DNA of 64,000 nt. It comes from Stutzerimonas xanthomarina (GTDB taxonomy: Bacteria; Pseudomonadota; Gammaproteobacteria; Pseudomonadales; Pseudomonadaceae). Positions 1-64,000 of this stretch are shown piece after piece (position 1 is the first letter of the stretch; every line of letters begins with the position of its first letter). The DNA is taken from positions 62,001 to 126,000 of the forward strand of contig NZ_RHQM01000009.1 in NCBI RefSeq assembly GCF_003935375.1, written 5' to 3'. The position numbers and the translations under genes are program-made. Below the pieces are notes generated by a model that ran no database searches, was not told the origin of the DNA, and saw nothing but the letters and a program-made list of their open reading frames with translations.

Positions 1-502
1 TGTTGGTCTGCTCGTTCGGCGCCATGCCGAAACGCTGGTTCAGCGAGGCACCATAGCGGCCGTTGTAGCGTTTACCGGCGTTCTGCACTTCGATCTTCAG
101 CGTCGCGCCAATATTGGCCTCGGTCACGTACAGGCCTTCTTTCGGCGACTGGTACTTCAGCTCCGCGAGGGTTAGGGTCAGCTGCGGCGCGTTGTAGGCG
201 TTGGGCGACGGGGTGAAGCCGAGCAGGCGCACCGCCGCTTCGGTCTGAGCCTGCAGCTTGGGTATGACCTTGGCACTTGGCACGATCACCGCGCTGGTTT
301 CCGGGTAAAGGCCGCCACGGGTGCCAAGGGTCGGCGAGGGGCGCGCATCGACCACGCGTACGACGACCGGCTGGCCCTGGCCGACAGGATTGATGGTGCC
401 ATTGAGTTTGGGGTTCGGATCGAGCTGCTGGGGGCTGTGGGCACAGCCTACGAGACTCATTCCAAGAACGGTGACAAAACCGAACAACAGGCGTTGCAGC
501 AT
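1..502 (-). CDS. yajG: YajG family lipoprotein, C-terminus outside window
   Basis: A reading frame opens at an ATG at 500-502 and runs off the left edge, giving about 167 residues with no stop. The N-terminus is a hydrophobic segment followed by a lipobox (LVGC, Cys at about residue 20), so this is a predicted lipoprotein. The following text (VVVRVVDARPSPTLGTRGG and LTLTLAELKY) resembles the YajG/LpoB-like lipoprotein family, whose role is poorly defined. The ribosome site GGAG lies just before the ATG. It is divergent from the small gene at 670. The family call rests on recognition of these segments and the length cannot be compared because the gene is partial. Confidence 0.75.
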   Translation of the reverse strand, partial: MLQRLLFGFVTVLGMSLVGCAHSPQQLDPNPKLNGTINPVGQGQPVVVRVVDARPSPTLGTRGGLYPETSAVIVPSAKVIPKLQAQTEAAVRLLGFTPSPNAYNAPQLTLTLAELKYQSPKEGLYVTEANIGATLKIEVQNAGKRYNGRYGASLNQRFGMAPNEQTN

Positions 503-669
503 GCTGTTTTCTCCAGGTTAGGGGCGACGAGTGCGGCGCAGTATACCCAGCGGTACGACGCGCCGACAGTGATGCGATTCAGACCGATGGCAGTGCTGCG
601 CCGTTCATTTAATGCGGCTGTCACAGAGCCCTGCGATAAGGGAGCATCTCTTCGCCAGGAGTGAAACCC

Positions 670-861
670 ATGCGCCAGATCCTTTCGCTGCTGCGCCGCC
701 GCAAGCCCCGTCATTTCGCCCTGCTCGACGAACAGGGGCGCTGCCGCATGCTGCTGAGCAGTGCCGGCCGGCCCGATGGCGAGAACTGGGTGGAGGTCGA
801 GGAAGCGCGTCTGAGCTGGATTGGCCGGCATCTTCCCACCGACTGCGAACGCGCGGCCTGA
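670..861 (+). CDS. small conserved basic protein, function unknown
   Basis: A 63-residue protein starting MRQILSLLRRRKPRHF, with an arginine-rich N-terminus and a mixed C-terminal half. I chose the ATG at 670 over the in-frame GTG at 661 because AGGAG (656-660) is 9 bases before the ATG but touches the GTG. A perfect hairpin terminator follows 30 bases after the stop, which supports a real transcription unit. It sits between the divergent YajG-like gene and the convergent mqo gene. I do not recognise a domain. Small proteins of this kind occur beside mqo in pseudomonads, as far as I recall, but no function is known to me. Confidence 0.6.
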   Translation: MRQILSLLRRRKPRHFALLDEQGRCRMLLSSAGRPDGENWVEVEEARLSWIGRHLPTDCERAA

Positions 862-891
862 GCGGCAACAGGCGCTTTGTTCAGGGCACAA

Positions 892-921
892 AAAAGCCCC
901 GTAGGTTCGTACGGGGCTTTT
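892..921. terminator. bidirectional hairpin terminator
   Basis: A perfect 12-bp stem (892-903 with 910-921) and 6-base loop, with A-tract on the left and T-tract on the right, lies between the small plus-strand gene and the convergent mqo gene. It can terminate both. Confidence 0.85.
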
Positions 922-947
922 CGTTCAAGCCGGGAATGGCCTGCTGG

Positions 948-2438
948 TCAGTACTCCAGGCCCAGGCGCTTGTCGGCCATTTCGCTGATTTCGCGGTAGG
1001 CTGCTGCGTCGTTCTGCAGCGTGGTCTCGCGAGCCGGGAACATTTCCTGCAGCTTGCTGGACCAGGCCTGCGAACGGTACTGCTCGGGGAAGCAGCGCTC
1101 GAGCAGGTCGAGCATGATCGAAACGGTCACCGAAGCACCCGGCGAAGCGCCGAGCAGCGCGGCGATGGTGCCGTCTTTCGCCGCGACCAGTTCGGTGCCG
1201 AACTGCAGGATGCCACCCTTCTTCGGGTCCTTCTTGATGATCTGCACGCGCTGGCCGGCGATCTCCAGACGCCAGTCCTCGGCCTTGGCCTCGGGATAGA
1301 AACCACGCAGGGTTTCCAGGCGGTCCTCCATGGACTGCATCACTTCCTTGATCAGGTAGCGGGTCAGGTCCATGTTGTCGCGTGCCACGGCCATCATCGG
1401 GCCGATGTTGCTCGGCCGAATTGACAGCGGCAGGTCCATGAACGAACCGCGCTTGAGGAACTTGGTGGTGAAGCCGGCGTAGGGCCCGAACAGCAGGGAC
1501 TTCTTGCCGTCGACGACACGGGTGTCCAGGTGCGGTACGGACATCGGCGGCGCGCCGACTGCTGCCAGGCTGTAGACCTTGGCCTGGTGCTGCTTGACGA
1601 TTTCCGGGTTGTCGCAGCGCAGCCACTGGCCGCTGACCGGGAAGCCGCCGAAGCCCTTGCCTTCGTCGATACCGGACATCTGCAGCAGCGGCAGCGCAGC
1701 GCCACCGGCGCCGAGGAAGACGAAGCCGGATTGCACCTGGCGCGATTCGCCGGTGCGAGTGTTCTTGATGTCGACCTTCCAGCCGCTGGCCGTACGGTCG
1801 AGACCGGTGACCTTCTGGTTGTAGGACACCTTGACCCCAGCACTGCGCGACAGATAGCCGAGCAGTTGGCTGGTCACCGCACCGAAATTGACGTCGGTAC
1901 CGTTCATGGCGCGAGTTGCAGCGATAGGCTCGTCAGCGGCGCGGCCCGGCATCATCAGCGGCATCCACTCGGCCAGAGTCGCGCGATCCTCGCTGTACTC
2001 CATGTCAGCGAAGGCGTGATGGGTCTTCAGCGCATCGAAGCGACGCTTGAGATAGTCGATGTTCTTGCTGCCGCGCACGAAGCTCAGATGCGGAACAGCA
2101 TTGATGAAATCACGCGGGGAACCGAAACCTTCACGGTCAGCGAGGTAGGCCCAGAACTGCTTGGAGACCTCGAACTGGGTGTTGATCAGCACGGCCTTCT
2201 TGATGTCGATCGCGCCATCTTTGCTGTCGGGCGTGTAGTTCAGCTCGCAGAGCCCGGCGTGACCGGTACCGGCATTGTTCCACGGGTTGGAGCTTTCGAT
2301 GGCTCCGGATTCCTGCAGCTCGACGATTTCCAGCTTGATATTGGGATCGAGTTCCTTGAGCAGTACCGCGAGGGTCGCACTCATGATGCCGGCTCCCACC
2401 AGCACCATATCCACTGCTTCGCTATCGTGTTGCGTCAT
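948..2438 (-). CDS. mqo: malate:quinone oxidoreductase
   Basis: A 496-residue FAD enzyme that oxidises malate to oxaloacetate and passes electrons to the quinone pool at the inner membrane face, replacing or backing up NAD-dependent malate dehydrogenase in the TCA cycle. The N-terminal dinucleotide motif GAGIMS is at residues 15-20 and the characteristic [14 protein letters not shown] segment follows near residue 50. Length fits the family (about 490-520). I prefer the ATG at 2438, with GGAG nine bases upstream, over the in-frame GTG at 2459. It is monocistronic, convergent with the small gene at 670 and separated from the next upstream gene by over 300 bases. Pseudomonads can carry two paralogues; which one this is cannot be told from sequence alone. 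Confidence 0.93.
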
Positions 2439-2781
2439 CAACGCGTTCTCCAGAATCACAGCATTAAACTGTCGAGACCGCAGTACGCGGCCCCGTAAAA
2501 CCCACCAGCCAGACGGTCAGGAACGGAGCATGTGCCTGGACCGCTGCTCGGGAACATGTGCCCGAGAACAGGAAGCCAGAGGCTGCCTGCCAGCTGTCGG
2601 AAGGGCGGCTTTTGGCCTCCTTCCTCTCGCTGCGATCCATCCGGAGCGGGCCTGGCCCAGTGCTCGACGGTGGACGCTGCGAGGAAAACGATTGCGAATC
2701 ATGTTGCCGAAGCCAGCCGCAGCCTTCGCCGCTGGCAGCAGACTATGCCGATGCGTTCGATACGAAACAGCGGCCCTCAGT
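2439..2781. other. intergenic region upstream of mqo
   Basis: 343 bases without a supported gene between mqo and the PA4642-type gene, both on minus. It must hold the mqo promoter. A 6-bp stem (2547-2552 with 2561-2566) is visible but has no T-tract. No repeat or RNA gene is recognised. A short open frame at 2517-2702 has no family resemblance and no convincing ribosome site. Confidence 0.5.
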
Positions 2782-3069
2782 TCAGCCGCGCATGGCCTCG
2801 ATCAGTTCGATATAAGGTCTGGCCTGACGCTGGTTGGCGACCAGATCGATAAAGCTCTGCCCTTTGCTATCCCGGGCATCGAGGTCGTAGCCGGCGGCCA
2901 CGAAGAAGCCGAGAAAGCGCTCGAAATCATCAATGCGCAGGCCGCGATAGGCCTTGATCAGCTTGTGCAGCGAAGGGGGGGTATCGTCAGCCGGCTCAGG
3001 CTGAAGAAACAGCTTGATCGACTCATCCGCGATCTCGTCGCCAATCACCTGCTTCTTGTCTTTACGCAT
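2782..3069 (-). CDS. PA4642-type conserved hypothetical protein
   Basis: A 95-residue acidic protein starting MRKDKKQVIGDEIADE. The start is set by a strong GGAGG five bases before the ATG at 3067-3069; the longer open frame upstream lacks this. The C-terminal part (FLGFFVAAGYDLDARDSKGQ and FIDLVANQRQA) looks like a single ankyrin-like helix pair. The family is widespread in Pseudomonas near mqo and has no assigned function that I know of. It is soluble, with no signal peptide. It is transcribed towards mqo but over 300 bases separate them, so co-transcription is uncertain. Confidence 0.75.
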   Translation of the reverse strand: MRKDKKQVIGDEIADESIKLFLQPEPADDTPPSLHKLIKAYRGLRIDDFERFLGFFVAAGYDLDARDSKGQSFIDLVANQRQARPYIELIEAMRG

Positions 3070-3224
3070 GCCGCCTCCGGTCCACGGGGTCTCACGGGGG
3101 CGGAAGTTTACTCCTCGCAGGCGACGCACTCAACGCGCCAGGCCGGCTTGCGACCAAGGTCGTACATCGCCGCCTCGGTATACCGGGCGATCTTTCAGCA
3201 CAAAGAACAAGAGCTGCCCGCGCT

Positions 3225-3230
3225 TATAAT
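3225..3230 (+). promoter_or_regulatory. -10 element for the SulP transporter gene
   Basis: A perfect TATAAT lies 31 bases before the ATG at 3262. No good -35 hexamer is visible 16-18 bases upstream, so an activator may be needed or the call may be wrong. Confidence 0.45.
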
Positions 3231-3261
3231 GGCGCCTTCGCCTACAAGGAGCGTCCCAGGC

Positions 3262-4992
3262 ATGAAACTTCCCCCACTGTTTGCCGCCTGGCATCAGGTC
3301 CTGCGTCTGGGCTACGGTGCCCGCGCACTGCGCGGCGATATCAGCGCCGGCCTGACGGTCGGCATCATCGCCATCCCGCTGGCCATGGCCCTGGCGATCG
3401 CCGTTGGCGTGGCGCCACAGCACGGTCTCTACACCGTATTGATCGCCGCGCCACTGATCGCGCTGACCGGGGGATCGCGCTTCAATGTGTCCGGGCCGAC
3501 AGCGGCTTTCGTGGTGATCCTGTTGCCGATTACCCAGCAGTTCGGCCTTGGCGGCCTGCTGCTGTGCACCATGCTCGCCGGTCTGATCCTGATCGCGCTG
3601 GGCCTGCTGCGCGCTGGACGCCTGATCGCATTCATCCCCTACCCTGTCACCCTCGGATTCACCGCGGGCATCGGCATCGTCATCGCCACTCTGCAGATCA
3701 AGGACTTGTTCGGCCTGACGCTGACCGAACAGCCACAGCACTACGTCGAGCAGGTCGGCCTGCTGCTGCGCTCGCTGCCGGGCGCCCGGCTCGGCGACGC
3801 GCTGGTGGCGGCGATCTGTCTCGCGGTGCTGATCATCTGGCCGCGCTGGGTACCGAAAGTACCCGGGCACCTGGTGGCACTGACCGTCGGTGCGCTGGCA
3901 GGTTTGCTGCTGGAATCGTCCGGATTGTCCGTGGCGACCCTTGGCGAGCGGTTCAGCTACACCCTGGACGGCATCACCCATCCGGGTATTCCACCGTTTC
4001 TCCCAGATTTCGCCTGGCCCTGGCTGCTACCCGGTCCGGATGGCCAGCCGCTGCAGCTGAGTTACGAGCTGTTCCGCGAATTGCTCGCGCCGGCGTTTGC
4101 CATCGCCATGCTCGGCGCCATCGAGTCGCTGCTTTGCGCCGTGGTCGCCGACGGCATGACCGGCAGCAACCACGAGCCCAACGGCGAGCTGATCGGCCAG
4201 GGGCTGGGCAATCTGGTCGCCCCGCTGTTCGGCGGCATCACCGCGACCGCAGCGATCGCCCGCAGCGCCACGAATGTCCGGGCCGGGGCGTTCTCGCCGC
4301 TGGCAGCAATGATTCATGCGGGTGTGGTGCTGGTCGCAGTGCTCTGGCTGGCGCCGCTGTTCAGTTACCTGCCCATGGCGGCACTGGCGGCGTTGCTGGT
4401 GATGGTGGCCTGGAACATGAGCGAAGCACCGCACGTGATGCACGTATTGCGCATCGCACCGCGCAGCGATGTGCTGGTGCTGCTGACCTGCCTGACACTC
4501 ACCGTGCTGTTCGACATGGTGCTGGCCGTCGGGGTCGGGCTGCTGCTGGCAGCCGGGCTGTTCATAAAGCGCATGAGCGAGCTGACCGACACCACCACTC
4601 TCTCGCGCGAGCAACGGCGCATCCTCCAGGACATGCCCGAGCACGTGGCGACCTACGCGATCCGTGGGCCGCTGTTCTTCGGCGCGGCGGAAAAGGCGCT
4701 GGGCGCCCTGCGGCGCTTCAATCCCGAGGTGAAGGTGGTGATCGTCGACATCAGCGCAGTGCCGATGCTGGACATGACCGCTCTGGCATCGCTGGAAAAC
4801 GTGCTGGTGGATTACCGCCGACTGGGGGTAACGCTGATCCTGAGCGGCAGCAATGCGCGAGTCCGCCTGAAATTGCGCCGCGCCGGCATTCACCGCCTGC
4901 AGGGGCATCTGCTGTATGTGCGCAACCTGAGTCAGGCCCGCGAGAAAGCACTACGCCTGTTGCGCCCGGAGCCGGGCGAGGCCCCCATCTGA
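3262..4992 (+). CDS. SulP family anion transporter with STAS domain
   Basis: A 576-residue inner membrane protein. The first roughly 420 residues are strongly hydrophobic with about ten or more membrane segments typical of SLC26/SulP carriers, including the early signature ALAIAVGVAPQHGLYT and FNVSGPTAAFVVIL. The C-terminus from about residue 450 is a cytoplasmic STAS domain (VVIVDISAVPMLDMTALASL). Family members carry sulfate, bicarbonate or C4-dicarboxylates; DauA of E. coli is a dicarboxylate carrier of this type. Substrate cannot be read from the sequence. The ATG at 3262 is preceded by AAGGAG; the open frame continues nearly 1 kb upstream but that part overlaps the PA4642-type gene and mqo and is not coding on this strand. 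Confidence 0.9.
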   Translation: MKLPPLFAAWHQVLRLGYGARALRGDISAGLTVGIIAIPLAMALAIAVGVAPQHGLYTVLIAAPLIALTGGSRFNVSGPTAAFVVILLPITQQFGLGGLLLCTMLAGLILIALGLLRAGRLIAFIPYPVTLGFTAGIGIVIATLQIKDLFGLTLTEQPQHYVEQVGLLLRSLPGARLGDALVAAICLAVLIIWPRWVPKVPGHLVALTVGALAGLLLESSGLSVATLGERFSYTLDGITHPGIPPFLPDFAWPWLLPGPDGQPLQLSYELFRELLAPAFAIAMLGAIESLLCAVVADGMTGSNHEPNGELIGQGLGNLVAPLFGGITATAAIARSATNVRAGAFSPLAAMIHAGVVLVAVLWLAPLFSYLPMAALAALLVMVAWNMSEAPHVMHVLRIAPRSDVLVLLTCLTLTVLFDMVLAVGVGLLLAAGLFIKRMSELTDTTTLSREQRRILQDMPEHVATYAIRGPLFFGAAEKALGALRRFNPEVKVVIVDISAVPMLDMTALASLENVLVDYRRLGVTLILSGSNARVRLKLRRAGIHRLQGHLLYVRNLSQAREKALRLLRPEPGEAPI

Positions 4993-5029
4993 ATGCGCTC
5001 CCGGATTGCCCGGCAGCGCAAGCCATAGG

Positions 5030-5941
5030 TCAGCCTGCGTATTTTTGCAGGTTGGCCATCATCTCCTTCAACGCTTCCATGTTGTCAGCCGGGTGCGCCG
5101 CGTTCTCGAAATTACAGATCTGCTGCCACTGCGCGGCGACATCCTCGGCATCGAAACCGGCCTTCGGATCGAAGCCGACGCCAAGGCTGCGTTCCCAGCG
5201 CACCTTGCCCATCCAGCCGCCGCCCACCTCGAACAGGCCGGAGGTTTCCTGGCACTGCTCGCTAGCCAGATACACCACCAACGGACTCACCAGTTCGGGT
5301 TTGAGCTGCTCGAACACCTGCGGCGGTATCAGCCCCTCGGTCATCCGCGTGCCGCCGGTGGGCGCGATGGCGTTGACCAGTACGTTGTTCTTGCGCCCTT
5401 CCAGCGCCAGCGTGCGGGTCAGGCCGTACAGACCGAGCTTGGCCATGCCATAGTTCGACTGCCCGAAGTTGCCATAGATGCCGGAGGTCGAAGCGGTGAA
5501 GATCACCCGCCCGTAGTTCTGTTCGCGCATGTGCGGCCAGGCGGCACGGGTGACCTTGTAGGCGCCCTCGACATGCACCCGATAGACCAGATCCCAGTCG
5601 GCGTCTTCCATCTTGTGGAAGGTCTTGTCGCGCAGGATGCCGGCGTTGTTCACCACCACATCGATGCGGCCGAAGGAATCGAGGGCCTGTTGCACGATGC
5701 GATCGCCATCGGTTACTGAATTATGATTGGCGACAGCGGTACCGCCCGCCTGGCGAATTTCCTCCACCACTCGGTCGGCGGCGGAGCTGTTGGCTCCATC
5801 GCCCTGAGTGCTGCCGCCCAGATCGTTAACCACGACCTTCGCACCGTGGCGGGCGAACAGCAGCGCGTGCGCCCGCCCGAGCCCGCCGCCGGCTCCGGTC
5901 ACGATCACTACCTTGTCTTCGAAGCGGATGGCATCAGTCAT
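5030..5941 (-). CDS. SDR family oxidoreductase, hydroxyacyl-CoA dehydrogenase-like
   Basis: A 303-residue short-chain dehydrogenase. Cofactor motif TGAGGGLG is at residues 15-22, NNAG at 98-101, and the catalytic YGMAK (Tyr164, Lys168) with Ser around 151-153. The Asp40 after the second strand (VVVNDLGG) and the extended segment to residue 303 resemble the (3R)-hydroxyacyl-CoA dehydrogenase domain of peroxisomal multifunctional enzyme type 2, so a role in beta-oxidation or related acyl-CoA chemistry is plausible but inferred. It stands alone, convergent with the SulP gene with 37 bases between stops. Confidence 0.88.
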   Translation of the reverse strand: MTDAIRFEDKVVIVTGAGGGLGRAHALLFARHGAKVVVNDLGGSTQGDGANSSAADRVVEEIRQAGGTAVANHNSVTDGDRIVQQALDSFGRIDVVVNNAGILRDKTFHKMEDADWDLVYRVHVEGAYKVTRAAWPHMREQNYGRVIFTASTSGIYGNFGQSNYGMAKLGLYGLTRTLALEGRKNNVLVNAIAPTGGTRMTEGLIPPQVFEQLKPELVSPLVVYLASEQCQETSGLFEVGGGWMGKVRWERSLGVGFDPKAGFDAEDVAAQWQQICNFENAAHPADNMEALKEMMANLQKYAG

Positions 5942-6143
5942 GCGTACTCCCTCAGCGGTCTTGGATGAATTCAGGAGCGCCGAGTGTCGATCAGGCGCCG
6001 GAACCCGACAACCAACCGCCCGGAAATGAATGCCAGTGCATAAGAGTCGGGGATGGGCTGCTCCGACGCCAATGTTCTGAACGTTTTTTATTCATACCGC
6101 CGACAGCCGTGCCATCACTGGCCCGGCGGCGTATTTGCCCAAA

Positions 6144-6178
6144 CAACTCACAGCGTTATCCACAGCCATCGTGGATAA
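6144..6178 (+). repeat. DnaA-box module A
   Basis: A 35-bp module with three 9-mer positions. The middle site at 6156-6164 is a perfect TTATCCACA. The inverted site at 6170-6178 reads TTATCCACG on minus. The first position at 6144-6152 keeps only the CACA core. Spacing of the three positions (0, +12, +26) is identical to modules B, C and D. Confidence 0.75.
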
Positions 6179-6342
6179 CTGATGCGATCACTACCATCGT
6201 GAAACGGCACCGCACACATTGCCTATGAACGTGCGAGGCCTTCTGTTATGCGGCCTGTGGTCGCATCAAGCGGGACTGAGCAAAAAACGCACATACTGCT
6301 GGAAGTCCCGCGCCGCTTCGCCTGGAGCAGACCTTCCCAAGG

Positions 6343-6377
6343 TTATCCACAGAACCGCACACAACTATCGGGGATAA
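6343..6377 (+). repeat. DnaA-box module B
   Basis: The first position, 6343-6351, is a perfect TTATCCACA. The middle position at 6355-6363 keeps only CACA. The inverted position at 6369-6377 reads TTATCCCCG on minus, with two mismatches. Same 0, +12, +26 layout as the other modules. Confidence 0.7.
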
Positions 6378-6485
6378 ATGAAGCGGCAAATAGCGCAAGA
6401 GCTATCACGGCAATGTCGAGAATCTAAGAGCGCCGGGAGCGCCCTGTTCTTAGCATGAGCGCATCAACCGACGGAGAGATCTTCC

Positions 6486-6563
6486 ATGTCCAGTCGCAAT
6501 CTGCTCGAGAGCCTGTTTGCCAATTACGCGTGCGCCAGCGGAGGTGCATTGAACGGCCGCTGA
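6486..6563 (+). CDS. possible 25-residue peptide
   Basis: An ATG at 6486 opens a 25-codon frame (starting MSSRNLLESLFANYACASGG) ending at TGA 6561-6563. A purine-rich GGAGAG lies about seven bases upstream at a normal ribosome-site distance. It sits between DnaA-box module B and the LOG gene, 72 bases before the LOG start. No family is recognised. It could be a leader peptide, a small protein or chance. Confidence 0.3.
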   Translation: MSSRNLLESLFANYACASGGALNGR

Positions 6564-6635
6564 CATCACCCAGCACGCTTGGCCGTTCGTCCATGCCCGC
6601 GTACCCTTCCGCCAGCCCTAAGAGCGGAGTTAACG

Positions 6636-7223
6636 ATGACCTTGCGTTCCATTTGCGTTTTCTGCGGCGCCAGCCGTGGTTCGAACCCCATCTATGAACA
6701 AGCAGCCCAGGATCTCGGCCGCACCCTCGCGGCCAACGGCATCCGGCTGATCTACGGCGGCGGCGCCGTCGGCCTGATGGGGGTCGTGGCAGACGCCACC
6801 ATGGCTGCCGGCGGCGAGGTGATCGGCATCATTCCGCAGAGCCTGAAAGATGCCGAGGTCGGCCACACCGGCCTCACTCGGCTGGAAGTAGTCGACGGCA
6901 TGCACGCCCGCAAGGCGCGGATGGCAGAGCTCGCGGATGCCTTCATCGCTTTACCTGGCGGACTGGGTACGCTGGAGGAGCTTTTCGAGGTCTGGACCTG
7001 GGGTCAGCTTGGCTATCACCCCAAACCGCTCGGGTTGCTGGACGTCAACCACTTCTACAGCAAGCTCAGTCATTTCCTCGATCACCTCGTCGAAGAGGGA
7101 TTCGTCCGCTCCCAGCACCGCGAGATGTTGCAACGTAGTGACGAGTCGCAGGCGCTCATAGAGTTGCTGGATGCCTGGCAACCGCCTACTCATAGTCGCT
7201 GGGCCAAAAATTCGCCGCTGTGA
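6636..7223 (+). CDS. LOG family protein (cytokinin riboside 5'-monophosphate phosphoribohydrolase type)
   Basis: A 195-residue Rossmann-like protein. GGG at residues 41-43 ([11 protein letters not shown]) and the LOG signature PGGLGTLEE at 107-115 are present. Family members cleave nucleoside 5'-monophosphates to free base and ribose 5-phosphate; in plants and some microbes this releases active cytokinins, while the bacterial role is usually nucleotide salvage. Cytosolic, no signal peptide. The ATG at 6636 has GGAG nine bases upstream; an in-frame ATG at 6579 lacks one. The gene is bracketed by two DnaA-box modules on each side, so its expression could be influenced by DnaA, which is inference. 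Confidence 0.9.
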
Positions 7224-7305
7224 TCTGGCTGAATCCAGCTGATCAAATTTCACTCTCCGAGCTGTAGCCCACGCATCAAGCGGGCCGCAGCTCTGCCTCC
7301 CCATG

Positions 7306-7340
7306 TTATCCACATGCGCATCCACAGCAAAAGTGGATAA
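7306..7340 (+). repeat. DnaA-box module C
   Basis: The best-formed module. 7306-7314 is a perfect TTATCCACA, the middle site 7318-7326 is GCATCCACA (7 of 9), and the inverted site 7332-7340 reads TTATCCACT on minus (8 of 9). Confidence 0.8.
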
Positions 7341-7477
7341 GCGCTCGCTTCGACCTGTTGTGTTACGCATGTGCGGGCAATACGACGTTTTAGAAGCCTT
7401 GAACCTGCGAACGTACAATTTTCGATCAATAGGCTCGATCGCTAGTGCCGCTAGGGCTGTAGCAAGCAGCTAAATGG

Positions 7478-7512
7478 TTATCCACAACTCGGCCCACAGA
7501 TGTAGTGGATAA
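7478..7512 (+). repeat. DnaA-box module D
   Basis: 7478-7486 is a perfect TTATCCACA, the middle position 7490-7498 keeps CCCACA, and the inverted site 7504-7512 reads TTATCCACT on minus. Same internal spacing as module C, 172 bases downstream of it. Confidence 0.78.
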
Positions 7513-7628
7513 GGTAGCCGAACGAATCGAACGCGCTGGACTCAACAAAAGCATCGCTCGTCTAATTCCTAGGCTTACACCATGGGTGCATCAACAAGGC
7601 TTCAATCGCTGCATCAGGGCAGACGTCC

Positions 7629-8105
7629 ATGAGCTGGCTGGCCCTGACACTGGTGGCGTTCGTCATCTTCGTGCTGGTCTTCTTCGTCAAGAACCGGCAG
7701 CTCAACCATCCCGCGCTGCAATATCCCTATCGCCTCAAGGCGCCACTATTCTCGCCAGCGGAACGCGAGCTGCTGGAAATGCTGCAACGCACGGTCGGCG
7801 AGCGCTATCTGATCTTCCCGAAGGTAAGCGTCGCCGACGTTGTGGAAGTCACCGCCATCGCCCGACGGGCGTACTGGTACCGCGCCACCAACCGCATCGC
7901 GGCCACGCGCTTCGATTTCGTGCTGTGCGACAGGGCCGATCTTCAGCCGGTCTGCGTCATCAACCTGCATGACCCGGACACCGATGAGGAATTCATGGAT
8001 CGACTGTGCGAGACGATCGGGTTACCGCAGGTCCGCCTGCCAGCGGATGCAGCGCGCTCCTATAGCGATGTCCGGGAAGCCATCGAGTCGGCACTGCAGC
8101 CCTGA
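7629..8105 (+). CDS. DUF2726 domain protein, membrane anchored
   Basis: A 158-residue protein with one N-terminal membrane segment (residues about 3-20) followed by a soluble domain. The segment FSPAERELLEMLQRTVGERYLIFPKV and the later RFDFVLCDRADLQPVCVINLHD are typical of DUF2726, a domain with a nuclease-like fold resemblance but no settled function. The final part (LCETIGLPQVRLPA) fits the same family. The ribosome site before the ATG at 7629 is weak. It follows DnaA-box module D by about 120 bases. No operon partner is obvious; the next gene starts 118 bases later. Confidence 0.78.
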   Translation: MSWLALTLVAFVIFVLVFFVKNRQLNHPALQYPYRLKAPLFSPAERELLEMLQRTVGERYLIFPKVSVADVVEVTAIARRAYWYRATNRIAATRFDFVLCDRADLQPVCVINLHDPDTDEEFMDRLCETIGLPQVRLPADAARSYSDVREAIESALQP

Positions 8106-8223
8106 TCGACCGCTGGCGGGAATGAGCGCAGCAGCGGACGGTCACAAGTCTGCATGACGTATCCAAGCTGTGCAGTACCGCTGCGGAGACATCCGCAATC
8201 GACCACCGGCTACGAGTGACACT

Positions 8224-8709
8224 ATGAAATACGCCCTCCCCCTGCTGCTTTCCCTCGCCCCGCTGGCTGCGCTGGCGGACGACCCGACCTGTCATGGCAC
8301 CAACGAAGCGCAGGTCGCCGCGCTTTTCGATCGCTGGAACGACGATGTGCAATCAGGCGACCCGAAACGCGTGGTGGAAAACTACGCACCTGACTCGATG
8401 CTGCTGCCTACAGTGTCCAACACGCCGCGGCAGACGGCGGAAGCCAAGCCCGACTACTTCGAGCACTTTCTGGCGCTGAAACCGAAGGGCGAAATTGTCT
8501 CGCGAATGATCATGATCGACTGCAACAGCGCGCTCGATAACGGGCTCTACAGCTTCAAGCTGGGCGACGGCAAGACGGTGCCGGCTCGTTATACCTTTAC
8601 CTACAAGTGGTTCGCCGACGCCGGACAGTGGCTGATCACCAGTCACCACTCATCGGCGATGCCAGAGCAGCCCGAGGCGGTACAGCAGGTGATCGAAGAG
8701 AGCGACTGA
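8224..8709 (+). CDS. secreted SnoaL/CaMKII-association-like protein
   Basis: A 161-residue protein with a clear signal peptide (MKYALPLLLSLAPLAALA, cleavage before DDP). The mature part is an NTF2-like cone fold candidate: an N-terminal helix ending LFDRWNDDVQSGDPKRVVENY, then PDSMLLPTVSN, and C-terminal strands ending in YTFTYKWFADAGQWLITSHHSS, as in the calcium/calmodulin-dependent kinase II association domain family found in bacterial secreted proteins. Two Cys (near residues 23 and 100) could form a disulfide in the periplasm. The ligand is unknown. Start at 8224 is chosen because it gives the signal peptide. Confidence 0.75.
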   Translation: MKYALPLLLSLAPLAALADDPTCHGTNEAQVAALFDRWNDDVQSGDPKRVVENYAPDSMLLPTVSNTPRQTAEAKPDYFEHFLALKPKGEIVSRMIMIDCNSALDNGLYSFKLGDGKTVPARYTFTYKWFADAGQWLITSHHSSAMPEQPEAVQQVIEESD

Positions 8710-8873
8710 TCGTCCTGCGAAATACGCCAAACAGGGGCGCCTGGCCACACCAGCGGGGCGCGCCCGCTGTACCATCCGCCCTCTACAAGCGAAGGGTCTC
8801 GACCGCGGGCTTGCACCAGCCCGCCTGTGCTCGATACTTCTGATAAGCACGCTGTATCCGGACCCGAACCATC

Positions 8874-9896
8874 ATGCAACTCAAGCCGCTGTTATCACGC
8901 CTGTTCGACCTGGCCAGCCGCCTGATTCGGCGCTATCCAGGTACGGTTGCGCTGTTCGGCTTCGTTTCCGGGGTGGCGAGTTTCGTTCTGGTGGAACGCC
9001 ACGCCGGCCTGGCCAAGGTGGTCGCCCTGGTGATGCTGGTGAGCTGGCTCTGGCTGGTACTGGAATCGAGCCTGCGGCGCAGTCTGCAGCGCTGGTTCGG
9101 CTGGCAGGTGCCAAGACCGCTGCTGCGCTATGCCACCCAGATGGTGCATCAGGAAAGCCTGTTCTTCATCATTCCCTTCTTTGCCATCACCACCACCTGG
9201 AACAGCGGACAAGCCCTGTTCACCAGCCTGCTTGGCGCCGCCGCGCTCGTTTCGCTGATCGATCCGCTGTACTACAAATGGCTGGCACCGCGGCGCTGGG
9301 TCTACCTGGGGTTTCACGCGCTGACGCTGTTCGCCGTCCTGCTGACGGCGTTGCCGATCATCCTTCATCTGTCCACCCCGCAGAGTTATCAGCTGGCGCT
9401 GGGCGTCGCAGTAGTGCTGGCGCTGCCGAGCCTCAGCGGACTGTTTCCCCGCTCGAACTGGCGCACGTGGCCCGGCATCTTGTTGCTGGCGGTGGCGCTG
9501 GGTGCCGCAGGTTGGCTGGGACGGACCTGGGTGCCCCCGGCAACCCTGTGGCTGACCGATGTCGCCGTGACCATGAGCCTCGATGATCGGCAACGCAAAC
9601 CCGGTAAGGGGCTGCGCGAAATCACCAGCGCAGAACTGCACGCAAATGGCCTCTACGCCTATACCGCCATCAACGCACCGCGCGGCCTGAAGGAGCGTAT
9701 CTTCCACGAGTGGACCCACAACGGCCGGCGCGTCGACCGTATCGCCCTGGAGATCAGCGGCGGCCGCGAAGCCGGTTATCGCGCATGGACCCACAAGCGC
9801 AACTTCCCGGAAAGATCATCGGGCCGCTGGCGAGTACGTGTCGTTACCGAAGCAGGCCAGATGATCGGCATGCTGCGTTTCCAGGTCACCGAATAG
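8874..9896 (+). CDS. membrane protein with DUF5924 and C-terminal DUF2914
   Basis: A 340-residue inner membrane protein. Residues 1-230 contain about seven or eight hydrophobic segments (for example VALFGFVSGVASFVLV and VVLALPSLSGLF). Residues from about 240 to the end form a soluble domain with the DUF2914 pattern: KERIFHEWTHNGRRVDRIALEISGG-type strands and a closing SSGRWRVRVVTEAGQMIGMLRF. No function is assigned to this family. It is preceded by 164 bases and followed 57 bases later by the MgtC-like gene on the same strand, so the two may be co-transcribed. Confidence 0.8.
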   Translation: MQLKPLLSRLFDLASRLIRRYPGTVALFGFVSGVASFVLVERHAGLAKVVALVMLVSWLWLVLESSLRRSLQRWFGWQVPRPLLRYATQMVHQESLFFIIPFFAITTTWNSGQALFTSLLGAAALVSLIDPLYYKWLAPRRWVYLGFHALTLFAVLLTALPIILHLSTPQSYQLALGVAVVLALPSLSGLFPRSNWRTWPGILLLAVALGAAGWLGRTWVPPATLWLTDVAVTMSLDDRQRKPGKGLREITSAELHANGLYAYTAINAPRGLKERIFHEWTHNGRRVDRIALEISGGREAGYRAWTHKRNFPERSSGRWRVRVVTEAGQMIGMLRFQVTE

Positions 9897-9953
9897 CGAA
9901 CCCCCCGCCGCCTCGCGTATCCAAATCAGAACCAGCCTGGCTTGGAGAAGGAC

Positions 9954-10472
9954 ATGGAGTGGTGGGCGAGCATCTCTTACACCATCGCGTCGGAGTTCTC
10001 CGACATCACCGATTTGGAGGACGCGACCCGCGTCAGTAGCCGCCTGCTGATCGCGTCGATTCTCGGCGGCCTGCTCGGCTATGAACGCGAGCGCCGACGC
10101 AAGGCCGCCGGCTTGCGCACCCATATGCTGGTTGCGCTTGGGGCAGCGTTGTTCGTACTGGTGCCGGTGCAGGCGGGCATGAGCCTCGAGGACATTTCCC
10201 GGGTGATTCAGGGCCTGGTTACCGGTATTGGCTTTCTCGGAGCCGGGACTATCCTCAAGGGCGACTCCGCGGAAGATGTCAAGGGCCTGACCACCGCCGC
10301 AGGCATCTGGCTTACGGCCGCGATCGGTGTCGCCGTCGGCCTCGGGCATGAAGCAACGGCCGTAATGAGCACGCTGTTGGCGCTGGCGATCTTTGCTTTG
10401 ATGCCACGGCTGGAGCGGCATACTGCCCTGCGTGCCGCGCGCAAGCGTCGCCACCCAGACCAGCCGCGCTAA
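9954..10472 (+). CDS. MgtC/SapB family membrane protein
   Basis: A 172-residue membrane protein with the MgtC core: [30 protein letters not shown], then [10 protein letters not shown] and [19 protein letters not shown]. Four or five membrane helices are expected. MgtC proteins help bacteria cope with low magnesium or acid, and the Salmonella protein inhibits the F-type ATPase; this shorter protein lacks the C-terminal soluble domain of MgtC and is closer to the SapB/YhiD type. The ATG at 9954 with GGAGAAGG just upstream is preferred to the TTG at 9942. Next gene starts 32 bases later on the same strand. Confidence 0.87.
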
Positions 10473-10504
10473 CGAACGCCACTCCACTGCCCAAGGATTT
10501 CGCC

Positions 10505-11818
10505 ATGTCCAACTTCCGTATTCTTCTGACCGGCGCCGTTCTGGCTGCTCTGGCAGGTTGCAGCGAAACGGCCAAGCTTCCGGTGGAATCCGGATACGGC
10601 CCGACACCGGCGCTGCCGGAGCCAAACAAGACAGTCCTGCCCACGGTGCACATCGCCCCCGCCAAAGGCTGGCCGCAAGATGGCAAGCCGCAGGCGGCGG
10701 CCGGGCTACGCGTGGCGGCGTTCGCCCGTGACCTGGACCATCCCCGCTGGCTCCATGTGCTGCCCAGTGGCGATGTGCTCGTGGCGGAATCGGACGCACC
10801 GCCGAAGCAACAGAGCCAGGGACTGCGCGGCTGGATTGCCAGCAAGATCATGGCCCGCGCTGGCTCCGGAGGCCCCAGCGCCAACCGCATCACCCTGCTG
10901 CGCGATCGTGACGGCGATGGCGTGGCGGAACAGCGCACGGTGTTTCTGGAAAACCTCAACTCCCCGTTCGGTATGGCGTTGGTAGGCAACCACTTCTACG
11001 TCGCCAACACGGACGCGCTGCTGCGCTTTCCCTATACGCCCGGCACCACCCGTATCACCGCGAACGGCGAGAAGGTCGTGGACCTACCCGCTGGGCCGAT
11101 CAATCACCACTGGACCAAGAACGTCATTGCCAGCCAGGACGGCAGCCGCCTCTATGTCACCAGCGGCTCCAACAGCAATGTGGCCGAGAACGGCATGCAG
11201 GCCGAAGAGAACCGCGCAGCGATTCTCGAGGTGGATCCGCAAGCCAGGAGCATGCGTCTGTTCGCTTCAGGCCTGCGCAACCCCAATGGCCTTGCCTGGC
11301 AACCGGACAGCGGAGCGCTATGGACCACCGTCAACGAGCGCGACGAGATCGGCAGCGATCTGGTGCCGGACTACATGACGTCGGTACAGGACGGCGGATT
11401 CTACGGGTGGCCCTACAGCTACTTCGGCCAGCACGTCGATGAGCGCGTGCAGCCCCAGCGCCCGGATCTGGTCGAGCGCGCCATTGTCCCGGACTATGCA
11501 CTGGGCGCGCATACCGCCTCGCTCGGCCTGATCTTTTACGAAGACACGCTGCTGCCGCAGCACTACCACCATGGCGCGTTCGTTGGTCAGCACGGCTCCT
11601 GGAACCGCAAGCCGCGCAGTGGCTACAAGGTGGTTTTCATCCCGTTCCGCAACGGCATGCCGGCTGGGCAGGCAGAGGATGTGCTGACCGGCTTCGTCAA
11701 CGAGGCAGGAGAGGCAATGGGTCGCCCTGTAGGCGTCGCCGTGGACAAGACCGGGGCCGTGCTGGTGGCCGACGATGTCGGCAACGTGGTCTGGCGCGTC
11801 ACCCCTGATGACCGTTGA
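10505..11818 (+). CDS. sorbosone dehydrogenase-like PQQ-type beta-propeller lipoprotein
   Basis: A 437-residue protein with a lipoprotein signal (LAALAGC, Cys19). The mature part is a predicted six-bladed propeller of the glucose/sorbosone dehydrogenase family, with [19 protein letters not shown], the segment [20 protein letters not shown], and [17 protein letters not shown] near the end. Related enzymes use pyrroloquinoline quinone in the periplasm to oxidise sugars or aldehydes; substrate and PQQ dependence here are inferred. The DRDGDGV segment looks like a calcium-binding loop, as in these enzymes. The ribosome site is weak (AAGGATTT before the ATG). Confidence 0.85.
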
Positions 11819-11900
11819 TACCGTCGCCCGCTGATCCGTTGAACCTTGCCGGACGCCGTATGGCCATAAAGGTAACGTCCATACGCAACGAGGCACTCCC

Positions 11901-12242
11901 ATGATCAAGCGCGCCATCTACATCTTCGCCCCTGTCGTGCTGCTCGCCGCCTGTTCCGGCAATGTGCAGAACCCGGTAGACCGCATCACCTTCCGTGACG
12001 AGCCACTGGTACGCGATGTGGAGACTGGCATGTCTCAGGAGCAGGTACTGGCCATCGGTGGCGAGCCCTCGAAGGCCGCAGCTCGCTCTGTAGTGCCTGG
12101 CATCTGCCACGATTACATCCTCAATCGCGATGGCCATCAGCAATCTTATTACGTCAGTTTCGATGGCTCCGGCCGCGTGGACGGCCAGGGCTTCCTGACC
12201 TGCGATCAGCTTGAGGAAAACCAGCGCAAACTGCATCGCTGA
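11901..12242 (+). CDS. osmE: osmotically inducible lipoprotein OsmE
   Basis: A 113-residue outer membrane lipoprotein candidate. The lipobox LLAAC places the lipidated Cys at residue 18. The mature domain (VETGMSQEQVLAIGGEPSKAA and CHDYILN) is of the SmpA/OmlA (BamE-like) type as in OsmE. E. coli OsmE is a small lipoprotein induced by high osmolarity and in stationary phase. Ribosome site GAGG lies before the ATG. It heads a plus-strand run of four small genes, ending with a ferritin-like protein, that look stress-related. Confidence 0.85.
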   Translation: MIKRAIYIFAPVVLLAACSGNVQNPVDRITFRDEPLVRDVETGMSQEQVLAIGGEPSKAAARSVVPGICHDYILNRDGHQQSYYVSFDGSGRVDGQGFLTCDQLEENQRKLHR

Positions 12243-12309
12243 CCACCGGGCACAGGCGCGAGCACGCTTCGGGCCTGTGCATTCAACGCTCCCCTTGAAG
12301 GAGACCAGC

Positions 12310-12708
12310 ATGCCTCGTGGAGAAAAAACCAAGTACACCGACAAGCAGCAACGCAAGGCCGAACACATCGAGGAAGGCTACGAGAAGCGTGGCGTCCCCG
12401 AAGACGAGGCCGAAGCGCGCGCATGGGCGACGGTCAACAAGCAATCCGGCGGCGGAGAACGCAAAGGGGGCTCGGGCAGAAGCAAGGGCGAGACCACCAA
12501 GCGGGCTGAGCGCAAGGACTCGGCCCACCGCGCAGCCGATGCCCGTAAGGGCAAATCACCAAACAAGGGTTCGGCACGAAGCTCGACGTCGACCAGCACG
12601 GCGCTTGCCGACATGACCCGCGACCAGCTCATGGAAAAGGCCCGCGAGCGGGACATTCGTGGCCGCTCGAAGATGCGCAAGAACGAACTGCTACGGGCGC
12701 TGAGCTGA
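12310..12708 (+). CDS. lysine-rich protein with Rho_N/SAP-like C-terminus
   Basis: A 132-residue very basic, hydrophilic protein. Residues 1-45 (YTDKQQRKAEHIEEGYEKRGV then EAEARAWATVNKQ) form a helical module that databases often label plasmid stabilization protein, though there is no plasmid here. The middle (about 46-95) is low-complexity Gly/Ser/Lys/Arg. The end, MTRDQLMEKARERDIRGRSKM, is a SAP or Rho N-terminal-like helix-turn-helix pair known to touch nucleic acid. Start at 12310 follows AAGGAG at ideal distance. A DNA-associated stress protein is a reasonable guess and nothing more. Confidence 0.78.
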   Translation: MPRGEKTKYTDKQQRKAEHIEEGYEKRGVPEDEAEARAWATVNKQSGGGERKGGSGRSKGETTKRAERKDSAHRAADARKGKSPNKGSARSSTSTSTALADMTRDQLMEKARERDIRGRSKMRKNELLRALS

Positions 12709-12719
12709 GGACTGAGGGC

Positions 12720-12851
12720 ATGCCGATGATTGACCAAACCGTTCCGAAAGAGGGCAATCCCAAGCGCGAGGACCCAGGCGACCCTGTGCCGATTGATGAG
12801 CCAGGTGAGCCTGAGCCGGCGCCCGCACCGCCGGACGAGCCCCACCGCTAA
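12720..12851 (+). CDS. 43-residue acidic proline-rich protein
   Basis: A short frame from ATG 12720 to TAA 12849-12851, encoding a peptide that begins MPMIDQTVPKEGNPKRED and ends in a run of repeated Pro, Glu and Asp (DEPGEPEPAPAPPDEPHR). GAGG lies five to six bases before the first ATG; a second ATG at 12726 is possible. It is likely disordered. Position between the lysine-rich protein and the ferritin-like gene, on the same strand with short gaps, supports it as part of a transcription unit. No function is recognised. Confidence 0.5.
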   Translation: MPMIDQTVPKEGNPKREDPGDPVPIDEPGEPEPAPAPPDEPHR

Positions 12852-12929
12852 ACTTTTCGCCAGCATCCTGTTCTCAAACTGGGAACCGTGAATCACCGCG
12901 TCCGCGGTGAACCAGACCAGGAGATGGCG

Positions 12930-13463
12930 ATGAGCCACGTACAATTGAGCGATAAACAGAGCCTGCGCGAGCGGGCTCGTCAACATGTCGAGAATGGCGC
13001 CGTCACCGAGAGTTACTCGGCCGATCGAGAAGTCGTGATCAATCTGCTGAACGAAGCGCTGGCGACCGAACTGGTGTGCTATCTGCGCTACAAGCGCCAC
13101 TACTACATGGCCACAGGGCTGAAATCCAGCGCCGCCGCGGACGAGTTCCTCGAGCACGCTAATGAGGAGCAGGAACACGCCGATCGGCTGGCCGAGCGCA
13201 TCGTCCAACTGGGTGGCGCGCCGGACTTCAACCCGGACGGCCTGACGGAGCGCGCCCACGCGCAGTACGCCGAAGGCAACGGCCTGCGCGACATGGTTTT
13301 CGAGAACCTGGTGGCCGAACGCATCGCCATCGACAGTTATCGGGAAATCGTCCAGTACATCGGCGACAAGGACCCGACCACCCGCCGTATCTTCGAGGAC
13401 ATCCTCGCCCAGGAGGAAGAGCATGCCGACGACCTGGCTGGCTTGCTGGACGGCATGAACTAG
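12930..13463 (+). CDS. bacterioferritin-like diiron protein
   Basis: A 177-residue four-helix bundle protein. Probable diiron ligands are Glu47 (ALATELVCYLRYKRH), Glu80 and His83 (NEEQEHADRL), Glu130 (NLVAERIAIDSY) and Glu163 with His165-166 region (AQEEEHADDL), matching the ferritin/bacterioferritin pattern. Bacterioferritins and related Dps-like proteins store iron or detoxify it with peroxide in the cytosol. A heme-binding Met is not obvious, so it may be a non-heme member. ATG 12930 is chosen because AGGAG is six bases upstream; ATG 12924 abuts it. Confidence 0.88.
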   Translation: MSHVQLSDKQSLRERARQHVENGAVTESYSADREVVINLLNEALATELVCYLRYKRHYYMATGLKSSAAADEFLEHANEEQEHADRLAERIVQLGGAPDFNPDGLTERAHAQYAEGNGLRDMVFENLVAERIAIDSYREIVQYIGDKDPTTRRIFEDILAQEEEHADDLAGLLDGMN

Positions 13464-13538
13464 CCCAGCACGCGCCAGCGGCGCCTCGCTGAATCCGTCG
13501 ATACGACGTTTCCACCAGCGTTCAGCGAACCATAAAAA

Positions 13539-13560
13539 AAGGCCACCCTAGGGTGGCCTT
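13539..13560 (-). terminator. lpxC terminator
   Basis: A perfect 10-bp stem (AAGGCCACCC and its complement) with a 2-base loop, followed on minus by a T-run at 13534-13540. It closes the dcw cluster after lpxC. Confidence 0.88.
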
Positions 13561-13583
13561 GAATATAGGAAGAGAGGTACAGC

Positions 13584-14534
<951 letters not shown>

Positions 14535-14550
14535 TCAACAATTGGCGGCG

Positions 14551-14559
14551 ATAATAGCA
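14551..14559 (-). promoter_or_regulatory. extended -10 promoter for lpxC
   Basis: On minus the sequence reads TGCTATTAT, an extended -10, 56 bases upstream of the lpxC ATG. No strong -35 is visible, as is common for extended -10 promoters. Confidence 0.45.
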
Positions 14560-14610
14560 GAAGCCAACTTTGCTGAACACCAATCACAACGATACTCCTG
14601 ATAAATTCAA

Positions 14611-15798
14611 TCAATCGGCCTGACGACGCAGAAACGCGGGAATGTCCAGATAATCCAGATCTTCCTGCGGATTCAGCTTGGCTGCGGTGGCAGCTGCATG
14701 CGCCTGATTACGCATCACGGTCGGACGCTCCAGGTCACGATAATTGACCGCGACCTGCTCATGCTGACGCGGTGCCGGAGCGGCGGAAGCGGCAACAGAG
14801 GTCTGCACGGTGTTGTCGACGACCTTGACCGGCTTTTCATTGCGCGGACCGAGCCCGGTAGCGACCACGGTGACATGCAGCTCGTCGGCCATGTCCGGAT
14901 CGATCACGGCGCCAACCTTGACGGTGGCCTCATCGGACGCGAAGGCCTCGATGATTTCGCCCACGGCAGCGTACTCGCCGAGCGAAAGGTCCAGACCAGC
15001 AGTGATGTTGACCAGAATGCCACGTGCGCCCTGCAGGTTGACGTCTTCCAGCAGCGGGTTGCGAATGGCAGCCTCGGTGGCTTCGCGAGCACGGTTCGGG
15101 CCGGTGGCGCAACCAGTGCCCATCATCGCCATACCCATCTCGCCCATAACGGTCTTGACGTCGGCGAAGTCGACGTTCATCAGGCCCGGACGCTGCATGA
15201 TGTCGGAGATGCCACGGACCGCACCGGCCAGTACGTCATCAGCCTTGGCGAAAGCGGCCAGCAGGCTGGCGTCCTTGCCGAGGATGGTCAGCAACTTCTC
15301 GTTGGGGATAGTGATCAGCGAATCGACGCAATCGGACAGCGCACGGATACCTTCGTCGGCCACCTGCATGCGACGACGGCCCTCGAAGGGGAACGGACGG
15401 GTGACCACGGCGACGGTAAGGATGCCCATTTCCTTGGCTACCGAAGCGATGATCGGCGCAGCGCCGGTACCGGTGCCGCCGCCCATGCCGGTGGTGATGA
15501 ACACCATGTCCGCACCTTCCAGTACTTCGGCGATGCGCTCACGATCTTCCATCGCCGCCTGGCGACCGATGTCCGGATTGGTACCGGCACCCAGACCTTT
15601 GGTGATGGCCGAGCCGAGCTGCAGCACGGTGCGTGCTTCAACTTTCTTCAGCGCCTGGGCGTCAGTGTTGGCGCAGATGAATTCGACGCCTTCGACGTTA
15701 TTGCGAACCATGTGGTTCACGGCATTGCCGCCACCGCCACCGACACCGATGACCTTGATGACTGCACTTTGCGGGGTATGATCTACGAGTTCGAACAT
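14611..15798 (-). CDS. ftsZ: cell division protein FtsZ
   Basis: Tubulin-like GTPase that forms the Z-ring at midcell. The 395-residue protein has the early glycine-rich loop GVGGGGGNAVNHM (about 18-30), the tubulin signature GGGTGTG at 106-112, and the C-terminal conserved peptide DYLDIPAFLRRQAD that binds FtsA and ZipA. The segment from about 320 to 370 is the variable Ala/Pro/Gln-rich linker. It lies 49 bases after ftsA and before lpxC in the usual dcw order. Confidence 0.98.
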   Translation of the reverse strand: MFELVDHTPQSAVIKVIGVGGGGGNAVNHMVRNNVEGVEFICANTDAQALKKVEARTVLQLGSAITKGLGAGTNPDIGRQAAMEDRERIAEVLEGADMVFITTGMGGGTGTGAAPIIASVAKEMGILTVAVVTRPFPFEGRRRMQVADEGIRALSDCVDSLITIPNEKLLTILGKDASLLAAFAKADDVLAGAVRGISDIMQRPGLMNVDFADVKTVMGEMGMAMMGTGCATGPNRAREATEAAIRNPLLEDVNLQGARGILVNITAGLDLSLGEYAAVGEIIEAFASDEATVKVGAVIDPDMADELHVTVVATGLGPRNEKPVKVVDNTVQTSVAASAAPAPRQHEQVAVNYRDLERPTVMRNQAHAAATAAKLNPQEDLDYLDIPAFLRRQAD

Positions 15799-15847
15799 TT
15801 CCCTCTCTCCTTCCAGCTTTCTAGTTTTGGTTGTTACAGCGCACTGC

Positions 15848-17095
15848 TTAAAAATTGCCCTGGATCCAGCCCTTGAGCCGGTCCAGAACAGACGTCTTTG
15901 GTTCGTCGGCGAAACTGCCGATGCCAGACACGGGAATGCCGTCGGCCTGCTTTTGCAGTCCGTACAGCAACAGGCCCACGCCCGTTGAATAGATGGGGTT
16001 GCGTACTACGTCGCTCAGTCCCTTGACGCTATGCGGCACGCCCAGGCGCACCGGCATGTGAAAGATTTCCTCGGCCAGGTCGACGGCTCCTTCCATCTTC
16101 GCTGTACCGCCTGTGAGAACGATCCCGGCCGGGATCAGATCCTCGTATCCGCTACGACGCAGCTCGGCCTGGATCAGGGTGAACAGCTCGTCATAGCGCG
16201 GCTCGACCACCTCTGCCAGAGCCTGCCGCGAGAGTTCGCGCGGTGGACGATCGCCGACGCTGGGAACCTTGATGGTCTCGCCTGCACCGGCCAGCTTGGC
16301 CAACGCGCAAGCATAACGAATCTTGATCTCTTCGGCATACTGGGTCGGCGTGCGTAATGCCATGGCGATGTCGTTGGTGACCTGATCGCCGGCGATCGGG
16401 ATGACCGCGGTATGACGAATCGCGCCTTCGGTGAAAATGCAGATGTCGGTGGTGCCGCCGCCGATGTCCACCAGGCAGACGCCCAGCTCCTTTTCATCGT
16501 CGGTCAGTACCGCGTGTGCAGAGGCCAGTTGCTCCAGGATGATGTCATCCACTTCCAGGCCGCAGCGACGCACGCACTTCTCGACATTCTGCGCCGCATT
16601 CACCGCGCAGGTGACCACATGGACCTTGGCCTCGAGGCGCACGCCGGACATGCCCAGCGGTTCGCGCACACCTTCCTGGTTGTCGATCACGTAATCCTGC
16701 GGCAGCGTGTGCAGCACGCGCTGGTCCGCCGGGATTGCCACAGCCTGGGCGGCGTCAAGTACCCGCTCTAGGTCCGCGGCGCTGACTTCACGGTCGCGGA
16801 TCGCAACGATGCCATGGGAGTTCAGGCTGCGAATGTGGTTGCCCGCCAGGCCGACGAAGGCCGAATGGATGCGGCAGCCAGCCATCAGCTGAGCTTCTTC
16901 TATAGCGCGCTGAACCGACTGCACGGTGGATTCGATATTGACCACCACGCCCTTCTTCAACCCGCGCGAAGGATGGGTACCGATTCCCACGATTTCCAGC
17001 TCACCATCGGCGGTCACCTCACCTACCAGCGCCACCACCTTGGAGGTGCCGATGTCCAGGCCGACGATCATCTTGCCGCTTTGCACGCTCGACAT
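15848..17095 (-). CDS. ftsA: cell division protein FtsA
   Basis: Actin-like ATPase that tethers FtsZ to the membrane. Starting at the ATG at 17095 the protein is 415 residues, beginning MSSVQSGKMIVGLDIGTSKV with the phosphate-1 motif at about 12-17; a second nucleotide motif is VDIGGGTTDI near residue 205. The C-terminus DRLKGWIQGNF is the amphipathic membrane-targeting helix. I prefer 17095 over an ATG at 17104 because GAGGA is nine bases before the former and abuts the latter. It lies 12 bases downstream of ftsQ. Confidence 0.96.
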   Translation of the reverse strand: MSSVQSGKMIVGLDIGTSKVVALVGEVTADGELEIVGIGTHPSRGLKKGVVVNIESTVQSVQRAIEEAQLMAGCRIHSAFVGLAGNHIRSLNSHGIVAIRDREVSAADLERVLDAAQAVAIPADQRVLHTLPQDYVIDNQEGVREPLGMSGVRLEAKVHVVTCAVNAAQNVEKCVRRCGLEVDDIILEQLASAHAVLTDDEKELGVCLVDIGGGTTDICIFTEGAIRHTAVIPIAGDQVTNDIAMALRTPTQYAEEIKIRYACALAKLAGAGETIKVPSVGDRPPRELSRQALAEVVEPRYDELFTLIQAELRRSGYEDLIPAGIVLTGGTAKMEGAVDLAEEIFHMPVRLGVPHSVKGLSDVVRNPIYSTGVGLLLYGLQKQADGIPVSGIGSFADEPKTSVLDRLKGWIQGNF

Positions 17096-17107
17096 GTGTT
17101 TCATTCC

Positions 17108-17965
17108 TCAATTCTTCGCAGCGACGGTCGTATCCGTCACAGTCGGGACCGGCTCATGCCAGGCGACGGCCAGGCCGTTCGCATAGCGCAGATCGATCCG
17201 TGCGATCTTCTCGCTTTCCTGCTCCAGCGCCTTTTGATAGATGGCGGTGAAGCGACGCATTTTTTCTACAACCTGGTCCCGCCCCAGCAGCAACTCGACG
17301 CCCTGGTTGGTGGTCAGGAACCAGCTTCCACGCTCGCGCAGCTCCAGACGGGAAATGGAGAATCCCAGCGGGCGCAGCATCTGGCTGAGCATCTGGTATT
17401 GCTGCATGACACGCTGTTGGGCCCGCTTCGGACCATATAAATGTGGCAAGTGTTCATATCGGGTCAGGTCATCCGGCGAGAAAGCCTGCCCTTTATTGTT
17501 AAGCAATGCTTCACCCCCCCAGCGGGCAATCGGCAATTGCTCATCCAGCCGCACCATCACCTGGTCCGGCCAGACGCGGCGGACTTCGACATGGGCGATC
17601 CACGGCATCTGTTCCAGTTGGTGGCGCATGCCGTTCAGATCAACCTTGAAGAAGCTCTGCTCGACGAAAGGCGCTATACGCTGCTGGACCGCCTCGCGAC
17701 TCACATAGCCCAGTTCGCCCTGCACACTGACCTTGGCGATCGGCCGATCGGCATAGGGCAGCAGCCGCTCGCCCAGCTCGTAAAGCCCGACCGCCAACCC
17801 GACCAGTAGCACCGGCCAGACGAAACGCTTCAGCCCGGCGAGGCTCGGCTTCGGCAGGCGCTGCGACAGCGGCTGCGGTTGCACCAGGCGGCTCGCTCCC
17901 CGTTGCGCGGGCTTGCGCGAGGCGCGGCCGCTTCCGGGTTGCGAATGGCGCAGCGTGGCGATCAT
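17108..17965 (-). CDS. ftsQ: cell division protein FtsQ
   Basis: Bitopic divisome protein linking early and late division proteins with FtsB and FtsL. The 285-residue product has a basic cytoplasmic tail (1-45), one membrane helix (about 48-66, [17 protein letters not shown]), then a POTRA domain ([20 protein letters not shown]) and the beta domain with [19 protein letters not shown]. It starts two bases after the ddlB stop, consistent with translational coupling. Confidence 0.96.
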
Positions 17966-17967
17966 GG

Positions 17968-20358
<2,391 letters not shown>

Positions 20359-20366
<8 letters not shown>

Positions 20367-21429
20367 GGGCCACCTCCAGACAGATATCGACCACGCGGCG
20401 GGTGGCGTCGGGCCGGGCCAGACGGCGCGCGATAGCGCCCATGGCCTTGAGTTTTTCCGGCTGCATCATTACCTCGGTCAGCTGAGCGGCAAGCACGGCC
20501 GCATCAGTCTTGGCTTGCGGCAGAAGGACGGCAGCGCCCTCCTTCGCCAGATATTCGGCATTGCGCGTCTGGTGGTCGTCGATCGCATGGGGCAGCGGCA
20601 CCAGAAAGGATGGCAACCCAGCGGCGGCCAGCTCGCAAACGGTGAGCGCTCCGGCACGACAGATGACCAGATCGGCCCAGGCGTAGGCCCGCGCCATGTC
20701 CTTGATGAAGGGCGCGACTTCCGCCTCGACGCCGACCTCGGCATAACGCTGCGTGGTGATATCGGCGTGCTGCTTGCCGGCCTGATGAAACACCTGCGGC
20801 CGCACATCCGCCGGTACCTGGGCGAGCGCGGCGGGCAGCAGTTTGTTCAGCGGTTCGGCACCGAGACTGCCGCCCAGTACCAGGAGGCGCGGGCGACGAT
20901 GCGCAAGGGCATCGCGGGGCGTCTCGAGGAACAGCTCCTCACGCACCGGATTGCCGGTGGTGCGGCGCTTGACGCTGGCCTTGAAGGTTTCCGGGAAGGC
21001 TTCGCAGACGCGGCTGGAAAGCGGCGCGAGGCTACGATTGGCGGTCCCAGCGACGGCGTTCTGTTCGTGAATCACCAGGGGCACCCCGGCCAGCTTGGCA
21101 GCCAGTCCGCCCGGACCGGTAACGTAGCCGCCCATCCCCAGCACGCAGACCGGTTGCAGCTCGCGCACGATGCGACGCGCCTGGAAAAGCGAGCGAATCA
21201 ACTGCAGCGGAGCCTTGATCAGCGAAACGATGCCCTTGCCGCGCAATCCGCTGACCTGGATCAGATGCAGCGGCAGGCCAGCGGCGGGTACCAGCTCGTT
21301 CTCGATACCGCGCGGCGTGCCGAGCCAGTGCACGGAGTAGCCGCGGGCCTGGAACTCACGAGCACAGGCGAGCGCCGGGAAAACGTGGCCACCGGTGCCG
21401 CCGGCCATGATCAGTACATTAGCGGCCAT
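20359..21429 (-). CDS. murG: UDP-GlcNAc:lipid I N-acetylglucosaminyltransferase
   Basis: GT28-family enzyme that turns lipid I into lipid II at the cytoplasmic face. 356 residues; N-terminal [12 protein letters not shown] (about 11-22), [15 protein letters not shown] in the middle, [10 protein letters not shown] as the start of the C-terminal Rossmann domain, and [19 protein letters not shown] as the donor-binding signature. Overlaps the end of ftsW by 11 bases. Confidence 0.97.
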
Positions 21430-22642
21430 GGGCGACCTCCTTGGCCGGCGGCTCGGCGAAATCGGCCTCGTCGAACTCGGTGTCCTCGCTGCCCAGCACG
21501 GTGCGGCTTTCCCATTCGATGCGCAGCAGCAGCGCCATGCTTGCGCAGGTCACCACCAGCGAGCTGCCGCCATAACTGAGGAACGGCAGCGTCAGGCCCT
21601 TGGTTGGCAGCAGACCTACGTTTACTCCCACGTTGATCAGGAACTGTCCCAGCCAGAGGAACGCCATCCCCCAGGCCACATACGCCGCGAAGAACTGCCG
21701 GGCCTTCTCTGCCCACAGACCGATATACAGTGCGCGAACACCGACGAAGGCAAACAGCGCGATGGTCACCAGTGCGCCGACCATGCCCAGCTCTTCGGCC
21801 AGTACGGAGAATACGAAGTCGGTATGCGCTTCGGGCAGGTAGAACTGCTTTTGCACGCTATTACCCAGGCCGACGCCGAACCACTCCCCGCGGCCGAAGG
21901 CGATCAGCGCCTGGGTCAGCTGGTAGCCGGCGCCGTACTGATCGGCCCAAGGGTCGGTGAAAGTGATCAGGCGCTGGAGGCGGTATTCCTGGGTCTGCAC
22001 CAACACCACCACGGCACCCACGGCGGCGATCACCAGCAGACTGAAGCGGATCATGCCAACACCACCGAGGAACAACATCGCCACTGCGGCGCCCATCATG
22101 ACCACGGTCGCACCGAAATCCGGCTCCAGCAGCAACAGGAATGCCATGGGCAGCAGGACCAGGAAGGGTTTGGCAAAGCCCCACATGCTTTCGCGAACTT
22201 CCTCTTGCCGGCGCACCAGATAGCCGGCCAGGTAGATCACCACGAAGACTTTCGCCAGCTCGGACGGCTGCACGTTGAAGGCGCCGAAACCGATCCAGCG
22301 CATCGAACCGTTCACTTCCCGGCCGATTCCCGGCAGCAGGACCAGGATCAGCAGGCCGAACGCCGCCAGCAGCAGCATCCAGTCCAGGCGTTGCCAGACC
22401 GACAGCGGTACCAGCAGCATCGCAATTCCCGCGCCGAGGCCCAGCGCCACATAAACCAGATGGCGACTCATGTGATACAGCGGATTGCCGGCATTGACCG
22501 CCGCGACTTCGGACGACGCCGAAGTGATCATCACGAGACCCAGGCCAAGCAAAGCCAGACATCCGGCGAGCATGGGGAAGTCAAGATCCAGACCGCGGCG
22601 GCCGAACAAGGGCGAAGGAGCATGGCGCAGGAAGGCGAGCAT
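21419..22642 (-). CDS. ftsW: septal peptidoglycan polymerase FtsW
   Basis: SEDS-family glycosyltransferase that works with FtsI at the septum. 407 residues from the ATG at 22642, with about ten membrane helices. SEDS landmarks include NGSMRWIGFGAFNVQPSE and, late, LPFLSYGGSSL. The start codon overlaps the murD stop by one base, which decides it against the longer open frame. The C-terminal tail is cytoplasmic and acidic. Confidence 0.96.
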   Translation of the reverse strand: MLAFLRHAPSPLFGRRGLDLDFPMLAGCLALLGLGLVMITSASSEVAAVNAGNPLYHMSRHLVYVALGLGAGIAMLLVPLSVWQRLDWMLLLAAFGLLILVLLPGIGREVNGSMRWIGFGAFNVQPSELAKVFVVIYLAGYLVRRQEEVRESMWGFAKPFLVLLPMAFLLLLEPDFGATVVMMGAAVAMLFLGGVGMIRFSLLVIAAVGAVVVLVQTQEYRLQRLITFTDPWADQYGAGYQLTQALIAFGRGEWFGVGLGNSVQKQFYLPEAHTDFVFSVLAEELGMVGALVTIALFAFVGVRALYIGLWAEKARQFFAAYVAWGMAFLWLGQFLINVGVNVGLLPTKGLTLPFLSYGGSSLVVTCASMALLLRIEWESRTVLGSEDTEFDEADFAEPPAKEVAHGR

Positions 22643-23985
22643 CAGTCGAGCGCCTCCACCGCAGCGGCGAACAGGCGACCGCGCTCTTCGAAATTCTTGA
22701 ACATGTCCAGGCTGGCACAGGCCGGCGACAGCAATACCGCATCGCCCGCTTCGGCACACTCGGCGGCGCGCTGCACCGCTTCGCCCAGTGTTGCGACATG
22801 AACCAGGGTGGTGGCATCGGCCAGCGCGTCCGCAAGACGTTGCGCATCACGACCGAGCAGCACCACGGCACGGCAATAGCGTGCAATCGGCGCGCGCAGC
22901 GCGGAGAAGTCTGCGCCCTTGCCATCGCCACCGGCGATCAGCACCAGCTTGCCGTCGATATCCGCACCCAGGCCTTCGATCGCAGCCAGCGCGGCACCGA
23001 CATTGGTGGCCTTGGAATCGTCGTAATAGCTGACGTCGCCACGCTGGCCAACCCATTGGCAGCGATGCGGCAAACCGACGAAATGGCGCAACGTCTCCAG
23101 CATCGGCTCGAACGGCAGACCCACCGCGTGCCCCAGCGCCAGCGATGCCAGAGCATTGGACTGATTGTGCGCACCACGCATCTTCAGCTCGCGAACCGGC
23201 ATCAGCGCATCGAACTGGAACGCCAGGTACTTCTCGCCTTTTTCCTCGAACAGCCCAAAGCCCTTGAAGTCCGGCTTGCCGAGGCCAAAGGTCCAGGTCG
23301 GCAGGTCATCCGCGACCAGCGGACGGCTGAGCCGGTCATCGCGATTGACCACCACCTGACGCGCGCCGCGGAAAATTCGGTGTTTAGCCTGATGATAGGC
23401 TGGCAGGCCGCTGTAGCGGTCCATATGATCTTCGCTGATGTTCAGGCAGGTCGCCACTTCGGCATTTAGCTGCTCGGTGGTCTCCAGCTGAAAGCTGGAC
23501 AGCTCCAGCACATAAAGCTCGACGTCGTCTGCCAGCAGATCGAGCGCCGGCGTGCCCAGGTTGCCACCAACTGCCACGGTGCGCCCTGCCGCCACGGCCA
23601 TCTCGCCGACCAGCGTGGTCACAGTGCTCTTGGCGTTGGAGCCGGTGATCGCAATGATCGGCGCCTTGGCTTCGCGGGCGAACAGCTCGATATCACCGGA
23701 CAGCTTGACCCCACGCGCCGCGGCTTCCTGCAGCGCTGGCGTACTGACCGCCAGGCCCGGGCTCACCAGCAGCTCGCTGGCGGTGCAGAGAAACTCGACG
23801 TCCAGCTCGCCACAGCGCACTTGCACGTCTGGATACTCGGCCTTGAGCGTCGCCAGCTCCGGCGGGTTCACACGGGTATCAGCGACGGCAAACGGCAGGC
23901 CCCGGCGCGCCAGATGGCGAACCAGGGACATGCCGCTCTTGCCGAGGCCGACAACGATGCGGAACTGGTCGGAAGCGATGAGCAC
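22642..23985 (-). CDS. murD: UDP-N-acetylmuramoylalanine--D-glutamate ligase
   Basis: Adds D-glutamate to UDP-MurNAc-L-Ala. 447 residues; N-terminal GLGKSGMSLVRHLARRG, ATP loop GSNAKST at 115-121, ELSSFQLETTEQL, and YYDDSKATNVGAA in the C-terminal part. The start is a GTG at 23985 with GAGG upstream; the next ATG would remove the N-terminal strand. It starts six bases after the mraY stop. Confidence 0.96.
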   Translation of the reverse strand: MLIASDQFRIVVGLGKSGMSLVRHLARRGLPFAVADTRVNPPELATLKAEYPDVQVRCGELDVEFLCTASELLVSPGLAVSTPALQEAAARGVKLSGDIELFAREAKAPIIAITGSNAKSTVTTLVGEMAVAAGRTVAVGGNLGTPALDLLADDVELYVLELSSFQLETTEQLNAEVATCLNISEDHMDRYSGLPAYHQAKHRIFRGARQVVVNRDDRLSRPLVADDLPTWTFGLGKPDFKGFGLFEEKGEKYLAFQFDALMPVRELKMRGAHNQSNALASLALGHAVGLPFEPMLETLRHFVGLPHRCQWVGQRGDVSYYDDSKATNVGAALAAIEGLGADIDGKLVLIAGGDGKGADFSALRAPIARYCRAVVLLGRDAQRLADALADATTLVHVATLGEAVQRAAECAEAGDAVLLSPACASLDMFKNFEERGRLFAAAVEALD

Positions 23986-23991
23986 TCTTGA

Positions 23992-25074
23992 TTACCTCAG
24001 TTTCAGGGTGGCAAGGCCGACGAGCACCAGGATCACAGTGATGATCCAGAAGCGCACGATCACCCGGGGTTCGGGCCAGCCCTTGAGTTCGAAATGGTGA
24101 TGGATCGGCGCCATGCGAAACACGCGCTTGCCAGTCAGCTTGAAGCTCGCCACCTGGATCATCACCGAGAGGGTTTCCATCACGAACACGCCGCCCATGA
24201 TGAACAGCACCACTTCCTGGCGAACGATCACGGCGATGGTGCCCAGCGCCGCGCCGAGCGCCAGCGCGCCGACATCGCCCATGAAGACCTGAGCCGGATA
24301 GGTGTTGAACCAGAGAAAGCCGAGGCCGGCACCGATCAGCGCGCCGCAGAAGACGATCAGCTCGCCCGCACCCGGCACGTAAGGAATGAGCAGGTACTCG
24401 GCAAAATTCACGTTACCGGAGAGGTAGCAGAAGATACCCAGACCGCCGCCGACCATGACCGTTGGCATGATCGCCAGACCGTCGAGGCCGTCGGTCAGGT
24501 TGACCGCGTTGCTCGAGCCGACGATGACGAAGTAGCTCAACACGACAAAACCAATCCCGAGTGGGATCTCGATGTGCTTCAGCAGCGGCAGAATCAGCGT
24601 GGTTTCGACCGGTGTCTGCGCAGTCATATAAAGGAAGACCGCGGCGCCGAGGCCAAAGACCGATTGCCAGAAATACTTCCAACGGCTTGGCAAGCCGCGG
24701 GAGTTCTTCTCGATCACCTTGCGATAGTCATCGACCCAGCCGATCGCGCCGAACAGCAAGGTCACCGCCAGCACCACCCAGACGTAGCGATTGGAAAGAT
24801 CGGCCCAGAGCAAGGTGCTGATGCTGATGGCGCTGAGGATCAGCGCACCACCCATGGTCGGCGTGCCGGATTTGGACAGGTGCGACTGCGGTCCGTCGGT
24901 ACGCACGGACTGGCCAATCTGGCGCATCTGCAACGTACGGATCAGCCAAGGGCCCATCCACAGCGACAGCACCAGCGCGGTGAGGACGCCGAGAATTCCA
25001 CGCAGCGACAGGTACTGAAAGACCGCGAAGCCTTTGTGGAACTGTTGCAGATACTCGGCGAGCAGCAGCAGCAT
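23992..25074 (-). CDS. mraY: phospho-N-acetylmuramoyl-pentapeptide transferase
   Basis: Integral membrane enzyme that makes lipid I from UDP-MurNAc-pentapeptide and undecaprenyl phosphate. The 360-residue length is exactly typical. About ten membrane segments. Landmarks: [23 protein letters not shown] with catalytic Asp residues, [13 protein letters not shown], and [12 protein letters not shown] near the end. The ATG at 25074 overlaps the murF stop by one base; the longer open frame upstream runs inside murF and is discarded. Confidence 0.97.
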
Positions 25075-26450
25075 CAGTGTTTCTCCATGGATGGCCCAGC
25101 GAGCGCATCGACGACTTTGTCCATCGCCGCGCTGCGTGAGCCCTTGATCAGAATGGTGGTACCGCTGCCCTGTTCGGCTCGCAGGCTGTCGATAAGGCTG
25201 GCCTGGTCGGCGAAGTGCCGAGCGCCTGGACCGAATGCCTGAATTGCATGGGCCATCAGAGGCCCGACGGCATAAAGCGTGTCGATCTTGCCAGCGGCAT
25301 AGGCGCCGACGTCGCGATGGCCCTGCTCGGCCCACTCGCCCAGCTCGCCCATATCGCCAAGCACAAGGATGGTGCGACCGGCAAAGCTGGCCAGCACGTC
25401 GATGGCGGCGCAGATCGATGCCGGATTGGCGTTGTAGCTGTCGTCGATCAGCCGCACGCCGTTGGCCAGCATTTGCGCCACGGCTCGGCCTTTGACCGGT
25501 TGCAGGCTTTCCAGCCCCGCCACCACGGCATCGGCCTCGATACCCAGCGCATAGGCTGCCGCGGCTGCCGCCAAGGCGTTGGCCACGTTATGCCGGCCCA
25601 GCAGATTGAGCTGGGTGCGAAGATTGCCCAGCGGGCCAGTCAGCACGAAATTCGGGCAGCCACGCTGGTCGTAGGCGATCGACCCGGCGGAGAAATCCAC
25701 GAGGGGGTCGTCCAGGCCGAACGATACGATGCGCTTGCCCGCAGCGCGCTCGGCCCAGATCGAATAGGCCTTGTCGTCACGGTTGAGCACGGCGGTGCCG
25801 GATGCGTTCAGGCCATCGAGAATCTCACCCTTGGCCTCGACGATCCTGTCCGGGCCACCGAACTCTCCGACGTGGGCGGTGCCCGCATTGGTAATTACGC
25901 TGACATCCGGGCGCACCAGATCGACGGTGTAGGCAATATCGCCGGGCCGCGAAGCGCCGAGTTCGATGACGGCGCTGCGATGACTGGTGCTCAACTCCAA
26001 CAGCGTCAGTGGCGCACCCAAGTCATTGTTGAGGTTGCCGCGAGTGGCCAGTACGGCGTTCTGGCCATGGGCGCTGCGTAGAATGCTGGCGAGCATTTCC
26101 TTCACGCTGGTCTTGCCGCTGGAGCCGGTGATCGCTGCGACCGGACCGTTGAATGCGGCGCGATTGAGCGCGCCGAGCTGCCCAAGCGCCAACCGGGTAT
26201 CGGCAACGACAAGCTGCGGCAGGCCTGCATCTGCAACTTCACGCTCGACCAGTGCTGCAACGGCGCCTTTGGCGGCGACGTCCGCTAGATAGGCATGACC
26301 ATCGAAGCGTGGCCCGGTCAGCGCAATGAACAGCTGGCCAGGTTCGATGGCCCGGCTGTCTGTGCTGACGGCAGTGAAGCTGGCATCCGCTCCGACCAGG
26401 CGGCCAGACAGCGGTAGCTGCAATTCGCTCAGGCGCATCGACTCAAGCAT
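25074..26450 (-). CDS. murF: UDP-N-acetylmuramoyl-tripeptide--D-alanyl-D-alanine ligase
   Basis: Last cytosolic ligase of the pentapeptide pathway. 458 residues; N-terminal [19 protein letters not shown] loop GSSGKTS at 109-115, and [16 protein letters not shown] in the C-terminal part. The ATG at 26450 overlaps the end of murE by eight bases; an alternative ATG at 26438 is possible. It receives D-Ala-D-Ala from DdlB, encoded in the same cluster. Confidence 0.96.
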
Positions 26451-27905
26451 TGGCCTTCTCCCAGACGGACAGCGCCCTGCAGGCTTCCTCGAGATCGGAG
26501 AACGGCAAGCGTTCGCCGCGAACTTCCTGATAGTCCTCGTGACCTTTGCCGGCCAGCACGACCACATCTTCCGCTCGCGCGGCCGCGATCAGACTGGCGA
26601 TTGCCTGCGCGCGGCCATGGCTGAAAGTGACCGCCGCAGGATTGCTGAACCCCGAACGGATACCCTCGAGAATCTGTTCAGGCGCCTCATTGCGCGGATT
26701 GTCATCGGTGACCACGACGCCGTCGGCCAGCCGCTCCGCGACTTCAGCCATCAGCGGGCGCTTGCCGGTATCACGATCACCACCGCAACCGAACAGACAA
26801 AGCAGCCTGCCGCGCGCGTGTGGACGCAGCGCGGTGAGGACTTTCTCCAGCGCATCGGGGGTGTGTGCGTAGTCGACCACGATCAGCGGATGGTCGCCGC
26901 CACCCAGCCGCTGCATGCGGCCGGCGGGGCCTTGCAGTTCAGGCAGCACGGCCAGGATTTCGTCCAGTGGATAGTCCATGCCAAGCAGGGCGCCGACGGC
27001 GGCCAATACATTGCTGACGTTGAAACGCCCGAGCAGTGGACTGCGCAACGAGCGCTCGCCCTGCGGCGTGATCAGCCGAGCATGAATGCCGTCGTCGTCG
27101 AGACGCGCTTCAGCGCAGAACAGGTAGGCCGTAGGGTCTTCCAGGCTGTAAGTGATCAGGCGCGACTCGCGCTCCTCGCCGGCCAGCACGCGGCCAAAGG
27201 CATCGTCGAGGTTGATTACCCGACAGCTCAGCCCGGGCACCTCGAACAGGCGCGCCTTGGCAGCACCATAAGCATCCATGCTGCCGTGGTAATCGAGGTG
27301 GTCCCGCGACAGATTGGTGAACACGGCGACATCGAAATCCAGGGCCGCGACGCGCCCCTGATCGAGACCATGCGAAGACACTTCCATCGCTACCGCGCGA
27401 GCACCCTCTTGTTTTAGGTTCGCCAGTGTCGCCTGCACGCCGATGGCATCTGGCGTGGTGTGGCGTCCCAGTTCCAGCTGTCCGTGGAATCCGGTGCCAA
27501 GCGTGCCGATGATTCCGCAGGGCTCGCCGAGCCGATCGAGCGCCTGGGCAATCAGCTGGCTGACACTGGTCTTGCCGTTGGTTCCGGTCACACCGACCAC
27601 ACGCAGGCTGCGGCTGGGCTCGCCGTAGAAGCGGCCGGCAATCGCCGACAGCTGTTCTGCCAGATGCAGCACCGGAACCATGACTGCGTTGCCGGTCAGT
27701 GACTGGTCGAGGCCTTCTGCCTCATAAGCGACCGCGGCCGCGCCACGGGCGACGGCATCCTGTATGTGATCGCGACCATCGAACTGCAGACCCGGTACAG
27801 CGAGGAACAGGTCTCCGCCGCGAACCTTGCGACTGTCGAGTGTCAGCTCACGGATCAGCACGTCGCTGCCGGCCTGAGGCAGCAGGTGATTCAATGGCAT
27901 CGGCA

Positions 27906-27906
<1 letters not shown>
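26443..27906 (-). CDS. murE: UDP-N-acetylmuramoyl-L-alanyl-D-glutamate--2,6-diaminopimelate ligase
   Basis: Adds meso-diaminopimelate as third residue of the stem peptide. 487 residues; LTLDSRKVRGGDLFLAVPG at the N-terminus, ATP loop GTNGKTS at 108-114, and the DDNPRNE motif near residue 405 that selects diaminopimelate rather than lysine. It starts overlapping the ftsI stop by one base. Confidence 0.97.
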
Positions 27907-29916
<2,010 letters not shown>

Positions 29917-29920
<4 letters not shown>

Positions 29921-30864
29921 CGCAGCTTCTCCGCCACGCGCATTACCGCACTGCGCGAACGCGGGTTGCCCTTGACCTCCGCATCGGACGCGTACTGCGG
30001 CTTGCCGACCAGCTTAAGGCGCGGCTCGAATGCCTTTGGAATGATGGGCAGGTCGCGCGGCAGCTTGTCCGCCTCGCCCTTGGCGTGGCGGCGCATGAAC
30101 TGTTTGACGATGCGATCTTCCAGCGAATGAAAGCTGATGACCACCAGCCGGCCGCCCACTTCCAGTGCCTCCAGGGCTGCATCAAGGCCATGCTCCAGGT
30201 CGCCAAGCTCATTGTTGATGTAGATGCGCAGTCCCTGAAACGCACGAGTCGCCGGATTCTTGCCCTTCTCCCAAGCGGGGTTGGCCTCAGTCAGGACCTT
30301 GGCGAGGTCGGCGGTACGCTCGAAAGGCGCCGCTTCGCGGCGCTGCACCACTGCACGAGCCATACGCTTGGCGAAGCGCTCTTCGCCATAATCCTTGAAC
30401 ACCCGGGCGATCTCATCTTCGTCGGCGTGCGCTATCCAATCGGCCGCACTGACGCCTCGGCTAGGATCCATGCGCATGTCCAGAGGACCGTCGTTAAGAA
30501 AACTGAAGCCGCGCTCGGGGTCGTCCAGCTGCGGTGACGAAACGCCCAGATCCAGCAAAACGCCACTGACGGTTCCGCTCCAGCCGCGCTGCGCCACCTC
30601 TTCGCCAAGTTCGGCAAAACTTCTCTGCACAACGACAAAGCGGCCGTCCTCGGCCGCCAGTGCTTGCCCCGTAGCGATGGCTAACGGATCCTTGTCGAAT
30701 CCTAGCAATAGGCCATCAGGCCCAAGCTGCTGAAGCAGTAGCCGGCTGTGACCACCCCGCCCAAAGGTGCCATCCAGATAGCGTCCGTCCGGGCGCACGT
30801 TCAGCGCCGCGACGGCTTCGTCGAGCAACACGGTGATATGTCGCAAGCTGCTGATCTGGTTCAC
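29917..30864 (-). CDS. rsmH: 16S rRNA (cytosine1402-N4)-methyltransferase
   Basis: SAM-dependent enzyme methylating C1402 of 16S rRNA on N4. 315 residues, with [16 protein letters not shown] as the SAM-binding motif near residue 30, [20 protein letters not shown], and [15 protein letters not shown]. RsmI, which methylates the same base on the ribose, is encoded only about 1.2 kb upstream across rnpB. The stop of mraZ overlaps the start by four bases. Confidence 0.97.
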
Positions 30865-31316
30865 AGGATTAGGTCACGTAGTTCTTCCGGCAGACCGCCG
30901 GGTTGCTTGATGGCCGCCAGGTCCGCGTCAGAAACCGCGTTCCAGTCGTCCTCGTTCCATAGTTGAAACTTGTTCAGTTGCCCTACCAACATCGCGCGCT
31001 TGTCCAGCCGGGCGTACTCACGAAGACGCGGTGGCACCACGACGCGCCCACTGCCATCCATCTCCAGATCGACAGCATTACCAATCAGCAGGCGTTGCAG
31101 GCGACGGGCCTCTTCACGCAAGGAGGGCAATTCGCGGAGCTTGGCTTCGATCAGCTCCCACTCGGGCAAGGGGTAAATGCACAAACAACGGTCCACGGCG
31201 TCGATCGTGATGATCAGCTGGCCATCGCCACGGGAATTCAGCTCGTCGCGATACCGGCTGGGCATGGCTAGCCGGCCTTTGGCGTCGAGACTGATGGCGT
31301 TAGCTCCGCGAAACAC
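30861..31316 (-). CDS. mraZ: transcriptional regulator MraZ
   Basis: First gene of the dcw cluster. 151 residues with two SpoVT/AbrB-like halves ([22 protein letters not shown] and [19 protein letters not shown]). In E. coli MraZ binds repeats in its own promoter and represses the cluster; matching repeats are seen upstream here. The start is a GTG at 31316 with GGGGAA about nine bases before it. Confidence 0.96.
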
Positions 31317-31348
31317 GGCTGCGCTTCCCCTGAATTAGCTATCCATGC

Positions 31349-31384
31349 CCATATTTACCCACTTTCTGCCACTTCCTACCACTT
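31349..31384 (-). promoter_or_regulatory. MraZ-type operator repeats
   Basis: On minus, GTGG (with a preceding AA in two copies) occurs at 31379-31382, 31369-31372 and 31359-31362, and ATGG at 31349-31352, each exactly 10 bp apart. This spacing matches the known MraZ binding array of direct TGG-type repeats. They start at the predicted transcription start. Confidence 0.75.
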
Positions 31385-31390
31385 GTGCGC

Positions 31391-31420
31391 ACTATAGAAA
31401 CGCAGCCGCCCCACCGTCAA
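31391..31420 (-). promoter_or_regulatory. sigma70 promoter of the dcw cluster
   Basis: On minus, -35 TTGACG (31415-31420) and -10 TATAGT (31391-31396) with an 18-bp spacer. Predicted start near 31384, giving a leader of about 68 bases before mraZ. Confidence 0.7.
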
Positions 31421-31613
31421 GGCGAGCCAGACGGGAAAAAGCCTTACGGAGCGGCAATTTAGCGACGTTGAGAGGTAATTCGAGCGGAGATTGCGCAGAG
31501 GACCGGAAGCATCTTCAGAGACAACAGCGAGTTGCTCAACAAAGTTAAAGTACTTTGTTAAGAGCAAGAATGTTTCGGAATTAAAAATGGGGTATTGCTA
31601 AGGAAGAAAGGAG
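31421..31613. other. gap between dcw promoter and rnpB
   Basis: About 190 bases, A+T-richer than its surroundings near 31550-31590. It follows the rnpB 3' end on minus, so it should hold the rnpB terminator or processing site, but no clear hairpin with T-tract is visible. Confidence 0.4.
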
Positions 31614-31969
31614 GAGAGTCGATCTGTAAGCCGGGTTCTGTCGAGGACAGCCATTCCTCTACGACAGCCATCGCTGACTGCCTCTAGCAACCTACCCGGA
31701 TCCAGCGCGGGCCACGCCGATGGATCCCTATTTGGTCTTGCTCCAAGTGGGGTTTACCTAGCCACGGACTGTTGCCAGCCGCGCGGTGCGCTCTTACCGC
31801 ACCTTTTCACCCTTACCGGCACCGAAGTGCTTAGGCGGTTATTTTCTGTGGCACTTTCCGTAGGCTCGCGCCTCCCAGGCGTTACCTGGCACTTCGCCCT
31901 ATGGAGCCCGGACTTTCCTCCCTCCCTTTTTGCGGAACAAAAAGAGACAGCGACTGTCCGATCGACTCT
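31614..31969 (-). ncRNA. rnpB: RNase P RNA (type A)
   Basis: Catalytic RNA of ribonuclease P, which trims 5' leaders of tRNA precursors. On minus, the 5' end AGAGTCGAT pairs with the 3' ATCGACTCT. Conserved segments are visible: GGAGGAAAGTCCGGGCTCC near the 5' side, the central GTAAGGGTGAAAAGGTGCGG, the ACAGAAAATAACCGCC region, and CCCGGCTTACAGAT near the 3' end (as GAACCCGGCTTACAG). Length about 356 fits. Ends are set from the terminal helix and may be off by a few bases. Its place beside rsmI and mraZ is conserved in pseudomonads. Confidence 0.95.
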
Positions 31970-31980
31970 CCAGGCGCCAG

Positions 31981-32005
31981 AGTATCGCCGCGACGCGCTG
32001 CCTGC
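31981..32005 (-). promoter_or_regulatory. candidate rnpB promoter
   Basis: On minus a TTGCAG-like -35 and a GATACT -10 (31981-31986) stand about 15 bp apart, just before the RNA 5' end. The spacing is tight, so this is tentative. Confidence 0.3.
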
Positions 32006-32041
32006 AAGCTCACCAGGCGGCACGAGGCCCAGGCCCACCTC

Positions 32042-32905
32042 CTATTTGCGTTCCAGCGCCGCCTGGTACAACAGATTCTTGCGCACACCGGTAATATCGG
32101 CTGCGATTGCGGCCGCCCGCTTGAGCGGCATTTCTGCCAACAGCAGATCGAGCACCCGGAGCGCCTCTGCGCTCACCGCGCTCTCGTCTAGCGGAGCATG
32201 CCAACCCTCTACAAGCACCACGCACTCGCCGCGCTGCTGATTGCTGTCGGCCTCGACCCACGCGTGCAACTCGCTCAGCGGCAGCCCTTTCAGCGTTTCG
32301 AACGTCTTGGTCAGCTCTCGGCCGAGCACGGCAATTCGATCACCACCGAACACATCTCGAAAGTCGCCAAGCGATTCCAGTATGCGGTGCGGAGCTTCGT
32401 AGAAGATCAGCGTACGCGGCTCTTCTTTCAGTGCTTCGAGCCGTGCACATCGTGCAGCTGCCTTGGCAGGCAGAAAGCCTTCGAAGATGAATCGATCCGA
32501 GGGCAACCCAGCCGCGGACAGTGCGGCGATCAGCGCACAAGCACCCGGCACCGGCACCACTGCAACCCCAGCGGCACGCGCCTGGCGCACCAGGTGATAT
32601 CCCGGATCGGAAATCAACGGCGTACCCGCATCGGAGATCAGCGCGACATCCTCTCCACCTTGCAACCGCCCGATGAATCGCCCCCCCTCTTCACGCTCGT
32701 TATGCTCGTGGCAAGCTGCCAGCGGCGTCTGAATACCGAAGTGCGCGAGCAACCGAGACGAGTGACGGGTATCCTCCGCGGCTATCAGCGACACCTCTCG
32801 CAGCACCCGCAGCGCTCGGGCACTGATGTCCTCCAGATTGCCGATCGGCGTGGCGACGACATAAAGCGTCCCCATTCCGGAATTCGCACCACCGCTGGCA
32901 GTCAC
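32042..32905 (-). CDS. rsmI: 16S rRNA (cytidine1402-2'-O)-methyltransferase
   Basis: Methylates the ribose of C1402, complementing RsmH. 287 residues of the tetrapyrrole methylase superfamily: TLYVVATPIGNLEDISARAL, AAEDTRHSSRLL, ISDAGTPLISDPGY, VPGACALIAALSAAGLPSD, and FYEAPHRI. The start is a GTG at 32905; a later ATG at 32875 just before TLYVVATP is an alternative and lies closer to the core. Divergent from lpoA. Confidence 0.94.
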   Translation of the reverse strand: MTASGGANSGMGTLYVVATPIGNLEDISARALRVLREVSLIAAEDTRHSSRLLAHFGIQTPLAACHEHNEREEGGRFIGRLQGGEDVALISDAGTPLISDPGYHLVRQARAAGVAVVPVPGACALIAALSAAGLPSDRFIFEGFLPAKAAARCARLEALKEEPRTLIFYEAPHRILESLGDFRDVFGGDRIAVLGRELTKTFETLKGLPLSELHAWVEADSNQQRGECVVLVEGWHAPLDESAVSAEALRVLDLLLAEMPLKRAAAIAADITGVRKNLLYQAALERK

Positions 32906-32935
32906 AAGGGCTTACCTCTGTCACGGAAATGCGCA

Positions 32936-32990
32936 TTGTAGCCCGATTCACCGCCGCAACATCGCCGCCACTTCAGCGCTTGGGTACAAT
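32936..32990. promoter_or_regulatory. divergent promoter region of rsmI and lpoA
   Basis: TACAAT occurs on minus at 32936-32941, 30 bases before the rsmI GTG, and on plus at 32985-32990, 39 bases before the lpoA ATG. Both are good -10 matches; neither has a clear -35. Confidence 0.4.
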
Positions 32991-33029
32991 CCGCCAACAC
33001 TCGCCAGTGCTTTCAGGAACGATCAAACA

Positions 33030-34832
33030 ATGGCTTGCTTACGCCCCCTTCTACTCCTGTGCGTCGCAATCATGCTCGCAGCTTGCGCCAGCTCTCCCTC
33101 TTCGACATTGGGCGAACTGCCTCGCACACCACAGGCTTCCACCCAGCAACTGCTGGAGAAAGCCGACCAAAGCGACCCCGAACAAGCCGCGCAGCTGCGC
33201 CTAGCCGCCGCCGACCAGAGCATCCAACAGGGCAACCATGCCCAGGCTCGCAGCATTCTGGAAAAGGTTCAGCTGGATACACTGAAACCAGCGCAGCAGA
33301 TCTTCGCATTGACACTGCAGGCCGAAATCGCACTAGCCGATGGCAAACCTGAACAAGCCGAGCAAGCTCTGCAGCACCCTGCGTTCGAACGCCTGGGCGA
33401 GCTACCAGTGGCGCAGCAGGTTCGTAGCCAGCTGGCGCGGGCGGAAGCGCTGGAGGCGACCGGCAAGCCCCTCGCCGCTGCGCGCGAACGGGTTTTCACT
33501 GCTCCACTCCTGAGTGGCGAGCAAGCCAGAACCAACCACGAAGCCATCTGGAAACTCATATCCGCACTTCCCGAGCAGCAACTGCAAGGCGCGGCAGATG
33601 ACGATCTCGCCGGCTGGCAGTCGCTGGCGCTGTCACTGAAACGCGCCGGCACCGTTGCCCAGCAACAGCGCGCCATTGACGACTGGATTGCACAAAACCC
33701 CCAGCACCCTGCCGCAGAACAGCTCCCTGAGCCACTGCAGAAACTTCGTGAGCTGGCCGATCAGCCTCTGAACAACATTGCACTGCTGCTCCCCATGGAC
33801 GGCCAGCTGGCAAGCGTCGCGCGCGCCCTGCGTGACGGCTTCCTTGCGGCACACCTGCACGCGCAGCAATCCGGCCAGGCGCTGCGCATCGAGCTTTATG
33901 ACAGCACCCGCATGACCTCCATCGACGAGTTCTACCGACAGGCCCAGGCTGCCGGCGTACAGCTGGTCGTGGGCCCGCTGGAAAAGGATCTGGTGCGCCA
34001 ACTGGCCGAGAGGGATCAGCTGCCGATCACGACACTCGCCCTGAACTACAGCGACGCCGGTCAGAGCACCCCACCCCAGCTGTTCCAGTTCGGCCTGGCT
34101 GCCGAGGACGAAGCCCGCGAGGTCGCCCGCCGCGCATGGGCGGACGGCCATCGCCGCGCCATCGCACTGGCTCCTCGCGGAGACTGGGGCGGTCGGATTC
34201 TGGATGCCTTCCGCCAGAGCTGGGAAGAAGCCGGCGGAACACTGGTTGCAGCCGAGCCATTGGCCGAGCCCGTGCAACTCGCCAACCAGATCGCCGATCT
34301 GCTGCAACTGCGCAATAGCGAGAGTCGTGGCGGACGGGTCAGCAGCATCACTGACGCCTCGACGAGCAACCAGCCCACTCGCCGGCAGGACGTCGACTTC
34401 CTGTTCTTGGCAGCCACTCCGCAGCAGGCCCAGCAAGTCCGCCCCACCCTGATCTTCCAATATGCGGGCGACCTTCCGGTATACGCCACCTCTCACCTGC
34501 ATGCGGCCAGCCACGATCGCACCCAATACCTCGACCTCGAAGGCATTCGTTTCGCAGAAACCCCTTGGCTATTGAACGACCAACTTCCATTGCGCCAGGA
34601 AGTCGAGCAGAAATGGCCGCAGGCGGGCGGCAGTCTGGGTCGACTGTACGCAATGGGTGCGGACGCCTACCTTCTCGCGCCGCGGCTGAATCAACTGCTG
34701 GCACTTCCGGATACTCAACTCGACGGCCTCTCCGGCACGCTCAGCCTGAACCCGCAGCAGCGCATCGAGCGTCAGCTTCCATGGGCCGAGTTCCGCGACG
34801 GCGAGGTCCAGCGCCTGGACAACATGCAGTAA
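33030..34832 (+). CDS. lpoA: penicillin-binding protein activator LpoA
   Basis: Outer membrane lipoprotein that stimulates the bifunctional peptidoglycan synthase PBP1a from outside. 600 residues, lipobox MLAAC with Cys19. N-terminal half is Ala/Gln-rich helical repeat (TPR-like: QQGNHAQARSILEKV and AEIALADGKPEQAEQALQ), and the C-terminal half is a periplasmic-binding-protein fold (NNIALLLPMDGQLASVARALRDG and VVGPLEKDLVRQLAE). The gene order lpoA-yraN-diaA-dolP is the same as in E. coli, which strengthens all four calls. Confidence 0.94.
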   Translation: MACLRPLLLLCVAIMLAACASSPSSTLGELPRTPQASTQQLLEKADQSDPEQAAQLRLAAADQSIQQGNHAQARSILEKVQLDTLKPAQQIFALTLQAEIALADGKPEQAEQALQHPAFERLGELPVAQQVRSQLARAEALEATGKPLAAARERVFTAPLLSGEQARTNHEAIWKLISALPEQQLQGAADDDLAGWQSLALSLKRAGTVAQQQRAIDDWIAQNPQHPAAEQLPEPLQKLRELADQPLNNIALLLPMDGQLASVARALRDGFLAAHLHAQQSGQALRIELYDSTRMTSIDEFYRQAQAAGVQLVVGPLEKDLVRQLAERDQLPITTLALNYSDAGQSTPPQLFQFGLAAEDEAREVARRAWADGHRRAIALAPRGDWGGRILDAFRQSWEEAGGTLVAAEPLAEPVQLANQIADLLQLRNSESRGGRVSSITDASTSNQPTRRQDVDFLFLAATPQQAQQVRPTLIFQYAGDLPVYATSHLHAASHDRTQYLDLEGIRFAETPWLLNDQLPLRQEVEQKWPQAGGSLGRLYAMGADAYLLAPRLNQLLALPDTQLDGLSGTLSLNPQQRIERQLPWAEFRDGEVQRLDNMQ

Positions 34833-35194
34833 TGAGCGACAGCCAGAGCAGCGGACGCTCTGCCGAAGCACTCGCGCTGCGTCACCTGTGCGATCAGGGC
34901 CTGCGCCTGCTGACGCGCAACTGGTCCTGTCGCAGCGGCGAGCTTGATCTGGTCATGCTCGACGGCGATACAGTAGTATTCGTCGAGGTCCGCTACAGGC
35001 GCTACGCCGCCTGGGGTGGCGCCCTTGAAAGCATCGATGCGCGCAAGCAGCAGAAGCTGATCAAGGCTGCCCAGCTCTTCCTGCAGAAGGAAAGCCGATG
35101 GGCCCGGAGCCCTTGTCGCTTCGACGTCGTTGCGATCACATCAGCCGGGCAGACCGAGAATCTAAACTGGATCCGCAACGCATTTGATAGCTGA
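34832..35194 (+). CDS. yraN: YraN/UPF0102 nuclease-fold protein
   Basis: A 120-residue protein with a PD-(D/E)xK nuclease-like core: NWSCRSGELDLVMLDGDTVVFVEVRYR contains the Glu, Asp and ExR (E-V-R in place of the common ExK) residues. The family role is unknown; a link to DNA processing has been suggested for relatives. Its ATG shares one base with the lpoA stop (TAATG), so translation is coupled. Confidence 0.9.
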   Translation: MSDSQSSGRSAEALALRHLCDQGLRLLTRNWSCRSGELDLVMLDGDTVVFVEVRYRRYAAWGGALESIDARKQQKLIKAAQLFLQKESRWARSPCRFDVVAITSAGQTENLNWIRNAFDS

Positions 35195-35240
35195 ACGATT
35201 CATTACGCAGCGACTGCTGCACGATGCCGCCCAGCCCTAG

Positions 35241-36472
<1,232 letters not shown>

Positions 36473-36480
36473 CCGACTTT

Positions 36481-36503
36481 GGCGCCCGATAGGCCCGGGC
36501 GCC
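36481..36503. terminator. hairpin between dolP and sspB
   Basis: An 8-bp perfect G+C-rich stem (36481-36488 with 36496-36503) and 7-base loop lies between the convergent stops. A T-tract is missing on either side, so its efficiency as a terminator is uncertain. Confidence 0.45.
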
Positions 36504-36511
36504 GCGCTCGT

Positions 36512-36910
36512 CTACTTGACCACCTTCAAACTCGGACGTCCGCCCGGCCGCGGCGCGTCGTCACCACCGCTCTCGCTTGGCGCATCGTCGTCCGGCGGCG
36601 TCGGCTCGATCTCGAACACCATGCCCTGCCCATTTTCCCTGGCATAGATGGCCATCACAGCAGCGGACGGTACGTTCAACGAGTGAGCAACGCCACCGAA
36701 ACGCCCCTCGAAACTGATCGCCTCATTATCCATGTGCAGGTGGCGTATGGCGCTTGGCGCAACGTTCAGCACTATCTGCCCGTCACTGGCGAACCCGGCA
36801 GGGACCTGCACGCCGGGATAATCGACGTTGACCAGCAAGTGCGGCGTGCAATCATTGTCCACGATCCACTCGTAGAGCGCCCTGACTAGATAGGGGCGAC
36901 TTGAATTCAT
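36512..36910 (-). CDS. sspB: ClpXP protease specificity-enhancing factor SspB
   Basis: Adaptor that hands ssrA-tagged proteins to ClpXP. 132 residues: substrate-binding fold (SSRPYLVRALYEWIVDNDCTPHLLVNVDYPGV and FGGVAHSLNVPSAAVMAIYARENG), a flexible acidic linker, and a C-terminal RPSLKVVK tail that matches the ClpX-binding XB motif. Twelve bases after sspA on the same strand, so an sspAB operon. Confidence 0.95.
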   Translation of the reverse strand: MNSSRPYLVRALYEWIVDNDCTPHLLVNVDYPGVQVPAGFASDGQIVLNVAPSAIRHLHMDNEAISFEGRFGGVAHSLNVPSAAVMAIYARENGQGMVFEIEPTPPDDDAPSESGGDDAPRPGGRPSLKVVK

Positions 36911-36922
36911 AGGAACCCTCTC

Positions 36923-37540
36923 TCAGCGCATGTTGCGCTCGACGGCGGAAAGACTGGCCTGAAAGGCCTCGCGGGCGAAACTGCGCTCCATATAGTCAAG
37001 CAACGGCTTGGCAGCTCGAGGCAACTCGATACCGAGTCTGGGCAAACGCCAGAGGATAGGCAACAGGCAGCAGTCGACGAGACTGATCTCGTCACTCATG
37101 AAATACGGCTTTTCCGCGAATATCGGCGACACGCCGATCAAGCTTTCACGAAGCTCTTTGCGCGCCTGCGCGCGTTGCGGCTCAGCGGTACGCTGGTCAA
37201 GGATACGGTCGGCCAGCGAACACCAATCTCGCTGAATGCGATGAACCAGCAGGCGAGTATTCGCCCGCGCAACCGGATACACCGGCAATAAGGGGGGATG
37301 GGGGTAACGCTCTTCCAGATACTCCAGAATCACACTCGGCTCATACAGTGCCAGATCGCGATCCACCAGCGTCGGAACACTGGCATACGGGTTCACCTCG
37401 GCCAGCTTGACCGGACACTGCCCCGCCTCGACGTCAAGTATGTCCACACTGACGCCTTTCTCTGCGAGCACGAGACGAACGCGATGGGAATAGTGGTCGG
37501 CGGGATCGGAGTAGCAGCCCAACCGATTGGTTGCAGCCAT
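36923..37540 (-). CDS. sspA: stringent starvation protein A
   Basis: A 205-residue glutathione-S-transferase-fold protein that binds RNA polymerase and is needed for stress and virulence gene control in proteobacteria. N-terminal thioredoxin-like part ([27 protein letters not shown], and [18 protein letters not shown]) and C-terminal helical part. The Cys at position 8 is not the GST Cys/Ser site, consistent with no transferase activity. Ribosome site AAGGA before the ATG. Confidence 0.94.
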
Positions 37541-37570
37541 AGGTCCTTCCTCACTCTTTTATCTTGAAGC

Positions 37571-37601
37571 AGAAAAAACACGCGCGCCCAGAGGGCGCGC
37601 G
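37571..37601 (-). terminator. petABC terminator
   Basis: A 9-bp C+G stem (37581-37589 with 37593-37601) with a 3-base loop, followed on minus by a T-run at 37573-37578. It lies 27 bases after the petC stop. Confidence 0.85.
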
Positions 37602-37628
37602 CAGGGTAAAGCAGTTGGAACGTGCAGC

Positions 37629-38408
37629 TTAGTGAACGTCTTTCCAGTACTCACGCTTGAGCAGGTAAGCGAACACGAAGAACACCGCCAGGAACAGCAG
37701 CACATAGGTACCGATGCGCTGACTCTCCAGCTTGACCGGGTTTGCCGAATAGGCAAGGAAGGTCACCAGGTTCTTGATCTTCTCGTCATACTCGGCCTCG
37801 GAGAGCGTGCCGGTACCAGGCTCGATGACCATCTGATCGCATGCCTCTTTAGTGATCGGCGTGCCGGTCAGAGGATCAAACTGCTTGCGACCGTCTTCGA
37901 CCACCTGCACCTGCTTGCAGCCCACGACGCGACGCCCCTGAAGCGGAGCCAAGACGTGCGGCATACCGACGTTCGGGAAGACCGTATTGTTGACGCCATA
38001 AGGGCGGGCCGGATCTTCGTAGAAACTGCGCATGTAGGTGTACAGCCAGTCGTTGCCGCGAACGCGAGCAACCAGGGTCAGGTCCGGCGGAGCAGCACCG
38101 AACCAGACTTTGGCGTCATCAGGCTTCATGCCGATCTTCATGTGATCGCCAAACTTGGCATCAGCAAAAACGACGTTGTCCATCATGACCTCTTCGGGAA
38201 TACCGAGGTCAGTGGCAACACGCTCATAACGCTGGTACTGCGCGCTATGACAACCCATGCAGTAGTTGGCGAAAGTCTTCAGACCGTCCTGCATGGCCGC
38301 TTTGTCAGTCAGGTCAATATCGACCTTGTCCAGATGAACGGCCGGGCCTGCCGCGAAGGAAAAGGCCGGCAGAATTGCAAGAATCAATGCAGCAAATTGC
38401 TTTTTCAT
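37629..38408 (-). CDS. petC: cytochrome c1 of the bc1 complex
   Basis: Membrane-anchored c-type cytochrome that passes electrons from the Rieske protein to soluble cytochrome c. 259 residues: signal peptide (1-19), heme c motif CMGCH (about residue 53-57), the second iron ligand Met expected in the later region (NVGMPHVLAPLQG), and a C-terminal membrane anchor (IGTYVLLFLAVFFVFAYLLKREYW). Its start shares one base with the petB stop. Not fused with cytochrome b, unlike in some bacteria. Confidence 0.95.
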   Translation of the reverse strand: MKKQFAALILAILPAFSFAAGPAVHLDKVDIDLTDKAAMQDGLKTFANYCMGCHSAQYQRYERVATDLGIPEEVMMDNVVFADAKFGDHMKIGMKPDDAKVWFGAAPPDLTLVARVRGNDWLYTYMRSFYEDPARPYGVNNTVFPNVGMPHVLAPLQGRRVVGCKQVQVVEDGRKQFDPLTGTPITKEACDQMVIEPGTGTLSEAEYDEKIKNLVTFLAYSANPVKLESQRIGTYVLLFLAVFFVFAYLLKREYWKDVH

Positions 38409-39619
38409 CAGCCATCCACCCTTTGCGGAACCACTTTGGTCTTCTCGAGCTTGGTGTAGAACGGCATCAGGATGAAGTATCCGAAGTAGATAGCAGTACA
38501 GATCCGCGACACCAGAGTACGCTCAGGTGTTGGCGCCAGTACGCCCAGCACACCGAGAATGATGAAGGAGATGCAGAACGCGATCAGTGCGATCTTGCTC
38601 ATCCAGCCTTTGTACCGCATGGACTTGACCGGGCTCCGGTCCAGCCAGGGCAACACGAAGAGCACTGCGATAGCCGCACCCATGGCGATAACACCAAGCA
38701 GCTTGTCAGGCACCGCACGCAGAATCGCGTAGTAAGGCGTGAAGTACCAGACTGGAGCAATGTGCTCCGGCGTCTTGAACGCATTCGCCACTTCAAAGTT
38801 GGGCTTCTCGAGGAAATAGCCGCCCATCTCAGGGAAGAAGAACACGACCGCACAGAAGACGAACAGGAACACCACGACACCGACAATGTCTTTCACGGTG
38901 TAGTACGGGTGAAACGGGATGCCATCGAGTGGCACGCCATTCTCATCCTTGGTCTTCTTGATATCGACACCCATCGGGTTGTTCGAGCCAACCTCGTGCA
39001 GTGCCAGGATGTGCAGAACGACCAGGCCAAGAATGACGATTGGCAGCGCAATCACGTGCAGCGCGAAGAAGCGGTTCAGCGTGATGCCGGAGATGAGGTA
39101 GTCACCGCGAATCCACTGGGTCAGGTCACCACCGATGACCGGAATGGCACCAAACAGCGAGATGATTACCTGGGCACCCCAGTAGGACATCTGCCCCCAA
39201 GGCAGCAGATAGCCCATGAAGGCCTCAGCCATGAGCGCCAGGTAGATCATCATGCCGAAGATCCACACCAGCTCGCGCGGCTTCTGATAGGAGCCGTAGA
39301 GGATCCCACGGAACATATGCAGATAGACCACCACGAAGAACGCGGACGCGCCCGTGGAGTGCAGGTAGCGGATGATCCAGCCGTACTCAACGTCGCGCAT
39401 GATGTATTCGACGGAGGCGAAGGCGCCCTCAGCGGAAGGCTCGAAGCTCATGGTCAGCCAGATACCGGTAAGTATCTGATTGACCAGTACGAGCAGGGCC
39501 AGCGAACCGAAGAAATACAGGACGTTGAAGTTCTTGGGGGCGTAGTACTTCGAAAGATGGTCTTCCCACATCTTGGTCGCGGGAAAGCGGGCGTCGACCC
39601 ATTCCATGAACTTGCTCAT
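38408..39619 (-). CDS. petB: cytochrome b of the bc1 complex
   Basis: Core quinol-oxidising membrane subunit. 403 residues with eight or so membrane helices. Heme-b histidines lie in RYLHSTGASAFFVVVYLHMFRGILYGSY and HVIALPIVILGLVVLHILALHEVG, and the quinol-site PEW-type motif is seen as IAPVWYFTPYYAIL (with PVWY instead of PEWY; the E is replaced by V). Start shares one base with petA stop, so translation is coupled. Confidence 0.94.
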   Translation of the reverse strand: MSKFMEWVDARFPATKMWEDHLSKYYAPKNFNVLYFFGSLALLVLVNQILTGIWLTMSFEPSAEGAFASVEYIMRDVEYGWIIRYLHSTGASAFFVVVYLHMFRGILYGSYQKPRELVWIFGMMIYLALMAEAFMGYLLPWGQMSYWGAQVIISLFGAIPVIGGDLTQWIRGDYLISGITLNRFFALHVIALPIVILGLVVLHILALHEVGSNNPMGVDIKKTKDENGVPLDGIPFHPYYTVKDIVGVVVFLFVFCAVVFFFPEMGGYFLEKPNFEVANAFKTPEHIAPVWYFTPYYAILRAVPDKLLGVIAMGAAIAVLFVLPWLDRSPVKSMRYKGWMSKIALIAFCISFIILGVLGVLAPTPERTLVSRICTAIYFGYFILMPFYTKLEKTKVVPQRVDG

Positions 39620-40212
39620 CAGGCGTTCTCCTGGTCCACACCGATGATGATTACATTATCGGTCTCGTACGAGTGCGGGGGCACCGGCAGGTTCAAGGGA
39701 GCTGGCTGCGACTTATAGACGCGACCGGCCATATCGTATTTGGAACCATGGCAAGGACAGAAATACCCACCAAGCCAATCGGCACCGAGATCGGCCGCAG
39801 CCACCTCAGGACGGAAGGACGGCGCACAGCCGAGGTGAGTACACAGACCGACCACCACGAGCAACTCGGGCTTGATCGACCGGTTCTTCGGATCGACATA
39901 AGCAGGCTGCTCGGAAGCCTTGGACTCAGGATCGGCTACCTGGCCGGCAACCTTCTCCAGATTTCCGAGGACCTCGTCGGTCCGACGCACGATAAATACC
40001 GGCTGACCGCGCCACTCGGCGACCATCTGCTGCCCCGGCTCGATCTTGCTGATATTTACCCTTACCGGCGCACCGGCAGCCTTGGCCTTGGCACTCGGGA
40101 ACCACGATCCCACAAACGGGACCGCAGCACCCACCGCTCCTGCAGCGCCCACCACCGAAGTGGCGGCCACAAGGAAGCGACGCCGGCCTGCATTCACGCC
40201 GTCATTGCTCAT
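39619..40212 (-). CDS. petA: Rieske iron-sulfur protein of the bc1 complex
   Basis: 197 residues. Twin-arginine signal RRRFLVAATSVVGAAGAVG also serves as the membrane anchor. The [2Fe-2S] ligands are in CTHLGC (about residues 125-130) and CPCHGS (about 150-155). Starts a three-gene petABC operon transcribed leftward. ATG 40212 has GGGAGACG before it. Confidence 0.95.
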   Translation of the reverse strand: MSNDGVNAGRRRFLVAATSVVGAAGAVGAAVPFVGSWFPSAKAKAAGAPVRVNISKIEPGQQMVAEWRGQPVFIVRRTDEVLGNLEKVAGQVADPESKASEQPAYVDPKNRSIKPELLVVVGLCTHLGCAPSFRPEVAAADLGADWLGGYFCPCHGSKYDMAGRVYKSQPAPLNLPVPPHSYETDNVIIIGVDQENA

Positions 40213-40419
40213 TCAGTCGTCTCCCATCAGCTTCTTATGGCCTGCTTGACGCAGGCATGTACCACGTAAAATTGGGCCGCGAAAAATTCGCCAAATGGTA
40301 AAGAAAAGGCCTTCTTCTGACAAGGTAATAGCCTGTCACATAAGCCCTAATGCCCGGCCTTCAGGCTTTCCAGCGCGCGACACACTGTCGCACCGCCATA
40401 TAAAAACGCATCCCAAAAA

Positions 40420-40452
40420 AAAACGCCCAGCTCCGAACGAAACTGGGCGTTT
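40420..40452 (-). terminator. rplM-rpsI terminator
   Basis: A 10-bp stem (40421-40430 with 40443-40452) with a 12-base loop, followed on minus by a long T-run (40415-40423). It lies 17 bases after rpsI. Confidence 0.88.
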
Positions 40453-40468
40453 CTTTTGAAAGCGCGAA

Positions 40469-40861
40469 TTAGCGCTTGGAGTACTGCGGACGCTTGCGCG
40501 CTTTGCGCAGACCGACCTTCTTACGTTCCACTTCACGAGCGTCGCGAGTGACGAAGCCAGCCTTACGCAGCGGGCTGCGCAGAGTTTCGTCATACGAGAT
40601 CAGAGCACGAGTGATACCGTGACGAATGGCACCGGCTTGACCACTGACACCACCACCAAGAACAGTGACGTAGATGTCGAACTTCTCGACAGTCTCAGTC
40701 AGCTCCAGCGGCTGGCGAACGACCATGCGGGCAGTTTCGCGACCGAAGAAGTTATCCAGCTCACGGTTGTTGATGGAGATCTTGCCAGTGCCCGGGCGCA
40801 GAAAGACGCGCGCGGTTGCAGTCTTGCGACGGCCAGTGCCGTAATTTTGAGTCGCCGACAT
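40469..40861 (-). CDS. rpsI: 30S ribosomal protein S9
   Basis: 130 residues, typical length. Starts [21 protein letters not shown], with the invariant GRRK and the C-terminal [12 protein letters not shown] tail that reaches the P-site tRNA. Encoded 14 bases after rplM in the universal L13-S9 pair. Confidence 0.98.
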
Positions 40862-40875
40862 AATGAACTATTCCG

Positions 40876-41304
40876 TTAAATCTTCAGTTCTTGGGGCTGC
40901 TGAGCGGTGTGCGGATGGCTGGCACCCTTGTACACCTTCAGCTTACGATACATGTCGCGACCCAGCGGGTTCTTCGGCAGCATGCCTTTGACCGCGGTCT
41001 CGATCACACGCTCGGGCGCCTTGGCGATCAGCTTCTCGAAGCTGATCGACTTGATGCCACCCGGGAAACCGGAGTGAGAGTAGTACACCTTGTCTGTGGT
41101 CTTGGCACCAGTCACACGCACTTGCTCAGCGTTGATCACGACGATGTAATCGCCAGTATCCACGTGAGGGGTGTATTCCGGCTTGTGCTTGCCACGCAGG
41201 CGGCTAGCGATTTCGGTTGCCAGACGACCCAGGGTCTGGCCGGCAGCGTCGACGACGAACCAGTCGCGCTTGACGGTTTCCGGTTTAGCAGTAAATGTCT
41301 TCAT
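40876..41304 (-). CDS. rplM: 50S ribosomal protein L13
   Basis: 142 residues. Signatures [23 protein letters not shown] and [20 protein letters not shown] are standard for L13, which is an early assembly protein of the large subunit. First gene of the rplM-rpsI operon. Confidence 0.98.
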
Positions 41305-41345
41305 TCGTTATAGCCTCAGGGGCCGCCCTGAAAATAAGACGGCGA

Positions 41346-41374
41346 ATCTTACTGAATGGTGCTCGCCCTGGCAA
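41346..41374 (-). promoter_or_regulatory. sigma70 promoter of rplM-rpsI
   Basis: On minus, TTGCCA (41369-41374) and TAAGAT (41346-41351) stand 17 bp apart, 42 bases before the rplM ATG. Confidence 0.65.
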
Positions 41375-41735
41375 GGCCAGGGCAGCCGGAAACAGACGCT
41401 ATCGGGGGCTCGGGTCAGCGCGTCCGCCACGGCAGTGGTTCGGTAGGCTAGGCATCCCCTACCTTTGGCTTGCGTCGACAGGCTAGGCATCCCCGGCGAC
41501 AGGCTGCGGAATTATCCTGATTACCAGCAAAATAGCAACCGACATTTATAGTTATCGAATTCCGCTACACCCGCTCTCAAGCAGGCACAGCCCACCAAAC
41601 AGCGAGCCTCACTCCAGATATCTGCCAGCGTGACACCCAGGGCACTTCGGATACGTCGAACGCTCTCATGAGCACAAGCCGTCCCGTCTTCGTTAAGCTC
41701 TTCGGCACTCAGTCTCAGATCACGCGAGGTATTGC
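41375..41735. other. intergenic region between rplM and the aldo-keto reductase gene
   Basis: About 360 bases, divergent. It includes a 15-bp perfect direct repeat (41445-41459 and 41480-41494) and an otherwise unexplained stretch. A minus frame at 41521-41763 is open but overlaps the start of the reductase and has no family resemblance. Confidence 0.5.
41445..41494. repeat. 15-bp tandem direct repeat
   Basis: The 15-mer AGGCTAGGCATCCCC occurs at 41445-41459 and 41480-41494, 35 bp start to start. No transposon ends or gene are attached to it. Confidence 0.6.
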
Positions 41736-42773
41736 ATGGAATATCGCTCACTCGGCCGCACAAATCTGAAAGTCAGTTCACTTTGCCTCGGCACCATGAC
41801 ATGGGGAGAACAGAACGACCAGGCCCAGGCATTCGCCCAGATCGACCGGGCGAAGACTGCCGGCATCAACTTCATAGATACGGCCGAGATGTACCCGGTG
41901 CCGCCGCGCCCGGAAACCTACGCAACCACTGAGCAATACATAGGAAATTACTTCCAGAGCCGGGGCGAAAGAGCCGACTGGATCATAGCCACGAAGATCG
42001 CGGGACCCGGCAACGGCATTAAACACATTCGCGACGGTCAACCCAAATTCAATCGCGAACAGATCCGCACCGCGCTCGATAACAGCCTTCGGCGTCTGCA
42101 GACCGACTGGATCGACCTGTACCAGCTACATTGGCCGGAACGCAGCACCAACTTTTTCGGGCAGCTGGGCTACCGACATCAAGATGGCGACTTCACTCCA
42201 CTGGAAGAAACTCTCGAAGCGCTCGATGCCGAAGTCAAAGCGGGCAAAATCCGCCACATCGGCCTGTCCAACGAAACGCCTTGGGGCGCGATGAAATACC
42301 TGCAATTAGCCGAAGCTCGCGGCTTGCCGCGTTCAGTTTCGATACAGAACCCTTATAACCTGCTCAATCGCAGTTTCGAGGTTGGCCTGGCGGAAATCAG
42401 CATCCGCGAACAATGCGGCCTACTCGCGTACTCGCCACTGGCGTTCGGCATGCTCAGCGGCAAATACGAGAACGGTGCTCGTCCTGCCAGCGCGCGCCTC
42501 ACGCTCTTTCAACGCTTCGCACGTTATAACAACCCCCAGGCCAAAGCCGCATGTTCTCGGTACGTTAAACTGGCGCGCGAGCATGGACTGGATCCAGCAC
42601 AGATGGCGCTTGCCTATGTCACAGCGCAACCCTTCGTCACCAGTAATATCATCGGCGCGACATCACTAGAGCAACTTGAGTCGAATATCCGTAGCGCCGA
42701 AATTACGCTCTCGAGTGAAGTGCTAGCCGCAATTGAAGCGATCCACACAGAACAGCCGAATCCAGCTCCCTAA
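41736..42773 (+). CDS. tas: NADP(H)-dependent aldo-keto reductase, Tas type
   Basis: A 345-residue TIM-barrel aldo-keto reductase. Catalytic tetrad residues appear as Asp in NFIDTAEMYPVPP (with Tyr), Lys in WIIATKI (Lys about 86), and His in LYQLHWPERS. The motif YPVPPRPETYATTE and the inserted loop around 130 are characteristic of E. coli Tas-like proteins (AKR family 12 vicinity). The substrate is unknown. It is monocistronic or shares a transcript with the next gene, 62 bases later. Confidence 0.88.
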   Translation: MEYRSLGRTNLKVSSLCLGTMTWGEQNDQAQAFAQIDRAKTAGINFIDTAEMYPVPPRPETYATTEQYIGNYFQSRGERADWIIATKIAGPGNGIKHIRDGQPKFNREQIRTALDNSLRRLQTDWIDLYQLHWPERSTNFFGQLGYRHQDGDFTPLEETLEALDAEVKAGKIRHIGLSNETPWGAMKYLQLAEARGLPRSVSIQNPYNLLNRSFEVGLAEISIREQCGLLAYSPLAFGMLSGKYENGARPASARLTLFQRFARYNNPQAKAACSRYVKLAREHGLDPAQMALAYVTAQPFVTSNIIGATSLEQLESNIRSAEITLSSEVLAAIEAIHTEQPNPAP

Positions 42774-42835
42774 GCCCCTTCACGAAACACCGACTACTGC
42801 GCGCCGGCAACAACAAGCACAAAGGAATCACTAGC

Positions 42836-43516
42836 ATGATCGCCGCCCACCTGCTTGCTCCATCCAGCCTGCTGGTAGGCTGGATAATCTATGTGATCGC
42901 GCTGTTATGGGCGACCTGGCGAGCTCCCTGGGTCGAGCTCTTCAGTGATACTCGCCGTCAGCACTTGCTGTTCGGCGCAATGCTTTCGATCTTTCTGCTC
43001 TGGCTGGTGCGAAGGGACTTCGATTCGGGCCTTTCATTCCACTTCATCGGACTGACAGCCGTCACCCTGTTGCTGGACTGGCCACTGGCAATCATCGCCG
43101 CCCTCATCGCCCAGGTCGGCCTGACACTGACAGGCCATCAACAAGTTGCAGCCCTGGGCATGAACGGCATCCTGCTGGTCTTGATCCCAGTGCTGGTCAC
43201 GGTTGTATGCGCGCGGCTCGTCGAACGCGCCCAACCCCGCAATCTGTTCGTCTTTATTTTCTTCGCTGGATTCTTTCCAGCGGCGCTCGCAGCATTGGCG
43301 TGCATCCTGGCATCGCTCGGCGTACTGCTACTAGATGGTCGCTATCCGATGCCGCCTTGGCTGGCGGATTTTGCCGGTTACCTATGGCTGGTCATGTTCC
43401 CCGAAGCCTTCATCAACGGCACAGCGATTACCGCCCTGGTGGTTTTCTACCCGGACTGGATGGAAAGTTTCAATCAAAGCCGCTATCTGCAGGCGCCATG
43501 GAAAGAAGACAAGTAG
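42836..43516 (+). CDS. orphan CbiM-like energy-coupling factor permease
   Basis: A 226-residue membrane protein with about seven helices. The central segment SFHFIGLTAVTLLLDWPLAIIAALIAQVGLTLTGHQQVAALGMNGI matches CbiM/NikM substrate-binding components for cobalt or nickel. Those start MHIPDG with a metal-binding His at position 2; this one starts MIAAHLLAPS, so that His is displaced to position 5. No EcfA ATPase or EcfT gene is next to it. Function is therefore uncertain: it may act with a distant module or in something other than metal uptake. Confidence 0.75.
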   Translation: MIAAHLLAPSSLLVGWIIYVIALLWATWRAPWVELFSDTRRQHLLFGAMLSIFLLWLVRRDFDSGLSFHFIGLTAVTLLLDWPLAIIAALIAQVGLTLTGHQQVAALGMNGILLVLIPVLVTVVCARLVERAQPRNLFVFIFFAGFFPAALAALACILASLGVLLLDGRYPMPPWLADFAGYLWLVMFPEAFINGTAITALVVFYPDWMESFNQSRYLQAPWKEDK

Positions 43517-43526
43517 CGTCAAAGCG

Positions 43527-43724
43527 CTAGTGCTCGCGCGGAGGCATGTCACCAGAGAACAGATCATCCTCGAGTTCATTGCCCGGAATCGCGTGCGCTT
43601 CCGACGCCCAGGCACCAAGATCGATAAGCTTGCAACGATCGGAACAGAACGGCCGGCTTGGGCTTTGCGGCCCCCACTCTACCGGCGCTCCACACGTCGG
43701 ACACTCAACTATCGCAGCGGTCAT
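43527..43724 (-). CDS. yacG: DNA gyrase inhibitor YacG
   Basis: A 65-residue zinc protein. The four-Cys site is CPTCG near residue 9 and [16 protein letters not shown] later (two more Cys). E. coli YacG binds GyrB and blocks DNA binding. The ATG at 43724 with GGAGG just upstream is decisive; it overlaps the coaE stop by four bases, and coaE-yacG pairing next to pilD is usual in gammaproteobacteria. Confidence 0.93.
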
Positions 43725-44329
43725 ACCTGCCCTCCTCGTAACGTCAAATAAAAGCGGTGCAATCGCTCGACCTCCGCCCCTAGCCACGACAGATCTCGAT
43801 CATTTACCAACACATCATCGGCATGTTGCAGGCGCGCTTCACGACTGGCCTGGGCCTTGAGAATCGCCCGCACGTGCTCCTCACTGACTTGATCACGTGC
43901 CATCGTGCGCGCAACCTGGAGTGACACAGGGACGTCCACAACCAGCACACGATTGACCTGACGGTACTGCCCTGACTCAATCAGCAGCGGAGAGGCCATG
44001 ATGGCGTAAGGCGACTCTGCCACGGCGAGATGCCTGGCGATCTCAGCTCGAATCAGAGGATGCAGCAGCTGCTCCAGCCACTGCCTGTCGGCCGGGTTAT
44101 CGAATATACGCTCACGCAGCCCTTTTCGATCCAGAGCGCCGTCCGTGAGCAAGATGCCTGAGCCGAAGCGCTCGGCAATCTGCAGCAACGCTGGCCGTCC
44201 GGGCTCGACCACCCAGCGCGCCGCCTGATCGGCATCGACGACATGTACGCCCAGACTGGCGAAGCGATCCAGCACCGCGGTCTTGCCACTACCAATGCCG
44301 CCAGTCAACCCGAGAATCCAGGGCTCCAT
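43721..44329 (-). CDS. coaE: dephospho-CoA kinase
   Basis: Last step of coenzyme A synthesis: phosphorylates the 3' hydroxyl of dephospho-CoA. About 202 residues; P-loop GGIGSGKT at 10-17, [13 protein letters not shown], and [20 protein letters not shown]. Start ATG 44329 is preferred to an in-frame GTG at 44338, though neither has a strong ribosome site. Sits between pilD and yacG as in other pseudomonads. Confidence 0.93.
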
Positions 44330-44460
44330 CGCAACCACACCCAGACTAAAAACAGGACGCGCAGTAGTAACTACTCAGCCTGCGAAGCGCAAGCCCAGAA
44401 CGTCTTTCGTTAAGAGTACAAGTCGGCGGAACGGTTTTCGGCTCAGCAATGGTGTCCGAC

Positions 44461-45330
44461 TTAGAAGCGCGCGAACTGAAGATAGCTCTCGGTAATCCGG
44501 TCACCCCAAAGCAACGCGATCCAGCCGGCGATCGCCAAGTATGGACCGAAAGGGATGGGCGTGCTGCTCTCGGCGCGCTGCACCCGCAAAAGGATTGTGC
44601 CAAGAACAGCCCCAACCACCGACGACATTAGGATGGTAAGTGGTAACACCTGCCAGCCACCCCAAGCTCCTAACATCGCAAGCAGTTTGAAATCGCCATA
44701 GCCCATACCTTCTTTGCCGGTGACCAGTTTGAACAGCCAATAAACCGACCACAGGCTCAGATATCCCGCTACCGCTCCCCACAGTGCACTTTCAAGCGAT
44801 ACGAAAAAGCCGAAGTTGTTCAGGATGAGACCAAGCCACAACAGCGGCAGCACCAACACATCAGGCAACAGCTGGTGATCGACATCGATCATGCTCATCG
44901 CCAACAAGCCCCAGGTCAGCAACAGCATTGCTCCTGCCTGCCAGGTGAACCCGAAATGCCAGGCGACATAGCCAGAAAGTAGGCCGCACGCCAACTCCAC
45001 AAGGGGGTAGCGACTACTGATCGGCGCCCGGCAGGACGAGCACTTGCCACGCAAGGCCAGCCAGCTGACCAAGGGAATATTCTCCCATGAGCGAATCTGG
45101 TGATCACAGTGTGGACACCGCGAGTTTGGTAGGAGCAGATTGAAGCGCTCACGGACCGGCTCCGGTGGGCACTCGAGATACTCAAGAGCCTGCGCACGCC
45201 ACTCACGCTGCATCATGACCGGCAGGCGATAGATCACGACATTGAGGAAGCTGCCGACCAGCAGACCCAGTAGAGCAACAGACAAAACAAAGGCCAGCAC
45301 GTGGCTGGCCAGATAATCGATCAACATCAT
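44461..45330 (-). CDS. pilD: prepilin peptidase / N-methyltransferase
   Basis: Inner membrane aspartic protease that cleaves prepilins after the conserved glycine and methylates the new N-terminus; also serves type II secretion pseudopilins. 289 residues with eight helices. The four-Cys zinc loop is Cys72, Cys75, Cys97 and Cys100; the catalytic Asp are Asp149 (MIDVDHQLLPD) and Asp213 (GYGDFK). It follows pilC with two bases between, and cleaves the PilA encoded at 48566. Confidence 0.96.
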   Translation of the reverse strand: MMLIDYLASHVLAFVLSVALLGLLVGSFLNVVIYRLPVMMQREWRAQALEYLECPPEPVRERFNLLLPNSRCPHCDHQIRSWENIPLVSWLALRGKCSSCRAPISSRYPLVELACGLLSGYVAWHFGFTWQAGAMLLLTWGLLAMSMIDVDHQLLPDVLVLPLLWLGLILNNFGFFVSLESALWGAVAGYLSLWSVYWLFKLVTGKEGMGYGDFKLLAMLGAWGGWQVLPLTILMSSVVGAVLGTILLRVQRAESSTPIPFGPYLAIAGWIALLWGDRITESYLQFARF

Positions 45331-45332
45331 AA

Positions 45333-46550
45333 TCAGACGACAGCACCCAGCTGGAAAATCGGGAGATACATGGCAATGATCAAACCGCCGACCAGCACAC
45401 CCAGCACCGCCATGATCATTGGCTCCATCAGGGCGGTCAGACCGTCCACCATGTTGTCGACTTCGTCTTCATAGAAAGTCGCCACTTTAGCCAACATCTC
45501 ATCGAGGGAGCCGGACTCTTCGCCAATTGCCGTCATCTGGATCGCCATACTGGGAAAGGTGCCGGTAGTACGCATCGAAAAGTTCAGCTGCATACCACTG
45601 GATACATCAGCCTTGACCTTCATGGTCGCATTGCGGAACACCACATTGCCCGTTGCTCCAGCGACCGAATCCAACGCATCTACCAGTGGCACACCTGCAG
45701 CAAAGGTAGTTGCCAGCGTGCGCGCGAAACGCGCCACTGCAGATTTATAGAGAATGTCACCGACCACAGGAACCTTGAGCAAAAAGCGGTCAAACCCATT
45801 GCGAAAACGCTCGGACTTGCCGTGAGCTGTCTTGAAGGCGTAAGCCGCCCCAAACATGACGAGCAGGACCACGTGCCACCAAGCCTGAAGCGCTTCGGAT
45901 AGCCCGATGACCATCAGCGTAAACGCCGGCAGCTCCGCGCCGAAGTTTGCAAAGACCTCCTGAAACTGGGGAACCACTTTGATCAACAGAATCGCCGACA
46001 CGATGATCGCCACCAGAACAACGGCGATGGGGTAATTCATCGCCTTCTTGATCTTGGCTTTGAGCGCTTCGGTCTTTTCCTTATAGGTCGCGACGCGATC
46101 CAGCAAAGTTTCCAGCGAGCCGGACTGCTCGCCCGAGTCAACCAGATTGCAATAGAGATCATCGAAGTACTGAGGCTTCTTGCGCAACGCCGCCGCAAAG
46201 CTGTTGCCCGCCGCGACTTCCTGTTTCAGGTCGTCAACGAGCTTGCGCATGTTCGGGTTATCGAACCCCTCGCCGATGATGTCGAACGACTGCAGCAGCG
46301 GCACGCCGGCTTTCATCATGGTCGCCATCTGCCGGGTGAACAGGGCGATGTCCATCGGCTTGATCTTCTTGCCGGCGCTGAACAGCGACACCGACTTCTT
46401 GCGGACCTTCTGTGGGTTGACGCCCTGCTTGCGCAGTTGCGCCTTGACCAACGCAGGGCTGACGCCGCTCAGCTCGCCCTTTATCTTCGCGCCCTGCCTG
46501 TTGGTGCCTTCCCAGGTGAACACACTGGTTTTTACCGCTTTCTGCGCCAT
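45333..46550 (-). CDS. pilC: type IV pilus platform protein PilC
   Basis: Inner membrane platform of the pilus motor. 405 residues with the GspF-type repeat: two homologous cytoplasmic domains (LFTRQMATMMKAGVPLLQSFD and FARTLATTFAAGVPLVDALD) and about three membrane helices. The last helix ends VLGVLVGGLIIAMYLPIFQLGAVV. One base separates it from pilB; the order pilB-pilC-pilD is the standard one. Confidence 0.97.
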   Translation of the reverse strand: MAQKAVKTSVFTWEGTNRQGAKIKGELSGVSPALVKAQLRKQGVNPQKVRKKSVSLFSAGKKIKPMDIALFTRQMATMMKAGVPLLQSFDIIGEGFDNPNMRKLVDDLKQEVAAGNSFAAALRKKPQYFDDLYCNLVDSGEQSGSLETLLDRVATYKEKTEALKAKIKKAMNYPIAVVLVAIIVSAILLIKVVPQFQEVFANFGAELPAFTLMVIGLSEALQAWWHVVLLVMFGAAYAFKTAHGKSERFRNGFDRFLLKVPVVGDILYKSAVARFARTLATTFAAGVPLVDALDSVAGATGNVVFRNATMKVKADVSSGMQLNFSMRTTGTFPSMAIQMTAIGEESGSLDEMLAKVATFYEDEVDNMVDGLTALMEPMIMAVLGVLVGGLIIAMYLPIFQLGAVV

Positions 46551-46551
46551 G

Positions 46552-48255
46552 TTAGTCCTTGGTCACCCGGTTGACTTCTTCCAGGCTGGTCACGCCCTGC
46601 ATGGCTTTCACCAAAGCCGACGTTCGCAGATCGTTGAAGCCGTCTTTACGCATCTGGGTGGAAATATCGATGGAATTGCCGTCCTCCATGATAATCCTAG
46701 CCAGTGCCGGCGTGTTTTTAACCACTTCATAAATACCGACACGGCCCTTGTAGCCACCCTTGCAATTGTCGCAGCCGACCGGGCCGTAGACTTTGAAGGT
46801 GCCAATCTTATCGGCAGGGAAGCCCTCTTCCAGTAGGGCGTCCCTTGGCAATTCCACTTCTTTCTTGCAGCTATTGCAGAGCTTGCGCGCCAGCCGCTGG
46901 GCGATGATCAGGTTCACCGAAGTGGCGATATTGAATGCCGCAACGCCCATGTTGCGTAGCCGCGTCAGGGTTTCCGCTGCGCTGTTGGTGTGCAGCGTCG
47001 ACATCACCATATGCCCGGTCTGCGCGGCCTTGATGGCAATCTCGGCGGTTTCCAGGTCACGAATCTCACCCACCATGATCACGTCCGGGTCCTGGCGCAG
47101 AAACGCCCGCAGCGCCTGGGAGAAGTCCATGCCCTGCCGAGGATTGACGTTGACCTGGTTGATGCCCTCGAGGTTAATCTCCACCGGGTCTTCTGCCGTG
47201 GATATGTTCACATCCACGGTATTGAGGATATTCAAGCCGGTATAAAGGGAGACCGTCTTGCCCGATCCGGTAGGGCCGGTCACCAAAATCATGCCCTGCG
47301 GCTGCTGCAGCGCCTGCATATACAGCGCTTTCTGATCTTCTTCATACCCCAGCGCATCGATGCCCATTTGCGCGCTGGTGGGGTCGAGAATCCGCATCAC
47401 AATCTTTTCACCCCACAGCGTCGGCAGCGTGTTCACCCGAAAGTCGATAGCCTTGGTCTTGGACAGCTTCATCTTGATCCGCCCGTCCTGCGGCTTGCGC
47501 CGCTCTGAGATATCCAGCCCGGCCATCACTTTTAGACGCGCGGAGATGCGTGGGGCCAGCTGTATCGGCGGGCGGGCGACCTCATGCAGAATGCCATCCG
47601 TGCGCAGCCGCACGCGGTAGGCTTTTTCGTAGGGCTCGAAGTGCAGGTCGGATGAGCCACCACGTATCGCATCGAGCAGCATCTTGTTGACGAAGCGAAC
47701 GACCGGCGCGTCATCGGCGGCCTCGCCACCCTCCTCGGCTTTTCCATCCTCGTTGACGGTCTCGACATCGACGCCATCCAGATCGACCTCACCCAGATCT
47801 TCTAGCCCGGTGGTGCCGCTTTCGTACAGCTTATCAATGGCCTCGCCCAGCTTGTCGTCTTCCACCAAGATCGACTCGATGGTCAAGCCGGTACTGAACT
47901 GGATGTCGGCAATCGATTGATGATTGGCCGGATCGGAAATGGCGACATATAGCTTGGTGCCGCGCCGGGAAAGCGGCAGAACGCGGTGCTGACGCGCCAG
48001 TTTCTCGCTGATCAAATCCTTGGGCAGCGTTTCCTTATCTAGCGCAGACAGGTCCAGCAGCGCGACACCGAACTGATCGGAGGCAAGCTCGGCTATGACG
48101 CGGCCTTTGGCCAACTTGTTCTGCACCACATAGGTAACAAAGGGGGTTTTGCTGCGAATGGCCTGGGCCTGCGCCTGCTGGGCTGTTTTTTCATCCAACA
48201 CGCCGGCCACGACCATTTGTCGTGCCAATCCGGATAGGGAAATGTGTTCGCTCAT
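46552..48255 (-). CDS. pilB: type IV pilus assembly ATPase PilB
   Basis: Hexameric extension motor. 567 residues; N-terminal MshEN-like domains (about 1-150), P-loop GPTGSGKT at 327-334, Asp box EIRDLETAEIA, His box QTGHMVMSTLHTN, and a C-terminal Zn site (CNSCKKE and CDNCKGG). MshEN-type N-domains bind c-di-GMP in relatives. Divergent from pilA. Confidence 0.97.
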   Translation of the reverse strand: MSEHISLSGLARQMVVAGVLDEKTAQQAQAQAIRSKTPFVTYVVQNKLAKGRVIAELASDQFGVALLDLSALDKETLPKDLISEKLARQHRVLPLSRRGTKLYVAISDPANHQSIADIQFSTGLTIESILVEDDKLGEAIDKLYESGTTGLEDLGEVDLDGVDVETVNEDGKAEEGGEAADDAPVVRFVNKMLLDAIRGGSSDLHFEPYEKAYRVRLRTDGILHEVARPPIQLAPRISARLKVMAGLDISERRKPQDGRIKMKLSKTKAIDFRVNTLPTLWGEKIVMRILDPTSAQMGIDALGYEEDQKALYMQALQQPQGMILVTGPTGSGKTVSLYTGLNILNTVDVNISTAEDPVEINLEGINQVNVNPRQGMDFSQALRAFLRQDPDVIMVGEIRDLETAEIAIKAAQTGHMVMSTLHTNSAAETLTRLRNMGVAAFNIATSVNLIIAQRLARKLCNSCKKEVELPRDALLEEGFPADKIGTFKVYGPVGCDNCKGGYKGRVGIYEVVKNTPALARIIMEDGNSIDISTQMRKDGFNDLRTSALVKAMQGVTSLEEVNRVTKD

Positions 48256-48565
48256 GGCGGCCTCGATGCGATTAGTGCCCGCCTTATAGCGTAGATGCCA
48301 GTGGCTGCAAACAAGGGCGGCGGCGAGTGACGTTCTTGGTCACATATCGACCGCGAAGGGTCAGGCTTGAGGTGCACAGCAGCCACTTCATATTGGCGCT
48401 TAAGGTAGGGGAAGCGGGCTGCGCTCGGCGGAATACCTCTTGGCAGCAACGAGAGGTTGAGGCACTTCACAGTATTGGTCGCTGCGTTCACGACGAACGA
48501 GAGCTGGCACGCCAACTGCTTTAGCTCCTACAGGCTCACAGCCTTAACACTTTAAGGAGATACAA
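48256..48565. other. pilB-pilA divergent promoter region
   Basis: 310 bases between divergent pilB and pilA. It contains the sigma54 promoter for pilA (listed separately). No gene is supported; a minus open frame through this stretch has no resemblance to a protein family. Enhancer sites for a PilR-type activator are expected but I could not define one. Confidence 0.6.
48505..48520 (+). promoter_or_regulatory. sigma54 promoter of pilA
   Basis: TGGCACGCCAACTGCT has the invariant GG (48506-48507) and GC (48518-48519) 10 bases apart and fits the RpoN consensus with about one mismatch. Transcription would start near 48530, 36 bases before the ATG. pilA of pseudomonads is known to depend on RpoN and PilR-PilS. 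Confidence 0.8.
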
Positions 48566-48991
48566 ATGAAAGCTCAGATGCAGAAGGGTTTTACTCTTAT
48601 TGAATTGATGATCGTTGTGGCGATCATCGGGATTTTGGCTGCCATTGCGTTGCCGGCTTATCAGGACTATACAAATCGAGCCAAAGCATCTGAAGTAGTT
48701 TTGGCTGCTAGTTCTGCCCGCACTTGCGTAACAGAGATTGTTCAGTCAGGTGGAGCGATCAGTACTGCAACTGTTGGGACATGTAATAGCGATGCGAACC
48801 CATCACAGTATGTGGCCAGTGTGAACGCTACGGTTGATGCCGGTAATATAAGTATCGTTGCAACGGGACGCGCTTTCCCCGGCGCAACTCAGCCAGTCGT
48901 TACCTTGCTTGGCACAGTTACCGGAGAGACGATTACTGCGTGGGATTGCTCTGGCACACCAGCTGATTGGATGCCTGGTTCCTGCCGTTAA
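48566..48991 (+). CDS. pilA: type IV major pilin PilA
   Basis: A 141-residue prepilin. Short leader cut after Gly8, then [27 protein letters not shown]: Phe9 is the mature N-terminus and Glu13 is the conserved Glu5. Globular domain has four Cys at 54, 73, 128 and 140, suggesting two disulfides including the C-terminal loop. AAGGAG precedes the ATG. The gene is visibly richer in A+T than its neighbours. No glycosyltransferase (PilO/TfpO) gene follows, so a group I-like pilin with carboxy-terminal glycosylation enzyme is not supported here. Confidence 0.95.
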
Positions 48992-49028
48992 GGCGTAACG
49001 CGGTAAACGCGGTAAGGCGGATCAATTT

Positions 49029-49059
49029 GTAGGATGGATTAGCGAAGCGTAATCCGTCG
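49029..49059 (+). repeat. REP-type unit, single
   Basis: GTAGGATGGATTAGCGAAGC and following bases match the consensus of the other REP units downstream, reading from the plus strand. Confidence 0.6.
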
Positions 49060-49094
49060 TTCACCGCGAACCTATGTATCCGCCGTTGCAAACT

Positions 49095-49123
49095 AAACGC
49101 CTCGCCTTCGTGCGGGGCGTTTT
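49095..49123 (+). terminator. pilA terminator
   Basis: An 11-bp stem (49095-49105 with 49112-49122, one G-T pair) and a 6-base loop, with A-rich left side and a T-run on the right. Confidence 0.75.
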
Positions 49124-49155
49124 GCTGTTTATCGCGGTATGACGGATCGCTTTCC

Positions 49156-49288
49156 GTATGATGGAATCGCCGAAGGCGCTTCCGTCGCTTGCCACGAAAC
49201 GGCGATATCCATCGTCCCAACACCGCAACCGCACCCACCCACTCGAATGTCGGATTACGCCTTCGGCTAATCCAACCTACGTTGGCTG
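49156..49288. repeat. REP pair (BIME) 1
   Basis: A forward unit near 49156 (GTATGATGGAATCGCC... with a hairpin GGAATCGCC / GGCGCTTCC) and an inverted unit at 49249-49288 (CGGATTACGCC / GGCTAATCC), about 90 bp apart. The same pair recurs downstream. Confidence 0.7.
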
Positions 49289-49347
49289 AACATTTTCGGC
49301 GCGGCGGACCGGCTTCCCATGACCGCGGTACGGCGCATCATCTTCCG

Positions 49348-49469
49348 TATGATGGAATTGCCGGAGGCGCTTCCATCCGTTACCGCGAACTGGCTGCATC
49401 CACCGCCCAACGTCGCACCGCGCCCGCCCACTTGAACGTCGGATTACGCCTTCGGCTAATTCAACCTAC
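49348..49469. repeat. REP pair (BIME) 2
   Basis: Forward unit from 49348 with GGAATTGCC/GGCGCTTCC and inverted unit at 49438-49469, same spacing and order as pair 1. Confidence 0.7.
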
Positions 49470-49502
49470 ATGGCTGGGCACCCGGTACGGCGGACCGCTT
49501 TC

Positions 49503-49545
49503 GTAGGATGGAATCGGCAAAGGCGCTTCCGTCGTTTACCGCGAA
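49503..49545 (+). repeat. REP unit upstream of RAYT gene
   Basis: Forward unit GTAGGATGGAATCGGCAAAG with GCGCTTCC, followed by TTACCGCGAAT, 68 bases before the RAYT start. Same unit occurs just after the gene. Confidence 0.7.
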
Positions 49546-49613
49546 TCGGGGCACATCGCCTGTGAATGATCCCGCCTACACTTCGGGCTCATTCAAACGT
49601 CGGAGAGGCAAGG

Positions 49614-50168
49614 ATGCCTAACTATCGTCGCGCCCTTGTGCCCGGGGCGAGCTGGTTTTTTACTGTGAACCTATTGCAACGGCGCAACAACGATCTGCTG
49701 GTGCGGCATATCGATGTGCTGCGCGCTTCCGTCCGGCGCGTGCATAGGCTGCATCCCTTTACTATCGATGCCTGGGTGGTGCTCCCCGAGCATATGCATT
49801 GTGTCTGGACGCTGCCACCCGGTGATGCCGACTACTCGCTGCGTTGGCGGTTGATCAAAACCTCCTTCAGCCGAACCCTGCTTGCTAGCGAATACCGGTC
49901 GGCTGTACGCCTGCAGAGAGGCGAGCGCGGCATCTGGCAGCGGCGTTATTGGGAACACCTCATCCGCAACGAAGAGGACTTCCGACGGCACGTCGACTAC
50001 GTATACGTTAACCCGCTCAAGCATGGCCTGGTTCGGCACATAAGGGATTGGCCCTATTCGAGCTTTCATCGTGACGTTCGTGCGGGACTGTACCCTGCCG
50101 ATTGGGCGGGCGGCTCGAAGCTTTTGGTGCCGGGGAACGAGCGCGGTATGACAGATCGCTTTTCGTAG
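49614..50168 (+). mobile_element. REP-associated tyrosine transposase (RAYT)
   Basis: A 184-residue coding gene of the Y1_Tnp/TnpA_REP family related to IS200/IS605 transposases. The HUH motif is His60-Met-His62 in LPEHMHCVWTLP; the catalytic tyrosine is near residue 129 in DYVYVNPLKHGLV, and the WQRRYWEH segment is a family signature. ATG 49614 has GGAG upstream. RAYTs are single-copy domesticated proteins that process REP sequences rather than free-moving IS; the flanking REP units here fit that. Confidence 0.92.
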
Positions 50169-50300
50169 GATGGAATCGCCAGGGGCGCTTCCATCGTTTA
50201 CCGCGAATCCACTGCACCTGCCTCTTTAACACAGCAAATTCACCCACCATCTGAACGTCGGATTACGCCTTCGGCTAATCCAACCTACGTTGGCTGGGCG
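50165..50300. repeat. REP pair (BIME) 3 flanking RAYT 3' side
   Basis: Forward unit at 50165-50210 overlaps the last bases of the RAYT gene; inverted unit at 50258-50300 repeats the exact bases of pair 1. Confidence 0.7.
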
Positions 50301-50369
50301 TCGCAAATTGCCGGAGCGCTGGGCAACACCAATCGGCGGCGTACTTCTTGATGACGGTGTTCAAACAAA

Positions 50370-50395
50370 AAACGCCCTGCGTAAGCAGGGCGTTT
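50370..50395 (-). terminator. cysNC terminator
   Basis: An 11-bp perfect stem (50370-50380 with 50385-50395) with GTAA loop, followed on minus by a T-rich run; 17 bases after the cysNC stop. Confidence 0.88.
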
Positions 50396-50411
50396 CATGT
50401 CACAGGTCGCG

Positions 50412-52310
50412 TTAAATAACGCCGCGCTTACGCAACAGGTCAATGACCTGCTTGGCACTCTCTTCCACCGAAAGCGACTCGGTATCGATCACCAGATCAG
50501 CATTCCCGGGCACATCGTAAGGGAAGGATTCACCGGGGATGTTATCGTCCGCCGCTGCGTACAAGCCTTGCGGGTCACGCTGCTGGCACGCTTGCGGCGA
50601 CGCCTGCACATAGACCGTCAGCATCCGGTCGCTACCGATCAGCGCCTTGGCCTGTTCACGTCCCTCGGCATCCGGCGCAACGAACGCAGCCAGCGTCAGC
50701 AGGCCCGCCTCGTTGAACTGACGCGCCACATGCGCGGCGCGGCGCCAGTTTTCGGTACGGCCGGCGCGGTCTTGCGGCAGGCCCTTGTTCAAATCGTGGC
50801 GCAGGTTTTGGCCGTCCAGCACGTATACGGCGCGACCCATGTCGAACAGCTTACGCTCCACTGCGTAGGCCAGTGTGCTTTTGCCAGCGCCGGACAAGCC
50901 GGTGAACAGAACGGTGGCAGGTTGCTGACCGAAGCGGCTTGCACGCTCTTCGGTCGATACATGAGCCAACGGACCGTGATGGCCCGAGGAGCCATGGGCG
51001 ACCGGGTCAGCGATGATCATCCCCGCGCCAACGGTACCGTTGGTGAGGCGGTCGATGATGATGAACGAGCCGGTAGCCGGGTTCGTCGCATAACCGTCCA
51101 GTGCAATCGGGGCGTCCAGGCTGACCTTGACTCGACCAATCTCGTTGAGCTGCAAACTGCTCGCCGGGCCGTGCTCCAAGGTGTTCACATCGACCCGATG
51201 GGTGATGCTGGCAATGGAGCCCGGCACGTAGCTGGTGGCGCGCTTGATATCGTATTTCTTGCCCGGCAGCATCGGCTCCTCGGCCATCCAGACCAGCATG
51301 GCATCGAAACTGTCAGTGATGCGCGGCAGGTTGTCGGCGTGCACGAGCATGTCGCCGCGGGACACGTCGATTTCGTCTTCCAGGGTCAGGGTGACAGCCT
51401 CGCCAGGGGTCGCCTGCTCGAGTTCACCATCGAAGGTGACGATGGACTTGACTCGACTGGTCTTGCCGGACGGCAGCACGGCGATCTCGTCGCCCTTGCG
51501 CACGATGCCGCTCGCCAGGGTCCCGGCGAAACCGCGGAAGTTCAGATTCGGGCGGTTGACGTACTGCACCGGGAAGCGCAGGTCATCAAAGTTACGGTCG
51601 CCAGCGATCTCGACGCTTTCGAGAATCTCCATCAGCGACAGCCCCTTGTACCAAGGCGCGCGTTCGCTGCGATTGACCACGTTGTCGCCCTTGAGCGCCG
51701 ACATCGGCACGAAGTGCAGGGACGACGGCTTCAGCTCGATGCGCTCGGCGAATGCCAGGTAGTCGGCCTTGATGCGCTCGAACACGTCCTGATCGAAGTT
51801 CATCAGGTCCATCTTGTTGATGGCGACGACGATGTGCTTGATGCCCAGCAGCGAGGTGATGAAGCTGTGACGCTTGGTCTGGGTCTGCACGCCGTAGCGT
51901 GCATCAACCAAGATGATCGCGAGGTCGCAGGTGGAGGCACCGGTCGCCATGTTGCGCGTGTACTGCTCATGGCCAGGGGTATCGGCAATGATGAACTTGC
52001 GCTTGGCGGTACTGAAGTAACGGTAGGCAACGTCGATGGTGATGCCCTGCTCGCGCTCGGCCTGCAGACCATCGACCAGTAGCGCCAGATCGACGTCTTC
52101 GCCAGTGGTACCAACCTTCTTGGAGTCGCGGGTGATCGCTTCGAGATGGTCCTCGTAGATCATCTTCGAATCGTGCAGCAGGCGGCCGATCAGCGTGCTC
52201 TTGCCGTCATCGACGTTGCCGCAGGTCAGGAAACGCAGGAGTTCCTTGCGCTCATGTTGCGCCAGGTAGGCGAGGATGTCCTCGCTGATCAGTTCGGATT
52301 GATGACTCAT
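50412..52310 (-). CDS. cysNC: sulfate adenylyltransferase subunit 1 / adenylylsulfate kinase fusion
   Basis: A 632-residue bifunctional protein. Residues 1 to about 440 are the GTPase that regulates ATP sulfurylase (P-loop GNVDDGKS at 31-38, and [17 protein letters not shown]). Residues about 460 to the end are APS kinase ([29 protein letters not shown]). Together with CysD it makes APS and PAPS from sulfate. The fusion, with no separate cysC, is usual in Pseudomonas. Transcribed after cysD with an 11-base gap. Confidence 0.97.
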
Positions 52311-52321
52311 GATGCGTTTCC

Positions 52322-53239
52322 TTAGAAATAACCCTGGCGTTTCTTTTCTTCCATCGAGCCGGTGGCGTCATGGTCGATGACGCGCCCCTGGCGCTCGGAA
52401 GTGCGGGTCAGGAGCATCTCCTGGATGATTTCCGGCAGGCTGGTCGCGGTCGACTCGACCGCACCGGTGAGCGGGTAGCAGCCGAGGGTGCGGAAGCGGA
52501 CCATGCGTTTTTCGATGCGCCCTTTTTCCTCTTCAGTGAGGTGCTCGAGAATCCGCTCATCGTCGATCATGATCAGCGTGCCGTTCTTCTCGATGACTTC
52601 CCGCTCGGCAGCGAAGTACAGCGGCACGATCGGGATCTGCTCGAGATAGATGTATTGCCAGATGTCCAGTTCGGTCCAGTTGGAGAGCGGGAACACACGG
52701 ATCGACTCGCCCTTCTTCACCTTGCCGTTGTAGAGGTTCCACAGTTCCGGACGCTGGTTCTTCGGATCCCAGCGGTGCTTGCTGTCACGGAAGGAGTAGA
52801 CACGCTCCTTGGCCCGGGACTTCTCTTCGTCGCGACGGGCACCACCGAAGGCGGCGTCGAAGCCGTACTTGTCCAGTGCCTGCTTGAGCCCTTCGGTCTT
52901 CATGACGTCGGTGTGCTTGGCACTGCCATACGTGAAGGGGTTCATGTCCTGCGCCACACCCTCGGGGTTGATGTGGGTGATCAGCTCAAGGCCCATCTCC
53001 TCGACCATCTTGGTGCGGAAGCTGTACATCTCCTGGAACTTCCAGCGCGTGTCGACATGCAGCACCGGGAACGGCAGCTTGCCAGGGAAGAAGGCCTTGC
53101 GCGCCAGGTGCAGCATTACGGCCGAATCTTTGCCGATGGAATACAGCATCACCGGGTTGCCGAACTCTGCAGCGACCTCACGAATGATATGGATGCTTTC
53201 CGCCTCCAGCTGTTTCAGATGCGTCAGTTTGTCGACCAT
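52322..53239 (-). CDS. cysD: sulfate adenylyltransferase subunit 2
   Basis: Catalytic ATP sulfurylase half, PP-loop ATPase. 305 residues; [17 protein letters not shown] carries the PP-loop, [18 protein letters not shown] is the family signature, and the C-terminal EKKRQGYF is conserved. Works with the CysNC GTPase domain. The leader on minus contains a 16-bp GC palindrome. Confidence 0.97.
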
Positions 53240-53263
53240 GGCTACTCACGATTTGGCAGATGG

Positions 53264-53279
53264 ACGGCCGGCCGGCCGT
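53264..53279. repeat. 16-bp perfect palindrome in the cysD leader
   Basis: ACGGCCGGCCGGCCGT is its own reverse complement and lies 24 bases before the cysD ATG. It could fold in the RNA leader or be a site for a dimeric protein. Confidence 0.4.
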
Positions 53280-53425
53280 GGAATGGGCGCAACTCTAACA
53301 CGGCCTTCAATTCTAATCAGGCCGCCTTTTAGACCTAAAAGCTATAGATTTATATCGACTCTCCGCCGTGCCACGGGACCGTGAAATGGGGGGCTCCACG
53401 ACTCACTGCGCTTGTAGAGCAAGCT

Positions 53426-54184
53426 TTACGCGGGGTTTGGGCAATCAATGAATTGGTGCTCGATTCCGAAGCGGTTGGCAAGGTACTCACCCAGCGCATG
53501 CACCCCATAACGCTCTGTCGCGTGATGACCGGCAGCGAAGAAGCTCAGGCCGTTCTCACGCGCGATATGTGCCGTGGGCTCGGAGATTTCACCGGTGATA
53601 TAGGCGTCCACTCCGGCCGCCACAGCCTGATCGATATAGCCCTGCGCACCACCAGTACACCAGGCGACGCGCCGAATCGGGCCGTTGCCGGCAACCATCA
53701 GCGGCTCCCGCCCGAGAACCTCATGGATTCGATGCATGAATTCAGCAGGCGTCAGCGGCTTCTCGAGCGAACCAACCAGCCCCACCGAACGCGGGTTGCC
53801 CGGCTCCAGCGGACCTTCGATGTCAAGACCGAGCAGTGCGCCCAACCGGGCGTTGTTGCCGACCTCGGGGTGCACATCGAGCGGCAGGTGGTAGGCCAGC
53901 AGGCTGATGTCATTGTTCAGCAAGGTCTTCAGGCGGCGCTGCTTCATGCCGACGACGCGGGCATCTTCGTTCTTCCAGAAATACCCATGGTGGACCAGAA
54001 CCACATCGGCGCACGCCTCGACTGCCGCATCCAGTAATGCCTGGCTGGCTGTTACACCACTGACGATCCGCGCCACCTGAGGACGCCCTTCGACCTGCAG
54101 ACCATTGGGGCAGTAATCGGCAATCCTGGCCGCATCCAGATATCGGTCCGCTTCCTGAACCAGGGCAGTGAGCGCAACAGTCAT
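53426..54184 (-). CDS. Nif3-like dinuclear metal-centre protein
   Basis: A 252-residue cytosolic protein, YbgI/DUF34 type. Metal-binding signatures ADVVLVHHGYFWKNED and AYHLPLDVHPEVGNNARLG supply the His/Asp ligands, and FFAAGHHATERYGVHALGEYL holds the later His. Members bind two metals and may act as GTP cyclohydrolase-like or amidohydrolase enzymes; function is not settled. ATG 54184 has AAGAGG upstream. Gene neighbours cysD and algW are conserved in pseudomonads. Confidence 0.9.
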   Translation of the reverse strand: MTVALTALVQEADRYLDAARIADYCPNGLQVEGRPQVARIVSGVTASQALLDAAVEACADVVLVHHGYFWKNEDARVVGMKQRRLKTLLNNDISLLAYHLPLDVHPEVGNNARLGALLGLDIEGPLEPGNPRSVGLVGSLEKPLTPAEFMHRIHEVLGREPLMVAGNGPIRRVAWCTGGAQGYIDQAVAAGVDAYITGEISEPTAHIARENGLSFFAAGHHATERYGVHALGEYLANRFGIEHQFIDCPNPA

Positions 54185-54283
54185 GGCAACCTCTTGATAG
54201 ATGAGACATGGCTCGATCGATTTCTCATCGAGCCGTCGCGGCAAATCATGCACACATGAAGCTGCATTTCAGTTGGAGCTTCG

Positions 54284-54289
54284 TATAAT
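54284..54289 (+). promoter_or_regulatory. -10 element for algW
   Basis: TATAAT lies 57 bases before the algW ATG at 54347. The -35 region is weak. Confidence 0.4.
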
Positions 54290-54346
54290 GCCGCCACCTT
54301 AAGGGGCGCTCCCCGCGCCCGCAACTTCTGTCCGGACCCCTGCGCG

Positions 54347-55501
<1,155 letters not shown>

Positions 55502-55604
55502 CAAGGGCTGTCCGCCCAACGGTATTAGGAACCGCCGCAACAGGCGCCATCTCCGCGGCGCGCGAGGCAATGGCAGGCCGTATACCTGCTCAATAATCTC
55601 AGCC

Positions 55605-56651
55605 TCAGCCAAGCGCCGCCAGCAGCGCCTGATTCTGCTCCGGCGTACCGATGGTGATACGCAAGAACTGCTCGATACGTGGCTGCTTGAAGTGCCGCAC
55701 GATCACGCCCTGCTCGCGCAGGCTCGCGGCTATCGCGGCCGCATCGCGCTGCGGATGACGTGCGAAAATGAAGTTCGCCGCCGATGGCAGAACCTCGAAC
55801 CCCAGCCCCTGCATAGCCGTGACTACCGCCTCGCGACTGTCGATGACCTGCTGACAGGTCTGCTGGAAATGGGCGCGATCCTCGAACGCCGCCGCTGCGC
55901 CGGCGATGGCGATACGGTCCAGCGGGTAGGAATTGAAGCTGTTCTTGATCCGCTCCAGCGCCTCGATCAGATCCGGATGGCCGACCGCCAGCCCCACACG
56001 AAGACCGGCCAGCGAACGCGACTTGGACAGCGTCTGCGTCACCAGCAGATTCGGATAACGGTCCACCAATGCGATGGCAGACTCACCGCCGAAATCCACA
56101 TAGGCCTCATCGACCAGCACCACGGATTCAGTGTTCGTCTGCAATAGCTGCTCGATCGCCTGAAGTGGAAGCAGGCAGCCAGTCGGCGCATTCGGGTTAG
56201 GGAAGATGATGCCGCCGTTCGGACGGTTGTAATCGGCCACGTCGATCTGGAACTGCTCATCGAGCGCAACGGTTTGGTGGGCGATGCCATACAGTCCGCA
56301 ATAGACCGGGTAGAAGCTGTAGCTGATATCCGGGAACAGCAGCGGGCGGCCATGCTGAAACAGGCCGTGGAAGGCGTGGGCAAGCACTTCGTCCGAGCCG
56401 TTACCGACGAATACTTGCGTCGGCTGCACGCCGTAGTAGCTGGCCACGGCTTGCTTCAGACGCTCGCCGTTTGGGTCTGGATAAAGCCGCAGATTGTCGT
56501 TGAGTTCAGCCTGCATCGCGGCGATCGCGCGCGGCGACGGGCCATAGGGGTTTTCGTTGGTGTTGAGCTTGACCAGCTTGCTCAGCTTGGGCTGCTCACC
56601 GGGCACATAGGGCACCAGGTCCTTGACGAAAGGGCTCCAGAATTTGCTCAT
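55605..56651 (-). CDS. hisC: histidinol-phosphate aminotransferase
   Basis: PLP enzyme that makes histidinol phosphate from imidazole acetol phosphate. 348 residues; PLP Lys210 in [23 protein letters not shown], and [12 protein letters not shown] around the cofactor. Start at 56651 with GGAGAG upstream; the longer frame adds 17 unlikely residues. Downstream of hisD by 108 bases, closing a his block that lacks hisB, hisH, hisA and hisF here. Confidence 0.95.
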
Positions 56652-56759
56652 CTGCCCTTCTCTCCTCGAAAGTGATTGGTTGGTCGTGAGGCGATAGCTC
56701 AAGACGCCTTGGCGAGTGGCGATGCCGGACGGGCAGCAGACCGCCCGCCCAGCCCTACT

Positions 56760-58070
56760 TCAGCCCTTGATGCGGTACTCGGCGCTGCGGGCATGCGCTG
56801 TCAGCGATTCGCCGCGCGCTAGCACCGACGCCACTCTGCCCAATGTCGAGGCACCCTCGGCCGAACAATTGATGATCGACGAGCGCTTCTGGAAGTCATA
56901 CACACCCAGCGGCGAGGAGAAGCGCGCAGTGCCCGAGGTTGGCAGCACATGGTTCGGGCCAGCGCAGTAATCGCCCAGCGCCTCGGCGGTGTAGCGTCCC
57001 ATGAAGATCGCACCTGCATGCCGAATCTGCGGCAGCCATTGTTCCGGCTCGGCGACCGAAAGCTCCAGGTGCTCCGGCGCGATACGGTTGGCTACCTCGA
57101 TGGCCTGCTGCATGTCGGCCACCTGGATCAGCGCACCGCGGCCTTCGATGGAGGTACGAGCGATATCGGCACGCTCCAGCGTAGGCAACAGGCGGGCGAT
57201 GCTTTCGGCGACGCGATCGAGGAAGGCGGCATCCGGGCTGACCAGAATCGACTGGGCATCCTCGTCATGTTCGGCCTGGGAGAACAGGTCCATGGCGATC
57301 CAGTCCGGGTCGGTCTGGCCGTCGCAGACCACCAGGATTTCCGACGGCCCGGCAATCATGTCGATACCAACCTTGCCGAATACGTGGCGCTTGGCCGTGG
57401 CGACGTAGATATTTCCGGGCCCTACGATCTTGTCCACCGGCGGTACGCTCTCGGTGCCGTAGGCCAATGCCGCGACCGCCTGCGCTCCGCCAATCGTAAA
57501 GACGCGGTCGACCCCGGCGATGCAGGCGGCAGCCAACACCAACTCGTTGACCTCGCCGCGCGGCGTCGGCACCACCATGACCACCTCCGGCACACCGGCG
57601 ACCTTGGCCGGGATGGCGTTCATCAGCACGGAGGATGGATAGGAGGCCTTGCCGCCTGGCACGTAGAGACCGGCGCGGTCCAGCGGAGTGACTTTCTGCC
57701 CCAGCACCGTGCCGTCGGCTTCGGTATAGGTCCAGGAGTCCTGTTTCTGCCGCTCGTGATAGCTGCGCACCCGCTCAGCAGCGATTTCCAGCGCCTCGCG
57801 CTGCTCAGGGGTGATGCGCTCAAGGGCCCGCTCCAGACGTGCGCGCGGCAGGATCAGATCAGCCATGGAGGCGACCTGTAGTCCATCGAAGCGCTGGGTT
57901 AGCTCGACCAGCGCAGCATCGCCGCGCTCGCGCACAGCCTTGATGATCTCCAGCACCCGCACGTTTACGCCATCGTCGGAAACGCTTTCCCAGCTCAACA
58001 GATGATCCAGATGACGTGCGAAATCGGCATCGGCAGCGTTGAGTCGGCGAATGGCGGAGGGAGCGGTCAT
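56760..58070 (-). CDS. hisD: histidinol dehydrogenase
   Basis: Last two steps of histidine synthesis, NAD and Zn dependent. 436 residues; [34 protein letters not shown] and [14 protein letters not shown] hold the active-site Glu/His, and [11 protein letters not shown] is near the end. ATG 58070 ([10 protein letters not shown]) chosen over 58082 because GAGG is six bases before it. Confidence 0.95.
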
Positions 58071-58239
58071 AGCGGGCCTCATGGTTGGCTAGGCATCGGA
58101 AGCGGCCGGCTTCATTGCAATGGCACGAAGCGCAGGCCGGGCTCTCAGGCGCCGCTAGAATATCAAGCCCACCGTGCGGGCACCTGAGAATTTCAGCTAT
58201 GGCACGGATAGGCAGGCGCGGTGGCGACCGCGAAACGCA

Positions 58240-58872
58240 TCAATGCTGATGCTGCTGAACCGCCGTATGCAGGGTATCGATCAGCGCTTGGATGCGCGCG
58301 TGCTGCATCTTCATCGAAGCCTTGTTCACCACCAGCCGCGAACTGATGTGTGCGATCAGTTCCTGGGGTTCCAGGCCATTGGCACGCAGGGTGTTGCCGG
58401 TGTCGACGACGTCGATGATCTTATCCGCCAGCCCCACCAGCGGCGCCAGCTCCATCGAGCCGTACAGCTTGATGATGTCGACCTGGCGGCCCTGCTCGGC
58501 GTAGTAGCGCTTGGCGACATTGACGAACTTGGTCGCAACGCGCAGACGGCCCTTGGGCTCCGGCGCACCGACCTTGCCGGCGGTCATCAACTTGCAGTTG
58601 GCGATGCGCAGATCGAGTGGCTCGTACAGCCCCTGGCCGCCGTATTCCATCAGCACATCCTTGCCGGCGACGCCGAGATCGGCCGCACCATGCTCGACGT
58701 AGGTGGGCACGTCGGTAGCGCGGACGATCAGCAGACGCACATCATCCTGAGTGGTCGGGATGATCAGCTTGCGGCTCTTGTCCGGGTTCTCGGTGGGCAC
58801 GATGCCGGCTGCGGCGAGCAGCGGCAGGGTATCGTCGAGGATGCGGCCTTTGGACAGGGCGATGGTAAGCAT
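58240..58872 (-). CDS. hisG: ATP phosphoribosyltransferase, short form
   Basis: First step of histidine synthesis. 210 residues; starts [19 protein letters not shown], with the PRPP site [14 protein letters not shown]. It lacks the C-terminal allosteric domain, so it is the short HisG that must pair with HisZ, which is not in this window. It follows murA by 75 bases. Confidence 0.96.
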
Positions 58873-58947
58873 GGAGCACATTTCCTTTGGAACCTCGGGT
58901 GGGCCCCCGCTAGTCAAGGGCCCGCTAGCCATCCGTCTCGCGAAAAC

Positions 58948-60556
<1,609 letters not shown>

Positions 60557-60655
60557 GTTCAACCTCGATCGGCGCAGGACGCGCACGGGCCGATCATCAT
60601 ACAAAAAAGCCCGAAGGCTGCGAACCCCGAACCTCGCCGAACCAACGGAGATGTC

Positions 60656-61147
60656 TCAATCGAGCGTCTCGGCGCCCTGGTCACGGCTTCGCGAATGGCG
60701 TGACCGACCGCTATCGCTTTGCACGGCGGGAAAGCGTGAGGAGGCGAAGCGCACCACCAGAATCGCCAACGCCAGAAGCAGGATCGCACCGGATACGTAG
60801 ACCACGCCCATGTCAGGACGATGGTGGTGGGAAACATCGGAGATCAACAGGCGGGTCAGCGCGGTAATCGCCACGTAGATCAGGAATCGCACCGGCATGT
60901 GGTTGGTCTTGAAATAGATCCCGACCATCGCACCCAGCTCCAGGTAGATGAACAGCAGCAGGATGTCATCGACCGTGATATGGCCCTTCTCGACCATGCC
61001 GAGAAAGGCCATGACCGCCGCCCAGGCCGTCACCGCGCCGATCGCAAACAGCGCCAGGTAGTGGAACGTCTCGACCAGCAGATTGCCCAGCGATTCGGCC
61101 AGCTCATGCACGCTATCGCGCAGCTCTTCCGCCCAGCGCAGTTTCAT
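60656..61147 (-). CDS. PsiE family membrane protein
   Basis: A 163-residue protein with four membrane helices after an N-terminal amphipathic part (RWAEELRDSVHELAESLGNLLVETFHYLALFAIG). VDDILLLFIYLELGAMVGIYFKTNHMPVRFLIYVAITALTR is the PsiE signature. E. coli PsiE is a phosphate-starvation-induced protein of unknown function. It is inserted between mlaB and ibaG on the same strand. ATG 61147 has AAGGA upstream. Confidence 0.85.
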   Translation of the reverse strand: MKLRWAEELRDSVHELAESLGNLLVETFHYLALFAIGAVTAWAAVMAFLGMVEKGHITVDDILLLFIYLELGAMVGIYFKTNHMPVRFLIYVAITALTRLLISDVSHHHRPDMGVVYVSGAILLLALAILVVRFASSRFPAVQSDSGRSRHSRSRDQGAETLD

Positions 61148-61160
61148 ACGGATATTCCTT

Positions 61161-61475
61161 TCAGACCCGGGATGCTTCCAGCGGCAGGATATCCAGCAAG
61201 CCGGACACCTTGGCAATCTTTTCCATATCGTCAGGCAACGCAGTGACGCGCAGTTCGACGCCGGCGGCCTTGGCATCGCGAATGAACGCCAGCAGGAGAG
61301 AAAGCCCGACACTGCTGGACCGCTCGACCGCCGAGCAATCCAGCATAAGTGCCGAGCGGCTGTCCGCGATCAGCGCTCGCCCGGCCTCGCGCAGCGCGGG
61401 TCCGCTGCTGTAGTCGAGCACGCCGATCAGGCGCAGTTCGCCTTCGGCACCACGCTCGATACGCGCCTCACTCAT
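61161..61475 (-). CDS. mlaB: STAS-domain protein MlaB
   Basis: A 104-residue STAS domain (SGPALREAGRALIADSRSALMLDCSAVERSSSVGLSLLLAFI). In the Mla system it binds the ATPase MlaF and stabilises it. Conserved Ser in the VERSSSVGL loop fits the family. Start 61475 overlaps the mlaC stop by eight bases. Confidence 0.92.
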   Translation of the reverse strand: MSEARIERGAEGELRLIGVLDYSSGPALREAGRALIADSRSALMLDCSAVERSSSVGLSLLLAFIRDAKAAGVELRVTALPDDMEKIAKVSGLLDILPLEASRV

Positions 61476-62115
61476 CGCCAGCAGCCTGCTGCCCGGCTTC
61501 GGTGTCCTTCGCGCGCGCCACCACCTCGGCCCAACCATCGATGGTCTTGTCCAGATCGCCGCCGTTACGCTGCATGGAATCGGCGAACTGATCGCGGAAC
61601 AGCTTGCCAATGTTAATGCCATTGATGATCACATTGCGCACCCGCCACTCGCCGGCGTTGACCATGGTGTAGGACACCGGATAGATCTCGCCCTGGCGCC
61701 CTACCACCTCCATGCCGACGCTGGTGCGCTTGTCATCCGACTTGCCGCTCGACGGCAGCACGCGGATCTGCTGGTTGTTGTATTCCAGCAGGGCGTTGCC
61801 ATAGAACTGCATCAGGCTGCGCTTGAAATTCTCCTGGAAGCGCGTCATCTGCTCAGGCGAGGCGTTGCGCGAATATTTGACGGTCATGATGCTGCGCGAG
61901 ATCCCTTCAGCATCGACGACCGGGCCGAGAATCTCGTTCAGCGAGTCATAGAAAGCCGCCGGATCGTTGCGGTACTGCTCCTTGTTGGCCTTCAGATCGG
62001 CCAGCAACTCATCGGTGGTCTGCTGAATGACCTGGTGGGCTGTCAGTGCAGCGTGGGAGAACATGGGCAGAACGGCCAACAGAATCAGCAGGCCGCGGCG
62101 CAAGGCAGTCATCAT
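61468..62115 (-). CDS. mlaC: periplasmic lipid-binding protein MlaC
   Basis: Shuttles phospholipids between the outer membrane MlaA and the inner membrane MlaFEDB complex. About 215 residues; signal peptide RRGLLILLAVLPMFSHA, then QTTDELLADLKANKEQYRNDP and RNASPEQMTRFQENFKRSLMQFYG. ATG 62115 has AAGGAG six bases upstream. Confidence 0.95.
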   Translation of the reverse strand: MMTALRRGLLILLAVLPMFSHAALTAHQVIQQTTDELLADLKANKEQYRNDPAAFYDSLNEILGPVVDAEGISRSIMTVKYSRNASPEQMTRFQENFKRSLMQFYGNALLEYNNQQIRVLPSSGKSDDKRTSVGMEVVGRQGEIYPVSYTMVNAGEWRVRNVIINGINIGKLFRDQFADSMQRNGGDLDKTIDGWAEVVARAKDTEAGQQAAGDE

Positions 62116-62126
62116 GTGCATCTCCT

Positions 62127-62585
62127 TCAATCTTTGTTAACCGAGTTGAGCAGGAATTTGCCGATCAGATCCTCGAGCACCAGCGAGGACTGGGTGTCCT
62201 GAATGGTGTCGCCATCCGCGAGCAACTCCTCCTCACCGCCGACGCTGATGCCGATGTACTTCTCACCCAGCAGCCCTGCGGTAAGGATCGAAGCCGTCGA
62301 GTCGGCCGGCAGGATGTCGACATCCTGCTGGATTTCCAACGTGACTCGTCCGGTGTAGCTGTCACGATCCAGGTCGATCGCGGTGACCTTGCCGATGGTC
62401 ACGCCAGCCATGGTCACCTTGGATCGGACAGTCAATCCGGCAATATTGTCGAAATAGGCATACAGCTTGTAAGTGTCGGCATCAGTGACGCTCAGCCCGC
62501 TGACACGCAGTGACAGCAGCAGCAAGGCCAGCAGCCCGGCAAGCAGGAACAGCCCGACACCCATTTCCAGTGTGCGGATACGCAT
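62127..62585 (-). CDS. mlaD: membrane-anchored MCE protein MlaD
   Basis: Hexameric MCE ring of the Mla transporter. 152 residues; N-terminal helix MGVGLFLLAGLLALLLLSL and one MCE domain (VRSKVTMAGVTIGKVTAIDLD through GLLGEKYIGISVGGEEELLADG). ATG 62585 shares a base with the mlaE stop. Confidence 0.96.
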   Translation of the reverse strand: MRIRTLEMGVGLFLLAGLLALLLLSLRVSGLSVTDADTYKLYAYFDNIAGLTVRSKVTMAGVTIGKVTAIDLDRDSYTGRVTLEIQQDVDILPADSTASILTAGLLGEKYIGISVGGEEELLADGDTIQDTQSSLVLEDLIGKFLLNSVNKD

Positions 62586-63382
62586 CAGAAATCTCCAAAC
62601 ATCAACGCGGTCAAAATGAAATCGAGGCCGAGCACCGCCAGCGAGGCGTAAACCACAGTCCGGGTGGTGGCACGGCTGATACCTTCGGAGGTCGGGTCGC
62701 AATCGTAGCCCTGGAACACGGCGATCCAGGTCACTACCAGCGCAAAGACGACGCTCTTGATAACGCCGTTGAGCACATCGGAACTGAAGTCGACACTGTT
62801 CTGCATGTTGGCCCAAAACGAGCCTTCGTAGACACCGAGCCACTCCACCGCCACCATCGCTCCGCCCCAGATACCGACCACGTTGAAGATCAGCGTCAGC
62901 AGCGGCAGCGAGATGAAACCGGCCCAGAGGCGCGGAGCGATGATGTACTTGAGCGGATCGACTCCGATCATTTCCAGGCTCGAGAGCTGCTCGGTCGACT
63001 TCATGTTGCCGATCTCAGCCGCCAGAGCCGAGCCGGCACGCCCGGCGAACAGCAGCGCAGTAACCACCGGACCGAGCTCGCGCAACAGGGTCAGTGCGAC
63101 CATCTGCCCAACCGCCTGCTCGGAGCCGTAGCTGCTGAGAATGTTGTAGCCCTGCAGCGCCAGCACCATGCCGATGAAGATGCCGGAGACAACTACAATG
63201 GCCAGTGACAGCACACCAACCGAATAGAGCTGCTTGACCAGCAGCGAAAAACCGTTACGCAGCCCGCTTCGCCCGAACAGCGCATGCACGAGAAATATCG
63301 TCGAGCGCCCCAGGGCTGCCAGCACATCCAGTCCGGCGCGACCGAGCAGGGCAATCCGATCCAACAACGAACGCTTACGCAT
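62585..63382 (-). CDS. mlaE: Mla transporter permease MlaE
   Basis: Permease of the Mla phospholipid transporter. 265 residues, with about five membrane helices; [73 protein letters not shown] is the family core. Its start overlaps the mlaF stop by eight bases. Confidence 0.96.
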
Positions 63383-64000
63383 CGGTGCCTCTCAGTAGAT
63401 CGTCGGCATAGGCCGGTGCAGGAAAATGGAATGGCACCGGCCCGTCGGCTGCGCCCGTCATGAATTGCCTGATGCGCGGATTGTTCGACTCCATCAGCTC
63501 CGCCGGCGTGCCCTGGCCAAGCACCTGGGCATCGCCAACCACGTAGATGTAGTCAGCAATGGACGCGGTTTCGGCCAGATCGTGCGAGACGACAATACTG
63601 GTGATACCCAGCGCGTCGTTGAGCAGACGAATCAGCCGCACGAGGACGCCCATCGCTATCGGATCCTGTCCGGCAAAGGGTTCGTCATACATCAGAATCT
63701 GCGGATCCAGAGCAATCGCCCGCGCCAGCGCGACACGCCGCTTCATACCACCGGACAGCTCGTCGGGCATCAGCTCGATGGCGCCACGTAGCCCTACCGC
63801 TTCGAGCTTCATCAGCACGATGTCGCGGATCATCTCGTCTGGGAGCTTGGTATGCACCCGCAGCGGAAACGCAACGTTCTCGAACACGTCGAGATCTGTG
63901 AACAGTGCCCCGCTCTGGAACAGCACACCCATCTGCTTGCGCATGTCGAACAGCTCGCTGCGCGAGAGGCTCGGCAGATTGTTGCCAGCCACCCAGACTT
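63375..64000 (-). CDS. mlaF: Mla transporter ATPase MlaF, N-terminus outside window
   Basis: ABC ATPase that powers lipid transport. The visible 208 residues, from the Q-loop region onward ([31 protein letters not shown]), include the signature [16 protein letters not shown], Walker [11 protein letters not shown] and the H-loop VVSHDL. The Walker A and true start lie beyond the right edge. Confidence 0.95.

Follow-up and report, generated by a model that had tools for sequence, protein, structure and literature searches.

Four modules of DnaA boxes around a LOG-family gene, located in the 64-kb stretch of DNA analysed here (the window), are probably DARS1-type units for DnaA reactivation, set in tandem and with related units in other Pseudomonadaceae. 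DARS1-like switches thus seem to come several in a row in Pseudomonas-type bacteria and to provide a compact, conserved and easily mutated element at a known place, on which DnaA recycling at DARS in these bacteria could be tested at once.

Geometry and conservation of the DnaA-box triad

The modules share the pattern CACA-N8-CACA-N8-GGATAA, which occurs four times in the window, each time over 35 bp and on the plus strand, with starts at positions 6144 (A), 6343 (B), 7306 (C) and 7478 (D). In each module, three boxes stand at 0 (box III), +12 (box II) and +26 (box I, inverted). The core of unit A (6144–6178) has a weak box III (CAACTCACA), box II TTATCCACA at 6156–6164, and an inverted box I with GTGGATAA at its end. 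The core of unit B (6343–6377) consists of box III TTATCCACA, box II CCGCACACA and inverted box I CGGGGATAA, while those of unit C (7306–7340) and unit D (7478–7512) both have box III TTATCCACA and inverted box I AGTGGATAA, with GCATCCACA and CGGCCCACA as their respective box II. Each module thus has one perfect TTATCCACA (at 6156 in A, and at 6343, 7306 and 7478 in B, C and D); the degenerate boxes are box II of B–D and box III of A, and box I is never a full match. These four 35-bp modules of one orientation, their starts, their 9-mers at 0, +12 and +26 (the third inverted) and the single perfect box in each had been proposed in the original prediction, and a rescan reproduced them to the base. 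The prediction also held that CACA is kept at both direct positions and GGATAA at the third, and every module pair is indeed identical at 14/14 of these positions.

The view that so fixed a geometry is unlikely to arise by chance, likewise part of the original prediction, was upheld by simulation and by the genome as a whole. The triad occurred in none of 2,000 simulated order-2 Markov windows of 64 kb, and the own genome (4.66 Mb in 45 contigs) contains six triads, four of them in the window, against none for the reversed control pattern. Moreover, a shifted-spacing control, with the first gap shortened from N8 to N7 and TTATCCACA written in full, yielded 0 matches at up to three mismatches. 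Taken alone, TTATNCACA is weak evidence, with four occurrences found versus 0.77 expected and four reached in 1 of 100 shuffles.

In relatives, the triad was present in all 56 genus genomes searched (a total of 274 matches, by our own addition; control 0) and in 227/298 genomes of the family (control matches in five genomes by our own count). It was also found in 157/369 genomes of a class sample (control in two) and in 73/299 genomes of a phylum sample (control in four), although a number of the phylum-sample triads without TTATCCACA look like chance matches. Two families of the latter sample (f210 and f214) have triads with TTATCCACA in genomes that are marked as belonging to the same phylum only, so the core may extend beyond the class. 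When both gaps were left free between 3 and 14 in 13 genus genomes, 56 of 70 matches (our own count) had the 8/8 spacing and the remaining 14 were spread over the other 143 spacings; the geometry itself therefore appears to be kept by selection. The module search in the own genome and in relatives that the original prediction had put forward as a check accordingly found the spacing conserved and the spacers diverging.

The loci considered below are a non-random choice from the matches listed in the genus, family, class and phylum searches, and were fetched as five sets of 20 regions each and one set of which 17 were used. Units with one or two mismatches were admitted at array loci by a box-quality rule, and single loci were restricted to exact triads. 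Since related sequences are not independent, counts of units and genomes overstate the number of events.

Besides the triad, another conserved DnaA-type site recurs at G000:C40:73531-73565 and at similar places in six other genus genomes; it consists of the inverted pair TTAATCCACAGAAGCTGTGGATAA, and its third gap differs from that of the triad.

Fis-like site, dyad and IHF-like site in the upstream flank

Each triad copy sits in a unit of about 100 bp that also holds, in fixed register, a Fis-like site at –65 and a dyad from –40 to –20. The original prediction had missed both elements, which lie upstream of all four triads. The Fis-like sites are GAACGTTTTTTATTC in unit A (6079–6093, i.e., –65 to –51), GAGCAAAAAACGCAC in unit B (6278–6292), GATCAAATTTCACTC in unit C (7241–7255) and GTACAATTTTCGATC in unit D (7413–7427), all on the plus strand and each with 5 of 6 consensus positions. 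The dyad blocks, also on the plus strand and in the –40 to –20 register, span 6104–6124 (A), 6303–6323 (B), 7266–7286 (C) and 7438–7458 (D).

The register was examined in an ungapped alignment of 72 array modules (from the window and 19 related loci), anchored on box III. In the –65 to –51 block, G is found at –65 in 66/72 modules, C or T at –62 in 66/72, A or G at –54 in 70/72 and C at –51 in 68/72. The block fits the Fis consensus GnnYAnnnnnTRnnC, as printed in PMC8682772, apart from position –55, where 35/72 modules have C in place of T.

The flank blocks were subsequently counted over groups of loci, from which units with fewer than 110 bases upstream were dropped (locus L046, which is almost identical to the window, is part of the 72-unit alignment and stands outside the 68-unit Stutzerimonas count). 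A Fis-like site of at least 5/6 at –65/–66 was present in 59/68 Stutzerimonas array units, 45/59 other Pseudomonas array units, 14/20 single units with box II as the strong box, 12/12 Lon-linked units and 29/42 other gammaproteobacterial units (34 genomes), compared to 1.5–2.7% at control offsets. The dyad, scored with a matrix built from the Stutzerimonas array alone, ranked in the top 1% of the own locus in 44/59 other array units and in 18/20 box-II-strong singles, but was weak or absent in the Lon-linked (top 1% in only 2/12) and other gammaproteobacterial units (11/42). An IHF-like site (8–9 of 9 positions at –100 to –97) was observed in 16/20 box-II-strong singles, 23/42 other gammaproteobacterial units and 4/59 other array units, and in 0/68 Stutzerimonas array units and 0/12 Lon-linked units (control, 0–2.2%).

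The possibility that the dyad forms a hairpin is disfavoured, as only 3 of 12 symmetric positions beat partner shuffles at P < 0.05 (best 0.013) among 127 related sequences. With at most slight covariation, the dyad is more readily explained as the site of a dimeric protein.

Comparison with E. coli DARS1, DARS2 and datA

The triad geometry of the window equals that of E. coli DARS1 (bioD-uvrB gap, NC_000913.3, ~813107–813141) with 0 mismatches, the minus strand of K-12 reading TAATACACA-TGG-TTATCCACA-GGAAT-AGTGGATAA. It equals that of the DARS2 core (rppH-mutH gap; TTCTTCACA-ACT-CTATCCACA-GAAAA-GGTGAATAA) with one mismatch. The box pairs of both sites agree with Table 1 of PMC11317965, and PMC5742627 describes boxes I–III as equally spaced in DARS1 and DARS2, with box I opposite to II and III. 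The window units possess this defining arrangement, i.e., three boxes, an opposed box I, and the DARS1/DARS2 spacing. By contrast, a triad with up to three mismatches was absent from the tested E. coli oriC/mioC, nrdA, datA and dnaA/dnaN stretches, so that, as judged from these loci, the triad is a mark of DARS and not of DnaA sites at large.

The likeness to DARS1 includes the accessory flank, in which the dyad lies at the same register. When a dyad matrix derived from 127 Pseudomonadaceae units was applied to the DARS1 flank, the expected register scored 14.9 (versus a mean of 11.0 for the units themselves), a value attained at a fraction of 4e-5 among 54,712 E. coli positions. Furthermore, DARS1 is described as 101 bp long with a stimulatory flank (PMC5742627, in part), and the stretch from –66 to +34 of a window unit also amounts to 101 bp by our own arithmetic, a likeness that concerns length. 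DARS1 differs from the array in comprising one unit instead of four, and its Fis block is unmatched at the register of the window units (rank 0.125).

To find DARS1-type loci elsewhere, the E. coli DARS1 region was used as a DNA query against the class sample, but since this gave mainly short core matches (in 57/369 genomes), such loci were taken from the phylum pattern search, where they were recognised by their core; 20 were fetched. Eight of these belong to one family (f193) and have cores equal or nearly equal to that of DARS1. BioD-like sequence was found in two of the 20 (L262 and L265, both f193) and UvrB-like sequence in one (L272, family f200); from the core and the BioD-like sequence in two of its eight loci, we infer that f193 represents enterics. 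The dyad was present at its register in 8/8 f193 loci (0.0006 of locus positions in seven and 0.0019 in one). An IHF-like site of 8–9 of 9 occurs at –99 in 6/8 of them, as opposed to 0/68 array units, and a Fis-like site of 5 of 6 in only 1/8, which together with the rank of 0.125 in DARS1 itself argues against the Fis part as a DARS1 trait. The 12 other fetched loci are poor in flank blocks (dyad in the top 1% in three, Fis-like 5 of 6 in one, IHF-like 8–9 of 9 at –98 in two), and this limits any claim of a class-wide flank. Queries with UvrB, BioD, MutH and RppH found no match in the gammaproteobacterial units fetched with ~400-bp flanks.

These comparisons lead to two predictions on E. coli DARS1. 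The first is the shared dyad, a flank block absent from the published DARS1 descriptions in the portions available. The second is an IHF-like site at –99, strong in 6/8 related loci and weak in K-12, where the sequence at this position (TAACCAGTTAAAA) matches the IHF consensus at 7 of 9 positions and is perhaps a decayed IHF site.

DARS2, the stronger of the E. coli sites, resembles the window units less in its flank: the dyad is unmatched at the DARS2 core (rank 0.22), and in our own scan its Fis-like and IHF-like sites fell at –125 and –87, respectively, versus the Fis-like site at –65 of the array. The DARS2 arrangement of IHF and Fis sites is therefore not found in the array units, 0/68 of which have the IHF-like site. 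The minus strand of the E. coli DARS2 stretch contains a second triad with one mismatch, 316 bp upstream of the core and in the same direction, which includes a perfect TTATCCACA that we take for box V; DARS2 may thus itself be a pair of units.

datA is a DnaA-box cluster with an IHF site that hydrolyses DnaA-ATP (boxes 2, 3, 7 and the IHF site). By the papers, it resembles the array in having clustered DnaA boxes away from oriC, but its 4.5-kb stretch lacks a triad at up to three mismatches (a comparison made by the triad). The array could in principle be a sink, datA-like or akin to the B. subtilis clusters, in which clustered boxes titrate DnaA without nucleotide exchange. That clustered boxes can titrate DnaA is a well-accepted concept (PMC12371093), and the locus does hold several DnaA boxes away from oriC, including a strong one per unit. 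Nevertheless, titration has no need for an inverted third box, a 5-bp gap, or a Fis-like site and dyad in fixed register, and two of the three boxes in each unit are degenerate, so that we regard a mere sink as unlikely. Of the DnaA-controlling locus suggested by the original prediction, the DARS part is consequently well supported (by triad geometry, kept spacing and the DARS1 flank dyad), whereas the datA part finds no support in the architecture.

A DARS promotes the release of ADP from DnaA, which raises ATP-DnaA and brings initiation forward. According to PMC5742627, ADP-DnaA molecules bound to boxes I and II of a DARS come together head to head and release their ADP, and Fis is reported to activate DARS2 dependent on growth phase (PMC4245941 and PMC8682772, both in part). 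In the window units, boxes III and II (3 bp apart and in the same direction) would take a pair of DnaA molecules, and the inverted box I would hold a DnaA facing the box-II DnaA head to head. ADP-DnaA assembled on the units would drop its ADP and could rebind ATP, which would prepare the cell for its next round of initiation at oriC, while the flank (with the Fis-like site at –58 and the dyad at –30) would set the timing and strength of the unit. In this model, the binding of DnaA and Fis, the exchange of nucleotide, an additive effect of the units and a factor reading the dyad are all inferred.

The residues that the DARS papers name for DARS (R227, D269 and L290) are kept, together with the Arg finger R285, in 4/4 Stutzerimonas DnaAs compared, two of them apparently from a single strain. 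A fis gene scoring above its family cut-off is also present in the own genome. The locus can therefore be read as four DnaA-reactivating units, probably with growth coupling through Fis. In S. stutzeri RM2 (CP077641.1, ~1225588-1227023), the DnaA match is split into two overlapping pieces in different frames, attributable to either a sequencing error or a frameshift.

Fujimitsu (2009) reportedly lists species with DARS-like sequences. PMC10380432 states, citing its reference 91, that DARS1- and DARS2-like sequences are conserved in many proteobacterial species, and DARS2 is reported in E. coli relatives by PMC4245941 and, including V. cholerae and Shewanella, by PMC8682772 (both in part). Among the papers listed by literature searches, none dealt with Pseudomonas DARS, with tandem DARS units or with Pseudomonas DnaA ChIP-seq, though other DARS papers may name Pseudomonas.

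Genomic context of the units in Pseudomonadaceae

The LOG-family gene of the window (TIGR00730-type, named from annotated matches) lies on the plus strand at 6636–7223, between the unit pairs A-B and C-D. Between unit B and this gene is a conserved micro-ORF, MSSRNLLESLFANYACASGGALNGR (6486–6563, plus strand), which is part of the locus but not of the switch. Among the best 80 of 507 LOG relatives, 29 carry units by the box rule and 51 carry none; units are present in 26 of the 27 closest (20 of them named Stutzerimonas), the exception being S. kirkiae (L062), and in 3 of the 53 others. A plasmid search returned matches of the LOG-type coding sequence only.

In the Pseudomonadaceae, units recur in three kinds of loci, whose names DUF1232 and Lon-like are our own reading of translations. 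The DUF1232 kind is a single unit upstream of a DUF1232-like gene (L002 in the own genome), and in the Lon kind, a Lon-like protease gene is followed downstream by one unit or by two at a distance of ~510 bp (L001 in the own genome). The third kind is the array, with two to seven units at other Pseudomonas loci (six in L209, seven in L213). Some more single units (e.g., L189, L190 and L192) have neither a DUF1232-like nor a Lon-like neighbour. The single units have the triad and Fis-like site as in the array, but with box II as the strong box, and the DUF1232 kind mostly adds the IHF-like site, at –98 (16/20 box-II-strong singles, 13 of them DUF1232-linked). Related species with differing unit numbers provide a natural dose series for DnaA reactivation.

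Since DnaA is also a transcription regulator (PMC11317965, in part), the modules might alternatively constitute a DnaA-controlled promoter region that times transcription of LOG, the micro-ORF or neighbouring genes. A motif scan found the micro-ORF upstream of LOG in 69/80 named LOG loci, and it also stands beside the LOG-less arrays L207 and L217, as this reading might expect. However, the 51 unit-less LOG loci mentioned above speak against it, and among 12 other arrays fetched, LOG was found within 10–12 kb in four (L208, L209, L212 and L216) and was missing from the stretch fetched in eight. Moreover, units C and D are downstream of LOG, and the same unit type adjoins unrelated genes (DUF1232, Lon-like). 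Timing of transcription is therefore an improbable reading, more so than titration.

The micro-ORF itself encodes ~20–45 aa with a core of LLxSLLAAYACGASG or LFANYA, lies ~150 bp upstream of LOG in L066–L118, and also adjoins array L211, which like L207 and L217 has no LOG in the stretch fetched. Its codons vary at third positions, and it looks like an unannotated small protein.

Clustered DnaA boxes could also belong to an alternative or cryptic replication origin, but we give this hardly any credence, as none of the usual oriC traits (dnaA, dnaN and rpmH nearby, an AT-rich unwinding element, a skew switch) was found. In agreement with the original prediction, which had set aside the usual oriC by gene context, E. 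coli DnaA, DnaN and RpmH had no tblastn match in the window (E 1e-3). GC skew has no clear switch around the locus, the most AT-rich 30 bp of 5942–7629 reach only 67% AT, and complete genomes of relatives place dnaA roughly half a replichore from the locus. A recently spread REP-like repeat, conserved by copying and not by function, is just as improbable: the copies are several per genome and in places tandem, but any two of the 101-bp window units are identical at only 26–44 of 87 positions outside the triad, and the distinctive form of unit A, in which box III is weak and box II strong, persists in L039–L052, both of which point to old vertical inheritance.

As to the position of the DARS1-like units, the distance from dnaA to the array amounts to 43–52% of the half-chromosome in seven genomes of known length, with arrays on either arm, and to 44–48% in four more with rounded lengths. 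The DUF1232 kind is found at 62–78% (six genomes, three assigned by core sequence only) and the Lon kind at 30–45% (six genomes, two by core only). E. coli DARS2 and DARS1 are at 41% and 66%, respectively, a parallel that is weak evidence because origin-centred inversions keep distances without selection.

Finally, and with somewhat less than even confidence, we propose that DARS1 could be one of the descendants of a composite element with the order IHF(–98)-Fis(–66)-dyad(–30)-boxes III, II, I, which is distributed across the gammaproteobacteria. Several such loci would have been kept in the Pseudomonadaceae, where the IHF-less form would have been amplified at a GDPD-LOG locus into the main DnaA-reactivation hub of two to seven units, and the dyad would be the site of a DARS factor that acts at E. 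coli DARS1 as well. By our own reading, the translation of the gene that lies upstream of the array in both L209 and L213 resembles a glycerophosphodiester phosphodiesterase (GDPD), so GDPD-array-LOG may be the old order.
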